Assembly (NCBI RefSeq): GCF_000739555.1
Contig: NZ_BBJN01000055.1
Coordinates: 1-56,799 of the forward strand
Source of the DNA: Halolamina rubra
GTDB taxonomy: Archaea > Halobacteriota > Halobacteria > Halobacteriales > Haloferacaceae
Direction of reading: 5' to 3'
Length of the DNA: 56,799 bases
Shown here in pieces: positions 1 to 56,799 of the stretch. The translations under genes and the position numbers were made by a program. The notes under the pieces were generated by a model. The model saw only the letters and a program-made list of their open reading frames with translations, was not told where the DNA came from and did no database searches. The first letter of the stretch is position 1. Each line of letters opens with the position of its first letter.

Positions 1-1
1 C

Positions 2-547
2 CTCAAGGGGAGCGACGCCGACCTCGACCTGTTCGGCGTCGCCGTCCTCGGCTTCCTCACCGCGCTCGGCGGCGGCACCACCCGCGACCTGCTGGTCGGC
101 CGCGTCCCCACCTCGCTGCAGTCGAACACGGAGGTACTGATCGCGGCGGCCGGGATCGCGCTCGCGGTCGTCCTCGCGGGGCGCGTCAGCGGCGACCTGA
201 TGGAGAGCCCGGCCGTCCTCCTGCCCGACGCGATCGGGCTCGCGGCGTTCGCCGCCACCGGCGCCGCCGTCGGGATCGAGGCCGGGCTCTCACCGTTCGG
301 CGTCGTCGTCACCGCGACGCTGACCGGCGTCGGCGGCGGCAGCCTCTCGGACCTGCTGCTCGCCCGGATCCCGGCGGTGCTCCGCGAGGACTTCTACGCG
401 ACCCCGGCCGTCGTCGGCGGCGCCGTCGCCCCGCCCGCCGTCGCGCTCGGGCTCCCGCTCGGGCTGACGACGCTGCTCTCCGCCGGCGTCGTGCTGGCGC
501 TACGTCTCGGCGCGCTGCGGTACGGCTGGCGACTCCCCACGGTGTGA
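2..547 (+). CDS. TRIC/UPF0126 (YadS-type) membrane protein, 5' partial
   Basis: The reading frame is open from base 2, so the gene begins before the window; 181 residues are visible. The family is a trimeric intracellular cation channel-like membrane protein of about 205-210 residues with seven helices. Two internal-repeat signatures are visible: GGGTTRD near fragment residue 23 and GGGSLSD about 80 residues later, each between hydrophobic helices. This duplicated glycine-rich kink is diagnostic of UPF0126/TRIC. Transport of cations or glycine is inferred from the family only; the substrate cannot be read from the sequence. About 25 N-terminal residues are missing because of the window edge. 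Confidence 0.85.
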   Translation, partial: LKGSDADLDLFGVAVLGFLTALGGGTTRDLLVGRVPTSLQSNTEVLIAAAGIALAVVLAGRVSGDLMESPAVLLPDAIGLAAFAATGAAVGIEAGLSPFGVVVTATLTGVGGGSLSDLLLARIPAVLREDFYATPAVVGGAVAPPAVALGLPLGLTTLLSAGVVLALRLGALRYGWRLPTV

Positions 548-592
548 GCGGGCCGGCCGAACGCCTATCCCTCCTCGCCGCCAGCCGCCGGT

Positions 593-1048
593 ATGGATCT
601 CGACGCGTTCGACCACGAGTCACACATGCGCGAGGCGCTCGACGCCGCCCGGGAGGCCGCCGCCCGCGGCGACGAGCCGTTCGGCTCGGTGCTCGTGAAG
701 GACGACGAGGTGGTGATGCGCGCCGGCAACCGGATCGTCTCCGAGAACGACCTGCGGGCCCACCCGGAGCTCACGCTCGCGAAGCGGGCCGCGGCGGAGC
801 GGGACGACGCCGACGAGCTGGTGATGTACACGTCGACGGAGCCCTGCCCGATGTGTGCCGGCGGCATCGACATCGCCGGCCTCCGGGCGGTGGTGTACAG
901 CGTCTCGGGCGAGCGCGCCGCGGCGCTGCACGGATCGGACGCGCTGCTCTCCTCGACGGCGGTGTTCGAGGCGGGCCGGGGCGACGTGCGGGTGATCCCG
1001 GACGTGCTGAGAGCCGAGGGCGAGAAGCTCCACGAGGCCCACCGGTAG
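593..1048 (+). CDS. Nucleoside/nucleobase deaminase (CDA-fold, guanine deaminase-like)
   Basis: Zinc-dependent deaminase of the cytidine/deoxycytidylate deaminase superfamily, 151 residues. The zinc site is visible: H57-P58-E59 supplies one ligand and the catalytic glutamate, and PCPMC (84-88) supplies two cysteine ligands. HPE replaces the HAE typical of tRNA adenosine deaminase, and the length and context fit a free guanine/cytosine-type deaminase better than TadA. The start is supported by a TATA-like GCCTATCC at 563-570, about 27 nt upstream, as for a leaderless mRNA. The exact substrate is not determinable here. Confidence 0.82.
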   Translation: MDLDAFDHESHMREALDAAREAAARGDEPFGSVLVKDDEVVMRAGNRIVSENDLRAHPELTLAKRAAAERDDADELVMYTSTEPCPMCAGGIDIAGLRAVVYSVSGERAAALHGSDALLSSTAVFEAGRGDVRVIPDVLRAEGEKLHEAHR

Positions 1049-1058
1049 CGCCCCGGCG

Positions 1059-1793
1059 CTACTCCCGCCGCGTCGCCCGCTCGACGACCCCGCGGGCCAG
1101 CGCCTCGAAGTCGGCCTCCTCGGGCACCAGGTCGACCTCGATCCCCGCCTCTCGAGCCGTCTCGGCGGGGCTCTCGGCGATGGCGCCGACGACGGCGTCG
1201 TTCAGCCCGGCGACCGCGTCGTCGCGGCGCCCGCGCTCCTCGGCCGCCGTCAGGAACCCCTCGACGGTCGCCGAGGAGGTGAACGCCGCGCCGTCGAGTT
1301 CGCCCGCGGCGGCCAGTTCGGCCGACTCGCCGGCGTCCGCGGGGCGACGCAGTCGGTAGAGCGTCGTCTCGCTCACCTCGGCGCCCGCCGCGCGCAGCCC
1401 CTCGGGCATCGTGGCGCTCGCCCGGTCCGAGCGCGCGAGCGCGACGGTTTTCCCGGCGACGTCGCCCTCGAGTGCCGCGACCATCCCCGCGGAGTCGTAC
1501 TGCTCGGGCACGCAGTCGACGGTCCAGCCCGCTGCGGCCGCGGCGTCGGCCGTCGACGGCCCGATACAGCACAGCGTCGCGTCGCCCGGCGCCCAGCCCG
1601 CGTCGGCGAGCACGTCGACGCCCGTCGACGACGTGAGCACGACGAAGTCGGCCTCGGGCGGCGTCTCGCCGGTCGGCTCGATCGTCAGCATCGGGTCCGG
1701 CACCGGCTCGGCGCCGAGGGAGTCGAGGAGGGCGGCGGCGTCGTCGATGCGTTCGTCGTCCGGCCGGAAGACGGCGATCCGCGCGCGGGCCAT
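1059..1793 (-). CDS. hemD: Uroporphyrinogen-III synthase
   Basis: Closes and inverts ring D of hydroxymethylbilane to give uroporphyrinogen III; cytoplasmic, 244 residues, normal family length. HemD sequences are poorly conserved, but the bilobal pattern is recognisable: an N-terminal FRPDDER start, a VVLTSSTGV strand-loop, a central SDRAS segment, and AFTSSATVEGF before the second lobe. The ATG overlaps the hemC stop by 3 nt (ATGA arrangement), which implies translational coupling and supports the assignment. It is the last gene of hemL-hemC-hemD. No uroporphyrinogen methyltransferase gene lies between hemC and hemD. Confidence 0.9.
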   Translation of the reverse strand: MARARIAVFRPDDERIDDAAALLDSLGAEPVPDPMLTIEPTGETPPEADFVVLTSSTGVDVLADAGWAPGDATLCCIGPSTADAAAAAGWTVDCVPEQYDSAGMVAALEGDVAGKTVALARSDRASATMPEGLRAAGAEVSETTLYRLRRPADAGESAELAAAGELDGAAFTSSATVEGFLTAAEERGRRDDAVAGLNDAVVGAIAESPAETAREAGIEVDLVPEEADFEALARGVVERATRRE

Positions 1794-2941
1794 CAGTCCT
1801 CGGCGGCGGCCGCGATCAGGTCGGCCGCGCCCCGGTCGGCGAGGTCGGCGGCGAACTCGGCCGCGGCCTCTGCGTGGCGCTCGATCGGCAGGTCGCGGCT
1901 CTCCGCGACGACCTCGGTGCCGTCGGTCGAGAGCACCTGCGCGCGGACGGTGACGGTGTCGCCCTGGACGGTCGCGTGGACGCCCAGCGGCGCGACACAG
2001 CCGCCGCCGAGCTCGGCGAGGATCGTGCGCTCGACGGTGACGGCAACCCGGGTCGGCGCGTGGTCGAGCTTCTTCCGCAGTCGCGAGACGACCTCCTCGT
2101 CGCTCGCCGTCACGGCGATGGCGCCCTGGGCGGGCGAGGGGACGAACTCGTCCATCGGGAGGCGGCTCGTGCCGATCTTGTGGCGCAGGCCGCTGCGCTC
2201 CAGCCCGGCCTCGGCGAGCACGATCGCGTCGAACCCGTGGTCGTACTCCTGGCCCAGCGCGCCGCGTTCGAGTTCGGAGAGCCCGTCGAACCACTCCTCG
2301 ACTGTCTGGTCGAACTCGTCGTCGTCCTCCTCGAGCTCCGCCAGATCCTCGTTCTCGTCGTCGAGGACGCCCTCGGGGTCGACGTTGTACTCGCGCATCT
2401 CCTTGCTGGCGTCCTCCCCCTCGGTGTCCATCCGGCGCTCGTGTTCGCGCTGGAGCTCGGGCGCGAGCAGCTTCTCGACCCGGGTGTCGACGTTCCCCCG
2501 CAGCGGCCGCACGTCGAGGTCGGGGCGGGCGTGCAGCAGCTGGGCGGTCCGCCGGAGCGACGAGGTGCCGACGACGGCGCCCTCGTGGAGGTCGTCGAGC
2601 TCCTTCCCGTCCCTGGTGACCAGCAGGTCGCCGGCGGCCGCACGCTCGGGCACGGCGGCGACGACCATCCCCTCGGCGAACTCCGTGGGCATGTCCTTCA
2701 TCGAGTGGACCGCGGCGTCGCAGTCGCCGTCGACGACCTCCTGGTCCAGCGCGTGGACGAACGCGCCGATCCGGCCCAGGTCGGCGATGAGCTCGTCCCG
2801 AATCCGGTCGCCCTCGGTCTCGATCTCGACCAGCTCCACCGGGCGGCGCCTGGTGCCCACCCGTTCCTGCACGAACGCGGCCTGTCGCATGGCGAGGTCG
2901 GACCCGCGCGTGGCGAGGCGGAGGGTCCTGTCGGTGCTCAT
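1793..2941 (-). CDS. hemC: Hydroxymethylbilane synthase (porphobilinogen deaminase)
   Basis: Polymerises four porphobilinogens into hydroxymethylbilane on a covalent dipyrromethane cofactor. Visible motifs are ATRGSDLA (10-17), HSMKDMP (79-85), TSSLRR (126-131), RGNVDTR (148-154) and LGGGCVAPLG, in which C315 should anchor the cofactor. At 382 residues it is longer than the usual 300-320 because of a very acidic segment at about 160-232, between the RGNVDTR helix and the YDHGFDAIVLAEAGL region. The ATG at 2941 is chosen because the protein then begins directly before the first beta strand. It sits 110 nt downstream of hemL and overlaps hemD. Confidence 0.95.
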   Translation of the reverse strand: MSTDRTLRLATRGSDLAMRQAAFVQERVGTRRRPVELVEIETEGDRIRDELIADLGRIGAFVHALDQEVVDGDCDAAVHSMKDMPTEFAEGMVVAAVPERAAAGDLLVTRDGKELDDLHEGAVVGTSSLRRTAQLLHARPDLDVRPLRGNVDTRVEKLLAPELQREHERRMDTEGEDASKEMREYNVDPEGVLDDENEDLAELEEDDDEFDQTVEEWFDGLSELERGALGQEYDHGFDAIVLAEAGLERSGLRHKIGTSRLPMDEFVPSPAQGAIAVTASDEEVVSRLRKKLDHAPTRVAVTVERTILAELGGGCVAPLGVHATVQGDTVTVRAQVLSTDGTEVVAESRDLPIERHAEAAAEFAADLADRGAADLIAAAAED

Positions 2942-3051
2942 GGCCGAGAGTGGGTGGTGGTGGGGGAAAAGGGGTGCGTTCGCGCCTCGGTCGCCGTCGA
3001 CGGCGGCGTCGCGGGCCCGCACGTCGACGCTGGCCGAACTGCGGCGCCCGG

Positions 3052-4392
3052 CTACAGCGCCTCGCGGTACGCGTCCAGCGTCTCCTCGACGTCCTCCTCC
3101 GTGTGGCCGTAGGAGACGAACTGCGACTCGAACTGGTTCTGGGAGAGGAACACGCCCTGCTCCTTCATCGCCGGCCAGAAGCGCCGCCGCCAGCGGTCGG
3201 TCTCCGCGGCCGCAACGTCGGCGCCGGTCTTCGGACAGTAGTCGAAGCGCGCGCAGCTCTCGTCCTGTCGGCAGCCGCCCCCGCAGGTGTCAGAAACGTC
3301 CGTCGGCCCCTCGCGGGTGAAGATCAGCTTGAACATCGAGTCCGTGCCCGCGACGGTGTACTCCGGCGCCTGCTCGCGGACGATCTCGGTGAGCCCCTCG
3401 CGGAGCTGCTCCCCGAGCCCGTTGACGTGCTCGTACACGTCGTTCTCGGCGGCGAAGCGCAGCGTCTCCAGTCCGGCGGCCATCGTCACGGGGTGGCCCG
3501 AGAACGTGCCGGCCTGGAACACGTCGCCGGAGGGCGTGAACTGGCTGATGATCTCGCTCTTCCCGCCGATGGCGCCGACGGGGAAGCCGCCGCCGATGAT
3601 CTTCCCGAACGTGGTCACGTCGGGGTCGACGTCGAACTTCGACTGCGCGCAGCCGAGGCCGCCGACGCGGAAGCCGGTGATCACCTCGTCCCAGATCAGC
3701 AGGGAGCCGTAGTCGTCACAGAGATCCCGGAGCGTCTCGTGGTAGCCGTCGACGGGGTGGACGATCCCCTTGTTCGCGAGGATCGGTTCGACCATCACCG
3801 CGGCGATGTCGTCGCCGTGTTTCTCGAACGCCTCCGTCGCGGCCTCGGGGTCGTTGAACGGCACCGGGATCGTGTGCTCGGCGAACTCCGTCGGGATCCC
3901 CTGCGTGGAGGGGCCTCGCTCCTCGAGGTCGCCCTCGACCAGCGTGGAGTCGTTGGCGCCGTGGTAGGAGCCCTGCATCACGACGATCTTGTTCCGGCCG
4001 GTGTAGCCGCGGGCGAGCCGCGTCGCCGACACCGTCGCCTCCGTGCCGGAGTTGACGAACCGCAGCATCTCCACGCTCGGGACGTGGCGGGCGACGAACT
4101 CGGCGTGCTCGACCTCGATCTCGGTCGGCATCCCGTACATCGGCCCCGCGCTGGCGTGGCGCTGGATCTCCGACTGCACCTGCTCGGGGAGGTCGTGGCC
4201 CAGCAGCAGCGGGCCAAGCCCCATCACCCAGTCGACGTAGCGGTTGCCGTCGGCGTCGATCAGGTGGCCGCCCTCGCCGTGGTCCGCGAACGGGGGGTAC
4301 GGCTCGATCGCCGCCCGCACCGAGGAGTTGACGCCGCCGGGCAGCACCGACAGCGCGCGGTCGTAGAGCTCGCCTGAGCGCTCGTGGTTCAT
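3052..4392 (-). CDS. hemL: Glutamate-1-semialdehyde 2,1-aminomutase
   Basis: PLP enzyme forming 5-aminolevulinate from glutamate-1-semialdehyde (C5 pathway); 446 residues, cytoplasmic. The class III aminotransferase fold is clear: [11 protein letters not shown] (17-27), NSGTEA (114-119), GSYHGA (141-146), [10 protein letters not shown] (233-242) and the PLP lysine K264 in [11 protein letters not shown]. Unusually, a cysteine-rich segment follows residue 365 with C370, C374, C380 and C386, ending in [12 protein letters not shown]; bacterial HemL lacks four cysteines there. It is the first gene of the haem cluster on this strand. Confidence 0.96.
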
Positions 4393-4478
4393 AGACGGGA
4401 GGTCGGTCCGGCCGGCGAAAGAAGCTAACGGGTTCGGCAGGCCGGGCCGGGTTCGGGGGCGGGGACCGCCTCGGCGGT

Positions 4479-4562
4479 TCAGGCCGGCGGGAGTCGCAGC
4501 GTGACGACGCCGCCGCCCTCCTCGGGGGCGCCGAAGTCGAGGCGGCCGTCGGCGGCGTCACA
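4479..4562 (-). pseudogene. Remnant of a histidine-kinase 3' end
   Basis: Reading the minus strand back from a TGA at 4479-4481 gives about 27 codons: [26 protein letters not shown], then stop. This resembles the G2-box/C-terminal beta strand of HATPase_c histidine kinases, in which GRL-F--EGGG--FTLRLP precedes the stop. Upstream the frame runs into arcS promoter sequence with no start, catalytic motif or N-terminal domain. I infer a deletion scar of a two-component sensor lost between hemL and arcS. The match is short, so confidence is moderate. Confidence 0.55.
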
Positions 4563-4600
4563 ACGAACGGGATAAGGCCCTCCCCGCGCCAGTTCCGGCC

Positions 4601-6358
4601 ATGACCGAGTACTTCGAGGTGCACGGGCGCGACGGCGCCGCCCGCCTCGGCGAACTCCGCCTCGCCGACCCCGTCACGACGCCGGCCACCGTCGACGACG
4701 TCGTCGACGACGCCGGCTCGCTCTGGGCCCAGGAGCGCGAGCTCCCCGAGGGCGCCGACGACCGCCTCACCGTCCTCCCACATCGCGCGTTCCCGCCGGG
4801 CACCCGCGAGCCCGTCCGGGAGTCGTTCCGCGTGGACCACCCCGATATCGACGCCCCGAGCGCCGCGGTGATCTCCAGCGAGGAGGCGCGCGATCTCGGG
4901 GCCGACGCCTACCTGCTCTCGGACGCAAACGGGTTCGTCGGCCACGCGTCGGCGTTCCGTGACGCGATCGTCCGGACCCGGGCGGCGATCCCCGCCGACA
5001 CCGCGCTCTACCTCTCCGGGGTCGCGACGCCCCGGAACGTCGCCACGCTCGTCTACGCCGGCGTCGACCTCGTCGACGCGAAGAAGGCGAAAGTCCGCGG
5101 CGCGGAGGGGTTCTACCTCACCAGCGAGGGGGAGCGCTTCCTCGAGGACCTGCGGGAGCTCCCCTGCTCCTGCTCGGCCTGCCAGCAACCGATCGAAGAG
5201 TTCGGCCCCCGGGACTGCGCCGAGCACAACGTCAACGCGCTCCGGACCGAACTCCGGGTCGTCCGCGAGCGCATCCGGGAGGGGCGCCTGCGCGACTACG
5301 TCGAGGGACAGGCCCGCCACGAGCAGTGGCTCACCGCCGCGTTCCGGGAGTTCGACCAGCAGTACGAGTACGTCGAGGAGCGAGCCCCCGTGGTCCGGGA
5401 GGGCGAACTCGCCGCGGCCAGCGGCGACAGCATCCGCCGGCCGGAGATCCAGCGCTTCGCCGAGCGCGTGACCGAGCGCTACCGGAGCGAGTTCGACGGG
5501 CCGCTCGTGCTCGTCCCCTGCTCGGCGACGAAGCCGTACAGCGAGTCCCAGAGCCACCGCCAGTTCCACGACGCGATCCAGTGGCGCGGCCACCTGGCGT
5601 CGATGACCTCGCCCATCGGCGTCGTCCCGCAGGAGCTGGAGCTCACCTACCCCGCCCAGCAGTACGACACCGTCGTCACCGGCCGCTGGAGCGCCGACGA
5701 GAGGGAGTTCGTCGCCGAGGTGCTGCGGCGCTACCTCGAACGGAACGAGTACGACCGCGTGATCGCCCACGTCCCGCCGGGGGGGTACACCGACATCTGC
5801 GAGACGGTCGAGCCCGCGGTGGACGCCGAGTTCGAGTACACCGTCGCCGACCACCCGACGACCGACGAGTCACTCGCCGCCCTCTCCGAGGCGCTCGAGG
5901 GCCAGGAAGCGTACCGGAAGCGCACCCGCGAGCACCGGATCATCCGGGCGATGGCGGAGTACCAGTTCGGCGAGGGCGCGGGCGCGGAACTGTTCCCGAG
6001 CGACGAGATTCAGACCACGAGTCGCTACCCCAAGATCCAGGTCCGCGACGACGACGGCGAGCAGCTGGCGACGATGGTGCCGAACTACGGCGTGCTCTCC
6101 TTCACCACCGCCGGCGCGCGGAAGTGGGCCGAGAGCGACGCGCCGAGCAAGGTCGTCGAGATCGACGAGTTCGTCCCGCACGGCAGCGTGCTCGCGCCGG
6201 GCGTCGTCGACGCCGACGAGTCGATCCGGACCGGCGACGAGGTGATCGTCTCCGGGCCGAAGGCGTTCGGCGTCGGCCGGGCGTCGATGTTCGGCTCGGA
6301 GATGCAGGAGTCGACGCGCGGGATCGCCGTCGAGACGCGGCACGTGGACGAGCTGTAG
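4601..6358 (+). CDS. arcS: Archaeosine synthase (ArcS/TgtA2)
   Basis: Acts on preQ0 at position 15 of tRNA in formation of archaeosine, the archaeal tRNA-stabilising base. 585 residues. Domains in order: a degenerate TGT-like N-terminal half (about 1-290) with a CSCSAC cluster at 189-194, the ArcS-specific core with PCSATKPYSESQSH (306-319), and a C-terminal PUA RNA-binding domain (about 500-585, ending in a GFGVGRASM-like segment). The PCS-TKPYS motif separates ArcS from the true transglycosylase TgtA. The start has GATAAGG at 4571-4577, 24-30 nt upstream. The gene is divergent from the haem operon. Confidence 0.93.
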   Translation: MTEYFEVHGRDGAARLGELRLADPVTTPATVDDVVDDAGSLWAQERELPEGADDRLTVLPHRAFPPGTREPVRESFRVDHPDIDAPSAAVISSEEARDLGADAYLLSDANGFVGHASAFRDAIVRTRAAIPADTALYLSGVATPRNVATLVYAGVDLVDAKKAKVRGAEGFYLTSEGERFLEDLRELPCSCSACQQPIEEFGPRDCAEHNVNALRTELRVVRERIREGRLRDYVEGQARHEQWLTAAFREFDQQYEYVEERAPVVREGELAAASGDSIRRPEIQRFAERVTERYRSEFDGPLVLVPCSATKPYSESQSHRQFHDAIQWRGHLASMTSPIGVVPQELELTYPAQQYDTVVTGRWSADEREFVAEVLRRYLERNEYDRVIAHVPPGGYTDICETVEPAVDAEFEYTVADHPTTDESLAALSEALEGQEAYRKRTREHRIIRAMAEYQFGEGAGAELFPSDEIQTTSRYPKIQVRDDDGEQLATMVPNYGVLSFTTAGARKWAESDAPSKVVEIDEFVPHGSVLAPGVVDADESIRTGDEVIVSGPKAFGVGRASMFGSEMQESTRGIAVETRHVDEL

Positions 6359-6419
6359 CGGCGCCGTCGCGGTAGCTGGTTGAATCCAGTGGGTGCGAGG
6401 TTGGAAATTTAAGAAACGT

Positions 6420-6449
6420 TGACTACTCCCTTCGAGTATTGTGTAGTCA
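6420..6449. promoter_or_regulatory. Inverted repeat across a putative start codon (possible operator)
   Basis: TGACTAC at 6420-6426 is repeated as GTAGTCA at 6443-6449, a perfect 7-bp inverted repeat with a 16-nt spacer. It follows an unusually AT-rich stretch (GGAAATTTAAG, near 6402-6412) that could be a TATA element, so the repeat would cover the transcription start and the first base of a candidate ATG. This is the expected position for a repressor site controlling the 6449-7374 pair. Function is inferred from position only. Confidence 0.4.
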
Positions 6450-6670
6450 TGTTTAACGCCAGTTCACCCGGAAGTGAACCAGCGGTGAGAGACCGGCTGG
6501 CCGACGACGAGTTCTCTCGCGTTCCCGCGCTCCACGCCCGACGGGCACCGGTGGCTTCCCTCCTCGACGACGAGACGAGTTCGGGACCGCGTCCGGACCG
6601 CGATCGAGGCCGAAACCCGACGAGTCCCACCACACGAGTCGCGGCCGGCCTCACCGGGGGGCGCCGGTAA
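6449..6670 (+). CDS. Possible small protein upstream of the DICT gene
   Basis: An open frame of 73 codons starts in the inverted repeat and ends 2 nt before the ATG of the DICT-domain gene, a spacing typical of coupled genes. The product would be rich in Arg, Pro, Ser and Asp with no hydrophobic core or motif I recognise. Third-position GC is lower than in the neighbours, which argues against coding. It may instead be a transcribed leader. Position and spacing are the only support. Confidence 0.3.
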   Translation: MFNASSPGSEPAVRDRLADDEFSRVPALHARRAPVASLLDDETSSGPRPDRDRGRNPTSPTTRVAAGLTGGRR

Positions 6671-6672
6671 CG

Positions 6673-7374
6673 ATGCTCGAGAAGTTCATCGAGGAGGTCG
6701 AACGTCGTCAGAAGCGGTTCGTCGTCTACAGCGACGACGCGGTCGACGTCGCCGACCAACTGGCCACGCGGAACGTGACGGTCGAACGCCGGGAGCTCCC
6801 GGCGACGGATCCGGAGCCGTTCGTGGAGATCTACGACGGCGACCGGTTCCTCGGGGGGATCGACCTCGACGATCTGCAGGTGTTGTTGGAACCGCCGATC
6901 GTCCGTCCCGACGACCCCGAAGACGTCGGCGACGCCTACCGTGCGTTACTGGAAGTGCTCGACGGGACCGTGTTCGCGACGCTCGACCGGCAACAGCTCC
7001 AGGCGACCAGCCGGGAGTTCGAGCGCCGGGCCTGGCAGGTCGGTCGGGGGACGCTCCGAGTCGGGTTCCAGTCGCTGTCGGCGTTCGAGCCCCAGACCGA
7101 GACGTATCGCCGCCTCGGGGAGGAGACCGACCTCGACATCCACGTGTACGGGCAACCGGACTGGTCGCCGCCGACGATCCCGAACGTGACCTACCACCGC
7201 GACACTGAGGGGACGCTCACGCCGTACTGGTTCATGGCTTTCGACGGCGGGGACGAGGAGAGCCAGCGGTGTGCGTTGGTCGCACGGGAGGACGGGGACG
7301 GCTACCGAGGGTTCTGGACGTACGACCCGTCGTTGGTCGGCGATATCCTGGCGACGCTCGAGACGGGGACGTAG
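6673..7374 (+). CDS. DICT sensory-domain protein
   Basis: 233 residues. The C-terminal two thirds matches the DICT domain, a sensory module found with two-component and cyclic-nucleotide signalling proteins; recognisable segments are RVGFQSLSAFEPQTETYRRL, DLDIHVYG and TPYWFMAFDGG. Here the DICT domain is nearly the whole protein and no kinase, HTH or receiver domain is attached. The N-terminal part (about 1-90) begins with an amphipathic helix and an RFVVYSDDAVDVADQL strand-helix unit. No signal peptide or membrane segment is seen. The ligand and output are unknown; a partner protein is probable because no output domain is present. Confidence 0.75.
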   Translation: MLEKFIEEVERRQKRFVVYSDDAVDVADQLATRNVTVERRELPATDPEPFVEIYDGDRFLGGIDLDDLQVLLEPPIVRPDDPEDVGDAYRALLEVLDGTVFATLDRQQLQATSREFERRAWQVGRGTLRVGFQSLSAFEPQTETYRRLGEETDLDIHVYGQPDWSPPTIPNVTYHRDTEGTLTPYWFMAFDGGDEESQRCALVAREDGDGYRGFWTYDPSLVGDILATLETGT

Positions 7375-7522
7375 CCGCGGGTGCGGCGACGCGGGACCGC
7401 TACCGACCAGTGGCGGCGTTCAGCCCGCCGTTTCCGACGAATCGCGGGTGGGAACCGTCCGGACGGCCACAAATCGAGCAGGTGTCGAAACGGCGAAGGT
7501 CACGGAGCGAGAGTTCCGGACG

Positions 7523-8488
7523 ATGGCACGCGTCGAGACGAGCGGGCGACTCCACTTCGGCTTCGGCAACCTCTCGCTGGCGCACGACCGCCTCTACGGC
7601 GCGCTTGGCGTCGCGATCGACCGGCCGCGGCTGGTCGTCGACGCCACGACCGCCGAGACGGTGCGCTGTGCCGACGCGGACGCCGCTGGGTACGCCGAGC
7701 GCGCCTGCGACCTGCTCGGCGTGCCGGGCGCCGAACTGACAGTCGAGAGCGATCTCCCCCGCCACGCCGGCCTCGGGAGCGGGACGCAGCTAGCGCTCGC
7801 GGTGCTGACGGCGATCGCGCGCGCCTACGGTCGTGCGCCGGCCGCCCGCGAGCGCGCCCCCGAACTCGGTCGCGGCGGGCGCTCGGGCGTCGGCGTCGCC
7901 GCCTTCGAGCAGGGTGGGTTCGTGCTGGACGGCGGCCACCCCTCGGCGCTGTTCACGTCCGACGCGCCCGCCGTGGGGGAGTGGGAGGTCCCGCCGGTCG
8001 CTTCCAGACACCCGATCCCGGAGAGCTGGCGCTTCCTCGTCGTCGTCCCCGACGCGCCCGCGGGCCGGAGCGGCGACGAGGAGGACGCCGCGATGCGCCG
8101 GGCGGTGACCGACGCCGACCCGGAGCTCGCCGACCGCGTCGCCGGCGTCGTCGTCCGCGGGGTGCTGCCCGCGATCGCCGACGGCGACGTCGCCCGCTTC
8201 GGCGACGCGGTGAGCGAGGTGGGCCGACTCAACGGCGCGTGGTACGCCGACGAGCAGGGCGGCACGTACCGCCCGCCGGTCGGGAGCCTCGTCGACTCCC
8301 TGTCGGGGGCGGCGCCGATCTACGGCGCCGGCCAGTCGTCGTGGGGGCCGGCGGTGTACGGCGTCACCGACGCAGACCACGCGGACGCGGCCCGGGCGGC
8401 CGGCCGGGAGGCGCTGGCGGCCGCGGGCGTCGACGGCGACGTGTTCGTCGCCGAGGGTCACAACCGCGGCGCGTCGATCGACCCGTAG
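7523..8488 (+). CDS. Beta-ribofuranosylaminobenzene 5'-phosphate synthase family (GHMP fold)
   Basis: 321 residues, GHMP-kinase fold. The N-terminal SGRLHFGFGNL and the glycine-rich loop PRHAGLGSGTQLALAV (79-94) match beta-RFAP synthases, which condense PRPP with an aminobenzoate in methanopterin biosynthesis. A second conserved block, FAEGHN-like FVAEGHNRGA, closes the protein. The ATG at 7523 is chosen because it precedes the first strand directly; longer in-frame extensions are low-complexity arginine-rich sequence. Haloarchaea lack methanogenesis, so the product may be a modified pterin or folate-like cofactor. Substrate is inferred from the family. Confidence 0.8.
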   Translation: MARVETSGRLHFGFGNLSLAHDRLYGALGVAIDRPRLVVDATTAETVRCADADAAGYAERACDLLGVPGAELTVESDLPRHAGLGSGTQLALAVLTAIARAYGRAPAARERAPELGRGGRSGVGVAAFEQGGFVLDGGHPSALFTSDAPAVGEWEVPPVASRHPIPESWRFLVVVPDAPAGRSGDEEDAAMRRAVTDADPELADRVAGVVVRGVLPAIADGDVARFGDAVSEVGRLNGAWYADEQGGTYRPPVGSLVDSLSGAAPIYGAGQSSWGPAVYGVTDADHADAARAAGREALAAAGVDGDVFVAEGHNRGASIDP

Positions 8489-8509
8489 CGGGGCGCGACA
8501 CGGGAACCC

Positions 8510-8515
8510 TTTATA
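8510..8515 (+). promoter_or_regulatory. TATA box of the RAD55/KaiC-like gene
   Basis: TTTATA lies 25-30 nt upstream of the ATG at 8540, the spacing expected if the transcript starts at the ATG (leaderless). No ribosome-binding site precedes the start. Confidence 0.65.
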
Positions 8516-8539
8516 CGGCCGGCGGGCTCTCGAACGTGC

Positions 8540-9376
8540 ATGGAGCGGCTACCGCTCGGCGTCGCGCGCATCGACAGCATCCTCCGGGGCGGGGCGCCGC
8601 CGGGGAGCACCCTGCTGGCCGCGGGGGAGTCCGGGGCCGGGGGACGCGAGTTCGCCCACACCGCGGCGGCGATGAACGCGCTGTACGACGCCGACCCGGA
8701 CCTGTTCGACCTCTACTACGGGGAGCTGCCAGACGAGTCCGCGGTCCCGCCGGAGGTCCACTACGTCTCCTTCACCGCGGACAGCGACGAGATCGCCCGC
8801 GAGATGGAGTACACGATGGACGACGACATCGTCGCGGCGGCGGCCGAGGAGATCCAGTTCCGCGACCTCTCGCCGGAGTACTTCCAGCTCTCGCCGATCC
8901 CGCGGGAGTGGTACGTCGGCGAGGCCCGGACGATCGAGGACCTCGGGAAGGCCGAGTCGACCGACGACGTGCTCGGCGCGCTGGGGGACTACCTCAACGA
9001 GCACGCGCCCGGCAACCTGGTCGTGATCGACTCGGTGTCGGACCTGATCGGCGCGATGGGCGACGACGTGGAGTGGAACGACATCACGACGGTGATGCGC
9101 GGGCTGACGAAAGCCTCCCACACGTGGGACGGCCTGATCATCCTGCTCGTCAACAGCGACACGCTGGCGCCGACGGAGATGGGCCACCTGATGGACGCCG
9201 TGGAAGGCACCTTCGAGTTCACGTGGGAGTCCGGCGGCTCCCAGCGCGCCCGGACGATGGTGGTCCGGCAGTTCCGCGGCGTGCTCTCCCAGCTCGAGGC
9301 GGAGAACATCGTCCGGTTCGAGACCGAGATCCACGACGGCGGCTTCGACGTGAGCGACGTGCGGAAGATCCGGTAG
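8540..9376 (+). CDS. RAD55/KaiC-like RecA-fold protein with altered Walker A
   Basis: 278 residues of the archaeal RAD55/KaiC-like RecA family. The start (LPLGVARIDSILRGGAPPGS) is the canonical entry to the fold and the Walker B strand NLVVIDSVSDLIG (about 152-164) is intact. The P-loop reads AAGESGAGGREF (27-38): glycines are kept but the GK[T/S] lysine is replaced by GRE, so ATP hydrolysis is doubtful. A 40-residue acidic insertion after the P-loop (about 45-85) is unlike KaiC. It is probably a regulatory or scaffold homologue. Single gene, leaderless promoter. Confidence 0.75.
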   Translation: MERLPLGVARIDSILRGGAPPGSTLLAAGESGAGGREFAHTAAAMNALYDADPDLFDLYYGELPDESAVPPEVHYVSFTADSDEIAREMEYTMDDDIVAAAAEEIQFRDLSPEYFQLSPIPREWYVGEARTIEDLGKAESTDDVLGALGDYLNEHAPGNLVVIDSVSDLIGAMGDDVEWNDITTVMRGLTKASHTWDGLIILLVNSDTLAPTEMGHLMDAVEGTFEFTWESGGSQRARTMVVRQFRGVLSQLEAENIVRFETEIHDGGFDVSDVRKIR

Positions 9377-9393
9377 GCGTCGACCGAGGCCGG

Positions 9394-9400
9394 CTATATC
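9394..9400 (+). promoter_or_regulatory. TATA box of the DUF6069-type gene
   Basis: CTATATC is centred 28 nt upstream of the ATG at 9425, giving a leaderless start for the two-gene unit 9425-10701. Confidence 0.6.
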
Positions 9401-9424
9401 CCCTCGGCGCCCGTACAGTTCGGC

Positions 9425-9841
9425 ATGGCAGAACTATCAGCCGCGGAACCGTCGAACCGTCCGTCGCTCCTCCTCCGTGGCGGCGTCGCCGCCGCGGCCG
9501 CCGTGCTCCTGAACGCGGCGGTGGTCGTCGCCGTGGGAGCCGCCGGCGTCGCGCCGGGGTTCCAACCGCTCACGATCCCCCCGGTCGCCTTCCTCTCCGC
9601 GGTCGGTGCCGCGGGGGCGACCGGCGTGTACTGGCTCCTGCACGGGCGGGTCGACGACGTGGACCGCACGTTCACCCGCGTCGCGGCGGCGGTGCTCGTC
9701 CTCTCCTTTCTCCCGGACGTCGGGCTCCTGTTCGCCGACCCGGCGGCGACGGTGGCCGGCGTCGTCGTCCTGATGCTCATGCACGTCGTCGTCGCCGCCG
9801 TCTCGCTCGGCGCGCTCGTCTACTGGGGCGGTGATCGATGA
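9425..9841 (+). CDS. Four-helix membrane protein, DUF6069-like
   Basis: 138 residues with four predicted transmembrane helices (about 17-40, 48-72, 82-102, 108-132) and short loops; the first is preceded by RPSLLLRGG. Pattern and size fit the DUF6069 family of small haloarchaeal and actinobacterial membrane proteins. Its stop overlaps the ATG of the NmrA-type oxidoreductase by 4 nt (ATGA), so the two are probably co-translated. Function is unknown. Confidence 0.7.
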   Translation: MAELSAAEPSNRPSLLLRGGVAAAAAVLLNAAVVVAVGAAGVAPGFQPLTIPPVAFLSAVGAAGATGVYWLLHGRVDDVDRTFTRVAAAVLVLSFLPDVGLLFADPAATVAGVVVLMLMHVVVAAVSLGALVYWGGDR

Positions 9842-10701
9842 GTTCGACGCTGCTCGTCACCGGGGCGACCGGCACGGTCGGCCGCCACGTCGCGACCGAA
9901 CTCGCCGAGCGGGACTGCTCGCTCCGGGTCGGCCTCCGTGACCCCGACGACGTGCCCAACCACCTCCCGACCGACGCCGAGGTCGCCGCGTTCGACTTCG
10001 CCCGCCCCGAGACGTGGGGCGCTGCCCTCGACGGCGTCGACGGGCTGTTCCTGATGCGGCCGCCCGCCGTCGACGCCGACAGCGTCTCGGGGTTCGCCGA
10101 GGCCGCCGCGCGCGTCGGCGTGGCGCGGATCGCCTACCTCTCCACCGTCGGCGCGGAGAAGAACCCCCTCGTCCCACACCACCGGATCGAGAAGCGCGTC
10201 GCCGCGACCGACGCCGCCCACACGCTGCTGCGGGCGTCGTTCTTCATGCAGAACCTCGCGGAAGTCCACCGCGAGGATATCGTCGCGCACGACGAGATAT
10301 TCGTCCCCGCCGGCGACGGGGAGACGAGCTTCGTCGACGCCCGCGACGTCGGCGCCGTCGCGGCGACGGTGCTCACCGAGCCGGGCCACGAGAACCGCGC
10401 CTACGACCTCACCGGTGCGGAGGCCGTGAACTACCACGAGGTCGCCGAGATCTTCAGCGAGGTGCTCGACCGACGGATCACCTACGCCGAGCCGTCGCTG
10501 TTCGAGTTCGTTCGCCGGTACAACGGCCGGGGGTATCCGCTCCCTTTCCTCGCGGTGATGTGCGCCATCTACACCACGGCGCGGCTCGGCCTCGCCGCCC
10601 GGGTCACCGGCGACACCGAGGAGATTCTGGGCCGCGAGCCCCGCGATATGGAGACGTTCGTCGAGGACTACGCCGAGGAGTTCCAGCCGGAGACTCAGTA
10701 G
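9838..10701 (+). CDS. NmrA-family NAD(P)-binding oxidoreductase/sensor
   Basis: 287 residues, atypical SDR. GATGTVG at 9-15 is the dinucleotide-binding loop and IAYLSTVGAEKN with HHRIEK matches the NmrA/NAD(P)H:quinone-reductase-like subgroup, which lacks the classical YxxxK pair. The middle HTLLRASFFMQNL block is typical of NmrA-like proteins acting on quinones or serving as redox sensors. It overlaps the upstream membrane gene by 4 nt and its 3' end overlaps trmY by 7 nt convergently. Substrate unknown. Confidence 0.82.
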   Translation: MSSTLLVTGATGTVGRHVATELAERDCSLRVGLRDPDDVPNHLPTDAEVAAFDFARPETWGAALDGVDGLFLMRPPAVDADSVSGFAEAAARVGVARIAYLSTVGAEKNPLVPHHRIEKRVAATDAAHTLLRASFFMQNLAEVHREDIVAHDEIFVPAGDGETSFVDARDVGAVAATVLTEPGHENRAYDLTGAEAVNYHEVAEIFSEVLDRRITYAEPSLFEFVRRYNGRGYPLPFLAVMCAIYTTARLGLAARVTGDTEEILGREPRDMETFVEDYAEEFQPETQ

Positions 10702-11291
10702 CGCTCGTAGCCGTCCGTGTCGAGGTAGTTGTGCGCCACCGTGATCGTGTGGTCGGCGTGGAGGCGCTTGGGCCCCACCCGTACGCGGCGGTCCGCTTCC
10801 TCGTCCAGTAGCGCTTCCTCGCTGTCGGCGAAGTCGTGGTGGTCCGAGAGCACGAACAGCGGGTCCTCCGGCGGCTCGGCGTCGACGAGCGGGTCGCCGT
10901 CCTCGTGGAGTTGGACGACCGTCGCGTCGCGGGCGACGCGCTCGAACGTGTCCCCAAAGCCCATCCGGTACAGGGAGACGCCGGGGCTCGTCTCCACTGG
11001 CTGGTGGCCGATGGCTTCCTGCTTCTCCGCGAGCGCGCCGCGGATCAGCGCGGCCGTCGAGCGCTCGTCGGGGTTGAGTCGGCGGAGGGCGGCGCCGTCG
11101 AAGGAGACGGTGTACTCGTCGCCGAGCACGAGGTGGACCCGTACGTCCTCGCGCAGGTCGTGCGAGAGGAAGAAGGCGGAGTTGACACAGCGACAGAGCA
11201 CGTCGAGCCTGCCGGCGCCGCCGGCGATGTCGTCGAGCGAGAAGTCGGCGTCCGTCGGCGCGTCGTGGCCGACGACGAGGAACTGGCGCAT
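10695..11291 (-). CDS. trmY: tRNA (pseudouridine(54)-N1)-methyltransferase
   Basis: SAM-dependent SPOUT methylase forming m1-pseudouridine at position 54 of tRNA, the archaeal counterpart of thymidine 54. 198 residues, normal length. The start MRQFLVVGH, the early LCRCVNSAFFLSH block, DVRVHLVLG and the C-terminal knot segment DPLFVLSDHHDF are all characteristic. It overlaps the end of the plus-strand NmrA gene by 7 nt and lies 42 nt downstream of ggt on the same strand. Confidence 0.93.
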   Translation of the reverse strand: MRQFLVVGHDAPTDADFSLDDIAGGAGRLDVLCRCVNSAFFLSHDLREDVRVHLVLGDEYTVSFDGAALRRLNPDERSTAALIRGALAEKQEAIGHQPVETSPGVSLYRMGFGDTFERVARDATVVQLHEDGDPLVDAEPPEDPLFVLSDHHDFADSEEALLDEEADRRVRVGPKRLHADHTITVAHNYLDTDGYERY

Positions 11292-11333
11292 ACCTCACCT
11301 ATCGACGCTTCCGGATGGAAGCAGTTGCGCTTC

Positions 11334-12983
11334 TCAGTACCCCTGCGCGTTGCCGTCCTTCCGGGGCTCGGTCGCCCCGGAGAGGGTGCCGTCCTCGTTG
11401 CGGACGATCTGGGCGCCGCCGAACAGGCCGGGGTAGAGCACCTGCACGTCGTGGCCCTTCCGGGTGAGCTTCGTCAGCATCGTGTCGTCGGCGTCCATCC
11501 GCTCCTCGACGGCGAGCGTGCCGTCCTCGCGGTAGCGCCAGCGCGGCAGGTCCAGCGCGGCCTGCAGCGGCAGGTCGTAGTCGACGATGTTCGAGATCAC
11601 CTGCAGGTGGCCCTGGGGCTGCATGAACCCGCCCATCACGCCGAACGCCGCCCAGTCCTCCGTCTCGGGGTCGTCGGCCGCGAAGTCGGCGATCGCGGGG
11701 ACCAGCGTGTGGAACGGGCGCTTGCCGGGCTCGATGCGGTTCGGGTGTTCCTCGTCGAGCGAGAACGAGGCGCCGCGGTTCTGCAGCGCGATCCCCGTGT
11801 CGCCCGCCACGAGGCCGGCGCCGAAGCCGGCGAAGCGGGAGTTGATGAAGGAGACGACGTTCCCCTCGTCGTCGGCGACACACAGGAGGACGGTGTCGGC
11901 GTCCTCGGCGTTGCTCCCCTCGACGCCGAAGCTCACGTCGTGGTTCGCCTCCTCGCCGATCAGTTCGGCGCGTTCGGCGGCCCAGTCCTTCGCGCCCAGC
12001 GGCGGGTGGTCCTCGTACTCGGGGTCGGTGATGTAGTGGTGGCCGTCCGCGAAGGCGACCTTCATCGCCTCCGCGAAGTAGTGGACGCGCTCGGGGCTGT
12101 CGAGGTCGTACTCGCCGGCGCCGATCTCCTCGGCGACGTTGAGCGCCTCCAGCGCGATCAGCCCCTGGTTGTTCGGCGGGAGCTCGTACACCTCGGCGCC
12201 GTTGTACGTCGTCGACACCGGGTCGAGGAGCTCCGGCTCGAACTCGGCCAGGTCCTCGGTCGTCATGAACCCGCCCTTCTCCTGCACTTCGGCGGCGATC
12301 TGCTCGGCGATCTCGCCCTCGTAGAACGCGTCGGCGCCCTCCTCGGCGATCGTTTCGAGGGAGGCGCCGAGTTTGGGGAGCGTGACCTCCTGGCCGGTGC
12401 TCGGCGCCTCGCCGTCGAACAGGTACGCCTCGCGGGCGTGCTCGTCGTCGAACAGCTCCTCGGCGTGCTGCCACTGCGCGGAGACGACCTCAGAGACCGG
12501 GTACCCCTCGGTCGCGTAGCGGATCGCCGGCTGGAGCAGCTCGCCGAGCTCCTTCCGGCCGAACTCCTCGGCGGTGAGCTCCCAGCCCCGGGCGGTGCCG
12601 GGGACGGTGACGGCCTGCGCGCCGGTCTGGGGCATCTCCGCCTCCTCGGGGTCGATATCGTCGTCGGCCTCCGCGGCGACCTGCTCGCGGACGTTCTCCA
12701 GCGTCGCGTCAGCGGGTGCGCCCCCGCAGGATCGCATCGCGCCAACGTCGCCGTCGGCGGTTTTGTACAGCGCGAACACGTCGCCGCCCAGCCCCGTGGA
12801 GGTGGGTTCGACGACGTTCAGCGCGGCGGCGGTCGCGACGGCGGCGTCGAAGGCGTTGCCGCCGTCCTCGAGGACGGAGATCCCCGCTTGCGAGGCGAGC
12901 GGCTGGCTGGTCGCGACGACGCCCTCGGCGCCGTAGACGGTCGAGCGGCGCGAGGTGAATCGGTCGAGATCCGGCTCGGACAT
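11334..12983 (-). CDS. ggt: Gamma-glutamyltransferase
   Basis: Ntn-hydrolase that cleaves or transfers gamma-glutamyl groups; self-cleaves into large and small subunits. 549 residues. T364 in DADTVLLCVADDEGNVVS is the expected nucleophile and new N-terminus; NSRFAGFGAG (381-390) is the substrate-binding block and TGLGGDVFAL (63-72) lies in the large subunit. No signal peptide: it starts MSEPDLDRFTSRRS, so a cytoplasmic location is likely, unlike bacterial periplasmic Ggt. Haloarchaea use gamma-glutamylcysteine as their thiol, a plausible substrate. Confidence 0.92.
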   Translation of the reverse strand: MSEPDLDRFTSRRSTVYGAEGVVATSQPLASQAGISVLEDGGNAFDAAVATAAALNVVEPTSTGLGGDVFALYKTADGDVGAMRSCGGAPADATLENVREQVAAEADDDIDPEEAEMPQTGAQAVTVPGTARGWELTAEEFGRKELGELLQPAIRYATEGYPVSEVVSAQWQHAEELFDDEHAREAYLFDGEAPSTGQEVTLPKLGASLETIAEEGADAFYEGEIAEQIAAEVQEKGGFMTTEDLAEFEPELLDPVSTTYNGAEVYELPPNNQGLIALEALNVAEEIGAGEYDLDSPERVHYFAEAMKVAFADGHHYITDPEYEDHPPLGAKDWAAERAELIGEEANHDVSFGVEGSNAEDADTVLLCVADDEGNVVSFINSRFAGFGAGLVAGDTGIALQNRGASFSLDEEHPNRIEPGKRPFHTLVPAIADFAADDPETEDWAAFGVMGGFMQPQGHLQVISNIVDYDLPLQAALDLPRWRYREDGTLAVEERMDADDTMLTKLTRKGHDVQVLYPGLFGGAQIVRNEDGTLSGATEPRKDGNAQGY

Positions 12984-13084
12984 ACGTGGGCTTGGGGGAG
13001 AGTACGCAAAAAGGGACAGGACCTGGCGGGCTCTGCCGGGGATCCGCCACAACTCGTTTCCTCCTGGGGGCCGAACCGAACGGT

Positions 13085-13210
13085 ATGCGAGCTTCAACCG
13101 TGGTTCTCGCCCTCGGCGCGGTGCTGTTCGCGATCCCGATCCCCGGGACGTTCGTCACCGGCGCGCTCGTGCTGCTCGCGGGCGGGCTCTCGCGCTGGCT
13201 CGGGGAGTAG
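13085..13210 (+). CDS. Small hydrophobic hairpin membrane protein (41 aa)
   Basis: An ATG at 13085 opens a 41-residue product: MRASTVVLALGAVLFAIPIP, a turn, then GTFVTGALVLLAGGLSRWLGE. Two short hydrophobic stretches around a PIPG turn suggest a membrane hairpin. Small proteins of this shape (helix, P-x-PG turn, helix, RWLG end) are common in haloarchaeal genomes. It lies between the divergent ggt promoter and the UspA gene, whose end is 5 nt away. Function unknown. Confidence 0.65.
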   Translation: MRASTVVLALGAVLFAIPIPGTFVTGALVLLAGGLSRWLGE

Positions 13211-13215
13211 CCGGG

Positions 13216-13650
13216 CTACCGGACGACCGTCACCGGGCAGGGCGAGCGGCGGACGACCTTCTCGGCGACGCTGCCGAGCAGCACGCGCGTCACGCCGGTC
13301 CGGCCGTGGCTGCCGATCACGATGTGGTCGATCGCCTCCTCCTCGGCGTAGTCGACGATGGCCCGCGCCGGGCGGTCGTTCACGCGCACGGTGTCGATCT
13401 CCCGGTCCTGATCGGCGGCGGTCTCGACGGCCTCGTCGAGGATCCAGTCCGCGCGCTCGTTCGCCTGCTCGACCCACTCGCCGGGGTAGCCGCCGCCGTC
13501 CGGGCCGGGCGCGGACGCGTACCCCGCGGCGACGGGGTCGATCGCCGTCAGGGCGACGATCTCCGCGTCGGGGAACTCCGACAGCGCGTGCTCGAGCGCG
13601 GCGTCTGCCTGTGGCGATCCGTCGACGGGGACAAGAACGGTTCTCGACAT
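13216..13650 (-). CDS. Universal stress protein (UspA family)
   Basis: 144 residues, single Usp domain. The strand VLVPVDGS at the start and the ATP-binding motif GSHGRTGVTRVLLGSVAEKVVRRSPCPV near the end (G-2X-G-9X-G-S form) are intact, which predicts an ATP-binding Usp. The ATG at 13650 begins just before the first strand. Cytoplasmic; stress role inferred from the family. It is the only member in the window. Confidence 0.92.
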   Translation of the reverse strand: MSRTVLVPVDGSPQADAALEHALSEFPDAEIVALTAIDPVAAGYASAPGPDGGGYPGEWVEQANERADWILDEAVETAADQDREIDTVRVNDRPARAIVDYAEEEAIDHIVIGSHGRTGVTRVLLGSVAEKVVRRSPCPVTVVR

Positions 13651-13760
13651 GGATCGAACGTCGGCGCCCGGCGTCGAAAAGCTACCGGGCAGTCTCACGG
13701 GCCGGGAACGGCTCGCGGTACAGAAGTTGGGGGCGGGCTGGATGGCGTGTTGCAGTCGAC

Positions 13761-13973
13761 AGAGCCACGGCGTCGAGTTCCGTGCTCGCGGCACGGAGGC
13801 CGCGAGCGGTCACGCGCCGTGTGACAGTTGATAGAGCCACGGCGTCGAGTTCCGTGACCGCGCGACGGAGCGCGCGCTCGGTCACGCGCCGTTTGTGACC
13901 GTTGATAGAGCCACGGCATCGAGTTCCGTGCTCGCGGCACGGAGGCCGCGAGCGGTCACGCGCCGTGGCTCAA
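13761..13973. repeat. Three tandem nested-palindrome units (72-74 nt period)
   Basis: AGAGCCACGGC starts at 13761, 13833 and 13907 (periods 72 and 74). In unit 3, GAGCCACGGC (13908-13917) pairs with GCCGTGGCTC (13963-13972), and inside it CTCGCGGC pairs with GCCGCGAG around ACGGAG. Unit 2 keeps the loop core ACGGAG, but its inner arms become GTGACCG...CGGTCAC, so both halves changed together. The last unit contains the TGA of the M28 peptidase. A second array of the same architecture lies at 40302-40434. Candidate REP-like or 3'-end RNA structure. Confidence 0.8.
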
Positions 13974-15343
13974 TTACTCTCCCCGTACGGCCACCGCCCA
14001 CCCATCTTCAGCTCCTGCACGTACCCCTCGTCGATGGCGTCGCGGGTCTCCTCTCGCCCCCGAGCTTCGACCTCGAACTCGTCGCGTGCGGCGCGGTACA
14101 CCGCCTCCGTCACCAGCGTCGCCACGTCCCGGAGGTCCCGGGAGTCGAGCTTGTCCAGCGTGTCGGCGTGGGTGTGGCCCCAGCCGCGACCGGACTGGTT
14201 CGAGGTCGTGCCGGTCATCGTCGCCGGCACGCCCTCCTGCACGAACGCCCACTGGTCGCCGTGGGGCGAGATCGTGTCGCCCGTCGAGACCGGGGCGTCG
14301 AACTCGTCGGCGACCGACCGGAACAGCTCGCCCAGCTCCTCGAACCCGTTGGTGCCGACCCGGAGGTTCCGGGAGCTACAGGCGCCGTCGAGGTTGATCA
14401 CGCACTTCACGTTCTCGAGGTCCGTGGTCTCGGCGCAGTGGTACGCGCCGCGCAGGCCGATCTCCTCGGAGCCGAACGTCACCAGGCGAACCCGGCTGTC
14501 GAGCTCGTCGGCGACCTGCGAGAGCAGGCGCCCCACTTCGGCGACGAGCACCGAGCCCGCGCCGTTGTCGTTGGCGCCGTCGGCGATGTCGTGGCCGTCG
14601 ACGTGGGCGGTGACGAGCACCTCGTCCGCCTCGCCGCCCTCGTCCGGGCCCTCGGGGCCCACGTAAGCCTCGACGTTCCGCGACGTGGCCGGCTCGTTCC
14701 GGCAGTCCACGTCGACGGTGACCTCGCAGTCGCCCGCCTCTGCGTAGCGTTCCAGGCGAGCGCCGACCTCCTTCGAGACGCCGACCGCCGGGATCGGCCC
14801 CGGGCGGTTGTTGTACCCCACCTCCCCCGTCGGCGGTAGCGCGCCCTCGATGTGGTTGCGGAACACGAACGCGACCGCGCCGTGGTCGGCGGCGTTGACG
14901 TACTTCTCCATCCGGTGGAGCCAGCGGTCGGCGTGCTCGGGCGTGTCGCTGGAGGCCATCGCGATCGCGCCGTCGAGTTCGGCGCTCTTGGCCTCGAACT
15001 CCTCGTAGCTGCCGTCGCCCACGTCGACGATCGGCGCCGTCGCCTCGCCCGCGGGGGTCCCCGGGAGCGCGACGACCTGGTGGCTCCCCGTGTGGGTTCG
15101 CTCGTGGGGCGACTCGACGGTCAGCGACGAGTCGCCGCGCCACCAGCCCGGGATCTCGAACTCCTCGATCCGGGGGTTCCGGAGCCCGGCGTCCGCGAAC
15201 GCCTCGCGGATCACCTCGGCGCCCTCGGCTTCGCCCTGCTGGCCGGCCATGCGGTTGCCGACGTCGACGAGCTCCTCGAGCCGGTTCCACGCGAACAGGC
15301 TCGTCTGTGCGTCGCCGACGACGGCGTCGGGTAGATGGACCAT
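13970..15343 (-). CDS. M28-family zinc metallopeptidase with PA-like insert
   Basis: 457 residues. Two-zinc aminopeptidase/carboxypeptidase fold: AHVDGHDIADGANDNGAG gives the first His and bridging Asp, GSEEIGLRGAYH the catalytic Glu pair, NLDGA an Asp, and WGHTHADTLDKLD the last His. A protease-associated-like region with VGDGSYEEFEAK and DTPEHADRW precedes the catalytic half. No clear signal peptide after the ATG at 15343, so it is probably cytoplasmic. The stop codon lies inside the nested palindrome repeat. A C-terminal tail of about 50 residues follows the last metal ligand. Confidence 0.88.
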   Translation of the reverse strand: MVHLPDAVVGDAQTSLFAWNRLEELVDVGNRMAGQQGEAEGAEVIREAFADAGLRNPRIEEFEIPGWWRGDSSLTVESPHERTHTGSHQVVALPGTPAGEATAPIVDVGDGSYEEFEAKSAELDGAIAMASSDTPEHADRWLHRMEKYVNAADHGAVAFVFRNHIEGALPPTGEVGYNNRPGPIPAVGVSKEVGARLERYAEAGDCEVTVDVDCRNEPATSRNVEAYVGPEGPDEGGEADEVLVTAHVDGHDIADGANDNGAGSVLVAEVGRLLSQVADELDSRVRLVTFGSEEIGLRGAYHCAETTDLENVKCVINLDGACSSRNLRVGTNGFEELGELFRSVADEFDAPVSTGDTISPHGDQWAFVQEGVPATMTGTTSNQSGRGWGHTHADTLDKLDSRDLRDVATLVTEAVYRAARDEFEVEARGREETRDAIDEGYVQELKMGGRWPYGESN

Positions 15344-15394
15344 GCCCCGACCTGTTACGGCGGCGGGATAAAGGGATGCGGAAGGCGGAAATCG

Positions 15395-15445
15395 CGAGGA
15401 AGGGAAACGCGAACGAGCGGAGCGAGTGAGCGGGAAACTTCCTCG
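15395..15445. terminator. Inverted repeat between DJ-1 and M28 genes
   Basis: CGAGGAAG (15395-15402) pairs with CTTCCTCG (15438-15445) around a 35-nt loop that contains GAGCGGAGCGAGTGAGCG. It lies 50 nt past the stop of the DJ-1 gene and about 50 nt before the M28 start, so it could end the first transcript or affect the second. The inner GAGCG...GTGAGCG motif recurs near the tRNA genes of this window. Confidence 0.35.
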
Positions 15446-15494
15446 GAAAAGCGAGCGGGGAGCACAGCGACCCGCGAGCAACTCGCCGACGCGG

Positions 15495-16088
15495 TCAGTC
15501 GTCGGCGGCCACGGGGTCGGCGTGGTCGATCTCGGTGCCCAGCACGTCGAGGAACTCGGCCAGCCACTCGGGGTGGTCGGGCCAGGCCTGCCCGGTGACG
15601 AGGTTGCCGTCGCGGACGGTCCCGTCGACCCACGCACAGCCGGCGCCCTCGACCTCGGCGCGGACCGCGGGGTAAGAGGTGGCCTCACGACCCTCCAGCA
15701 CGCCCGCGGCGGCGAGGATCTGCGGGCCGTGACAGAGCGCCGCGACGGGTTTGTCTTCCTCGAAGAAGTGCTGGACCGTCTCGATCACCGAGTCGTACGT
15801 CCGCAGGTACTCCGGGGCGCGCCCGCCGGGGACGACCAGCGCGTCGTAGTCGGCCGGATCGACCTCCTCGAGCGCCACGTCGACGCCGAAGTCGTGGCCG
15901 CGCGTCTCCAGATACGTCTGGTCGCCGCGGAAGTCGTGGACCGCAGTCTTCACCACGTCGCCCTCCGCCTTCTCGGGACAGGCGGCGTGGACCTCGTGAC
16001 CGACCATCTCGAGCGCCTGGTACGGCACCATCACCTCGTAGTCCTCGACGAAGTCGCCGACGATCTCGAGTATCTTCTTGTTTGACAT
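15495..16088 (-). CDS. DJ-1/PfpI family protein
   Basis: 197 residues, class I glutamine-amidotransferase-like fold. The nucleophile elbow ALCHGPQ holds the reactive cysteine followed by histidine, as in PfpI/YhbO peptidase or deglycase proteins, and VVPGGRAPEYLR is the characteristic preceding strand and loop. An acidic residue near the N-terminus (FVEDYE) would complete the site. The ATG at 16088 is preferred because upstream in-frame sequence has no family similarity. Protein or nucleotide deglycation and protease activities have both been proposed for the family. Confidence 0.9.
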   Translation of the reverse strand: MSNKKILEIVGDFVEDYEVMVPYQALEMVGHEVHAACPEKAEGDVVKTAVHDFRGDQTYLETRGHDFGVDVALEEVDPADYDALVVPGGRAPEYLRTYDSVIETVQHFFEEDKPVAALCHGPQILAAAGVLEGREATSYPAVRAEVEGAGCAWVDGTVRDGNLVTGQAWPDHPEWLAEFLDVLGTEIDHADPVAADD

Positions 16089-16192
16089 GATTACGTCCGT
16101 TAGTTGGTTCGCTGCGCTATTAGCTATTGTGTCGATTTCGCGGAGTAATCGCGGTTTACGCGTCGAAAGGTCGGGCTTCATCGTCGACCGAA

Positions 16193-16810
16193 CTACGCGA
16201 CGGTCGTCTCGAACACCGTCCGGACGCCCTCGACCTGCAGCGAGAGCGGCATCGACGCCTGCACGCCGCCGCCGCGCTCGGGCGCCTCGGCCTCGGCGAC
16301 GGCGCCGTCGGGGGTCAGCGGCAGGTGGACGAACCCCGCGGGCAGGTCGTGGTTCTCCAGCAGGCTGTAGAGCGCGTGGTTACAGCAGTGCGTCCCCGCG
16401 GAGTTGGAGACGCGGGCCGGGACCCCGGCGTCGAGCATCGCCTCGACGCTCTCGACGACCGGGATCGTGGCGAGGTGGGCGTCGGCGCCGCCCGGGACGA
16501 TCCGCGCGTCGTGGGGCGAGTCGTCGGCGTTGTCCGGCACCGTCACGGCGTCGTCGACGTTGATCCCGACGCGCTCGACGCTGACGGTCGTCCGGCCGGC
16601 GGCGAGCCCGGTGGCGACGACGGCGGCGGGGTCGTGCTCGTCGATCAGCGCCGCGAGCTCGTCGGCGACGCGGTCGAACTCGACCGGGAGCACGGCGCCG
16701 ACGACCTCGTGGCCGGCGACGGTCTCGCCGTCGAGCTCCCGGGCGAGCTGCCGGCTGGGGTTGGTCTCGTGGTCGCCGAACGGCTCGTAGCCCGTACAGA
16801 GCAGGGTCAT
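16193..16810 (-). CDS. pcp: Pyroglutamyl-peptidase I (pyrrolidone-carboxylate peptidase)
   Basis: Removes N-terminal pyroglutamate from peptides; cytoplasmic cysteine peptidase, family C15, 205 residues (usual 200-220). The triad is visible: Glu in VSVERVGIN, Cys in NSAGTHCCNHALY and His in GFVHLPLTP. The N-terminal TGYEPFGDHETNPS block is diagnostic. Single gene, divergent from the aldolase-fbp operon. Confidence 0.94.
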   Translation of the reverse strand: MTLLCTGYEPFGDHETNPSRQLARELDGETVAGHEVVGAVLPVEFDRVADELAALIDEHDPAAVVATGLAAGRTTVSVERVGINVDDAVTVPDNADDSPHDARIVPGGADAHLATIPVVESVEAMLDAGVPARVSNSAGTHCCNHALYSLLENHDLPAGFVHLPLTPDGAVAEAEAPERGGGVQASMPLSLQVEGVRTVFETTVA

Positions 16811-16909
16811 ACGCCCCCGAGCGTGGCCCGGCGGCTTCGGGGTTTCGGTCGGGGCGATCCGGGCCGACTGTTGGATAACTTTTTGTGTCGACTCGTCCCA
16901 CTCTCGGGT

Positions 16910-17731
16910 ATGCTCCCCGGCGCAACCGACCCCATCTCCCGAGACGGCAAGCTACTGATCCTCGCGTACGACCACGGGCTCGAACACGGCCCCGTCGACT
17001 TCGAGGCGGTGCCGGAGTCGATGGACCCCGAGCACGTGTTCGACGTGGCGACCCACGACGCCGTCACCGCACTCGCGGTCGGCAAGGGCGTCGCCGAGGC
17101 GCACTACCCCGACTACGAGGACGAGGTCAACCTGCTGGCGAAGCTCAACGGCACCTCGAACCTCTGGATGGGCGAGCACGACTCGGCGGTGAACTGGTCG
17201 GTCGAGTACGCCGACGAGCTCGGCGCCGACGCGATCGGCTTCACGCTGTACGGCGGCTCGAACCACGAGGTCGAGATGGCCGAGGAGTTCCGCGACGCGC
17301 AGGAGGCCGCCCGCGACAAGGACATGGGCGTCGTGATGTGGTCCTACCCGCGCGGGCAGGGGGTGAAGAACGACACCAAGCCCGGCACGATCTCCTACGC
17401 GGCCCGACTCGGCCTCGAACTCGGCGCCGACGTGGCGAAGATCAAGTACCCCGGCGACCCCGAGGCGATGGCCCACGCCTGCGACGCCGCGGCGTCGACG
17501 GACGTGGTGATGTCCGGCGGCTCGAAGGCCTCCGACGAGGCGTTCCTCTCCACCGTGAAGGAGGCGATGGACGCCGGCGCGAAGGGGCTCGCGGTCGGTC
17601 GGAACGTGTTCCAGCGCGAGAACCCCGAGGCGCTGCTCGACGGGCTCGAGAAGGTCATCTTCGAGGAGAGCTCCGTCGAGGAGGCGCTCGCCGCCGTCGA
17701 GAGCCACGGCGAGCAGGCGACGCTGGACTGA
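16910..17731 (+). CDS. Archaeal class I fructose-bisphosphate aldolase (DhnA family)
   Basis: Schiff-base aldolase condensing dihydroxyacetone phosphate and glyceraldehyde 3-phosphate; 273 residues. AYDHGLEHG (19-27) and the lysine pair in AKIKYPGD (176-183) mark the catalytic barrel, and SGGSK and GLAVGRNVFQ form the phosphate site. The family also includes ADH synthase (aroA'), but the direct coupling to fructose bisphosphatase favours an FBP aldolase. The stop overlaps the next ATG (TGATG). An AT-rich element GGATAACTTTTT lies 25-37 nt upstream of the start. Confidence 0.9.
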   Translation: MLPGATDPISRDGKLLILAYDHGLEHGPVDFEAVPESMDPEHVFDVATHDAVTALAVGKGVAEAHYPDYEDEVNLLAKLNGTSNLWMGEHDSAVNWSVEYADELGADAIGFTLYGGSNHEVEMAEEFRDAQEAARDKDMGVVMWSYPRGQGVKNDTKPGTISYAARLGLELGADVAKIKYPGDPEAMAHACDAAASTDVVMSGGSKASDEAFLSTVKEAMDAGAKGLAVGRNVFQRENPEALLDGLEKVIFEESSVEEALAAVESHGEQATLD

Positions 17732-18591
17732 TGGTCGTCGACGACGTGCTCGAGACGGTCGCCGCGGTCGCGCCCGACGTGCGCGGCGGGCTCCCGGGCT
17801 GCCGGCTCACCGAAGCCGGCGTCGAGAACCCCTCCGGCGAGACCGTCACGGCCGCCGACGTGCACGCCGACGAGCTGTTCTTCGAGGCGCTGGGCGCCAT
17901 CGACGGCGTCGTCGAGTACGCCAGCGAGGAGCGCGAAGCGGTCGCGGACACCGGCGACGGCGAGCCCGGCGACGGGAACGTCGCGATCGCGATCGACCCG
18001 CTCGACGGCTCCTCGAACCTCGCCTCGAACAACGCGATGGGGACTATCGTCGGCGTCGCCGACGACTCCCTGCCCGCGGCGGGGACCGAGCTCGTCGCCG
18101 CGGCGTACGTGCTCTACGGCCCGATCACGACGATGACCGTCGCTCGGGAGGGGACGGCCACGACGTACGTCGTCGACGGCGGCGAGATGCGGGCGGTCGA
18201 GGCGGACGTACAGCTCCCCGACGAGCCGGTCGTCTACGGGTTCGGCGGCCGCGTGCCGGACTGGCCGGACGCGTTCCGCGACTATGCCCGCGAGGTCGAG
18301 ACCGAGCTCAAACTCCGCTACGGCGGCGCGATGGTCGGCGACGTGAACCAGGTGCTGAGCTACGGCGGGATCTTCGCCTACCCCGCGCTCGAGTCGGCGC
18401 CGAACGGGAAGCTCCGCCTGCAGTTCGAGGGCGCGCCGATCGCGAAGATCATCGAGGCCGCTGGTGGAGCGTCGTCGGACGGCGAGCGCTCGCTGTTGGC
18501 TGTCGAGCCGACCGAGCTCCACCAGCGCGTGCCGGTGCACGTGGGTAATCAGGAGTACGTCGACCGACTCGAGGCGGCGCTTTCGGACTGA
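17731..18591 (+). CDS. fbp: Fructose-1,6-bisphosphatase, class I type
   Basis: Hydrolyses fructose 1,6-bisphosphate in gluconeogenesis; Mg-dependent member of the FBPase/inositol monophosphatase superfamily. 286 residues. The metal-binding motif DPLDGSSN is at 89-96, preceded by a glutamate-rich YASEE (63-67), and the C-terminal FEGAPIAKIIEAAGG block carries the substrate site. Its ATG shares one base with the aldolase stop. Together the pair channels triose phosphates into hexose phosphates, as expected for an organism living on amino acids or glycerol. Confidence 0.93.
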   Translation: MVVDDVLETVAAVAPDVRGGLPGCRLTEAGVENPSGETVTAADVHADELFFEALGAIDGVVEYASEEREAVADTGDGEPGDGNVAIAIDPLDGSSNLASNNAMGTIVGVADDSLPAAGTELVAAAYVLYGPITTMTVAREGTATTYVVDGGEMRAVEADVQLPDEPVVYGFGGRVPDWPDAFRDYAREVETELKLRYGGAMVGDVNQVLSYGGIFAYPALESAPNGKLRLQFEGAPIAKIIEAAGGASSDGERSLLAVEPTELHQRVPVHVGNQEYVDRLEAALSD

Positions 18592-18643
18592 CGGCGGGCC
18601 CGAACGACAGTTTCTTACCGCGATTGGGGCGTAATGAGGATGC

Positions 18644-18728
18644 GCGCGGGTTGCCGAGCCAGGCCAAAGGCGTAGCGCTTAGGACGCTATCCCGTAGGGG
18701 TCCGCCGGTTCGAATCCGGTCCCGCGCA
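18644..18728 (+). tRNA. tRNA-Leu(UAG)
   Basis: 85 nt without encoded CCA. Acceptor GCGCGGG (18644-18650) pairs with CCCGCGC (18721-18727), discriminator A at 18728. Anticodon arm TAGCG-CTTAGGA-CGCTA gives anticodon TAG. A long variable arm and the GCCGG/CCGGT T-arm are consistent with a class II tRNA. No intron is seen. Confidence 0.95.
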
Positions 18729-18828
18729 CTGACTGAGTTTTCGAGCGCAGCGAGAAACCGAAGGAGTGAGCAGGAGCGGCTTCGAAGCAGGGAGGTCGCG
18801 CGCAGCGCAAGCGAGCACGTCCGACCGC

Positions 18829-18849
18829 GGTTCGAATCCGGTCCCGCGC
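18829..18849 (+). repeat. Exact 21-nt copy of the tRNA-Leu 3' end
   Basis: The last 21 nt before the discriminator of tRNA-Leu (18707-18727, T loop through acceptor) recur exactly at 18829-18849, 122 bp downstream and in the same orientation. This is the arrangement left by an att site of an integrated element or by decay of a duplicated tRNA. No integrase gene is present between them. Confidence 0.85.
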
Positions 18850-18942
18850 TGTTTCTGCCTGCTCACTCCCGCCGGAACGGCTTCGCCGCCGTCGCCCGAA
18901 CCCGGTCGCGAACGCTTCTGTCGGTCGAGGCGCCGAAGTCAC

Positions 18943-20028
18943 TCAGCCGCATCTGGTCCGACGAGATCCCGTCGTCCTCGTCGGCGCCAGCAGCCGCGGC
19001 AGCGCGGTCTGGGCGAACGTCAGCCCGATCACCAGCGCGATCGGCGCGAAGAAGAGCCCGTAGAACCCCAGCACCACCGGGCCGAGCGTGTACGCGAGCA
19101 TCAGCAGCCCCACGTGGGTGTTCTCGCCGCTGAGGATCGGCCGCAGCAGGATGTCCGGGATCGTGTCGACGACGACGACGGCGACGGCGAGGAACACGAC
19201 GATGTAGGCGAGGTGGGCGCTGTCGCCGCCCAGCACGATCGGCAGCGCTGCCACGCCCGTCAGCGGGAGGTAGACGATCTTCATCCCGACGACCGGGATC
19301 AGGCTCGCGATCCCGGTCAGCGTGCCCGCGAGGGCGGGGTAGGGGACCTCGGCGGGGGTGGGAGCGACCGCGTTGTAGGCGGTGAAGGCGGCGATGGCGA
19401 TCAGCGAGATGGCGATCACGTTGAGCAGGTTGCCGAACAGCACCGACTCCAGCTCCCGGTCGGCGGCCTCGAGGTACTCGCGGATGATGGCGTCGTCGTC
19501 GAACCGGAGCAGCCAGTCCCGGATCCGCCGGCCGTCGATGAGCAGGTAGTAGGTGACGATGACGACGACGAAGAAGTTGAGGAAGAAGCCCGAGACCAGC
19601 GAGGTCAAAAGCTCCGCGTGGTCGCTCGCGAAGTTGATGAACGGCGAGAGGTCGCCCGACTGGTACGCCTGATACAGCCCCTCGGCGGTGAACGCCGGGA
19701 TGTCGTCGACGTCGCCGAGCCAGTCGACGTTGGTCGCGGCCACCTCGAGCAGCGAGTACTCCGTGACGAACGTCCGCGCCTCGATCACCAGCAGCACCGT
19801 CGCGTAGCTGACGAGCAGGAGCAGCGGCACCGCCAGCGACGCCAGCACGGTCACGGCTCGCACTCGCGCCGGCAGCCGGAGCCGCCGGAGGAACTTGAAG
19901 TACCGCCGCGTCGAGTAGTAGAGGAATATCGACACGGTCAGCGGCGCGACGAACTGGTACGCGAGGAAGCCGATCACGGCTGTGACGGCGACGCCGAAGG
20001 CGGCGATGACCAGCCGTTTCTCGTCCAT
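18943..20028 (-). CDS. AI-2E family transporter (PerM/TqsA type)
   Basis: 361 residues with about eight transmembrane helices: two near the start, a third at about 60-80 after an Arg-rich loop, a soluble segment (about 85-150), then five helices. The conserved region IASLIPVVGMKIVYLPL and the DTIPDILLRPILSGENTHVGLLM block are diagnostic. Members include an autoinducer-2 exporter and ion antiporters; no substrate can be assigned here. The ATG at 20028 starts at MDEKRLVIAAFG. It is divergent from dacZ with a 125-bp shared promoter region. Confidence 0.88.
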   Translation of the reverse strand: MDEKRLVIAAFGVAVTAVIGFLAYQFVAPLTVSIFLYYSTRRYFKFLRRLRLPARVRAVTVLASLAVPLLLLVSYATVLLVIEARTFVTEYSLLEVAATNVDWLGDVDDIPAFTAEGLYQAYQSGDLSPFINFASDHAELLTSLVSGFFLNFFVVVIVTYYLLIDGRRIRDWLLRFDDDAIIREYLEAADRELESVLFGNLLNVIAISLIAIAAFTAYNAVAPTPAEVPYPALAGTLTGIASLIPVVGMKIVYLPLTGVAALPIVLGGDSAHLAYIVVFLAVAVVVVDTIPDILLRPILSGENTHVGLLMLAYTLGPVVLGFYGLFFAPIALVIGLTFAQTALPRLLAPTRTTGSRRTRCG

Positions 20029-20090
20029 AGGGGGAGCCAACACCGCGGTCGCTTGTAAAGTGTACTGGAGCGGACCGGTTCGGCGGCTCC

Positions 20091-20110
20091 TGTCAGCCGT
20101 TCGTCTGACA
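20091..20110. promoter_or_regulatory. Inverted repeat upstream of dacZ
   Basis: TGTCAG (20091-20096) and CTGACA (20105-20110) form a perfect 6-bp inverted repeat with an 8-nt spacer, just upstream of the dacZ TATA-like element. This is a typical position for an activator or repressor site acting on dacZ or on the divergent AI-2E gene. Confidence 0.35.
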
Positions 20111-20122
20111 AACCCCAAAACC

Positions 20123-20129
20123 CTTTCAT
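20123..20129 (+). promoter_or_regulatory. TATA-like element of dacZ
   Basis: CTTTCAT is centred 28 nt upstream of the dacZ ATG (20154), so the operon transcript is probably leaderless. The start codon also lies in a small inverted repeat, ATTAT (20141-20145) and ATAAT (20151-20155). Confidence 0.5.
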
Positions 20130-20153
20130 CCACGGGCGGGATTATTCCTGATA

Positions 20154-20963
20154 ATGTCGACCCCTGCCGATCTCCTCGACGATCTGACGGCCGATCTGGA
20201 CGCGGTGTTCGTGTTCTCGCCCAGTAGCGGGTTCTACGACCGGTTCGAGGAGTTGGAGGGGGAGGTGGTCGTTATCGCCCCCGAGAACGCCGTCGACGCC
20301 GAGCAGTTCGTCGAACTCCCGCTGGCGTTCGAGAACATCCGCGATCGGATCCGGTTCGGCGTCGAGGGCGCGATGGACCGCAACCTCGTCGACGACGGCG
20401 ACGAGGTGGGCTGTGTGGTGAGCGTGTTCGACGGCGACCACGACGCGCTCGTCCGCGTGCGCGCCGACGAGTCGATGCACTCCGGCGTCTACGATTTGTT
20501 CGCCAACTCGCGGGCCGACCCGGGGGTGATCCGCGACGTGTTCGAAGTCGTGATCGAGCTGGGGAAGAAAGGCCAGAAGGGCAAGCCCGTCGGCGCGCTG
20601 TTCGTCGTCGGCGACGCCGGGAAGGTGATGAACAAGTCCCGGCCGCTCAGCTACAACCCCTTCGAGAAGTCACACGTCCACGTCGGCGACCCAATCGTGA
20701 ACGTGATGCTGAAGGAGTTCTCGCGGCTCGACGGCGCGTTCGTGATCAGCGACTCCGGGAAGATCGTCTCCGCCTACCGCTACCTCGAGCCCGGTGCCGA
20801 GGGCGTCGACATCCCGAAGGGGCTCGGCACCCGCCACATGGCCGGGGCTGCGGTCACGCGGGCGACCAACGCGACCGCGATCGTGCTCTCTGAATCCGAC
20901 GGGATGGTCCGGGCGTTCAAAGGTGGTGAGCTGATCCTGGAGATCGACCCGGAGGACTACTGA
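20154..20963 (+). CDS. dacZ: Diadenylate cyclase DacZ
   Basis: Makes cyclic di-AMP from two ATP, a signal linked to osmotic balance and essential in Haloferax. 269 residues. The C-terminal DisA_N/DAC domain has DGAFVIS (193-199) and TRHMAGAAVT (226-235), equivalents of the DGA and RHR catalytic motifs. The N-terminal 130 residues resemble a pyruvate-kinase-C/alpha-beta domain typical of archaeal DacZ. Its stop shares one base with the ATG of a mechanosensitive channel, which supports a role in turgor control. Confidence 0.95.
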   Translation: MSTPADLLDDLTADLDAVFVFSPSSGFYDRFEELEGEVVVIAPENAVDAEQFVELPLAFENIRDRIRFGVEGAMDRNLVDDGDEVGCVVSVFDGDHDALVRVRADESMHSGVYDLFANSRADPGVIRDVFEVVIELGKKGQKGKPVGALFVVGDAGKVMNKSRPLSYNPFEKSHVHVGDPIVNVMLKEFSRLDGAFVISDSGKIVSAYRYLEPGAEGVDIPKGLGTRHMAGAAVTRATNATAIVLSESDGMVRAFKGGELILEIDPEDY

Positions 20964-21769
20964 TGTCGGCCGCGCCACCGATCCAGGTCGGGTTCGAGAT
21001 CGGCGGGCCGCTGGGCGTGATCCCGGAGCGGGTCTGGCTCGCGTTCGCGGTGTTCGTGCTCGCGGCGCTGCTCGCGTGGCTGGTCGTCCGTGTGAACGCC
21101 GGGCTGCTCCGGCGTGCCGGCCTCCCCGAATCGATCGAGGGGACGGCATTCGAGCGCACGGTCCGCGGGATCGGCACGTCGACCGTCGCCATCATCTCCC
21201 AGCTCTCGGGCTGGTTCATCCTGCTGCTCGGCGCCATCGTCGCGCTCTCGATCGCGGAGCCGACGTACGCCGAGCAGTTCTGGTCGCGGGCGACTGGCTT
21301 CTTCCCCAGCCTGTTCGTCGCGGTGCTGATCCTGATCGTCGGCGTCGTCGTCGGCGACAAGATCGAGCTCCTGCTCTCCGAGCGGCTCCGCAGCGTGAAG
21401 CTCCCGCAGGTCGGGATCGTCCCGACGGTCGCGAAGTACAGCGTGTTCTACGTCGCGTTCGTGCTCGCGCTCGACCAGATCGGGGTCGCGACGTTCGCGC
21501 TCGTCGTGCTGCTGGCGCTATACGCGCTCGCGCTGGTGGTGTTCGCCGTCGTCGCGGGCAAGCAGCTGCTCACCTCCGCGGCCGCGGGGCTGTACCTGTT
21601 CCTGAACGAGCCCTACGGCATCGGCGACACGGTCCGCATCGGCGAGGAACGCGGCGTCGTCCAGGAGATCGACGTGTTCGTCACCCACATCGAGTCCGAC
21701 GGCGAGGAGTACGTCGTCCCCAACGATCGCGTGTTCGACGAGGGCATCGTGATCGTCCACGACGACTGA
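20963..21769 (+). CDS. MscS-type mechanosensitive channel
   Basis: 268 residues. Five hydrophobic helices (about 23-45, 72-100, 112-133, 150-170, 173-195) precede the MscS beta domain with GIGDTVRIGEERGVVQEIDVF and EYVVPNDRVFDEG. The pore-lining helix before it is AVVAGKQLLTSAAAGLYL, with no conventional glycine-alanine ladder. It opens on membrane tension to release solutes. It is coupled to dacZ by a 1-nt overlap (TGATG), so c-di-AMP synthesis and channel are made together. Confidence 0.88.
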   Translation: MSAAPPIQVGFEIGGPLGVIPERVWLAFAVFVLAALLAWLVVRVNAGLLRRAGLPESIEGTAFERTVRGIGTSTVAIISQLSGWFILLLGAIVALSIAEPTYAEQFWSRATGFFPSLFVAVLILIVGVVVGDKIELLLSERLRSVKLPQVGIVPTVAKYSVFYVAFVLALDQIGVATFALVVLLALYALALVVFAVVAGKQLLTSAAAGLYLFLNEPYGIGDTVRIGEERGVVQEIDVFVTHIESDGEEYVVPNDRVFDEGIVIVHDD

Positions 21770-21788
21770 GTACCGGCGGCCTGCGCGC

Positions 21789-22292
21789 TCACTCCGAGCG
21801 ATCCAGCGGCTCCGCGGGCACGCCGGCGACCGTTTCTCCCGCCGGCACGTCGTCGACGACCAGCGAGTTCGCCGCCACCTGCGCGTCGTCGCCGATCTCG
21901 ACGCCCGGGAGCACGATCGCGCCGGCGCCGATCATCGCCCGCTCGCCGATCTCCACGTCGCCGAGTCGGTACTCATCCTGGAGGAACTCGTGACAGAGCA
22001 GCGTCGCGTCGTAGCCGACGATGGCGTCGTCGCCCAGCGTGATGCGCTCGGGCCAGAACACGTCCGGGGTGGCCTCCAGTCCCCACGAGACGCCCTCGCC
22101 CACGTCGGCCCCGAGGCGGCGGAGCAGCCAGTTCTTGAGCCGGAGGCTGGGCGAGATCCGGATCAGCCAGACCGCGACGTAGTTCAGCGCCACGGTGACG
22201 GGGGATTTGGCGTCGGGCCAGTGCCACAGGGAGTTCCGCGGGCCGGGCGTGGCGTGGCGCTCCAGTCGGTCGAAGCGCGAGTCGTCGCTCAT
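21789..22292 (-). CDS. Hexapeptide-repeat acyltransferase
   Basis: 167 residues, left-handed beta-helix acetyltransferase of the maltose/galactoside O-acetyltransferase and NodL class. Hexapeptide turns are visible in ITLGDDAIVGYDATL, VEIGERAMIGAGAIVLPGVEIG and DAQVAANSLV, closing with VAGVPAEPL. The N-terminal 60 residues hold an amphipathic helix region (ALNYVAVWLIRISPSL) that may touch the membrane. The acceptor is unknown; polysaccharide or lipid modification is likely. Confidence 0.85.
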   Translation of the reverse strand: MSDDSRFDRLERHATPGPRNSLWHWPDAKSPVTVALNYVAVWLIRISPSLRLKNWLLRRLGADVGEGVSWGLEATPDVFWPERITLGDDAIVGYDATLLCHEFLQDEYRLGDVEIGERAMIGAGAIVLPGVEIGDDAQVAANSLVVDDVPAGETVAGVPAEPLDRSE

Positions 22293-22401
22293 GGGTGGCG
22301 TTGGTCGCGGGGTGACAAAACGGCAGGGGGCCGGCGGTCGTCGCGCCGGCGCCGCCGCTACTCGGTGTGATAAACGCAGAAGTCCGCTGCGAAGAACCGA
22401 C

Positions 22402-22596
22402 TTACAGACGGGTCAGGTTCGTCGCGCGGGGGCCCTTGTCGGCCTGTTCAATGTCAAACTCAACTTCTTGGCCTTCCTCGAGGTCAGGGCCGCCCACGTC
22501 TTCCATGTGGAAGAAGACGTCTTCGTCCGCGTCCTCAGTCTCGATGAAACCGTAACCGCCCGTGTCGTTGAAGAAATCAACCGTTCCAGTCGCCAT
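22402..22596 (-). CDS. Cold-shock domain protein (copy 1)
   Basis: 64 residues, a single OB-fold cold-shock domain that binds single-stranded nucleic acid. The RNP1-like GYGFI (14-18) and RNP2-like DVFFH (26-30) motifs are intact. Copy 2 at 30928-31122 differs at only about ten residues. This copy uses more A/T-ending codons than its neighbours (for example near 22450-22480). The promoter element at 22622-22630 is shared with copy 2. Confidence 0.95.
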   Translation of the reverse strand: MATGTVDFFNDTGGYGFIETEDADEDVFFHMEDVGGPDLEEGQEVEFDIEQADKGPRATNLTRL

Positions 22597-22621
22597 TGCA
22601 ACCGAAGCAACGCCGGCCGCC

Positions 22622-22630
22622 GGGATAACC
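22622..22630 (-). promoter_or_regulatory. Promoter element of cold-shock gene copy 1
   Basis: On the minus strand this reads GGTTATCCC, centred 30 nt upstream of the ATG. The same element at the same distance precedes copy 2 (31148-31157), so both genes probably share basal control and start transcription 2-5 nt before the ATG. Confidence 0.55.
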
Positions 22631-22690
22631 TTTTCGAGAGCGTGACCACAGGAGCGATTCGTCGACCGCGGAACCCGTAGTCTGACAAAC

Positions 22691-22697
22691 GCTTAAG
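22691..22697 (+). promoter_or_regulatory. TATA-like element of the RHH gene
   Basis: GCTTAAG lies 27-33 nt upstream of the ATG at 22724. The same element precedes the peroxiredoxin gene (37005-37012). Confidence 0.5.
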
Positions 22698-22723
22698 TCC
22701 GGTCGCTCGCAAGCGTCACCAAG

Positions 22724-23110
22724 ATGGGTACGAAGAGCAAGACGATCTCGTTCCGCGTCGACGAGGACGCCTTCGAGACGCTGAGGGAGATCGCCGAGGA
22801 GCGCGAGCTCTCGCTGTCGGCGGTGTTCCGCGACTACGTCGACACCCTCGTCGCCCACGACGGACAGGTCGATCTCGTCCCCGCCGACGAGGGGCTCGAG
22901 GAGGGCGATGGGTTCCCGCCGACGGTGGAGGTGCCGAAGAGCTTCATCCGCGAGCACGAGCGACTGGAGCTCGAGGCCGACCACCTGCGGGAGCAGCTGG
23001 AGGAGCACAAACAGTACATCGACTACCTGCGCGAGCAGACCGACGAGGAGGAGGAGGTCGTCAAGCTCGAGGAGCTCGACGGCGACGAGAACACGTACCA
23101 GATCGGGTAG
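22724..23110 (+). CDS. Ribbon-helix-helix protein with coiled-coil tail
   Basis: 128 residues. The N-terminal KTISFRVDEDAFETLREIAEERELSLSAVFRDYV pattern is a CopG/Arc-type ribbon-helix-helix: a beta strand that enters the DNA major groove followed by two helices. After a proline-containing linker (about 60-70) comes a Glu/Leu-rich coiled coil (about 72-108) and an acidic tail. This is probably a DNA-binding protein with an oligomerisation tail. It is the only gene of its kind here, and no toxin partner is adjacent, so a toxin-antitoxin role is not supported. Confidence 0.82.
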   Translation: MGTKSKTISFRVDEDAFETLREIAEERELSLSAVFRDYVDTLVAHDGQVDLVPADEGLEEGDGFPPTVEVPKSFIREHERLELEADHLREQLEEHKQYIDYLREQTDEEEEVVKLEELDGDENTYQIG

Positions 23111-23566
23111 CTACCCGGAGAGCTGCTGCTTCGCTTCGCGGGCGCGCCGCGCCGCTTCCTGATCGCCTTCCACTTCCGCTAGCGACTCGACGGCCTCCAG
23201 CCGCCGGATCGCGCTGTCGAGGAAGGAGAGCACGTCCCCTGAGTACGCGTACAGCATGTACTCCGCGGACATCGTGTCGACGATGGCGTCGGGGCCGAGC
23301 CCCTGCGCGCGGAGTTCGAGCAGGTACTGGATGAACTTCTCCTCGGGGTGGCCGCAGTAGGGGTTGTTGTCGCAGTCGCAGTCGAGGAAGTCCTCCGCGA
23401 AGTCGAGCACCTTCTCGCGGGTCGCCTCGTCGAGCTTCTCCATGCCGTCACCGGTGAACAGCAGGTCCAGCGTCGCGCCCTTGAACGCGCCCTTGGGGAT
23501 CGAGCGCTCCAGCTGGGAGGCGATCTGCCGGTGGTTCTTGACGTAGATCTTGTCGGTGATGGCCAC
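23111..23566 (-). CDS. Conserved haloarchaeal protein with Cys cluster (DUF5814-like)
   Basis: 151 residues, mainly helical. A cluster CDCDNNPYCGHPEEKF at about 63-78 gives three cysteines and a histidine that could bind a metal. Flanking segments are GATLDLLFTGDGMEKLD and LRAQGLGPDAIVDTM. I recall this pattern as a DUF5814-type haloarchaeal protein, but that label is from memory and uncertain. It converges on the RHH gene with no intergenic base (the stops abut). Function unknown. Confidence 0.7.
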   Translation of the reverse strand: MAITDKIYVKNHRQIASQLERSIPKGAFKGATLDLLFTGDGMEKLDEATREKVLDFAEDFLDCDCDNNPYCGHPEEKFIQYLLELRAQGLGPDAIVDTMSAEYMLYAYSGDVLSFLDSAIRRLEAVESLAEVEGDQEAARRAREAKQQLSG

Positions 23567-23679
23567 TACCGGCGGCTACGTCGTTCGTCGGCAAAAGCCC
23601 CCCGCTCCTCTGCGTCGACGTAGCACGGACCCGGTGATGTCGTAACGTATTTCCCTGAAACCGTGGTAGGAATCGGTGT

Positions 23680-23751
23680 GTCCGGGCTGGGGTAGTGGTA
23701 TCCTTCAGCCTTGTGGGGGCTGAGACGCGGGTTCAATTCCCGCGCCCGGAC
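23680..23751 (+). tRNA. tRNA-His(GUG), G-1 encoded
   Basis: Acceptor TCCGGGC (23681-23687) pairs with GCCCGGA (23744-23750). The extra G at 23680 faces C at 23751, the G-1:C73 identity pair of tRNA-His. Anticodon arm CAGCC-TTGTGGG-GGCTG gives anticodon GTG. T arm GCGGG-TTCAATT-CCCGC. No intron and no encoded CCA. Confidence 0.95.
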
Positions 23752-23788
23752 CTTCTGGCTGCGAACGAACGTGAGCAGCCGAAGGTCC
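23748..23788 (+). terminator. Hairpin starting in the tRNA-His 3' end
   Basis: GGACCTTC (23748-23755) pairs with GAAGGTCC (23781-23788), and GGCTGC (23757-23762) with GCAGCC (23775-23780), with T23756 bulged and a 12-nt loop. The first four bases belong to the mature tRNA, so the structure could compete with acceptor folding or mark the 3' end of the precursor. It is part of a longer inverted copy of the tRNA 3' end. Confidence 0.5.
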
Positions 23789-23794
23789 GTCGAA

Positions 23795-23804
23795 GGGAAT
23801 TGAA
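23795..23804 (-). repeat. Inverted partial copy of the tRNA-His T arm
   Basis: GGGAATTGAA is the reverse complement of TTCAATTCCC in the tRNA-His T arm (about 23732-23741). With the hairpin at 23748-23788 it forms an imperfect inverted duplication of the tRNA 3' end and its flank. Confidence 0.5.
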
Positions 23805-23842
23805 TCAGGGAGTGGAGCGAACGGAGTGAGCGGAACGACCGT

Positions 23843-23860
23843 GGTTCAATTCCCGCGCCC
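23843..23860 (+). repeat. tRNA-His 3'-end copy A (18 nt)
   Basis: GGTTCAATTCCCGCGCCC repeats tRNA positions 23730-23747 exactly, 113 bp downstream, same orientation. It is preceded by GAACGGAGTGAGCGGAACGA. Confidence 0.85.
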
Positions 23861-23944
23861 CTGCGCTCGATTCTCGGCTGCGGTCAAACGCGAGTAGTCG
23901 ATGGCCCCTCTTGGGTCGGCGCTAACAGCGAACGGAGTGACCGT

Positions 23945-23960
23945 GGTTCAATTCCCGCCC
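23945..23960 (+). repeat. tRNA-His 3'-end copy B (truncated)
   Basis: GGTTCAATTCCCGCCC repeats copy A without one GC, 102 bp further on, and is again preceded by GAACGGAGTGA and CCGT. The shared upstream flank shows that A and B are one duplicated unit rather than two independent events. Confidence 0.75.
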
Positions 23961-24041
23961 TGCACGTTCTCGCTCAGGAAACTGCCGCAGAGGGTACAGC
24001 CCCCGACAGCATCTCGTTCGTAGCACACTTGTGACCGCCAT

Positions 24042-24116
24042 GCGCCGGACCTCGTGTCCGGCGCGGCGCCGAGTCCCCACCCCTCCCCCCGCGATCGGCG
24101 ACCATCGCCGATCGCG
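24042..24116. terminator. Two strong hairpins in the gap after tRNA-His
   Basis: GCGCCGGAC (24042-24050) pairs with GTCCGGCGC (24056-24064) around CTCGT. A second, 12-bp perfect stem CGCGATCGGCGA (24090-24101) with TCGCCGATCGCG (24105-24116) has a 3-nt loop. They lie 75-150 nt past the stop of the minus-strand M50 protease gene. The rest of the gene-free stretch 23567-24192 holds only tRNA-His, its copies and these hairpins; I see no gene there. Confidence 0.5.
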
Positions 24117-24192
24117 AGGCGTCCACCGATGTCGCCGCCGCCAGCCGTGGGAGGAACAGCGCGCCCGAACTCCAGGGTCGATACGTCGCCGA

Positions 24193-25377
24193 TTACCGCC
24201 CGAACGGCGACAGGTTCGGCCCCATCGACTCGCCGGAGGCGGCGCCGCTCTGCTGGATGATGTCGAACGCGGTCATCAGGTCCGTCCGGGAGACGATCCC
24301 GCAGAGCTCGCCGTCGGCGTTGACGACCGGAAGCCGCCCGACGTTCTGCTGCTGCATCGTCTGGAACGCGTCCATCGCGTCGGTCTCCGGCGTCGCGGTG
24401 TACACGTCGGTCGCCATCACGTCGTCGACGCGCATCGCGTCGCGCTCGACCTCGTCGACCGACTGGGCGTCGCCGAGCGTCACCATCCCCACCAGCGTGC
24501 CCCGGTCGACGACCGGGTAGCCCGTGTGGCGCTCGCGGAACATCCGCCGGATCAGGTCGGCGACGCTGTCGTCCGGCGAGACGGTGTGGAGCTCCTCGCC
24601 CGGCGTCATCACGTCGGCGACCGTGACGCCGCGGAACGCCGCCTTCAGGACGGTCTGCTGGGCCTCCCCCGCCGCGCCCATGTAGATGAAGAACGCCAGC
24701 GCGAGCAGGTAGAGGTTCAGCCCGGTAAAGAGCGCGAACAGCGCCAGCAGCAGCGCGAACCCTTTCCCGACCTCGGCGGCGATCTGGGTCGCGCGGGCGT
24801 GGGTTCGAGTCCGGGCCAGCAGCGCGCGCAGCACGCGCCCGCCGTCCATCGGGAACCCCGGCAGCATGTTGAACGCCGCGAGCACGACGTTCGCGAGCAT
24901 CAGGTAGCCGAGGACGAACACCAGAACCGGCTGCCCCCCGCCGGCCAGGAGCGTGAAGCCGGCGTAGGCGAGCACCCCCAGCGCGACGCTGACGATCGGG
25001 CCGGCGATGGCGACCTGCAGTTCGATCTTCCAGTCCTCCGGCATCTCGGTGAACTGGGCGACGCCGCCGAGCAGCCAGAGCGTGATCGAGTCGATCTCGT
25101 AGCCGTAGTACATCGCGACCACCGAGTGGCCGAGCTCGTGGAGGAGCACGCAGGTGAACAGGCCGACGGCGGCGACGGTGCCCAACACGAACGGGGTGGA
25201 GCCGCCGGTCAGCGCGGCCGCGTCGATCCCGGCGCCGAAGGCGGGGTTCAGCACCTGGTCGACGAGGGTCCCCACGTCCGTTCCGATCAGGTACGCCAGC
25301 AGCGGCAGGATCAGCAGGAACGTGACGTTGAGTTTGATCGGGATCCCGAAGATGCTCCCCAACCGGATTCCTCGCAT
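24193..25377 (-). CDS. Site-2-type membrane metalloprotease (M50) with CBS pair
   Basis: 394 residues. Intramembrane zinc protease: HELGH at 80-84 and NMLPGFPMDGG at 170-180 supply the metal ligands. Six hydrophobic helices fill residues 15-240. Two CBS domains follow (about 253-375; VADVMTPGEELHTV and VDDVMATDVYTATP), which bind adenosyl ligands and could tie proteolysis to energy state. The start MRGIRLGSIFGIPI is typical of the archaeal group. Substrates are unknown; cleavage of membrane-bound regulators is the known family role. Confidence 0.94.
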   Translation of the reverse strand: MRGIRLGSIFGIPIKLNVTFLLILPLLAYLIGTDVGTLVDQVLNPAFGAGIDAAALTGGSTPFVLGTVAAVGLFTCVLLHELGHSVVAMYYGYEIDSITLWLLGGVAQFTEMPEDWKIELQVAIAGPIVSVALGVLAYAGFTLLAGGGQPVLVFVLGYLMLANVVLAAFNMLPGFPMDGGRVLRALLARTRTHARATQIAAEVGKGFALLLALFALFTGLNLYLLALAFFIYMGAAGEAQQTVLKAAFRGVTVADVMTPGEELHTVSPDDSVADLIRRMFRERHTGYPVVDRGTLVGMVTLGDAQSVDEVERDAMRVDDVMATDVYTATPETDAMDAFQTMQQQNVGRLPVVNADGELCGIVSRTDLMTAFDIIQQSGAASGESMGPNLSPFGR

Positions 25378-25457
25378 ACTCCCCGGTTCGGGGTACGGAG
25401 TGAAAAAGGCGCGGCGCCGTCGGTACGGTTTATGCCGTCGGCGCCGAACGTCGACGT

Positions 25458-25832
25458 ATGCGCGACACCGACCCCGTCGTGAAACGCAGTGGGGAGATCG
25501 AGTACGAACCGGTCGACGCCGCCGAGGGGCTGCGGAAGGGCGTCCTCATCGACGACTCCGACGGCGCGCCCAACTTCGCGATCCGGCGGTTCGAGCTGGA
25601 CGCCGGCGCCGAGGTGCCCGAGCACACCAACGAGGTCGAACACGAGCAGTACGTGCTCGCCGGCGAGTACACCGTCGGCATCGGCGACGAGGAGCACACC
25701 GTCTCCGCGGGCGACTCGCTGCTGATCCCCGCGGGCGTCGTCCACTGGTACCGCAACGAGGGCGACCAGCCGGGGGCGTTCCTCTGTGCGGTGCCCAACG
25801 GCGACGACACGATCGAACTGGTGGAGGAGTAG
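25458..25832 (+). CDS. Single-domain cupin protein
   Basis: 124 residues, one cupin barrel. The metal-binding motif 1 is PEHTNEVEHEQYVLAGE and motif 2 is PAGVVHWYRN. The two histidines and a glutamate of motif 1 and the histidine of motif 2 are present, so a metal site is expected. Family activities range from isomerases to dioxygenases and no substrate can be assigned. Tandem hairpin repeats begin 10 nt after its stop. Confidence 0.88.
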   Translation: MRDTDPVVKRSGEIEYEPVDAAEGLRKGVLIDDSDGAPNFAIRRFELDAGAEVPEHTNEVEHEQYVLAGEYTVGIGDEEHTVSAGDSLLIPAGVVHWYRNEGDQPGAFLCAVPNGDDTIELVEE

Positions 25833-25842
25833 CGCGCCGCGA

Positions 25843-25950
25843 CGCCGGGTGACAGTTCCCGGCGTGATCAGTCGCCCACGCCGGGTGACAGCGTCCCGGC
25901 GCGATCAGTCGCCCACACCGGGTGACCGTTCCCGGCGTGATCAGTCGCCC
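25843..25950. repeat. Three tandem 36-37-nt hairpin units between convergent genes
   Basis: Units start at 25843, 25879 and 25916. Each carries a stem CGCCGGG / CCCGGCG (CACCGGG in unit 3) with an 8-9-nt loop, followed by GATCAGTCGCCC. The third GATCAGTCGCCC contains the TGA of the minus-strand zinc-ribbon gene, so its last codons and stop have been tandemly copied outward with a hairpin. Likely a bidirectional terminator amplified by slippage. Confidence 0.7.
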
Positions 25951-26144
25951 GCCACGACGGCGTCGACGCCGCGCCCGCGCAGGGGCCGGCGGGTGATCGT
26001 CGTCCCGCAGTCCGGACAGGCGAGCGTGAGCCGCCCGCCCAGCTCCGTCGCCGTCTCGGACTCGTCCCAGTCGCCGTCGGGCGGGCTCTCGTGGCCACAC
26101 ACCGAACAGAACAGCGTCGTCTTCGAACGCGTGGAGGAGTTCAT
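25941..26144 (-). CDS. Small zinc-ribbon protein
   Basis: 67 residues with two CxxC knuckles: FCSVCGHES (about 12-20) and LACPDCGTTIT (about 42-52), together a four-cysteine zinc ribbon. Arg-rich C-terminus (RRPLRGRG). Small ribbons starting MNSS-R-KTTLFCSVCGHES are common in haloarchaea; a nucleic-acid or protein-interaction role is inferred. Its stop lies inside the third tandem hairpin unit. Confidence 0.82.
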   Translation of the reverse strand: MNSSTRSKTTLFCSVCGHESPPDGDWDESETATELGGRLTLACPDCGTTITRRPLRGRGVDAVVAGD

Positions 26145-26276
26145 TACCGGAGCCTACCCGCTCCGGGGCCCTAAAGCCTCTGTGAGGCTGTGTTGCACCC
26201 GCACGCCACCGGTTGACGCGGGAACGGGCCGGGCCGCACCGCATGGCTGAAGTACCCGTTTCGCCTACGACCACTC

Positions 26277-28330
26277 GTGTCTCAGCAGGTCGCCCGCGTC
26301 GACACCCTGTTCCTCCACGAGGCCGGCGACGACTACACCGTCGTCGTCCAGCGTGACGGCTCCCGGGTGTTCCGCGGCACGCTGGAGCTGAAGGAGACCG
26401 ACGCCGGGCCCCGCCCGCGGCGGTTCCTCCAGTCCGACGACGACGGCGGCGAGCCGATGCGTCCCGAGGAGTTCGTCGAGCTCGCCCGCCGCGCCGAGCG
26501 CATCCGCATCTCCGAGCAGACCTCCCCCGAGGGGCGCGAGCGCCTGCAGGCGATGCTCGACGGCTACCAGCTCGACGCGCTGGTCGTCCGCACCTGTCGC
26601 TACTGCGCCAACGCCGGCCGCTACTCGCCGATCACCGAGGAGACGGCCATCTCGGCCGATCGGGACTACATCTGTCAGGACTGCGCCGTCGAGGAGCTCG
26701 AACGGGAGCTCGCCTACAAGGGCCAGTTCACCGGCGCGGCCCAGGAGCGCCTGGAGGAGCTCCTCCTCGACGTGGGCGACCTCGACCGCATCACCGACCT
26801 CCTGCAGGGCGAGCTCGACCCCGACCTCACGAAGTTCGACACGATCTCGGCGACGACCGACGAGGTCGACCCGTACCCCACCAGCGACCTCGACCTCCAC
26901 CCCGAGCTCCAGTCGATGATCGAAGAGCGGTTCGACAGTCTGCTCCCAGTCCAGAGCCTCGCCGTCGAGAACGGCCTGTTCGACGGAGAGGACCAGCTCG
27001 TCGTCTCGGCGACGGCGACGGGGAAGACCCTCGTCGGCGAGCTCGCCGGCGTCGACCGCGCGCTGAAGGGCGAGGGGAAGCTGCTGTTCCTCGTCCCGCT
27101 GGTCGCGCTCGCGAACCAGAAACACGAGGACTTCGAGGAGCGCTACGGCGACGTCCTCGACGTGACCCTCCGCGTCGGCGGCTCCCGCGTGACGGATTCG
27201 GGGGCGCAGTTCGACCCCGACGCGACGTGATCGTCGGCACCTACGAGGGGATCGACCACGGGCTCCGGACGGGCAAGGACATGGGCGACATCGGGACGGT
27301 CGTCATCGACGAGGTCCACAGCCTGAAGGAGGGCGAGCGCGGCCACCGCCTCGACGGGATGATCTCCCGGCTCAAACACTACTGCGAGCAGCGCGCGAAG
27401 GAGCGCTCGGGCTACGACGGCGCCCAGTACGTCTACCTCTCCGCGACGGTCGGCAACCCCGAGTGGCTGGCCGAACAGCTCCGGGCGACCCTGATCGAGT
27501 TCGAGGAGCGCCCCGTCCCCATCGAGCGCCACGTCACGTTCGCCGACGGCCGCGAGAAGCTCCGGATCGAGGACCGACTCGTCAGGCGGGAGTTCGACAG
27601 CAAGTCCTCGAAAGGGTACCGCGGGCAGACGATCGTCTTCACCAACTCCCGGCGGCGCTGCCACGAGATCTCCCGGAAGCTGGAGTACGACTCCGCACCC
27701 TACCACGCCGGGCTGGACTACGGGAAGCGAAAGCAGGTCGAGCGCCAGTTCGGGAACCAGGATCTCGCGGCGGTCGTCACCACCGCCGCACTCGCGGCCG
27801 GCGTCGACTTCCCGGCGTCGCAGGTGGTGTTCGACTCGCTCGCGATGGGGATCGAGTGGCTCTCCGTCCAGGAGTTCTCCCAGATGCTCGGCCGCGCGGG
27901 CCGGCCGGACTACCACGACCAGGGGAAGGTGTACCTGCTCGTCGAGCCGGACTGCAGCTACCACGGCTCGATGGAGGCGACCGAGGACGAGATCGCGTTC
28001 AAGCTGCTGAAAGGCGAGATGGAGGACGTGGCGACGGTGTACGACGAGTCCGCCGCCGCCGAGGAGACGCTGGCGAACGTCGCCGTCGCCGGCAAGCTCG
28101 CCAAGCGGCTCAACGACCGCATGATCGGCGACGTGCCGACGAAACACGCGATCGGGAAGCTGCTCGAGTGGGAGTTCATCGACGGGTTCGAAGCGACGCC
28201 GCTGGGGCGGGCCGTGACGAGCCACTTCCTCTCGCCCGACGACGCGTTCCTGATCCTCGAGGGGATCCGCAACGGGAAGAGCCCCTACGAGCAGGTCGCG
28301 GCGCTCGAACTCGCCGACCAGGAGCTGTAG
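26277..28330 (+). pseudogene. Ski2-type DEAD/DEAH-box helicase, interrupted by a 1-nt frameshift
   Basis: Two abutting frames encode one helicase. Part 1 (GTG at 26277 to TGA at 27230) has a regulatory N-terminus, a zinc ribbon (CRYC...CQDC, about residues 107-140) and Walker A SATATGKT (244-251). Part 2 continues at once with VIVGTYEGIDHGL, DEVH (27308-27319), YLSATVG, TIVFTNSRR and QMLGRAGRPDY. The join FDPDA/VIVGTYE needs one extra base near 27224 (GCGACGTG for expected GCGGACGTG). All motifs are intact and no other decay is seen, so this is a recent mutation or a sequencing error. Archaeal homologues (Hel308/Ski2-like) act on DNA repair or RNA. Confidence 0.85.
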
Positions 28331-28360
28331 CGAGCGCGGCCGGCCCGCTGAACCCGCACC

Positions 28361-28366
28361 CTTTTG
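28361..28366 (+). promoter_or_regulatory. TATA-like element that decides the permease start
   Basis: CTTTTG lies 25-30 nt upstream of the GTG at 28391. A leaderless transcript from here would start at that GTG, which is why the upstream TTG at 28364 is not used. Confidence 0.45.
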
Positions 28367-28390
28367 CCGACGCCCGGAGACCGGGGTTCC

Positions 28391-30268
28391 GTGGCAGCGA
28401 TCACGCCCGGAGTCGTCGTCGTCACCCTGATCGTGCTGGCGGCGCTGGTGCTGTTCGCGACCGAGCCGGTGCCCGTCGACATCACCGCGCTGGGGGTGAT
28501 GGTGACGCTGATGCTCGTCGAGCCGCTCAGCGGCCTGCTCGCCGACGCCGGCTACCTCGCCGCCCCGGTGACGATGATCACGCCCGAGCAGGGGCTCTCC
28601 GGCTTCGCGAGCTCGGCGACGATCACCGTGCTGGCGATGTTCATCCTCAGCGAGGGGGTCCGGATGACCGGGATCGTCCAGACGCTCGGGGAGTACATCG
28701 GCCGGGTGACCGGCGACAGCGAGACCAAGCAGCTGAGCGCCGTCGTCGGCATCGTCTCGCCGGTGTCGGGGTTCATCAACAACACCGCCGCGGTCGCGAT
28801 CCTGCTCCCGATGGTGACCGACGTGGCCAACCGCGGCGACACCTCGCCCTCGAAGCTCCTGCTCCCGCTGTCGTACGCGTCGATGTTCGGCGGGACGCTC
28901 ACGCTGATCGGCACCTCCACGAACGTGCTCGCCAGCGACGTGGCCGCCCGGCTGGCGACGGACCCGGCGTACGCCGACACCGACCTCCACGCCCTCGGCA
29001 TGTTCGAGTTCACGGGGCTGGGGGTGGTCGTGATGCTCGTCGGGATCGCCTACCTGCTGACGGTCGGCCGTTGGCTCACGCCGGCGCGCATCCCGCCGAC
29101 GGACGACCTCACCGAGGAGTTCGGCGTCGGCGACTACCTCACCGAAGTGACCGTCAGGGACGACTCGCCGCTGGTCGGCAGGAAGGTGCGGGACGCGCTG
29201 GTCGAGGGCGACCTCGACGTCGACCTGCTCCAGCTGATCCGGGGCGAGGAGGTGTTCCTTGAGCCGCTGGGCCCGAAACAGATCCGGGCGGGCGACACGT
29301 TCACGCTCCGGACCGACCGCGACACGCTGCTCTCGCTGCTCGACGTGGAGGGACTGGACCTGACCGACGTGCCCGTCGACGAGGCCGAACTCGAGCAGGC
29401 CGAGGCGGGCCAGAACCTCGTCGAGGTCGTCGTCGCCCCCGGCTCGCCGCTGGTCGGCGAGTCGCTGACCTCCGTCTCCTTCCGCCAGCGCTACAACGCG
29501 ACCGTGCTCGCGCTCCGGCGCGGGCGCGAGGTCGTCCGCCGGCGGATGGACCAGGTGCCGCTGAAAGTCGGCGACACGCTGCTGGTACAGGCGCCGACCG
29601 AGACCGTCGAGCGCATCGACGCCGGCAGGGAGTTCATCTTGATCGGCGAGATCGACCACCACGACTACCGCCGGGAGAAAACCGGGATCGCCATCGGCAT
29701 CGTCGCCGCCGTCGTCGCGCTGGCGGGGCTGGGCGTGCTCCCGATCGTCGTCGCGGCGCTTTTGGGCTCGCTCGCGATGGTCGTCACGGGCTGTCTCGAC
29801 CCCGGGGAGATCTACGAGGCGGTGCAGTGGGACGTGATCATCCTGCTCGCGGGCGTGATCCCGCTGGGGATCGCGCTCGAACGCACCGGCGCGGCGTCGC
29901 TGCTCGCGGAGGGCGTCGTCGCCTCGTCGTCGATGCTGCCGGCGATCGGCGTGCTCGCGGTGTTCTACCTGCTCACCGCGCTGCTGACCAACGTGATCAG
30001 CAACAACGCCAGCGTCGTGCTGATGATCCCCGTCGCCGTCGAGACCGCCCAGGCCGTCGGCGTCAGCGCGACCGCGTTCCTGTTCGCGGTGATGTTCGCG
30101 GCCAGCACCGCGTTCATGACGCCGGTGGGCTACCAGACGAACCTGTTCGTCTACGGGCCCGGTGGGTATCGGTTCACGGACTACGTCCGGGTCGGCGGGC
30201 CGCTCCAGCTGCTCCTGATGGGCGTGACGACCGTCGGGATCGCGGTGATGTTCGGCATCCCCGTCTGA
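28391..30268 (+). CDS. SLC13/DASS-family permease with two TrkA-C (RCK_C) domains
   Basis: 625 residues. Two membrane halves of anion-transporter type flank two cytosolic TrkA-C domains (about 240-320 and 335-410; LVGRKVRDALVEGDLDV and LVGESLTSVSFRQRYNATVLALRR). The family sodium/anion signatures appear as GFINNTAAVAILLP with SYASMFGGTLTLIGTSTNV in the first half and NVISNNASVVLMIP with MTPVGYQTNLFV in the second. Members import dicarboxylates, sulfate or phosphate. GTG start chosen from promoter spacing. Substrate not assignable. Confidence 0.9.
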   Translation: MAAITPGVVVVTLIVLAALVLFATEPVPVDITALGVMVTLMLVEPLSGLLADAGYLAAPVTMITPEQGLSGFASSATITVLAMFILSEGVRMTGIVQTLGEYIGRVTGDSETKQLSAVVGIVSPVSGFINNTAAVAILLPMVTDVANRGDTSPSKLLLPLSYASMFGGTLTLIGTSTNVLASDVAARLATDPAYADTDLHALGMFEFTGLGVVVMLVGIAYLLTVGRWLTPARIPPTDDLTEEFGVGDYLTEVTVRDDSPLVGRKVRDALVEGDLDVDLLQLIRGEEVFLEPLGPKQIRAGDTFTLRTDRDTLLSLLDVEGLDLTDVPVDEAELEQAEAGQNLVEVVVAPGSPLVGESLTSVSFRQRYNATVLALRRGREVVRRRMDQVPLKVGDTLLVQAPTETVERIDAGREFILIGEIDHHDYRREKTGIAIGIVAAVVALAGLGVLPIVVAALLGSLAMVVTGCLDPGEIYEAVQWDVIILLAGVIPLGIALERTGAASLLAEGVVASSSMLPAIGVLAVFYLLTALLTNVISNNASVVLMIPVAVETAQAVGVSATAFLFAVMFAASTAFMTPVGYQTNLFVYGPGGYRFTDYVRVGGPLQLLLMGVTTVGIAVMFGIPV

Positions 30269-30310
30269 CCCCGAAACGCTTTACCGCGAGAGCCGCGGAG
30301 TTGGTGGTGC

Positions 30311-30383
30311 GGGACCGTGGGTTAGCCTGGTATACTTCGGGCCTTGGGTGCCCGTGACCCCGGTTCGAATCCGGGCGGTCCCA
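30311..30383 (+). tRNA. tRNA-Pro(UGG)
   Basis: 73 nt. Acceptor GGGACCG (30311-30317) pairs with CGGTCCC (30376-30382), discriminator A at 30383. Anticodon arm CGGGC-CTTGGGT-GCCCG gives TGG. T arm CCCGG-TTCGAAT-CCGGG. No intron, no encoded CCA. Confidence 0.95.
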
Positions 30384-30394
30384 TCATCTTCGAT

Positions 30395-30438
30395 GTGGGA
30401 GCACGAGAACCGGCTTAGCCGGTTCTCGGCAGTCCCAC
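30395..30438 (+). terminator. Nested hairpin after tRNA-Pro
   Basis: GAGAACCGGC (30405-30414) and GCCGGTTCTC (30418-30427) form a 10-bp stem with loop TTA, inside an outer GTGGGA/TCCCAC pair (30395-30400, 30433-30438). CTCTTTTC follows. A strong candidate transcription terminator, 12 nt after the mature tRNA end. Confidence 0.65.
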
Positions 30439-30466
30439 TCTTTTCGGCTGACGAACACCGAGCAGC

Positions 30467-30682
30467 TCACTCCTCCGGGAGCTGCTTGATCGGCGTCTTC
30501 GACTCGCCGTTGAGGATGAGCTTCCGGTACTCGTCGGCGATGTACTTCCGCAGGATCCGCTCGGCGTGGTCGTCGGCGTCGATCGCCTGGTCGTGCTGCT
30601 GCTCCAGCGCGTTCAGGATGCGGTCGTAGGCGTGTGCCGCCTCGCTGTCGAGCGAGACGGTGATCTCACGAGCGTCGTTCAT
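30467..30682 (-). CDS. Small acidic haloarchaeal protein (71 aa), unknown function
   Basis: 71 residues. It begins MNDAREITVSLDSEAAHAYD, a beta strand followed by helices, and ends EYRKLILNGESKTPIKQLPEE. The strand plus two-helix layout (ITVSLDSE, then AYDRILNALEQQH and HAERILRKYIADEY) resembles a ribbon-helix-helix or a short regulatory protein, but no clear family signature is present. Single gene facing tRNA-Pro. The 245-bp gap upstream (30683-30927) holds an AT-rich promoter stretch near 30795-30830 and no gene that I can support. Confidence 0.7.
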   Translation of the reverse strand: MNDAREITVSLDSEAAHAYDRILNALEQQHDQAIDADDHAERILRKYIADEYRKLILNGESKTPIKQLPEE

Positions 30683-30927
30683 CGTCCTCCCGTGTGGTGG
30701 CCGGTTCGGTTCTCCCCACCAGCGTCGACGGCCACGCCCTCGCCCGGTCGTCTCTGGGTACGTCGGTACCTCATCGACCGGATGTTCTTCCTGTCAACGA
30801 AAAAACTTTCCCTACCGCTATCCCGACTGATAACTCGACCCACGGTAGTACCGGGCGCCGTCGCTCCTCGGTAGTTGGGTTGTGATAAGGTGCTGTGTTC
30901 AGTCGCGGTCAGGCGACAGAAGACAGA

Positions 30928-31122
30928 TTAGTTGCGGACGAGGTTCGTCGCGCGGGGGCCCTTGTCGGCCTGTTCGATGTCGAACTCCACTTCCTGTCCC
31001 TCCTCGAGGTCGGCGCCGCCAACGTCTTCCATGTGGAAGAACACGTCGTCGTCCGCGTCCTCAGTCGAGATGAAACCGTAACCGCCCGTGTCGTTGAAGA
31101 AGTCAACTGAACCGTTTGCCAT
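30928..31122 (-). CDS. Cold-shock domain protein (copy 2)
   Basis: 64 residues, OB-fold cold-shock domain with GYGFI and DVFFH motifs. Close paralogue of copy 1 at 22402-22596 (changes include T3N, E19S, L63V, L64N). The coding regions are also very similar at DNA level, which suggests a recent duplication or gene conversion 8.5 kb apart. The promoter element is conserved at the same distance. Confidence 0.95.
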   Translation of the reverse strand: MANGSVDFFNDTGGYGFISTEDADDDVFFHMEDVGGADLEEGQEVEFDIEQADKGPRATNLVRN

Positions 31123-31147
31123 TGCAAACAAACGTACAGCCGTTCCG

Positions 31148-31157
31148 GGGATAACCC
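31148..31157 (-). promoter_or_regulatory. Promoter element of cold-shock gene copy 2
   Basis: On the minus strand GGGTTATCCC is centred 30 nt upstream of the ATG at 31122. It matches the element of copy 1 in sequence and distance. Confidence 0.55.
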
Positions 31158-31181
31158 TTGCGAGGGTCGTGGTACCACGAT

Positions 31182-31865
31182 CTACCGCTCGGCCAGCGCG
31201 CGCACCACCATCTGCAGCACGTGGACGAACACCCCGGCGACCGCGACGTACAGCCCCACGGACTGCATCGCCGGGCGGCCGCGGCTCTCCCGGACCTGCC
31301 ACATCTCGTACCCCAGTCGGAGCAGGAAGCCGAGGAAGATGAGCGCGAACGCGGCGACGCCGACGACGGGGACGAACGTCGCGACGAGGAGCGCGCCCAG
31401 CCCGCCGAGGAACGCGTACGTCGCCCAGCGGCCGTAGTGGTCGAACTGCGTGCCCGAGCGCAGGTAGACGTACGTCCCGATCAGCGCCGTCATGGCGACG
31501 ACGACGGCGCCGGTGATCGCCAGCGCGGGGACGCGGGCTCCCTCGGAGAGGAAGGCGAGCACGCCGCCGCCGAACGCGCCGAAGGCGAGTTCGAGCACGA
31601 CCACGCCGGCCATCGCCAGCCCCATCGAGTCGTTCTCGAACCCGCGTTCGGCCACCATCTGCCCGCCGGTGATCAGCGCGCCGTACACCAGCGCGCCGAC
31701 GATCGGGATCGAGAACACGATCTGGTTCACCCGCGCCAGCGGCGTCGCCGCCGCGAGGTACATCACGAACACGTTCAGCAGCATCAGCCCCGTCGCGCCG
31801 CCGACGACGCCCCACTCCCGGGTCGAGAGCAGGAACCCTCGCTCGGTCGTGGTCTCGTAGCTCAT
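31182..31865 (-). CDS. Bax inhibitor-1-like membrane protein
   Basis: 227 residues with six to seven transmembrane helices, the first at about 22-42 after a short polar N-terminus (MSYETTTERGFLLSTREWG). The helix pattern and spacing fit the BI-1/YccA (TMBIM) family, whose members behave as pH-sensitive calcium leak channels. The C-terminal Asp pair typical of the calcium gate is not obvious; an acidic or neutral pocket cannot be decided by eye. Single gene. Function inferred from family. Confidence 0.72.
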   Translation of the reverse strand: MSYETTTERGFLLSTREWGVVGGATGLMLLNVFVMYLAAATPLARVNQIVFSIPIVGALVYGALITGGQMVAERGFENDSMGLAMAGVVVLELAFGAFGGGVLAFLSEGARVPALAITGAVVVAMTALIGTYVYLRSGTQFDHYGRWATYAFLGGLGALLVATFVPVVGVAAFALIFLGFLLRLGYEMWQVRESRGRPAMQSVGLYVAVAGVFVHVLQMVVRALAER

Positions 31866-32062
31866 AGCAATCGATACCGCCAGCGCACCGAAAAGCGTTG
31901 TCGCCGTTCCGGCGACGCGGCGCCACCTCTGGATCTCTGCCTCCGACCTCTGAATTCCCGCCCCCGAACTCTTGTAGGAGGGCGCGCCAGGCCGCGTATG
32001 GCGACGAAATCGCGCGGTCGAAAACCGTGGCACAGCGGCGCGTTCACACCCCAACGGCAACG

Positions 32063-32068
32063 CTTAAC
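32063..32068 (+). promoter_or_regulatory. TATA-like element of the RPA gene
   Basis: CTTAAC lies 28-33 nt upstream of the ATG at 32096, consistent with a leaderless or near-leaderless mRNA. The rest of 31866-32095 shows no supportable gene. Confidence 0.45.
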
Positions 32069-32095
32069 CGTCGGCTGTGCTACCTGCCGCTACGA

Positions 32096-33519
32096 ATGAG
32101 TGCCATCGAGGACGTCCACGAGGAGTTGGACGCCGACGTCTCCGCCGAGGAGTTCGAGGAGATGGTGGCGGAGAAGGTCGAGGAGATGGGTGGCCTCGCG
32201 GACGACGAGACGGCGGCGATGCTCGTCGCCCACGAGCTCGAGGACGAGGGCGGCGAGGTCGAGAGCGTCGCCGACGTCGAACCGGGCATGGACGACGTGA
32301 AGTTCGTCGCCAAGCTCGTCTCGATCGGCGAGAAACGCACGTTCGAGCGCGACGGCGACCAGCCCGACGGCCAGGTCGTCAACACCGAGGTCGCCGACGA
32401 GTCCGGCCGGATCCGGCTCTCGCTGTGGGACGAGATGGCCGAGTCCGCCCTCGAAGAACTGGAAGAGGGCGACGTGCTCCGGATCGCGGGCCGGCCGAAG
32501 GAGGGGTACAACGGCGTCGAAGTCTCCGCGGACAAGGCCGAGATCGACCCCGACGTGGAGATCGACGTGTCGCTGTCCGACAGCTACACCGTCGAGGAGC
32601 TCTCGATGGGACTCTCGGACGTGACCCTCGTCGGGAAGCTGCTCGACGTGGACGACGACTACCGCACGTTCGACCGCGACGACGGCACCGAGGGCCGGGT
32701 CGGCAACGTCGCGATCGGCGACGAGACCGGCCGCATCCGCGTGACGCTCTGGGACGAGGGACCGACCTCCTCGAGGAGCTCGACGCGGGCGCCGTGGTCG
32801 AGGTCGTCGACGGCTACGTCCGCGAGCGCGAGGGCGACCTCGAACTCCACGTCGGCTCCCGCGGCACGATCGAGGAAGTCGACGAGGACGTGGAGTACGT
32901 CCCCGAGACGACCGACATCGACGAGGTGGAGATGGGCGACACCGTCGACATCGCCGGCGCGGTGATCGAGACCGACGAGAAGCGCACGTTCGACCGCGAC
33001 GACGGCTCGCAGGGGCAGGTCCGGAACGTCCGCGTGCGGGACGACACCGGCGACATCCGGGTCGCGCTCTGGGGCGAGAAGGCCGACCGGAGCATCGACC
33101 TCGCCGACCGCGTCGCGTTCACCGACGTGGAGATCCAGGACGGCTGGCAGGACGAGCTCGAGGCCTCCGCCGGCTGGCAGTCGACCGTCTCGATCCTCGA
33201 CGGCGAGGCCGACGTCGAGACGCCCGACGCCGGCGGCGAGAAGACGCCGCCGGCCGCCGACCAGGGCGGGCTCTCGGCGTTCGGCGAGGACGGCGACGGG
33301 GCCGACGAGCTCCGCGATGACGACGGATCCGGCGGCGACAGCGACGGCCAAGAGGTCGAGTTCACCGGCACGGTCGTCCAGTCGGGCAGCCCCGTCGTCG
33401 TCGACAACGGCGAGGAGACCCGAAGCGTCGAGACCGGCGAGAGCGTCCAGCTCGGCGAGGAAGTGACGGTCCGCGGCGTCGAGCGCGACGGCCGGATCGA
33501 CGCCGACGAACTGCTCTGA
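32096..33519 (+). pseudogene. Replication protein A (three OB folds), interrupted by a 1-nt frameshift
   Basis: Single-stranded-DNA binding protein for replication and repair. An N-terminal helical region precedes repeated OB folds with matching signatures: EKRTFERDGDQPDGQVVNTE, DDYRTFDRDDGTEGRVGN and EKRTFDRDDGSQGQVRN, each followed by a RIRLSLWDE-type strand. The frame breaks after VTLWDEG at about 32758-32761 and resumes as DLLEELDAGAVVEVVDGYV. One extra G in the run 32758-32760 restores WDEGTDLLEELDAG and a 474-residue protein of normal length. Everything after the break is well preserved, so a sequencing error or very recent mutation is likely. No RPA-associated gene follows, which fits a single-gene RPA2 type. 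Confidence 0.85.
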
Positions 33520-33549
33520 GCCGGCCGCGTTCGGGCCGGAGGGACACAC

Positions 33550-33556
33550 TTAGGTT
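33550..33556 (+). promoter_or_regulatory. TATA-like element of the Agl23-like gene
   Basis: TTAGGTTT-type sequence centred about 28 nt upstream of the ATG at 33580; supports that start for the two-gene unit 33580-36122. Confidence 0.4.
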
Positions 33557-33579
33557 TCGCCCGTTACACTCGCAGACCG

Positions 33580-35490
33580 ATGGATCGTTCCTCGCTCCCC
33601 GATGCCCTCCGCCGAACCGACGACACGGTCAGGGCGGTCGTCGCCGTCGTCGCGGCGGGGCTGGTCGCACGCCTGCTGTTTCTCGGCCAGCGCGTCGCTC
33701 ACTTCGACGAGGGACGCGTCGCCTACTGGGCGCTGCACTACCTCGAGACCGGCGAGATCAGCTACCGCTACATCGTCCACGGGCCGCTGGCGCAGTACGC
33801 GAACGCCTGGGTGTTCAGCGCCCTCGGCCCGACCGACTTCTCGATGCGCCTGTTCGTCGCCGTCGTCGGCGCGCTCCTCCCGCTGTCGGCGCTGCTGTTC
33901 CGCGGCCGCCTGAGCGACCTCGAGACGGTGCTGGTGGCCGTGTTGCTCTCGTTCAACCCGATCCTGCTGTACTACTCCCGGTTCTACCGGAGCTCGCTGC
34001 TGGTCGCGGCGTTCATGTTCGTCGCGTTCGGCTTCGGCCTCCGCGCGCTCGACGACGCCCGGCCGCGCCTGCTCTACCCCGCCTTCGCGTTCGGCGCGCT
34101 GGGCTTCGCGGCCAAGGAGAACGCGCTGGTGTACCTGATGTGCTGGGTCGGCGCCGGCGCGCTCCTGCTCGACTTCTCGCTGATGAACCCCCGGAACTAC
34201 GACTCGGGGCTCGACGCCGTCGCCGCCCGTGTCGACCCGTACGTCGACGCGCTCTCGGGCCCCGAGCGATCGACCGACGTGCTCCTCTGGGCGGCGGTGT
34301 CGGCGCTGACGCTGCTCGTGCTGGGCTACGCGGCCCTCTCGGGGTGGCCGCTGACCGCCAGCGTCGCCGCGCTGGTGCTGCTCGTCGCGGTGACGATGCT
34401 GGTCGACCTCGTCCACCCGGAGGGCGCGGCGATCCGCTGGGGCGGCGCGCTGCTGGGGAGCGTGGGGCTGTTCGTCCTGGTCTCGCTGTTCTTCTACGCG
34501 CCCCGGACCGTCGGCGCCGGCGTCGGCCTCTGGGACGCCGTGTTCGACCCCACCCGGCTCCCCGCCCTGCTCGACGCGACCTGGGGCGACATCCGGCCGG
34601 GGCTGGAGTACTGGTTCGGCGGCAGCGTCGAACCCAAATGCGGCAAGGAGACGGTGATCGGCGGCTACGTCTGCTTCCTCGAGCACACGTTCGGCGTGCT
34701 GGCGAACTACGCGCTCGTCGTCGTCCCGTTCGCCGCGGTTGGGTTCCTCGTCGCCCGCTACGGCGGCGACCGACCGCGCCCGCTGGTGATGTTCGCGGGC
34801 TACTGGGGGTTCGTCAGCATCCTCGGCTACCCGCTGGCGACGGACATCCGCGCCGGCTGGATCATGGTGAACGCGATCGTGCCGCTGGCGATCCCCGCCG
34901 CCGTCGCGCTGGCGCTGGTGGTCCGCACCGGCTGGCAGTCGCTGGCCGCCGAGGACCGCGTCGGCACGGTTGCGAGCGCGGCGCTGGTGGTGCTCGTCGT
35001 CGGCGCCATGCTCGTGCCGGCCGCGTCGGCCGCCTACGTCAGCCCCGCCGCCGACGACAACGAGCTCGTGCAGTACGCCCAGCCCCAGCAGGAGTTCCGA
35101 GCGACGTTCGACGACGTCGGCGCGATCGCGCCGACCCACGAGGGGACCGACCTCCTGATCTACGGTAGCGAGCTCGTCGTCGAACCCGGCACCGGCGGCG
35201 GGATGGCGCCGGAGTGTCTCAACCTCGGGCACGCGCTCCCCCTCCACTGGTACGTCGCCGCCGACGACGTGACCACCGAGTGCGCGTACAACGAAACCGA
35301 GCTCGAAAACCGGATCGAGGAGGACCGCCCCGCGGTCGTCATCGCCCACGTGAACCGCGACGGCGCGGTGACCGCCGCGCTGGAGGGCGAGGGCGACTAC
35401 GAGCGCCGGCGTCACCACCTCCGAACGATCGGGCGGGAGGTGGTCGTGTTCGTCGACGAGGACGCCCTCGCCGCGGCCGAGAGCCGATGA
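33580..35490 (+). CDS. Agl23-like membrane protein (TIGR03663 type, GT-C fold)
   Basis: 636 residues with about 11-13 transmembrane helices. The first luminal loop carries HFDEGRVAYWALHYLETG with the D43-E44 acidic pair typical of GT-C glycosyltransferases, followed by YIVHGPLAQY. The central AKENALVYL and HTFGVLANYA blocks are characteristic of the TIGR03663 family, linked to flippase activity or N-glycosylation in haloarchaea. The C-terminal 120 residues are extracytoplasmic. The stop overlaps the next gene by 4 nt (ATGA). Confidence 0.85.
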   Translation: MDRSSLPDALRRTDDTVRAVVAVVAAGLVARLLFLGQRVAHFDEGRVAYWALHYLETGEISYRYIVHGPLAQYANAWVFSALGPTDFSMRLFVAVVGALLPLSALLFRGRLSDLETVLVAVLLSFNPILLYYSRFYRSSLLVAAFMFVAFGFGLRALDDARPRLLYPAFAFGALGFAAKENALVYLMCWVGAGALLLDFSLMNPRNYDSGLDAVAARVDPYVDALSGPERSTDVLLWAAVSALTLLVLGYAALSGWPLTASVAALVLLVAVTMLVDLVHPEGAAIRWGGALLGSVGLFVLVSLFFYAPRTVGAGVGLWDAVFDPTRLPALLDATWGDIRPGLEYWFGGSVEPKCGKETVIGGYVCFLEHTFGVLANYALVVVPFAAVGFLVARYGGDRPRPLVMFAGYWGFVSILGYPLATDIRAGWIMVNAIVPLAIPAAVALALVVRTGWQSLAAEDRVGTVASAALVVLVVGAMLVPAASAAYVSPAADDNELVQYAQPQQEFRATFDDVGAIAPTHEGTDLLIYGSELVVEPGTGGGMAPECLNLGHALPLHWYVAADDVTTECAYNETELENRIEEDRPAVVIAHVNRDGAVTAALEGEGDYERRRHHLRTIGREVVVFVDEDALAAAESR

Positions 35491-36122
35491 CCACCGTCCT
35501 CGCCGGCGCGGCCGCGCACAACGCCGGCGAGTACGCCGTCGCCAGGGTGATCTGGGCGGGCGAGGCACCCGTGGATCCGGGCGCCGATCCCGACGACGCC
35601 AAGACAGCCGACGAGCCCAGCGACGACCTGCGCGACGGCCTCGCCGCCTTCGCGACCGCGGTGACCGCGAGCCGCCGCGGCGACTGGAGCTCGGCGCTCG
35701 ACGCGGCGACGGACGCGGAGCTGGCGCTCGATTCGCTCACGGAGGGTCGCGAGGTCGACCTCGGCCCGATCCGGCGCTGGCTGGCGGCGTTCGGCGCCGA
35801 CCCCGAAGTCGCCGAGCGCTCGCCGCCGCCGACGGTCGCCGTCGACGGCGACCGGCCGACCCCGGGTGAACTCCCGCTGTCGGCGGCGGCGGTCGTCGCC
35901 GGCGCCGTCGCGGCGGCCCGGGGCGACGACCCGGCTGTGGTCGCCGACGCGCTCCGGTTCGCCCGCGACGACGAGCGCCCCGAGAGCACGCGCTACGCGA
36001 CGTTCCTCCGGGACTACGCCGGCGCCGAGCCGAGCGGGCGGGCGATCGTGTTCGAGCGCCTCGCGGGCGTCGTCGCCCGGCAGCGACGGAAGGAGGACGA
36101 CGTGGAGGGGCTGTTCGAGTGA
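35487..36122 (+). CDS. DUF309-like haloarchaeal protein
   Basis: 211 residues, helical and acidic. The N-terminal AAAHNAGEYAVARVIWAGE resembles the NAGEY-x-AHE-W signature of DUF309, but the second catalytic-looking histidine is missing (ARVIW instead of AHEVWE). Later repeats of DGLAAFATAVTASRRGDWSSAL fit the same fold. It overlaps the Agl23-like gene by 4 nt, so it is co-translated with it. Function unknown; membrane or glycosylation link is inferred from the coupling only. Confidence 0.6.
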   Translation: MTTVLAGAAAHNAGEYAVARVIWAGEAPVDPGADPDDAKTADEPSDDLRDGLAAFATAVTASRRGDWSSALDAATDAELALDSLTEGREVDLGPIRRWLAAFGADPEVAERSPPPTVAVDGDRPTPGELPLSAAAVVAGAVAAARGDDPAVVADALRFARDDERPESTRYATFLRDYAGAEPSGRAIVFERLAGVVARQRRKEDDVEGLFE

Positions 36123-36147
36123 GCGCGTCGACGGGCGCCGACCGCGC

Positions 36148-36948
36148 TCAGTCGACGAGTTCGACGGGGTCGCCGACGCGGAGCGTCCGGCCGCGGTCAC
36201 GGTCGGGCACCCGGGCGATCAGCATCAGCGTGTAGAAGTGGTCGAACGCGTCGGCGTCGGCCCACTCGGGGAACGTCTCCTCGCGCCGCGTGACGAACCG
36301 CTCCCGGAACTCGGGGGTCGGCTCGCCGGTCTCGGGGTCGCGCTCGGGCACCACGCAGCGGGCGCACGGCGTCGCGCCCTCGAGCCGCAACCCGCCGACC
36401 TCGAACGCGGGGGCGTCGTCGCCGACGAAGCGGTCCTCCCAGAACGCCGGCACGCCCGATATCTCGAGGTTCGCCCGCAGGCGTCGCCGGGCGCTTTCGA
36501 CCGTCATCCCGTCGAACCACGAGGCGACCGCCTCGAGCGTGGCGGTGCTGACGACCGAGGGGCCCATCCCCCGGCGGTCGACGAAGCCGAGCGAGCCGTT
36601 CCGCCGGAGGGTGAGCTCGTGGTCGAACAGATCCGAGAACCACGTCGACGCGGCCTCGCGCTCGCTGTCGAGGTCGAACGTCCGGTGGTCGCTCCCGATC
36701 TCGAGGGTCAGCTCCGCGCTCTCGGGGTCGTACTCGGCGTCGAGCTCGTGGAAGCGGTCACTGTGTTTGGCGTTGAACACGCCGTTCTCGTGGGGGCTGC
36801 CGTCGACGTCGTCGTCCGCGTCGGCGTCGAACAGCGCGTACTCCCGGTCGCCGGCGAGCGTGCCGCCGTCGAGCAGCTCGGCGGCGTCGACCTCGACGGC
36901 GTCGAGCCCCTTGACTGGGTAGATCCGGACGCGTTCGAGTGTGGCCAT
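36148..36948 (-). CDS. MOSC-domain protein (mARC/YcbX type)
   Basis: 266 residues. N-terminal MOSC_N beta-barrel begins RIYPVKGLDAVEVD; the C-terminal MOSC domain has TPCARCVVPERDPETGE, where C195 should bind the molybdenum cofactor and C198 follows, and RANLEISGVPAFWED. Family members reduce N-hydroxylated compounds or carry sulfur to Moco enzymes. The ATG at 36948 precedes the first strand directly. A Moco-dependent oxidoreductase gene is elsewhere in the window (52785). Confidence 0.88.
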   Translation of the reverse strand: MATLERVRIYPVKGLDAVEVDAAELLDGGTLAGDREYALFDADADDDVDGSPHENGVFNAKHSDRFHELDAEYDPESAELTLEIGSDHRTFDLDSEREAASTWFSDLFDHELTLRRNGSLGFVDRRGMGPSVVSTATLEAVASWFDGMTVESARRRLRANLEISGVPAFWEDRFVGDDAPAFEVGGLRLEGATPCARCVVPERDPETGEPTPEFRERFVTRREETFPEWADADAFDHFYTLMLIARVPDRDRGRTLRVGDPVELVD

Positions 36949-37004
36949 GGGCGGAACAGGGCGGCCGGGGCCATAGGCGTTCGTCCCGACCACGTTCGCG
37001 TCCG

Positions 37005-37012
37005 CGCTTAAG
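37005..37012 (+). promoter_or_regulatory. TATA-like element of the peroxiredoxin gene
   Basis: CGCTTAAG, centred 29 nt upstream of the ATG at 37038; same core as the RHH-gene element at 22691-22697. Confidence 0.5.
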
Positions 37013-37037
37013 TGTCACTGGCCCGTACTGTCGGTCG

Positions 37038-37511
37038 ATGGTTTCCACCGGCGATCCCGCACCAGTGTTCACGGCGACGAGAGGGACGAGCGACCACGAG
37101 GCGTTCGACCTCGACGACCAGCTCGGCGACGGGCCGGTCGTGCTCGCCTTCTTCCCGGGGGCGTTCACGCCGCCCTGCACCAACGAGATGGTCGCGCTCC
37201 AGGCGCGGATCGACGCGTTCGAGTCGGCCGGCGCGACGGTGTTCGGCGTCAGCGCCGACTCGCCGTTCGCCCAGGGGGCCTTCCGGGACGAGCACGGCAT
37301 CGAGTTCGACCTCGTGAGCGACACGGCCGGCGAGGCGATCCGTGCGTACGGGCTGGAGATGGACATCCCGGATCTCGGCCTCTACGGCATCGCGAACCGC
37401 GCGGTGTTCGTGATCGACGACGAGGGGGCGGTGACGTACTCGTGGGTCGCCGACGACCCGACGAACGAACCGCCGTACGACGACGTGATCGCGGCGGCAG
37501 AAGGGGCGTAG
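37038..37511 (+). CDS. Peroxiredoxin, 1-Cys (AhpE-like)
   Basis: 157 residues, thioredoxin fold. FFPGAFTPPCTNEM holds the peroxidatic C47 and its T44. No second cysteine occurs anywhere in the protein, so it is a 1-Cys enzyme needing an external thiol, plausibly gamma-glutamylcysteine or thioredoxin. It reduces hydrogen peroxide or alkyl peroxides in the cytoplasm. It converges on azf with no spare base. Confidence 0.93.
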   Translation: MVSTGDPAPVFTATRGTSDHEAFDLDDQLGDGPVVLAFFPGAFTPPCTNEMVALQARIDAFESAGATVFGVSADSPFAQGAFRDEHGIEFDLVSDTAGEAIRAYGLEMDIPDLGLYGIANRAVFVIDDEGAVTYSWVADDPTNEPPYDDVIAAAEGA

Positions 37512-38306
37512 CTACTCGCCGTCGACTCCCTCTTTCGGCTCGCCCTCGAACGTGTACTCCGCGGAGTTGTCCACGGGCTCGTAGCCGAGCACTTCCTTCG
37601 CGCGCTCGATGGAGTAGTACTTGCGGTCGTTGTCGGAGATGCCGTAGACGATCTCGTAGCCGTAGTCGGCTCGCAGACAGCGGTCGAACAGGTGGGCGCA
37701 GTCGCGGTGGGAGAGCCACATCGCCTGCCCGCGCTCGTACTCCCGCGGGGGGTGGCCCTCGGTGAGGTTGCCGATCCGGACACAGACCACGTCGAGGTCG
37801 GCGTGGTCGTGGTAGTAGCGCCCGAGCGTCTCGCCGCTGGCCTTCGAGACGCCGTAGAGGTTCGACGGCCGGGGGAGCTCGCTGCCGTCGAGCCGGTAGT
37901 CGTCGTCGGTGCGGTACATCGCCGGCGTGCGCTCGTCGGTCTCGTAGGCGCCGACGGCGTGGTTCGAGGAGGCGAAGGCGACCTTCTCGACGCCCGTCTC
38001 GACCGCCGCCGAGAACACGGTCTGCGTGCCGTCGATGTTGTTCGCGAGCACCGAGTCCCACGGCGCGTCGGGCCGGGGGTCGCCCGCGAGGTGGATCACG
38101 GCGTTGCAGTCGGCCATCGCGTTCGCGACGGCCGCGTCGTCGGTCACGTCGGCGACGACCGTCGCGGACTCGGGGACGCCGTGGCGGCGGTCCTCGGGGA
38201 TCGGCTCCCGGTCGAGCAGTCGCCAGTCGTACTCGTCGGCGAGCCGGGAGAGGATCGCCTGCCCCACGCGGCCGCCGGCACCCGTCAGCAGGACCGGGTC
38301 GTCCAT
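37512..38306 (-). CDS. azf: NAD-dependent glucose-6-phosphate dehydrogenase, Azf-like
   Basis: 264 residues, extended SDR. GAGGRVG (9-15) binds NAD, Y151xxxK155 in NLYGVSKASGE is the catalytic pair, and FASSNHAVGAY (111-121) holds the serine. Segments IHLAGDPRPDAPWDSVL and RIGNLTEGHPP match my recollection of the haloarchaeal Azf, which oxidises glucose 6-phosphate and starts the oxidative pentose phosphate route in Haloferax. A sugar-nucleotide epimerase of the same fold cannot be excluded by eye. Confidence 0.75.
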   Translation of the reverse strand: MDDPVLLTGAGGRVGQAILSRLADEYDWRLLDREPIPEDRRHGVPESATVVADVTDDAAVANAMADCNAVIHLAGDPRPDAPWDSVLANNIDGTQTVFSAAVETGVEKVAFASSNHAVGAYETDERTPAMYRTDDDYRLDGSELPRPSNLYGVSKASGETLGRYYHDHADLDVVCVRIGNLTEGHPPREYERGQAMWLSHRDCAHLFDRCLRADYGYEIVYGISDNDRKYYSIERAKEVLGYEPVDNSAEYTFEGEPKEGVDGE

Positions 38307-38360
38307 TCGGTTGCGTATGCGGTTAGCGGGGGTAAATACGGTGCGGTCCGGCCGCCACAG

Positions 38361-38537
38361 TCAGCGGCCGTCGTCGCTCGCCTCGAGCGCGTCGACGCGG
38401 CGTTCGAGCCGGTCCAGTCGCTCGGCCTGTTCGGCCGTCGCCGCCTCGATCTCGGCGCTGATCGCGTGTCGCAGCCACACGTAGCCGAACGCGACGGCGA
38501 AGAAGCCGACGACGGGGAGGATCCAGAGTTCGACCAT
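38361..38537 (-). CDS. Small single-helix membrane protein with coiled-coil tail (58 aa)
   Basis: 58 residues: one transmembrane helix (ELWILPVVGFFAVAFGYVWL) followed by a heptad pattern EIEAATAEQAERLDRLERRVDALEAS. This shape is common for small haloarchaeal membrane proteins. The ATG at 38537 places the helix at the N-terminus. Function unknown; perhaps a membrane anchor or assembly factor. Confidence 0.65.
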   Translation of the reverse strand: MVELWILPVVGFFAVAFGYVWLRHAISAEIEAATAEQAERLDRLERRVDALEASDDGR

Positions 38538-38608
38538 ACCCCGGCATCTCGCCGCCGGCACAAAGCGCTCCCGACACCGCTTTCCCGCGTCGCTGCCGAC
38601 CCGCAGGC

Positions 38609-38959
38609 ATGACCGACGCGCCCACCGACGCCCAGCAGGCCTGCTTCGAGGCCGGCATCAAGTTCGGCTCGCTGTACCACCAGTTCGCCGGCACCCCCGT
38701 CTCGCCGGCCAGCACCGACAGCCTCGAGACGGCGATCGAGGAGGCGATCGAGAACCAGCCGTACTGCGAGTCCGTCGCCGTCGACGTGCTCGAGGACCGC
38801 GTCGCCGACGCGATCGACCACGACGAGGGGTACGCAGAGCTCACTGGCAGCCTCATGGAGGTCGAGATGCGCATCGACTACGAGGGGACCGAGGTACGGA
38901 CCCGGATGGCGATGGAGGACGGCTACCCGCGGATGCGGCTCGTCGCGATCGAGGACTGA
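38609..38959 (+). CDS. mptD: Archaeal dihydroneopterin aldolase
   Basis: 116 residues, normal for archaeal MptD (unrelated to FolB). The N-terminal ACFEAGIKFGSLYHQFAGTPVS is the family signature, and AIEEAIENQPYCESVAVDVLE follows. It cleaves dihydroneopterin to 6-hydroxymethyl-dihydropterin, an early step to methanopterin or folate. Two other pterin-type genes are in this window (a beta-RFAP-synthase-like gene at 7523 and a creatininase/ArfB-like gene at 39493), so a modified pterin pathway is plausible. Confidence 0.85.
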   Translation: MTDAPTDAQQACFEAGIKFGSLYHQFAGTPVSPASTDSLETAIEEAIENQPYCESVAVDVLEDRVADAIDHDEGYAELTGSLMEVEMRIDYEGTEVRTRMAMEDGYPRMRLVAIED

Positions 38960-39048
38960 CCGGGCGGGGTGAAACTGATCGGCGCTTCCCGGCTGATCTC
39001 CGGGCTGAACCGGTTTCGGCCGCCGTTTTCAGTTCCACTCTGTGGCGA

Positions 39049-39058
39049 CCTTTTTACC
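39049..39058 (+). promoter_or_regulatory. TATA-like element of the DUF5790 gene
   Basis: CCTTTTTACC, centred 28 nt upstream of the ATG at 39082; supports that start over an in-frame ATG 15 nt earlier. Confidence 0.5.
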
Positions 39059-39081
39059 ACACGGCCGTGCAATCTGTGGCC

Positions 39082-39492
39082 ATGAGTCAGACCACGTTCG
39101 ACGAGGACGACCTGTTCGGCGAGGCCGCCGCGGAGATGCGGGGGGAGGTCGAGAGCCACCTCGCGGACGCCCGCGAGTCGCTGCCGGCCGCCGACGCCGT
39201 CTGGGAGATCGAGTCCGACAACGCGCTCGGCGCGCTCAACTCCCTCAAGTCCGCGCTCGACACCGGCGACGCCGCCGACCACCTCCGGGCGGCGAAGAAG
39301 CAGTACGTGATGGGCGAGCGCGCCGACGCCTTCGAGGACGCCGACGATCTGGAAGCGGAGATCGACGACTTGGAGGCGCTCATCGAGGAGATCCAGGAGG
39401 CCCACGAGGACGTGAGCGACCTCGCGGGCACGCTGCCGGAGATCCGCTCCGAGCTGCAGGACGCCGCGGGCGGCGACGAGGACGACGAGTAG
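39082..39492 (+). CDS. DUF5790-type acidic helical protein
   Basis: 136 residues, about one third acidic, all helical: MSQTTFDEDDLFGEAAAEMRGEVESHL followed by a long heptad region (about 85-125, LEAEIDDLEALIEEIQEAHEDV). The start TTFDEDDLFGEAA and the following ESHLADAR are typical of the haloarchaeal DUF5790 family. A scaffold or nucleic-acid-mimic role is possible from the charge, but no function is known. It converges on the creatininase gene. Confidence 0.8.
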   Translation: MSQTTFDEDDLFGEAAAEMRGEVESHLADARESLPAADAVWEIESDNALGALNSLKSALDTGDAADHLRAAKKQYVMGERADAFEDADDLEAEIDDLEALIEEIQEAHEDVSDLAGTLPEIRSELQDAAGGDEDDE

Positions 39493-40227
39493 CTACGCGG
39501 TCCGCTCCCGGAGCGCCGCCAGCAGGTCGACCAGCGCGTCGGTCGCCAGTTCCTTCAGCTCTCTTCCCCGCGCAGCGTCGCCCTCGCTCGGGTCGCCGAC
39601 GACGCCGTTCTCGGTGAACTCGTCGCTGTCGACGGCGAGGTTGACGCCCGCGACCCAGTCGCCCCAGCGCTCGCTCCCGTGCTCGCGGGCCTCGTCGACG
39701 CGGTTCTCCCGGACGAGGTCGGGCTGTTCGTGTCGCAGGAACGCTGTCTCCAGTGGGCCGGCGTGGCCCATGTCGCCGCTGTGCTCGCCGACGGCGTCGA
39801 ACCAGGTGAACGGCGCGACCCGGGCCACCCCGTCGCGGGTCAGGCGGGCGGCGACCTCCCGGAGCGCGTCGACGTTGCCGCCGTGGCCGTTGGCCAGCAC
39901 GACCGCGTCCGGCCCGTCGCCGCCGGCGAGGCTCTCGACGGTCTCCCGGACGTACGCGCGGAACGTGTCCGGCGTCACCCAGAGCGTGCCGTCGAACGCG
40001 CGGTGTTCCTCGCTGATCCCGACCGGAATCGTCGGCGCGACCAGCACGGACTCGCCCGTCTCGGCCTCGTAGGCGTCGGCGCCGGCGTCGGCGACGGCCT
40101 CGGCGGTGAACGCGTCGGTCCCCAGCGGCGCGTGCGGACCGTGGCCCTCGGTCGAACCGACCGGGAGCACCGCGAGGTCGGCGTCGGCGTCGCGAACGTC
40201 GGTCCAGGTGGCGTCGGCGAGGCGCAT
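39493..40227 (-). CDS. Creatininase-family amidohydrolase (ArfB-like)
   Basis: 244 residues. Metal ligands are visible in GSTEGHGPHAPLGTD (24-38; E27, H29, D38) and LANGHGGNVDAL. Besides creatininase, this family includes archaeal ArfB, a deformylase for formylaminopyrimidine nucleotides made by GTP cyclohydrolase III, which feeds riboflavin and deazaflavin synthesis. With mptD nearby an ArfB role is reasonable, but mycofactocin-type peptidases share the same fold. The ATG at 40227 precedes the first helix. Confidence 0.82.
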   Translation of the reverse strand: MRLADATWTDVRDADADLAVLPVGSTEGHGPHAPLGTDAFTAEAVADAGADAYEAETGESVLVAPTIPVGISEEHRAFDGTLWVTPDTFRAYVRETVESLAGGDGPDAVVLANGHGGNVDALREVAARLTRDGVARVAPFTWFDAVGEHSGDMGHAGPLETAFLRHEQPDLVRENRVDEAREHGSERWGDWVAGVNLAVDSDEFTENGVVGDPSEGDAARGRELKELATDALVDLLAALRERTA

Positions 40228-40301
40228 ACCCGGCGGTGGGAGTGGCTGACGCTTGTAGGCTGTGGGTCCGGTGTCGCAGTGCAGAGGGGGATGGATTCAC
40301 A

Positions 40302-40434
40302 CAACTACGGCAGACGCTCCGAGGTTCCAGCACGAAGGCTGGAACCGGTCGCGAGCCGTAGTTGACTCCGCACAGCCACGGCAGACGCTCCGATCGAGCG
40401 GCCGACGCCGCTCGCTGTTCGCGAGCCGTGGCTG
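40302..40434. repeat. Two tandem nested-palindrome units (71-nt period)
   Basis: Unit 1: outer stem CAACTACGGC (40302-40311) with GCCGTAGTTG (40355-40364), inner hairpin GGTTCCAGC (40323-40331) with GCTGGAACC (40338-40346). Unit 2: CAGCCACGGC (40373-40382) with GCCGTGGCTG (40425-40434), inner CGAGCGGC (40395-40402) with GCCGCTCG (40407-40414). The single-stranded parts AGACGCTCCGA and CGCGA are shared while both arms vary in compensation. The array ends 3 nt before the stop codon of the VTT gene. Same family as 13761-13973. Confidence 0.85.
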
Positions 40435-40436
40435 GC

Positions 40437-41012
40437 TTAGAAGAACGTCACGACCTCGATCAGCCCCAGCGTCACCAGCAGGCGCCCGACGCTGCCGACG
40501 AACGTCGCCACCGCGAACCGGTAGTAGTCCTCCTCGAGCACCGAGAAGGCGTAGATCGACAGCGTGTCGGGGAACGTCGGGACACAGAGCGCGAGCGCGA
40601 GGCCCCCGTAGCCGTACTTCTTCGCGAGCTGGACCACCTTCTTCTCGGACCACTCGACCACGTCGAACCGCGACCGACGCAGCGCGCGGGTCACGGGGCC
40701 GGACTCCTTGGCCTCCTGGCCGATGTGGAACGCGAACACGGAGCCGGCGGCCTTGCCGACGCCGGAGACGAGGATGATCACCGCGAGCCGCATCGTCTGG
40801 CTCAGCCCCAGATCCAGCGGCGCCGCCAGCACGATCTCGCTCACGCCCGGGAGGGCGAACGCGATCAGGAACGAGTAGATGAAGATCGCCACCAGGCCGA
40901 CCGGGCCGGTGGCGGTCTCGACGAGCTGGGAGAGCGGGCCGCCGGAAGCGGTGTGCTGGAGCAGGACCGTGAGAGGGGCGGCGAGCGGGTCGAAGCCGGG
41001 GACCGTCAGCAC
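40437..41012 (-). CDS. YqaA/VTT-type membrane protein
   Basis: 191 residues with four to five transmembrane helices. The core APLDLGLSQTMRLAVIILVSGVGKAAGSVFAFHIG is a VTT/SNARE-associated (DedA-like) element, in which the first helix hairpin and the glycine-rich SGVGKAAG are typical. The C-terminal FPDTLSIYAFSVLEEDYYRF fits the YqaA subgroup. Family members act in lipid scrambling or membrane homeostasis. Its stop abuts the nested palindrome repeat. Confidence 0.8.
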   Translation of the reverse strand: MLTVPGFDPLAAPLTVLLQHTASGGPLSQLVETATGPVGLVAIFIYSFLIAFALPGVSEIVLAAPLDLGLSQTMRLAVIILVSGVGKAAGSVFAFHIGQEAKESGPVTRALRRSRFDVVEWSEKKVVQLAKKYGYGGLALALCVPTFPDTLSIYAFSVLEEDYYRFAVATFVGSVGRLLVTLGLIEVVTFF

Positions 41013-41045
41013 GCCTAGCCATCCGCCCTGCGCCGACCTAAGTCT

Positions 41046-41723
41046 TCAGGTTCGGGACCGCTCCGCGCCGTCGTCGCCGTCGCCCGAGAGCGCGTCGGTG
41101 ACCGGGATCTCTGTCGCGTCCGACGCCTCGGACTCGCCGAACCCCGCCGAGAGCACGCGCGTCAGCGCCTGCTCGACGCTCTCGTCGGTCTCCTCGTACT
41201 CGTCGGGGTCGACCTCGACGACGAACCCCGTGGTGATGTTCGGCGCGGTCGGGAGGAACAGCACGTCCCGGCCGTCCGAGGTGCGCTGGCCGGTTTTGAA
41301 CGCGGTCATCCGCATCCCGTTCCAGGGTTCGAGCTTCACCGGCTGCTGGAGGTCGCTCGCGCCCGAGACCGCGGTCTCGACCGCCAGCTTCGAGGCGTTG
41401 TACAGCACCCGGATCCCCGGGACGCGGTTCACCACGTCGTCGAACAGCCCCTCGGCGATCCGGCCCATCTGGGTGCGCATCAGGTAGCCCGCCGCGAGCG
41501 TGACCGTCACGAACAGCCCCAGCGTCAGCCCGAGCTCCAGCGCCATCGCCGCCGCCTCGAGCGTGATCGGCGCCGGCACGAGCCCCGGCGGGATCTGGTC
41601 CGGCGGCACGTTCAGCGGCAGGCCGAGCAGGTGGCCGATCAGCCAGCGCAGCACCAGCAGCAACACCAGCACCGGGAGGACGACGATCAGGCCGCTGGCG
41701 AAATCTCGCTTCCACCGAGTCAT
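41046..41723 (-). CDS. DUF502 membrane protein
   Basis: 225 residues. Two N-terminal transmembrane helices (about 8-30 and 55-80), then a soluble domain with VPGIRVLYNASKLAVE, RTSDGRDVLFLPTAPNITTGFV, the characteristic DUF502 blocks. The last 35 residues are acidic and low-complexity. The family occurs in plants (LCV-like) and prokaryotes; function unknown. The start is an ATG after MTRWKRDFASGLIVVLPV. Confidence 0.85.
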   Translation of the reverse strand: MTRWKRDFASGLIVVLPVLVLLLVLRWLIGHLLGLPLNVPPDQIPPGLVPAPITLEAAAMALELGLTLGLFVTVTLAAGYLMRTQMGRIAEGLFDDVVNRVPGIRVLYNASKLAVETAVSGASDLQQPVKLEPWNGMRMTAFKTGQRTSDGRDVLFLPTAPNITTGFVVEVDPDEYEETDESVEQALTRVLSAGFGESEASDATEIPVTDALSGDGDDGAERSRT

Positions 41724-41821
41724 TCGTCTACACCTGTCGCCCCGAGAAGTAAAGCGGTACCGCTCCGGTGCTGCCTGCTGACGGCCTACTGCGGTTACTC
41801 GCTCACGATTGCGTCACGCGG

Positions 41822-42661
41822 CTAGCCGCTCACGATTGCCCGCAGCGCGAACAGCGCGTTCTCCTTGCGCTCGCGTAGGCGGCGGTAGAAGTAGGAGAGC
41901 CACTTGTCGCCGTAGGGCGCGTACTGCCACACCTCCTCACCGTCGGCGGCGAGCTCGCGCTGTGCGTCCTCGCGGACCCCCATCAGCATCTGGATCTCGA
42001 ACTCCCGGCCGTACTCCTCGCGCAGGTCGCGGGCGTAGTCGATCATCTGCGGGTCGTGGCTGCCGACGGCGACCTCGCCCTCGTACTCCGCGAACAGCGT
42101 CTCCAGGTCCTCGCGGTAGCGCTCGTTCACCTGGGACTTCTCGGTGTAGGCGATCGCCTCACCCTCGTCGTAGGCGCCCTTCACCAGGCGAATCTTCCCC
42201 GGCACGTCCGCGAGCCGTTCGAGGTCGTCGCTCGTGCGGCGGAGGTTCGACTGGACACACTGGCCGACGCCGCCGTCGAACTCGCGGGCGAACTGCTCGA
42301 AGGCGTCGAGGGTCACGTCGGTAGTGTCGGCGTCCTCCATGTCACACCAGACGAACACGCCGGCGTCCTGTGCGGCCTCGACGATCGAGCGGTAGTTCGA
42401 GGTGAACACCTCGTCGCTGATGTCGATGCCGAGCTGGGACGGTTTGACGGAGACGCAGGCGTCAACGTCGCTGTCGGCGATGTCCCGGATCAGCGCGCGG
42501 TACGCCTTCGTGTCGGCGGCGGCGTCTCGCGGGTCGTCGTAGTGTTCCCCGAGGAGGTTCAGGATCACGTTCACGCCGTCGTCGTTCGCGCGCGCGGCGT
42601 GATCGAGCGCGGCCGCCGGACTCTCACCTGCGACGAAGTTGCTGGCGATGGGGGGTATCAC
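41822..42661 (-). CDS. Proline dehydrogenase
   Basis: 279 residues, FAD-dependent TIM barrel that oxidises proline to pyrroline-5-carboxylate and passes electrons to the quinone pool. The barrel strands carry VSVKPSQLG, VWCDMEDADTTD, KIRLVKGAY and VGSHDPQMI, and the C-terminal YFYRRLRERKENA holds the substrate arginines. A GTG start at 42661 is used: it gives the natural N-terminus IPPIASNFVAGESP. It is 25 nt after pcc1 on the same strand, so it may be the last gene of that operon. Confidence 0.93.
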   Translation of the reverse strand: MIPPIASNFVAGESPAAALDHAARANDDGVNVILNLLGEHYDDPRDAAADTKAYRALIRDIADSDVDACVSVKPSQLGIDISDEVFTSNYRSIVEAAQDAGVFVWCDMEDADTTDVTLDAFEQFAREFDGGVGQCVQSNLRRTSDDLERLADVPGKIRLVKGAYDEGEAIAYTEKSQVNERYREDLETLFAEYEGEVAVGSHDPQMIDYARDLREEYGREFEIQMLMGVREDAQRELAADGEEVWQYAPYGDKWLSYFYRRLRERKENALFALRAIVSG

Positions 42662-42686
42662 ACCGGAACAGTTCGCCGGGGGGTGC

Positions 42687-42944
42687 CTAAAACCGTTGGG
42701 CTCCGGCCCCAGTCACCGCTTCGGCGACGGTGAGCAGCCGGCTCCAACTGGTCGTGCCGGCCCGCAGCGCGGTCAGGTCGGTCGCCTCGACGGTCACCGA
42801 GACGGTGTCGCCGTCGCGGGAGACCCCCGCCGTCGCTCGGTCGTCGTCGACGCCGCCGACCTCGGGGTCGAGGCTCGCGAAGACGCGTCTGGCGCGGTCG
42901 GGAGAGTCGAACGAGATAGAGAGAGTGGCGGTGTGTGCCGTCAC
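42687..42944 (-). CDS. pcc1: KEOPS complex subunit Pcc1
   Basis: 85 residues. Pcc1 dimerises and bridges two Kae1 subunits in the tRNA t6A-forming KEOPS complex. The family alpha/beta pattern is visible: [23 protein letters not shown] followed by [29 protein letters not shown] start overlaps the rpoP stop by 4 nt (GTGA), a coupling that decides the start. The rpl37ae-rpoP-pcc1 order is common in archaea. Confidence 0.88.
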
Positions 42945-43075
42945 TTCACGTCGACTTCCTTCACGTCGCCGCCGCGCTCCTTCAGCAGGACGCGGTGGCC
43001 ACAGTAGGGACAGCGGACGCCGCCGTACTCGTCGAGTTCGACGTCGCGCTTACAGCGGGAGCACTTGTAGCTCAT
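42941..43075 (-). CDS. rpoP: DNA-directed RNA polymerase subunit P (RPB12-like)
   Basis: 44 residues. The zinc ribbon CSRC (5-8) and CPYC (23-26) is complete, with the basic loop [13 protein letters not shown] between, as in archaeal RpoP and the eukaryotic Rpb12. It sits at the RNA polymerase assembly platform with subunits D and L. It starts 3 nt after the L37Ae stop and overlaps pcc1 by 4 nt. Confidence 0.95.
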
Positions 43076-43078
43076 TCG

Positions 43079-43348
43079 TTACTCGTTGTCTTCGGACAGC
43101 GCCGCGCGGATGGAGCGCTGGACCGAGCGCCCGCCGGGCGTCTCGGGGCGGTAGGCGCCGCCGGTGAACGTCTCGCCCGTCTCCTCGTTCTTCCAGATGC
43201 CGGTGCCGATGCGCTTGACGGAGTCGCCGTCGACGGTGGCGTTCTCCATCGCGTCCTCGATCTCCGAGACGCGTCGCCGGGAGACCCGCCCGTAGCGAGC
43301 GCCGAATCGGCCGGCGCTGCCGACGGACCGTGCCTTGTTCTCAGCCAT
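43079..43348 (-). CDS. rpl37ae: 50S ribosomal protein L37Ae lacking zinc cysteines
   Basis: 89 residues. The N-terminal [20 protein letters not shown] and C-terminal GTGIW...[12 protein letters not shown]...SIRAAL blocks are those of archaeal L37Ae. The four cysteines that normally hold zinc (two CxxC knuckles around GTGIW) are absent: the positions read TVDGDS and NEETGE, and no cysteine occurs in the protein. The rest is intact, so this is a zinc-free variant and not decay. It leads the operon with rpoP and pcc1. Confidence 0.9.
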
Positions 43349-43399
43349 AGTGGAGAGAGGTAGCCCCAGCGCGCACAAAAACCCTGCGAGTCGCCCCGA

Positions 43400-44152
43400 C
43401 TACTCCGCCTGAAAGCCGGCCTCGACCAGCGCCTCGTTGAGCGCGTCCCGAACCCGCTCGCCGGTCTCCCGGTCCATCGCCGTCGTCACCACGCGGTTCT
43501 CCTGCACGCTGGAGCCGTCGCGGATCAGCAGGCGGACGTTGCCGCTCTGTCCGGCCCGGGTCGCCTTCGCCCGCACGCCGCCGCGGCTCCCGCCCCCGCC
43601 GGCCTCGATCGGCCCCGGGATCAGCTTCTTCACGTTGGGGTGGGCGGCGACGGTGTTCACCACGTCCCGGCCGTCCCGGCCGCCGATGAGCGTGGAGTGG
43701 GAGCCGCCGAGCTTCTCCTCCGGCGCCGTCTGGACGACCTCCAGCGACCGCTCGCCGCGCTGGCTCCGCACCCGTTCGACGGGGTCGTCGTCCGGGACGC
43801 GGTAGAACCGGTGGTGGAGCTGGGCGCGACACTCCCGCAGCGGCTCGCGGGCGCCGGCGGCGTACACCTCCTCGGGGCGCTTGCGCCGTATCTCGTCGGC
43901 GACTTTCCCCGCGAAGTTGCGGAGTTCGACGACCCGTGCCTCGGGGTCCTCCTCGGGGACGGTGGTGATCGTCGTCTCGCCGACGATCTCGGGCTGCTCG
44001 TCGTCGGCGTGCTCCGGCGGGTCGCGCAGGAAGGTGAGCGTCGCGCGCTCGCGCTCGAACGCGACGACGACGGCGTCGCAGTTGGCGGTGTCGCAGGCCA
44101 GACAGTAGTCGCCCGGCCGGTCGAGCTCGGTGCCACACCGCCGACAGTCCAT
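43400..44152 (-). CDS. DUF2103-type protein with N-terminal zinc ribbon
   Basis: 250 residues. The N-terminus has a CRRCGTELDRPGDYCLAC four-cysteine ribbon. The conserved block LGGSHSTLIGGRDGRDVV...HPNVKKLIPGPI (about 145-180) is typical of the DUF2103 family of predicted metal-binding proteins. A basic segment RAKATRAGQSGNVRLLIRDGSSVQENRVVTTA follows, which suggests nucleic-acid contact. Function unknown. Confidence 0.75.
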   Translation of the reverse strand: MDCRRCGTELDRPGDYCLACDTANCDAVVVAFERERATLTFLRDPPEHADDEQPEIVGETTITTVPEEDPEARVVELRNFAGKVADEIRRKRPEEVYAAGAREPLRECRAQLHHRFYRVPDDDPVERVRSQRGERSLEVVQTAPEEKLGGSHSTLIGGRDGRDVVNTVAAHPNVKKLIPGPIEAGGGGSRGGVRAKATRAGQSGNVRLLIRDGSSVQENRVVTTAMDRETGERVRDALNEALVEAGFQAE

Positions 44153-44218
44153 GGTGGACGGTGGCGGCTGACCGGGAAAAGCGGCGCGCTTGCGGTCGTC
44201 GTCCGCAGGCGGTTTCGG

Positions 44219-45610
44219 CTACAGCGCCGTCGGATCGGTTTTCAGGTACTCCCGCAGCACCGTCGTGGCGTAGCTCCCGGAGGGGAGCGCGAACGCGAAC
44301 GTCAGCGGATCGTGCTCGACGGTCAGCTCCGTGTCGACCAGTATCGCCCGCCGCGTGCCCGTGGACTCGAAGTTCCCCGGGAGGTCGAACAGTTCGGGTT
44401 CCAGCCCCAGGTCCTCGAACACCGCCCGTTCGATCTCGCCCGGCTCGCCGTCGGCGAACTCCGTCTCGGTGCCGATCAGGGGTGCGGTGACGAACGCCCG
44501 CCCGCGCCGACAGTGCCGGCTGAGCACGTCGACGCGGTCCTCGGTCGCGCGCTGGAGTCGGTCGGGGTCGGGCTTCCGGACGGCGTCGACCCCCGTGTCC
44601 GCGAAGCAGCAGACGTCGCCCGCGACGGGTTCGTGGAACGGGAGCCCACGCTCCAGCCGCTCGCTCAGGATGCGGTTGAACGCGTACGACTGCGCGGCGT
44701 TGACGAACAGGCGCTGGAGGTTCGACGGCACGGCCTCGATCGCGTGCCGCCAGGGGTTCTCGGGCTCGTCGTCGCCCGCGTCGACCTCGCTGTCGGCGCC
44801 CGTGTCGGCGTCGCCGGCGCCGCGCTCCTGCAGCCGGTGGAGCATCGATCGCTCGTAGCCCAGTTTTCGGGGCATGGCGTCGAGACAGGCGCCCCAGTCG
44901 GGGTCGTCGCTCGCGGCCTGTTCGTCGACGACCGCGCGCGCCTCGCGGGTGTCGTCGGGCTCGGCCTCGTACGGGTTACCGACGTACGCCAGCACCGCGT
45001 CGCGCCACTCCCGGCGGACGATCGCGAGCCCGACCTCGTGGGTGACGGGCCGCCGGCTGCCGAAGCGCTGGTGGCCGAACACGTTGGGGACGCCGATCCG
45101 GTCGCCGTCCTCGTCACCGGCGAACGCTCGAAGCTGGTCGGTGATCCCGTCGGCGTTCTCCGGGGTCTCGGGCTCGCGAACCGCGATCTCGAAGGCGTTG
45201 CCCGCGAGGTCGCCGTAGGAGAGGTGCCGCCCGGCGCGGCCGACGACCTCGATCTCGGCGTCGCGGATCTCGGGCAGTTGCTCGGGCTCGGCGTCGTACA
45301 CCGAGAACAGCTGGGTCGTCACCGCGTACTTGTCCTTCGTGCCCGCCCAGTCGACGCGTTCGCGGGAGATCCCCATCGCGTCGGAGAGCCGGCCAGCGAA
45401 GTCGTTGGTGTCCCAGCCCGCGAGCGTCGCCCGCAGCACGAGGTAGGGGTAGTCGTCGGCGCCGGCGTCGACGGGGTTGACGTCGAACGCCTCCAGCTCC
45501 CGGACGCGGAAGTCGGCCGGGCTGTCCCGCAGGCGGCCGCCGACGCCGTCGGCGTCGCTGACGTACCACTCGACGCCGACCGTGCGCTCGCGGGGGTGGG
45601 CCTCACGCAT
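44219..45610 (-). CDS. truD: tRNA pseudouridine(13) synthase TruD
   Basis: 463 residues. Isomerises U13 in t[12 protein letters not shown] (90-98) carries the catalytic Asp93; the N-terminal [12 protein letters not shown] and the C-terminal [16 protein letters not shown] are family signatures. A TRUD-specific insertion domain (about 160-340) holds an acidic stretch [20 protein letters not shown] that is absent in bacteria. Single gene upstream of pth2 in the same orientation. Confidence 0.93.
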
Positions 45611-45688
45611 CGCTCCGGAGTACCTCGGCTCGGGAGTTAACGCTGTCCGTCCCGCCGCGCCCCGTCGATCGGCGGCGCCGTATCGGTT

Positions 45689-46027
45689 TCAGTACAGCGA
45701 GAGGTCGCCGGTCACGCGGTCGACGATCTCGTCGTCGCCGGGGCCGATCGCGACCGTCGTCGCGGTCCCCGGGTCGAGCTGGGTGTGGCCGGCGTCGCGG
45801 ACGACCGCGTTCGGGAGCCCCTCCCGCTCGGCGCGGTCGGCCAGTTCGAACAGCTGGTCCTCGCCGCTGCCCTTCAGCACGACTTTCTTCTGCCCCTCGC
45901 CTTTCCACGCCCGACGCGTGCGCTCGTCGGCGTCCTCGTACGCCGAGAGCGAGGCGTGTGCCACCTGCGCGGCCAGCTTGCCGGTCCCCATCCCGAGGTC
46001 GGTCCGGGCGACGATCGCCTGCTTCAT
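45689..46027 (-). CDS. pth2: Peptidyl-tRNA hydrolase, archaeal type (Pth2)
   Basis: 112 residues, normal for Pth2. Frees tRNA from prematurely released peptidyl-tRNA. [16 protein letters not shown] (11-26) and [14 protein letters not shown] hold the catalytic region, and [25 protein letters not shown] the active-site Asp-His-Thr. The ATG at 46027 gives the usual MKQAIV start. Confidence 0.95.
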
Positions 46028-46095
46028 ACCCCTCACTCCCCGGGGAGGCGGGAAAGCGCTTCGGGACCGGCGGCGCCGCTGGCCGTTGGGGCAGG

Positions 46096-46101
46096 CTATT
46101 T
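46096..46101 (+). promoter_or_regulatory. TATA element of the YIP1-type gene
   Basis: CTATTT is centred 28 nt upstream of the ATG at 46127. Because it points to that ATG, it supports the inferred frameshift just downstream. Confidence 0.5.
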
Positions 46102-46126
46102 GTCGCCCGGCGAACAGCGTGGCACC

Positions 46127-46842
46127 ATGCTGGTCCCCGAACGCCCCTCCTCCGACCGGGCAGGTACTTCGGCGCACAGGACGGCTCACCCCCGATCGCC
46201 CACGCCGCGGCCGTCGTCGCCGTCGTGACGATCGCCGTCGCGGCCGGGATGGCCGTGTTCCTCGATCAGTTCGCGGCCGCGCTCGACACGACGGTCACCG
46301 TCGACAACCCGGCGTACCCCGGCGACACGTTCTGTGAGGACTCGTCGTTCGAGGAGACGCCGTCGGGCTGTGACGAGCCCGAGACCGTCGAGCGCAACCT
46401 CGGCGCCATGGTCGCCGAGGAGCTCTCCTGGCTCCCGCCGGCGTCGATCGTGCTCGTCCCGCTGTGGTGGTTCTGGCACACGGTCGTCCTCTACGGCGCC
46501 GGGCGGGCGGTCGGTGGGTCCGGAAACTTCGTCGATACCGCGGTCGTCGCCGGCTGGGGGATGGCGCCGAGCCTCCTCCGACTCGTCGCCGTACTCGGGT
46601 TCGCGGTGGCACAGCTCCGCTCGGTCTCGGTCCCCGCCGACCCGGAGAGCGCGATCGCGGTGCTCCAGTCGGCGATCGCGGGCGTCGAGCTGGTGGGGCT
46701 GGCCGCGGTGCTGGTCGTCGGCGTCTGGGCCGGTGCGATCCGGGCGTACGGGCTCGCGGAGACCCAGGGGATCCCGGCGTCGACGGCGGGGGCGGCGGTC
46801 GCGGCGCTGACGCTGGTGGGGTTCGTGTTCGAACTCGGGTGA
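46127..46842 (+). pseudogene. YIP1-family membrane protein, frame broken by 1 nt near the start
   Basis: The ATG at 46127 opens MLVPERP in one frame, but the protein continues in another as [20 protein letters not shown]. One extra C in the run after 46142 gives [16 protein letters not shown], a normal YIP1-type N-terminus, about 239 residues. The body has five hydrophobic helices, with LPPASIVLVPLWWFWHTVVLYGAGRAVGGSG and a C-terminal ALTLVGFVFELG. A CEDSSFEETPSGC segment may form a disulfide outside. This is the third 1-nt gap of the same kind in this window. Function unknown; Yip1 proteins are vesicle and membrane proteins. Confidence 0.65.
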
Positions 46843-46981
46843 CGCGGCCGATCGCCGGCGAACGGACGGGCTCGGGCCCCCGAAGCGGTGTGCCGTGCTC
46901 CCGCTCGCCGCTCCGGGGCGGCTCTCGGCGCATGGGCTGTCTGGCTGCGCCATCCCTTTTCAACTCTCGGCGGACCGGGGC

Positions 46982-46988
46982 GTTTAGG
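46982..46988 (+). promoter_or_regulatory. TATA-like element of dcd
   Basis: GTTTAGG, centred 29 nt upstream of the ATG at 47014, for the dcd-thiR unit. Confidence 0.5.
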
Positions 46989-47013
46989 CACCCCCGGCCC
47001 ATCCCTCTCGGGT

Positions 47014-47604
47014 ATGATCCTCTCGGACCGCGACATCCTGCGCCGGATGGAGGAGGGCGACCTCGTCGTCGACCCCATCGACGATCTCGACACCCAGCTC
47101 CAGCCGGCGAGCCTCGACCTCCGACTCGGCGAGGAGTTCCTCGAGTTCCAGCGCACCAACATCTCCTGTATCCACCCCAACCGCGAGCAGGAGGTCGGCG
47201 ACTACGTCCGCGAGACCACCGTCCCGGAGGGCGAGGAGTTCATCCTCCACCCCGGCGACTTCGTCCTCGGGACGACGAAGGAGCGCGTCGACATCCCCGA
47301 CGACCTGATCGCGACCGTCCAGGGGCGCTCCTCGCTGGGCCGCCTCGCGGTCGTGATCCACGCCACGGCGGGCATCGTCGACCCCGGCTACAAGGGCCAG
47401 ATCACGCTCGAGCTCTCGAACCTCGGGACGGCGCCGGTCGCGCTCTCGCCGGGGATGCGGGTCTCCCAGCTCATCTTCACCGAACTCTCCTCGGCGGCCG
47501 ACCGGCCCTACGGCGTCGACCGCGACTCGAAGTACCAGAACCAGGAAGGGCCGCAGGCGTCCCGGATCGGCGTCGATCCGGAGTTCTCGGGGGAGGGGGA
47601 ATGA
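47014..47604 (+). CDS. dcd: dCTP deaminase
   Basis: 196 residues, usual length. Converts dCTP to dUTP as a source of dTMP; homotrimer of the dUTPase fold. [26 protein letters not shown] (about 110-130) carries the serine, arginine and glutamate of the active site, and PASLDLRLG is the N-terminal signature. The stop overlaps the next ATG by 4 nt (ATGA). Confidence 0.95.
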
Positions 47605-48512
47605 AGTTCGTCGAGGAGGTCGTCGTCGACGCCTTCCTCCCGACGTACCGGGCGATGCTGGCCGAACGCCTCCGGGAGCGCGGGCTCACCCAGGCCGAGG
47701 TCGCCGACCTGCTGGGCGTGAGCCAGTCGGCCGTCTCGAAGTACGCCCACGGCGAGGTCGACGTCCACCCCGACGTGGCGGGCGACGAGCGTGTCCAAGC
47801 GCTCGCGGACCGCGTCGCGGAGGGGCTGGCCGACGGGACGCTCAGCCGCGTCGGCGCGCTGGTCGAGGCGGAGGTGCTGATCCGCGAGCTCGAGGACGGC
47901 GACCTGCTCGCCCGGCTCCACGAGTCGGCCGTCCCCGAGCTCGCCGACGCGGACGCGACGTTCGCGGTCCACGACGCCGACTCGGCGCTGCGCACGAGCG
48001 AGCAGGTGCTCGCCTCCGTCCGCCGCGGGCTCCGAGTGCTCACCAACGCCTCCGGCTTCGCGGGGCTGATCCCCAACGTCGGCACGAACCTCGTCGAGAC
48101 GCTCCCCGAGCCGACGGGGATCGAGGACGTGGCCGCGGTGCCGGGCCGGATCGTCGACGTGAAAGGCGCCGCGACCGTGCCGGGCGACCCGGAGTTCGGC
48201 GTCAGCGAGCACGTCGCCGGGATCCTGCTCGCGGCCCGCGCCGGCGGCGCCGACGCGGCCGCCGCGGTGAACGTCGCCTACGACGCGGCGATGCTGGCGG
48301 CGTTCGAGGACGCGGGCTACCGGACCGTCGAGTTCGACCCCGGCGCGGGCGAGGACGCCGCCGAGCGCGCCGTCGCGGCGGCCGCCCTCGACGCCGACGA
48401 GCCGTTCGTGCTCTACCAGACCGGCGCCCACGGCGTCGAGGCGATCACGTACGTCCTCGGCCCCGACGCGCCGACGGTCGCGCGGGCGGTCGTCGAGACG
48501 CAGCTGCGGTAG
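47601..48512 (+). CDS. ThiR-type regulator: HTH plus ThiN domain
   Basis: 303 residues. The N-terminal helix-turn-helix [24 protein letters not shown] (about 29-52) is an XRE-like DNA-binding module. The C-terminal half (about 130-300) is a ThiN fold: [27 protein letters not shown], a thiamine-phosphate-binding domain that in enzymes makes thiamine phosphate. The HTH-ThiN order is that of the archaeal repressor ThiR for thiamine genes. It is coupled to dcd by a 4-nt overlap. Whether the ThiN part is still an enzyme cannot be told. Confidence 0.85.
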
Positions 48513-48529
48513 CGTCGGCGCTTCCTGTT

Positions 48530-49645
48530 TCAGACCACGCCCAGAAGCGGCGCCGCCAGCGCGGCGAGCCACGCGACGACACCCACGCCGACCAGCCGGC
48601 GATCGGCCCGCGCGGTGCCGAACGCGACGACGCCCAGCGCGGCCGCGAGCGCGAGCCGGTGGCGGACGATCTGGGGCGGGATCGGGTCGACGCCGACGAG
48701 CGCGAGGTCGACCCCGGCCGCGACGGCCAGCCCCGCGAACGCGAGCAGCGCGGCCAGAACCGGCGGCCGCTCCCGGGCGAGCACGCCCACCAGCGCGGCC
48801 GGGCCGACCGCGAGCACGGGGTAGCCGACGGCGACGTACAGCTTCGGGTTCACGCCGGGCGCGACCGCCTCGGCGGCCAGCCCCCACGCGCGGACGCCGA
48901 GGACGACGCCGACGACCGCGACCGGGATCGCGACGTCGCGACGCGAGAGCCGGCGACGGGTCAGCGGCACCGCGGCGCCCAGCAGCGTCGCCGCCGCGAA
49001 CTCGACGGCGATCCAGGCGCCGTCGCTGCCGCCGCCGAGGCGGCCGTGGGTGCGGTGCTCGACCCGCTCGACGAACGGCTCGTCCGCCAGGTCGCGCTCG
49101 ACGAACGCGGCGCCGGGCTCGACGCCGGTGACGGTGTGGCGGAGCCGGAACCAGTCCCAGTACTCCGTGTGGGCCTGCAGCGCCGTCCAGTTGCCCGACG
49201 CGCTGGGGTAGGCGCGGACGTGGGTTCGCTCCCCGAAGTACGTCCCGACCGCCAGTTGGTACGCGGGCGCGACCCAGCCGCCGTTCCCCGCGGCGTCGGG
49301 GCTGACGTAGGAGTACCGGACCGAGCCGTGGGCCGGCCGCCACGGCGACACGTCGACGGTCGCGTTCGCCCCCACGGTCGTCCAGTTCGCGTCGGAGCGA
49401 TCGACGAACGCCCGCCGCACGCGGTCGGGGTCGCCGTGGACGACGACGTTGAGCGCGAGCGTCCGGCCCGCGGTCGCCCGCCGCCGGCTGGTGTACGGCC
49501 AGACGTAGCTCTCGGTCCCGTCCGGCGAGACGAGCTGGTCGGCCGGCGGCGCCGACGCCTCGGCCGTCGGCGACCCGGCCGCCGTCGTCCCGGCCAGCGC
49601 GGCGGCGACGAGCACGGCCGCGAGCAGCGCGCGACGTGAGCGCAC
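48530..49645 (-). CDS. Membrane protein with exported N-terminal domain
   Basis: 371 residues. The GTG at 49645 gives a signal sequence VRSRRALLAAVLVAAALAGTTAAG followed by an extracellular domain (about 30-190) rich in Trp, Tyr and Ser (WTTVGANATVD, RAYPSASGNWTALQAHTEYW). Six transmembrane helices follow (about 205-370), with two Arg-rich loops (TRRRLSRRD). No known family is recognised. N-glycosylation sequons NWT and NAT are present in the outer domain. GTG start inferred from the signal peptide. Confidence 0.65.
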   Translation of the reverse strand: MRSRRALLAAVLVAAALAGTTAAGSPTAEASAPPADQLVSPDGTESYVWPYTSRRRATAGRTLALNVVVHGDPDRVRRAFVDRSDANWTTVGANATVDVSPWRPAHGSVRYSYVSPDAAGNGGWVAPAYQLAVGTYFGERTHVRAYPSASGNWTALQAHTEYWDWFRLRHTVTGVEPGAAFVERDLADEPFVERVEHRTHGRLGGGSDGAWIAVEFAAATLLGAAVPLTRRRLSRRDVAIPVAVVGVVLGVRAWGLAAEAVAPGVNPKLYVAVGYPVLAVGPAALVGVLARERPPVLAALLAFAGLAVAAGVDLALVGVDPIPPQIVRHRLALAAALGVVAFGTARADRRLVGVGVVAWLAALAAPLLGVV

Positions 49646-49754
49646 AGCAGTCAGTTGCGGCGCCAGCGACAATACTGTTCGCGTGAGTCGGCCGGCGGTC
49701 GAGCGCTCCGCCGGCGACGCTCGCCTTATCCGGCTCGCAGCCCTCGATCCGGCC

Positions 49755-50750
49755 ATGAACATGCTCGTCGACGGCGAGTGGCGGACCGACGCCCGCGAGT
49801 ACACGGACGCGTCCGGCGAGTTCGACCGCCAGGAGAGCCGCTTCCGGGACTGGCTCGACGGGGGCGTCGCCGCCGCGGGCGAGCCGCCGGAGTCGAGCGA
49901 GTTCGCCCCCGAGTCGGGGCGGTACCACCTCTACATCTGCCGGGCGTGCCCGTGGGCCCACCGCGCGGCGATGGTTCGACGGCTCCGGGGCCTCCAGGAC
50001 GAGATCTCGATCTCGCTGGTCCAGCCCGAGCGCTACGACCAGGGCTGGGAGTTCTCCGACGACCACCCCGACCCGCTGTACGGCTACGACTACCTCCGCG
50101 AGGTGTACGTCGACGCCGACCCCGAGTACACCGGCCGGGTCACCGTCCCCGTCCTCTGGGACGAGCAGGAGGAGACGATCGTCAACAACGAGTCGAGCGA
50201 GATCATGCGGATGCTGGATACGGCGTTCGACGGCAACGGGGTCTCCCTGTACCCCGAGGCGCTGCGCGGGGAGATCGACGAGATCGTCGACGCGATCTAC
50301 GAGCCGATCAACAACGGCGTCTACCGCGCCGGCTTCGCGGGCACGCAGGCGGCGTACGAGGCCGCCGTCGACGACCTGTTCGACGCGCTCGACCACTGGG
50401 AGGGGGTGCTGGCCGACCAGCGCTACCTGGCGGGCGACGGCGACCGCCTCACGCTCGCGGACGTGGCGATGTTCGCGACGCTGGTCCGGTTCGACCACGT
50501 CTACCACACCCACTTCAAGTGCAATCGCCGGGCGATCCACGAGTACCCGAACCTCTGGGGGTACACGAAGGACCTGTATCAGACGCCAGGGATCGCCGAG
50601 ACCGTAAACATGGACCAGATCACCCGGCACTACTACGGCAGCCACGCCGACATCAACCCCAAGCGGATCGTCGCCGTCGGGCCGGAGATCGACTTCACCG
50701 AGCCCCACGGCCGGGACGAGCTGGCTGGGGAGCCGCCGCTGCCGCAGTAG
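49755..50750 (+). CDS. Glutathione S-transferase-like (glutathionyl-hydroquinone reductase type)
   Basis: 331 residues, Xi-class GST. The active site CPWAHR (65-70) after YHLYICRA is typical of YqjG/EcM4 enzymes that reduce glutathionyl-hydroquinones through Cys65. The C-terminal helices include LTLADVAMFATLVRFDHVYHTHFKCN, the family hallmark. Haloarchaea use gamma-glutamylcysteine and not glutathione, so the physiological thiol is unclear. CTTATC at 49725-49730 is centred 28 nt upstream of the ATG. Confidence 0.88.
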   Translation: MNMLVDGEWRTDAREYTDASGEFDRQESRFRDWLDGGVAAAGEPPESSEFAPESGRYHLYICRACPWAHRAAMVRRLRGLQDEISISLVQPERYDQGWEFSDDHPDPLYGYDYLREVYVDADPEYTGRVTVPVLWDEQEETIVNNESSEIMRMLDTAFDGNGVSLYPEALRGEIDEIVDAIYEPINNGVYRAGFAGTQAAYEAAVDDLFDALDHWEGVLADQRYLAGDGDRLTLADVAMFATLVRFDHVYHTHFKCNRRAIHEYPNLWGYTKDLYQTPGIAETVNMDQITRHYYGSHADINPKRIVAVGPEIDFTEPHGRDELAGEPPLPQ

Positions 50751-50779
50751 TTCCGGCCGCGACGACCGCCGAGCGAACG

Positions 50780-50785
50780 CTTTTG
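50780..50785 (+). promoter_or_regulatory. TATA-like element of the aminotransferase gene
   Basis: CTTTTG, about 27 nt upstream of the ATG at 50809. Confidence 0.4.
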
Positions 50786-50808
50786 CTCGCCCGCCCGCAC
50801 GCTCGAGT

Positions 50809-51963
50809 ATGCACACGCCCACGGAGCGCGTTCGCGCCTGCGAGCGTTCACGGATCCGCGTGATGTTCGACCTCGCGGAGGCCGCCGACCGCGACCTCGT
50901 CCGACTGGAGGTCGGCGAACCGGACTTCGACACGCCCGAGCACATCGTCGAGGCGGCCGCCGACGCCGCCCGCGCGGGCGAGACCCACTACACCAGTAAC
51001 GCCGGCCTGCCCGAACTCCGCGAGGCGATCGCGGAGACGCTCGACCGCGACTACGACGTGTCGTACGACCCCGAGCAGTACGTCGTCACCAACGGCGGGA
51101 TGGAGGCGCTCCACCTCGCGGTGCTCTCGACGGTCGGCGGGGGCGAGGAGCTGCTCATCCCCTCGCCGTCGTGGCCCAACTACTGGACGCAGGCCCGCCT
51201 CGCCGACGCCACACCGGTCGAGATCCCGATGCCCGAGGAGACGGGGTACGCCCTCGACGCCGAGCGCGTGATCGAGCGGATGGGCGACGACACCGGCGCG
51301 GTGGTGCTCTGCTCGCCCGCCAACCCCACCGGCCAGCTGTTCGACCCCGACGAGATCCGCGCGGTCGTCGACGCCGCGGCCGAGCACGACGCCTACGTGC
51401 TCGCCGACGAGGTGTACCTCGGGCTGACGTACGACCGCGACCCGTCGGGGATCGCCGCCCTGACGGGCCACCCCGACCACGTGCTCACGATCGGCTCCTG
51501 CTCGAAGACGTACGCGATGACGGGCTGGCGGGTCGGCTGGCTCGGCGGCCCCGGCGAGGTGATCGACGAGGTGACGAAGATCCACGAGAGCACGACCGCC
51601 TGCGCGGGCTCGGTCGCCCAGCACGCCGCGATCGCCGCCCTCACCGGCCCCCAGGAGCCCGTCGAGGCGATGTACGACGCCTTCGCCGAGCGCCGGGACT
51701 ACGTCGCCGAGCGCGTCGACGCGATGGCGGGCGTCTCGGCGCCGACGCCCGACGGCGCGTTCTACGCGTTGCTCGACGTGGACCTGCCCGGCAGCAGCCT
51801 CGACATCGCGAAGCGACTGCTCCGGGAGCGGGACGTGGTGCTCGCCCCCGGCGACGGGTTCGGCGAGGCGGGCGAGGGGAAGCTCCGGCTCTCCTTCGCG
51901 AACTCGCTCGACCAGCTGGAGGAGGGGCTCGACGGGATCGAGGCGGCGGTTCGGGAGAACTAG
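50809..51963 (+). CDS. PLP-dependent aminotransferase, class I/II
   Basis: 384 residues, fold type I. The PLP lysine is K233 in GSCSKTYAMTGWRVGW; NPTG in SPANPTGQ (169-176) and the aspartate in LADEVY (198-203) complete the site. The start LVRLEVGEPDFDTPEHI is the aspartate-aminotransferase subgroup Ib/Igamma. Substrate (aspartate, alanine or aromatic) not assignable by eye. Single gene converging on an SDR gene. Confidence 0.9.
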   Translation: MHTPTERVRACERSRIRVMFDLAEAADRDLVRLEVGEPDFDTPEHIVEAAADAARAGETHYTSNAGLPELREAIAETLDRDYDVSYDPEQYVVTNGGMEALHLAVLSTVGGGEELLIPSPSWPNYWTQARLADATPVEIPMPEETGYALDAERVIERMGDDTGAVVLCSPANPTGQLFDPDEIRAVVDAAAEHDAYVLADEVYLGLTYDRDPSGIAALTGHPDHVLTIGSCSKTYAMTGWRVGWLGGPGEVIDEVTKIHESTTACAGSVAQHAAIAALTGPQEPVEAMYDAFAERRDYVAERVDAMAGVSAPTPDGAFYALLDVDLPGSSLDIAKRLLRERDVVLAPGDGFGEAGEGKLRLSFANSLDQLEEGLDGIEAAVREN

Positions 51964-52692
51964 CTACCGCATCAGCTCGCCGCCGTTGACGTTCAGCGTC
52001 TCGCCCGTCACGAACCCCGCGTCGCGCAGGTACGCACAGCCGTCGGCGATGTCCTCAACCTGACCGATCCGTCCGACGGGGATCTGGGCGATCTCCTCGG
52101 CCATCTCCTCCTCGGTCCGGTCGCTCACCATGTCGGTCTCGATGTGGCCCGGCGCGACCGCGTTCACCCGGATCTCGGGGGCGAAATCCTTCGCGTGGCT
52201 CTTGGTCAGCGAGAGCAGCGCGCCCTTCGAGGAGGCGTAGTGGACCTCGATCGGCGCGCCCTCGAACGCGAGGATCGAGGAGACGTTGACGATCGAGGGG
52301 CCGTCCCCGGACTCCCGCAGGTGGGGGAGCGCCGCCTTCGTGACGTTGAACGCGCTGTTGACGTTCACGTCCATCACGCGGTCGAAGTCCTCCGGGGAGA
52401 GCTCGTCGGTGTACACGTGCTGGTCGATCCCGGCGTTGTTGACGACGTGGTCGACGCCGTCGAACGCGTCGACCGTCTCCTCGACCAGTCGTTCCGCCTC
52501 GTCGGGGTCGGACACGTCGGCGCCGACGACGATCGCCTCCTGGCCGGCCGCCCGGACGCGGTCGGCGGTCTCCTCGGCTTTCGCCTCGTTGGTGTGGTAG
52601 TTCACCGCAATGTCGTAGCCGTCGGCGGCGTAGCGCTCCGCGATCCCGCGGCCGATACCCCGCGACGAGCCGGTGACGATAGCTGCTGGCAC
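51964..52692 (-). CDS. Short-chain dehydrogenase (3-oxoacyl-ACP reductase-like)
   Basis: 242 residues, classical SDR. TGSSRGIG (7-14) binds NAD(P), NNAG (85-88) is the structural motif and Y152xxxK156 in HYASSKGA is the catalytic pair, with S139 or S140 in NVSSIL. The GTG at 52692 is chosen because it opens directly into the first strand (PAAIVTG). FabG-like folding and the C-terminal GETLNVNGG are typical. Haloarchaea lack fatty-acid synthase, so another keto substrate is likely. Confidence 0.9.
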   Translation of the reverse strand: MPAAIVTGSSRGIGRGIAERYAADGYDIAVNYHTNEAKAEETADRVRAAGQEAIVVGADVSDPDEAERLVEETVDAFDGVDHVVNNAGIDQHVYTDELSPEDFDRVMDVNVNSAFNVTKAALPHLRESGDGPSIVNVSSILAFEGAPIEVHYASSKGALLSLTKSHAKDFAPEIRVNAVAPGHIETDMVSDRTEEEMAEEIAQIPVGRIGQVEDIADGCAYLRDAGFVTGETLNVNGGELMR

Positions 52693-52784
52693 GTTCGTCC
52701 ATCGTCGCTCCGGCACTTGGCTCTCGGGGTGGCGGCGACGGCGGCCGCGACGCACTCTTGCCCGCGCGGGCCCATCCACCCGAT

Positions 52785-53888
52785 ATGGGCCGCTTCAGCC
52801 GGCGGCTGCGCCGCCTCGCGCCGCCGCCCCGGGTCGTCGACTGGGCGATCCTCGCCGTCGTCGCGAGCGCCGTCGCCACGGGGCTGCTCGCCTGGACCGG
52901 CTGGCTCCCGCCGGCGCTGCTGGTCGACCTCCACGGGATCGTCGGCGTCACGCTCGCCGGGCTGCTCCTCTTCAAGTTCGCCCGCGTCGCCCGGCGCGTG
53001 CTCGACCGCGGGGGGTGGGACCGCGCGACGCCGGTCTCGGTGCTGCTGGGCGTCGTCGCCGTGGCCGCGCTCGTCTCGGGCGCGTTCTGGGGGCTGGGCG
53101 GGAACGTCCCGCTGGGCCCGTGGACGACGCTGTCCGCCCACGTCGGGCTGGGCCTGCTCGTCGTCCCGATCCTGCTCCTGCATCTCCGGAGCCGGATGCG
53201 GCTCCCCACCCGCACCGACGCCTCCCGGCGGAGCGCGCTCCGGCTCGGCGGGCTGCTCGTCGCCGGCACGATCGCGTGGCGACTGAGCGAGGCGGCCGCG
53301 TCGCTCGGCGGCGCGACGATCGCCGACACGGGCTCGAAGCCGACGGGCGATCTCTACGACACCGAAACCGAGGGCGGCTCGTTCCCGGTCACCTCCTGGG
53401 TCGCCGACGATCCGGACCCGATCGACCGGTCGGACTGGACGCTCACGGTCGCGGGGCTGGAGGGCGAGGGGGTCGAGCTGACGTACGGCGACCTGCTCGC
53501 GGCCGCCGGCGACGAGCGCCGAGCGACGCTCGACTGCACCAGCGGCTGGTACACGGTCCAGGAGTGGCAGGGCCTCCGCGTCGGCGACCTGCTCGACGGG
53601 GCGGGCGTCGACGCGAGCGCCGACGGCGCCGATACCGACGCCCGCTGGGTCCGGTTCGTCAGCGTCACGGGCTACCGCTGGAGCCTCCCGATCGACGAGG
53701 CCCGGGACGCGCTGCTGTCGACGGCCATCGACGGCTCGCGGCTCGCCCACGGCCACGGCGGGCCCGCCCGGCTCGTCGCGCCCGGGCGTCGGGGGTTCCA
53801 GTGGGTGAAGTGGGTCGAGCGCGTCGAACTCCGGCGCGAGCCCGACCCGGCGCAGTGGCTGGTGACGCTGATCAGCGGGTTCGACTGA
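52785..53888 (+). CDS. Molybdopterin oxidoreductase fused to a b-type membrane domain
   Basis: 367 residues. Four N-terminal transmembrane helices (about 20-45, 50-68, 85-105, 115-135) contain H50, H120 and H133, which could bind haem as in cytochrome b561-like proteins. The C-terminal half (about 185-365) is a sulfite-oxidase/YedY domain: the molybdenum ligand is C251 in LDCTSGWYTVQEWQG, and the fold ends RRGFQWVKWVERVEL. Electron flow between the Moco centre and the membrane is therefore likely within one chain. Electron donor or acceptor unknown. Confidence 0.82.
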   Translation: MGRFSRRLRRLAPPPRVVDWAILAVVASAVATGLLAWTGWLPPALLVDLHGIVGVTLAGLLLFKFARVARRVLDRGGWDRATPVSVLLGVVAVAALVSGAFWGLGGNVPLGPWTTLSAHVGLGLLVVPILLLHLRSRMRLPTRTDASRRSALRLGGLLVAGTIAWRLSEAAASLGGATIADTGSKPTGDLYDTETEGGSFPVTSWVADDPDPIDRSDWTLTVAGLEGEGVELTYGDLLAAAGDERRATLDCTSGWYTVQEWQGLRVGDLLDGAGVDASADGADTDARWVRFVSVTGYRWSLPIDEARDALLSTAIDGSRLAHGHGGPARLVAPGRRGFQWVKWVERVELRREPDPAQWLVTLISGFD

Positions 53889-53935
53889 GCGCCGCGGCGC
53901 GCGGGTTTTTGTTTCTCGGGCTCCCCGACCCGGGT

Positions 53936-54430
53936 ATGGAGCGAGTCGGCGTCGACGATCTCGACGACAGCGTTCAGGCGGCCGCGGTGATGCGCCACCT
54001 CACCGAGCCGCTGGGGCTGACGGATTTCGCGATGAACTACTACGAGCTCGAGCCGGGGGACTCCTTCGCGTTCGCCTACCACAACCACGAGATCCAGGAG
54101 GAGGTGTTCTACGTGATCGAGGGGACCGCGACGTTCGACACCGACGCCGGCCCCGTCGAGGTCGGCCCCGACGAGGCGATCCGGTTCGACCGCGGGGAGT
54201 TCCAGCGCGGCTGGAACCGCGGCGACGAGCGCGTCGTCGCGCTGGCGCTGGGCGCGCCGCTCGACTACGGCGAGCAGGTGAAACTCCGGTACTGCCCGGA
54301 CTGCGACGCGGAGACCGACAACGAACTCGACCGCGCGGACGACGAGGAGGCCGTCGTCGCGTACTGCAAGGAGTGCGGCACCGAAACCGGCCGCTGGTAC
54401 CGCGGGTCGATGGACGGCGACGTGCCCTGA
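53936..54430 (+). CDS. Cupin domain fused to a C-terminal zinc ribbon
   Basis: 164 residues. The cupin part (about 40-105) has HNHEIQEEVFYVIEGTATFDTD as motif 1 and GEFQRGWNRGD as motif 2, in which the usual histidine is replaced. The C-terminal RYCPDCDAETD...VAYCKECGTETG adds a four-cysteine zinc ribbon. The ATG at 53936 is preceded by GTTTTTGTTT about 28 nt upstream. Function unknown; loss of the motif-2 histidine suggests altered metal binding. Confidence 0.75.
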   Translation: MERVGVDDLDDSVQAAAVMRHLTEPLGLTDFAMNYYELEPGDSFAFAYHNHEIQEEVFYVIEGTATFDTDAGPVEVGPDEAIRFDRGEFQRGWNRGDERVVALALGAPLDYGEQVKLRYCPDCDAETDNELDRADDEEAVVAYCKECGTETGRWYRGSMDGDVP

Positions 54431-54745
54431 CTACGCCGACTCCCCGTCGGCGTCGCTGTCGCGGTGGCCGTCTACGTCGTCGTCACCATTGTCGTCACCG
54501 TCCTCTTCGCTCGCCGCCGTCGCGGGCCCGCTGCCGCCCCTGCCGTCGCGCTCGCGGTCCGCGAGGATCGCGAACCCCGGGAGGCCGATGCCGAGGCCGA
54601 CGGCGAACGGGACCCAGAACAGCGGCTCGCCGACGAACAGCAGCGCGAGCGAGAAGACGAACGCGCCGATCACCGAGAACCCCGCCAGCCGGTCGAGCCG
54701 GTAGCTCCGCGCCGTGTCGTCCTCGGTGTCGGGGGTCTCGAGCAT
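54431..54745 (-). CDS. Two-helix membrane protein with acidic tail
   Basis: 104 residues. Two hydrophobic helices (about 22-42 and 45-62; GFSVIGAFVFSLALLFVGE, FWVPFAVGLGIGLPGFAIL) followed by a tail of mostly Asp, Gly and Glu (about 68-104), unusually acidic even for a halophile. The stop abuts the cupin gene stop. Function unknown. Confidence 0.65.
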   Translation of the reverse strand: MLETPDTEDDTARSYRLDRLAGFSVIGAFVFSLALLFVGEPLFWVPFAVGLGIGLPGFAILADRERDGRGGSGPATAASEEDGDDNGDDDVDGHRDSDADGESA

Positions 54746-54796
54746 GGCTCGACCGAGGCGGCGCGCGCTCAAAGGCGCTGTGTTCCTGGCGCCGGC

Positions 54797-55276
54797 TCAG
54801 ACCGCGAACTCGTACACGTCGTCGCCGACGTGGTGCAGCGACTCGACGACCTTCCCGCTGTCGCCGGCCATCTCGTCGCCGTCGACGAGCGCTCGCCCCA
54901 CGGCGAGCGCCTTCCCGTGGCTCTCCTCGACGATCACGACGAGGTCTCCCTCGGCGATCCCCTCGTCGGCCTCGGTGATCCCGGGGCGCATCACGTCGGC
55001 GCCGTTGCTGACGAACGACACCGCGCCGGCGTCGACGGTGACGACCCCCTCCGCGGGCGGGTGGGCGTTTGCCCCGCGGACCGAGAGGAACGGCTCGCCG
55101 TCGTAGTACAGCACGTCGGGGTCGCCGTCGACGAGCACCACGTCGAACTCGGTGTCCTCCAGCTCCACCAGTTCGTACGTGTCGGCGTCCAGCTCGACGC
55201 CCAGCCCCTCGCTGAGCGCGTCCTCGATCTCGGCTACGGCGTCACTCCGCAGGTGGTGGCGGGAGCTGATCTCCAT
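54797..55276 (-). CDS. PUA-domain RNA-binding protein (MCT-1/Tma20-like)
   Basis: 159 residues. The C-terminal PUA domain (about 75-155) has GADVMRPGITEADEGIAEGDLVVIVEESHGKALAVGRALVDGDEM, the typical entry and hairpin. The N-terminal half with RHHLRSDAVAEIEDAL resembles the pre-PUA domain of MCT-1/Tma20 proteins of translation re-initiation. It has its own leaderless promoter (see 55300-55307). Confidence 0.85.
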   Translation of the reverse strand: MEISSRHHLRSDAVAEIEDALSEGLGVELDADTYELVELEDTEFDVVLVDGDPDVLYYDGEPFLSVRGANAHPPAEGVVTVDAGAVSFVSNGADVMRPGITEADEGIAEGDLVVIVEESHGKALAVGRALVDGDEMAGDSGKVVESLHHVGDDVYEFAV

Positions 55277-55299
55277 ACCCGAGGGTGGGCCGGCTCGGG

Positions 55300-55307
55300 A
55301 AATAAAT
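55300..55307 (-). promoter_or_regulatory. TATA box of the PUA-protein gene
   Basis: On the minus strand ATTTATTT, centred 28 nt upstream of the ATG at 55276, the strongest TATA match in the window. Confidence 0.65.
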
Positions 55308-55376
55308 CGCCCGCTCCGGGGTTCGCGCCGGCGCGGCCCCCGAAACGCCTACCTGCCGGCTCCGCCAACGGGGACC

Positions 55377-56684
55377 ATGAGCGAAACTGACGACGCCCAG
55401 GCGGAAGCCGGCACCGCCGAGGGGCAGGGCCCCGTGCTGATCTCCGAAGCTCTCGACGAACGGCTCGAGGAGAAACGCGACGAGCTGTTCGAGGAGTTCG
55501 ACCTCCGCGACGAGTTCCCGCCGGCGGTGCTCCGGGAGGCCGAGCGCCGCGTCGAGAACGTCGGGGAGGAGATCCAGGACGAGATCGACGACCGGGAGGA
55601 CCTCCGGGACCTCACGGCGTGGACGACCGACCCCGCGGACGCACAGGACTTCGACGACGCCCTCTCCGTGAAGGAGCACGACGACGAGTACGTGCTGTAC
55701 GTCCACATCGCGGACGTGAGCCACTACGTCCACCCGGACTCGCTGATGTGGGAGGAGGCCGTCGAGCGCTGTAACACGGTGTACCTGCCGGGGTACACGA
55801 CCCACATGCTCCCGCCCGCGCTGGCGGAGACGGTCTGCTCGCTCGTCCCCGAGGAGGACCGCCTGGCCCACACCGTCGAGATGCATCTCGACAAGGAGAA
55901 CCTCTCCTTCGAGGAGATCGAGATCTACAAGTCCGTCATCAACTCCGACGAGCGCCTGACGTACACGCAGTGTGAGCACCGCCTCGACGACGAGGACGCG
56001 CCGCTGCACGACGAGAACCAGCTCGCGTTCGACCTCGCGGACCGCATGCACGAACAGCGGAAGGCGGACGGCTCGCTCGTGCTCAACCCCCGCCGGGACC
56101 GGGCGCACACGATGATCGAGGAGTGCATGCTGAAGGCGAACAAGGCCGTCACGCACACGCTGATGTGGGACCGCGGCGTCGAGGCGATGTACCGCGTCCA
56201 CCCCCAGCCCACCCCCGACCAGTGGAACGAGGCGCTGAAGGAGATCCAGGAGCTCGACGGCGTCTCCATCCCCGGCGAGGCGTTCGGGGACGACCCGCGG
56301 AAGGCGGTCAACGCGGCGCTGGAGGAGTCGCCCGGGCGCTCGCTGGACAAGATCCAGCGCGCCGTGCTGAAGGTGATGCCGCGCGCGAAGTACATGAACG
56401 ACCCCTTCGGCGGCCACCACGCGCTCAACTTCGACATCTACGGCCACTTCACCTCGCCCATCCGCCGGCTCTCGGACCTGATCAACCACTGGATCGTCCA
56501 CACGAACGACGTGCCCGAGGACCTCGTCGAACTCTGTGACCGCGCCTCGGACAAGCAGAAGGACGGCGAGACCGCCGAACGACTGTACAAGCAGTTCATG
56601 CAGGAGCAGGGGCTCGACCCCCACGCGGTGAACAACCGTGGCTACGAGGTCGTCGACGCTGACGAGGCCGACCACGACGTGTAG
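55377..56684 (+). CDS. RNB-domain exoribonuclease (RNase R/II family, short form)
   Basis: 435 residues against about 650-800 for bacterial RNase II/R: the cold-shock and S1 RNA-binding domains are absent and only the RNB catalytic domain is left. Four aspartates at the magnesium site are seen in TTDPADAQDFDDALSV (83-98). VHIADVSHYVH (109-119) follows, and the C-terminal SPIRRLSDLINHWIVH closes the catalytic barrel. Haloarchaea use this enzyme for RNA decay in place of an exosome. The start is an ATG after MSETDDAQAEAG. Confidence 0.93.
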   Translation: MSETDDAQAEAGTAEGQGPVLISEALDERLEEKRDELFEEFDLRDEFPPAVLREAERRVENVGEEIQDEIDDREDLRDLTAWTTDPADAQDFDDALSVKEHDDEYVLYVHIADVSHYVHPDSLMWEEAVERCNTVYLPGYTTHMLPPALAETVCSLVPEEDRLAHTVEMHLDKENLSFEEIEIYKSVINSDERLTYTQCEHRLDDEDAPLHDENQLAFDLADRMHEQRKADGSLVLNPRRDRAHTMIEECMLKANKAVTHTLMWDRGVEAMYRVHPQPTPDQWNEALKEIQELDGVSIPGEAFGDDPRKAVNAALEESPGRSLDKIQRAVLKVMPRAKYMNDPFGGHHALNFDIYGHFTSPIRRLSDLINHWIVHTNDVPEDLVELCDRASDKQKDGETAERLYKQFMQEQGLDPHAVNNRGYEVVDADEADHDV

Positions 56685-56733
56685 CGCGGCTACTGGCGCG
56701 TTTTCTCGTTTTAGGTTTTGGTCGAGAGGGGCG

Positions 56734-56799
56734 GCGACTGCAACAGCATCGACGGGGACAGCGACCGCAACAGCATCGACGGGGACAGCGACTGCAACA
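56734..56799. repeat. 27-nt tandem repeat running off the window end
   Basis: Units begin at 56734, 56761 and 56788. Units 1 and 2 differ at one base (GACTGCAA versus GACCGCAA). The last unit is cut by the window edge. Read on the minus strand, the unit encodes a 9-residue Val/Ala-rich repeat, and the single difference is silent (GCA/GCG, Ala). Confidence 0.85.

Follow-up and report, generated by a model that had tools for sequence, protein, structure and literature searches.

The window analysed here is a stretch of 56,799 nt from Halolamina rubra (contig NZ_BBJN01000055.1). It carries, on the minus strand, a gene for an M28-family peptidase with an array of three tandem units at its end, and a second array of the same repeat family behind another gene. 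In the following list, unit scores refer to the covariance model R1 (see below) and fold z-scores to the gene strand.

13216–13650, minus strand: UspA-like gene downstream of the array, on the strand of the M28 gene (start and name read from the translation; the longer listed ORF is 13216–13794)
13760–13826, minus strand: unit 3, inner hairpin equal to that of unit 1, outer stem partial (R1 77.4 bits, E 8.9e-15; fold z −3.3 for 13761–13832)
13832–13898, minus strand: unit 2, inner arms jointly changed, outer stem partial (R1 65.4 bits, E 6.5e-12; fold z −1.2 for 13833–13904)
13906–13972, minus strand: unit 1, nearest to the M28 stop, outer stem complete (R1 84.3 bits, E 1.9e-16; fold z −5.9 for 13907–13978)
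13970–15343, minus strand: M28-family peptidase gene (from the ORF listing; Pfam PF04389, E 1.3e-29, plus a PA domain; start codon by sequence reading)
40300–40435, minus strand: second family array in the window, 2 units (R1 75.1 and 59.9 bits)

The units of the M28 array start 72 and 74 nt apart (TRF: periods 74 and 72, score 328), so that the three units claimed in a preliminary description are indeed present. The stop codon of the M28 gene is TGA at 13970–13972 (TCA on the plus strand). In the gene sense this is the first triplet of the outer stem of unit 1, in agreement with the earlier placement of the stop within the last outer stem. The UspA-like gene starts about 110 nt past the array. 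The second array lies 1 nt behind the TAA (40437–40439) of a VTT-domain gene (Pfam PF09335). Elsewhere in the window, an unrelated tandem hairpin array (25842–25950, 3 copies of 36 nt) shows on the minus strand, in each copy, GGCGACTGA followed by a hairpin, as if stop codon and hairpin had been duplicated together, and a 27-nt tandem repeat occupies 56734–56799 at the very end of the contig.

Read in the gene sense, each unit has an outer stem that leads through a neck with tandem G.A pairs into an inner stem capped by a CUCCGU loop. The loop core that had been described as fixed (ACGGAG on the plus strand) occurs in all three M28 units. The outer stem had been assigned to all three as well; its full form (GAGCCACGGC/GCCGTGGCTC) is found in the unit at 13906–13972, and the other two keep only about 6–7 bp by reading. 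The claim that the inner arms change together had been based on arms that are not homologous, as CGGTCAC occurs in all three units. The homologous arms read CTCGCGGC/GCCGCGAG in two units and ACCGCGCG/CGCGCGCT in one. Between the middle unit and the others, four stem positions differ, giving three paired changes and one broken pair. This is the only inner-arm contrast that the array in the window offers. Taken alone, the middle unit does not fold clearly better than chance, with 22 of 200 shuffles folding equally well or better on the gene strand and 97 of 200 on the other strand. It is the comparative data, not the window itself, that lift the fold of the M28 array above chance.

A DNA search with the M28 array against its own genome (G000; 2.955 Mb in 71 contigs, 93% complete) returned 45 matches (E up to 1), counting those in the window. 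Iterated nhmmer over 20 loci and the window yielded 54 units, of which 51 were aligned with MAFFT without reference to structure (alignment A1; one unit at a locus edge and two partial units were left out). The structure was drawn by hand from A1, and the covariance model R1, with 19 pairs, was built from this alignment and trained on the gene strand. Among up to 150 candidates scored, R1 finds 106 units in the own genome (E up to 0.1), grouped into 54 arrays with 1 to 5 units each. In the six other genomes of the genus, it finds 19, 76, 68, 69, 75, and 67 units (E up to 0.01, up to 150 candidates scored in each).

Outside the genus, four of 23 genomes searched with R1 alongside these relatives gave one or two weak matches, with best E values of 0.001 to 0.01. 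Two broader searches used stricter filters, by which weak matches are lost. In the family search (170 genomes, E up to 1e-5), nine genomes match. Seven of these are Halolamina, with 12–30 matches each among the best 30 candidates scored; the 163 genomes outside the genus contribute two, both from one other genus and with one weak match each. In the order search (392 genomes sampled from 95 genera, E up to 1e-6), none of the 386 genomes outside the genus match, and all six matching genomes are Halolamina. A pattern scan of GTDB species returned 12 stretches, 11 of them in Halolamina pelagica and H. salifodinae and one in a MAG named Mycobacterium; the scan is strict, as a close variant of its pattern fits only 18 of the 51 units of A1. 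The match in the Mycobacterium-named MAG (L039) has no array around it by eye and was taken as chance. The repeat family is thus nearly restricted to the genus Halolamina. A weak R1 match in another genus of the family Haloferacaceae (L036:1380–1720) contains two hairpins with ACGGAG loops and is without a clear outer stem; the inner hairpin may therefore occur outside Halolamina.

Nine loci (41,440 bases) gave no match to Rfam (release 15) at gathering scores, and positions 13000–14500 of the window gave, at E up to 1, one sub-threshold match, which lies outside the array. A description of the family was not found among listings, abstract starts, and passages of the open PubMed Central literature. 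The M28 array is thus part of a large and apparently undescribed repeat family.

The preliminary description had proposed selection on the fold and a covariance search as the check; this search returned the 106 copies in the own genome, in which the inner arms change together rather than independently. The inner helix of A1 is paired in 90.1% of cells and has double changes at 9 of 9 pairs; for the outer helix, the values are 84.6% and 7 of 10. RNAalifold applied to A1 returned the inner stem together with three pairs of the neck; the outer stem was not recovered. An independent set is provided by 123 units from two other species (genomes G004 and G005), which R1 had not seen. In these, 91.8% of pair cells pair and 16 of the 19 pairs show double changes. 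As expected for a structured RNA, covariation goes beyond that of shuffled alignments (0.592 against 0.191 ± 0.007, reached in 0 of 500 shuffles, which ignore the relatedness of the units), and slid structures score 0.04–0.09, on an alignment that was fitted to the R1 structure and is biased towards it.

The neck reads 5′-GYGAC-3′ opposite 5′-GGARC-3′, and its G.A and A.G pairs are intact in 116 of the 123 units. The pair next to G.A is C-G in 58, U-G in 33, U-A in 25, and C.A in three of them; on the other side, C-G occurs 95 times and G-C nine times. Inner hairpins were parsed in 227 of 232 units from the three species, the remaining five being without a hairpin (six of 70 matches from G005, one of 69 from G004, and units with lengths outside 58–75 nt were left out). 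The CUCCGU loop, with any closing pair, is found in 90 hairpins, followed by C(GUCG)G in 15, C(UCCG)G in 13, C(GACG)G in eight, and C(UUCG)G in five. Inner stems pair perfectly in 176 of the 227, and 111 different 7-nt inner arms occur among them. The earlier conclusion that selection acts on the fold and not on the sequence thus holds in its first part; as to the second, the units also conserve sequence, namely in the loop, in the neck with its tandem G.A pairs, and in the outer-stem core. The units are a clear case of tandem G.A pairs that are kept while the neighbouring helix gets replaced.

Two further structures were considered and rejected. A pseudoknot between the CUCCGU loop and a downstream ACGGAG is complementary in 77.9% of cells, but only one of its six pairs has a double change. 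A kink-turn would have the tandem G.A pairs, but the flanking pairs are ordinary covarying ones and, by reading, no 3-nt bulge is adjacent. Six units from G004 and G005 have 121–123 nt and are about 55 nt longer than normal (L124:2567–2688, L135:2483–2604, L096:2712–2832, L127:2470–2592, L137:2326–2447, L117:2574–2694); in the three that were read (L124, L135, L096), extra hairpins are inserted in the inner hairpin.

The placement of the arrays was analysed for 120 arrays of the three species (54, 34, and 32 of 36), using ORFs of 70 aa or more. In 78 of the 120 arrays, the first unit begins 0 to 2 nt behind an ORF stop, compared to 120 of 11,407 random positions from the same loci (about 1%), and in 90 arrays an ORF stop lies within −6 to +4 of the first unit, compared to 488 of the random positions. 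The enrichment at gene 3′ ends, the other check that had been called for, is thus strong. It is also oriented: at the other end of the array, an antisense stop is found within 0–2 nt in four and within −6 to +4 in eight of the 120 arrays. A same-strand gene stop lies just behind the 3′ end of 11 of the 120. By eye, several of the 30 arrays without an ORF stop within −6 to +4 have in front of them a hairpin insert or the end of a shorter frame, and a few adjoin the apparent start of an opposite-strand gene. A tRNA beside such exceptional arrays was considered and dismissed, since 20 loci contain a single tRNA, at a distance of over 1 kb from the array. According to crude gene calls, the gene downstream of an array may have either direction. 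Of 20 proteins from array genes that were picked by hand out of 40 and scanned, 18 have a family; the array genes include those for PCNA, cyclophilin, pyrophosphatase, superoxide dismutase, an ATP synthase subunit, HMG-CoA synthase, archease, and M28, M42, and S9 peptidases.

Stop triplets occur not only in front of the first unit. A unit behind another unit is not preceded by a gene, yet in 76 of 114 such cases a stop triplet is found at one of five offsets around the corresponding place (background 6%). When spacings are limited to 95 nt and offsets to 0 to −2, 64 of 108 have one, whereas 2000 column shuffles give 41.4 on average and 53 at most; TGG is never seen at these positions, where the shuffles predict 7.7. 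The distances from stop to stop are not kept to multiples of 3 (27, 19, and 16 of 62 in the three classes modulo 3), and the spacer stops therefore do not serve one reading frame. The spacers thus keep stop codons as stop codons without serving a single frame. Either any unit may become the first one once units are lost, or ribosomes may reach the spacers. A readthrough peptide was rejected based on this frame distribution, with unit starts mostly 67–75 nt apart. Recent tandem duplication together with the stop of the gene was also rejected as the whole story, the stop types matching in 30 of 70 cases (permutation p 0.053).

Whether the fold acts as RNA or as cruciform DNA was addressed by comparing G.U with A.C mismatches in the gene sense. 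The ratios are 39:11 in the neck, 38:16 in the inner stem, and 43:49 (no excess) in the outer stem, in counts that lean to G.U because R1 was trained on the gene strand and that stem from related units, not from independent events. Without its terminal pair, the inner stem gives 22:16, which is not significant; both stored helices without terminal pairs give 62:63, and a simpler count over internal inner-stem positions of the three species gives 27:12. The conserved G.A pairs, the tetraloop-like loops, and the G.U excess in neck and inner stem favour RNA over cruciform DNA without proving it. Mere hairpin-templated DNA repair is disfavoured, since such repair would remove the G.A mismatches, yet these are conserved.

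Arrays are shared between species at specific sites. Among 40 array genes of the own genome with a gene stop, 19 have a reciprocal-best partner that also carries an array, in G004 (15 pairs) and/or G005 (13 pairs); the comparison was made among array genes only, and a few alignments were short. If 2800 genes are assumed, the probability that sets of 40 and 25 share 14 or more by chance is about 5e-21. Of the other 21 genes, 11 were searched as DNA in G004 and G005. At C23_32073, both genomes have arrays; at C42_149348 and C35_12515, G005 has a degenerate unit; and at C34_3976, G004 has its array 130 nt further on. The other seven have no array of the family type where a match was found, one of them having a different hairpin cluster. 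The array length differs between orthologous sites. Orthologous first units (35 pairs) are 51% identical in the 7-nt inner arm (random pairs 42%) and 77% in the outer arm (random pairs 58%); within one array, inner arms are 57% identical. Compensatory changes are seen at single loci, for example in the outer stem behind C42_125253 (G000, G005) and in a tetraloop stem behind C43_35001 (G004, G005).

The M28 gene carries an array in five of the seven Halolamina genomes, each starting with TGAGCC and with the stop in the stem, and none in the other two. In G004 and G005, the protein ends at the TGA of the element, five residues earlier than in the two array-free genomes.

A second hairpin-cluster repeat (L154:95–290, G005:C1:2651854–2652029, G005:C1:2325033–2325209) is 95–97% identical among three sites in G005. 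It occurs at 30 places in five of the seven genus genomes, with none in the own genome, and at one site it lies directly behind the stop codon where the own genome has a five-unit array.

Several known systems resemble these arrays. Integron attC sites are folded, lie behind stop codons, and have free stem letters. All of this applies to the Halolamina units as well, but these are in tandem without genes between them and carry no cassettes. Bacterial REPs have a conserved head tetranucleotide. REP/BIME elements are palindromic, extragenic, and present in many copies behind genes, some within 15 nt of the stop, according to passages of PMC12306157, which describe effects on translation and whose reference list includes titles on effects on mRNA stability. 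The Halolamina arrays are likewise multi-copy, palindromic, extragenic, and at gene 3′ ends (106 units, 54 arrays). BIME units, however, alternate in orientation (according to a passage of PMC2817692), whereas the units of a Halolamina array have one orientation, none on the opposite strand being found within arrays in the R1 match lists of three genomes. Free stem letters, the conserved tandem G.A neck, and the stop triplets in the spacers also set the Halolamina units apart from REP/BIME elements. So may copy number, which does not seem to track the Y1 transposases (RAYT, PF01797): these were found in five of the seven genus genomes and not in G001 and G002 (the latter 79% complete), which nevertheless hold 19 and 76 units.

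Among haloarchaeal repeats, the PATEs and SMRs of Haloquadratum walsbyi are short, have palindromes or inverted ends, and lack a transposase gene of their own (passages of PMC3119063). SMR-A elements insert into palindromes according to the same passages, as a second hairpin element does in some Halolamina units; the extra hairpins in the three long units that were read are reminiscent of this. PATEs differ by near-terminal palindromes related to IS605-type ends, and the passages of PMC3119063 mention neither stop-codon placement nor tandem arrays for PATEs and SMRs. Hairpins upstream of transcript ends are described for Haloferax volcanii, one of them with 59% termination, and the passages of PMC7237163 that report this describe no shared sequence family or tandem layout.

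Our preferred explanation, held tentatively and a little short of even confidence, is that the arrays may be structured 3′-UTR RNA elements of Halolamina which define or protect mRNA 3′ ends. Beginning at the stop codon of its gene, an array would be transcribed together with it. Haloarchaea are thought to depend on an RNase R-like 3′-to-5′ exonuclease. The hairpins would be a stop for such an enzyme, by which the mRNA 3′ end would be both defined and protected; possibly they also act in part as a transcription terminator. Recognition would fall to the conserved neck with its tandem G.A pairs and to the CUCCGU loop; of the inner stem, no more than pairing would be required. Given the size of a ribosome footprint, the outer 5′ arm would be under the ribosome terminating at the stop codon, with the neck just outside, and the outer stem would close only after release. 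Its closing could thus report ribosome release and tie the end of translation to the fate of the message. Position, orientation, fold, near restriction to the genus, and shared sites come from computation; that the arrays are transcribed, act as RNA, and set or guard the mRNA 3′ end is what we infer. The missing G.U excess in the outer stem, the patchy presence of arrays between species, the 30 of 120 arrays that lack an ORF stop at the expected place, and the 11 with a same-strand gene stop just behind their 3′ end weigh against this explanation. A more far-reaching proposal, which seems unlikely, is a stop-codon cassette, an exchangeable stop codon with an RNA fold that would take over gene ends and control translation termination together with the fate of the mRNA 3′ end. 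The data are compatible with it: the spacers retain their stop codons as such and never have TGG there, the M28 stop is in the stem in five of five genomes with the array, and the protein ends early in two.

Hairpins that simply halt RNA polymerase at the array, in place of a T-stretch terminator, are an unlikely explanation. The arrays do lie directly behind genes, with the next gene in either direction (crude gene calls), and a Haloferax volcanii hairpin ended 59% of transcripts in a reporter (passages of PMC7237163). Only 26 of 120 arrays have, in the 120 nt that follow, the run of four or more T expected just behind the hairpin of an archaeal T-stretch terminator; for the first 60 nt, the count is 14 of 117. 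When T-runs behind arrays were compared with controls based on crude gene calls, no usable difference appeared, and the idea that arrays replace T-stretch terminators was dropped on this ground. Moreover, a conserved neck and loop with a free inner stem would exceed what a terminator needs. We regard it as quite unlikely that the arrays act primarily on translation, stalling or timing the terminating ribosome as E. coli REPs do less than 16 nt from the stop, with built-in stops that catch continuing ribosomes. The first base of the unit lies 0–2 nt behind the stop in 78 of 120 arrays, spacer stop triplets exceed the shuffles (64 of 108 against a mean of 41.4, maximum 53; TGG 0 against 7.7), and Liang 2015, as cited in passages of PMC12306157, found that REPs up to 15 nt from the stop stall ribosomes. 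Against this, the stop spacings (27, 19, and 16 of 62 modulo 3) serve no single frame, and core genes, presumed to be well expressed, would be odd targets for down-regulation. The termination and translation readings both retain some weight because Haloferax hairpins end transcripts and E. coli REPs less than 16 nt from the stop affect translation.

A small mobile DNA element, whose fold would be needed for its own movement and which would land at stop codons bringing its own stop, is decidedly unlikely. It would account for the patchy presence between species, the stop triplets of the units, and the M28 proteins of G004 and G005 that end five residues earlier at the TGA of the element, and haloarchaea do have PATEs and SMRs with palindromes (passages of PMC3119063). 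The copies are diverse, however (111 different 7-nt inner arms among 227 units), they have nearly one orientation relative to the gene, locations common to several species are far above chance, and copy number does not seem to track Y1 transposases (none found in G001 and G002, with 19 and 76 units). Finally, the arrays could have no function at all, with quasi-palindrome (hairpin-templated) DNA repair keeping the arms complementary and tandem duplication and gene conversion spreading the copies. Inner arms that turn over almost completely and yet stay complementary, array lengths that vary between orthologous sites, and the tandem repeat of gene end and hairpin at 25842–25950 of the window are in line with this. 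We consider it very improbable and already disfavoured, since 116 of 123 units have intact tandem G.A mismatches that such repair should have removed, and since it would not maintain loop sequence, orientation, or distance to the stop codon.

Little is understood of how haloarchaeal messages are ended and protected. With about 100 natural variants in one genome at a fixed distance from the stop codon, including those behind core genes, the Halolamina arrays are a natural experiment on what an archaeal 3′ UTR needs, and through them a possible link in archaea between the termination of translation and what becomes of the mRNA 3′ end can be tested.
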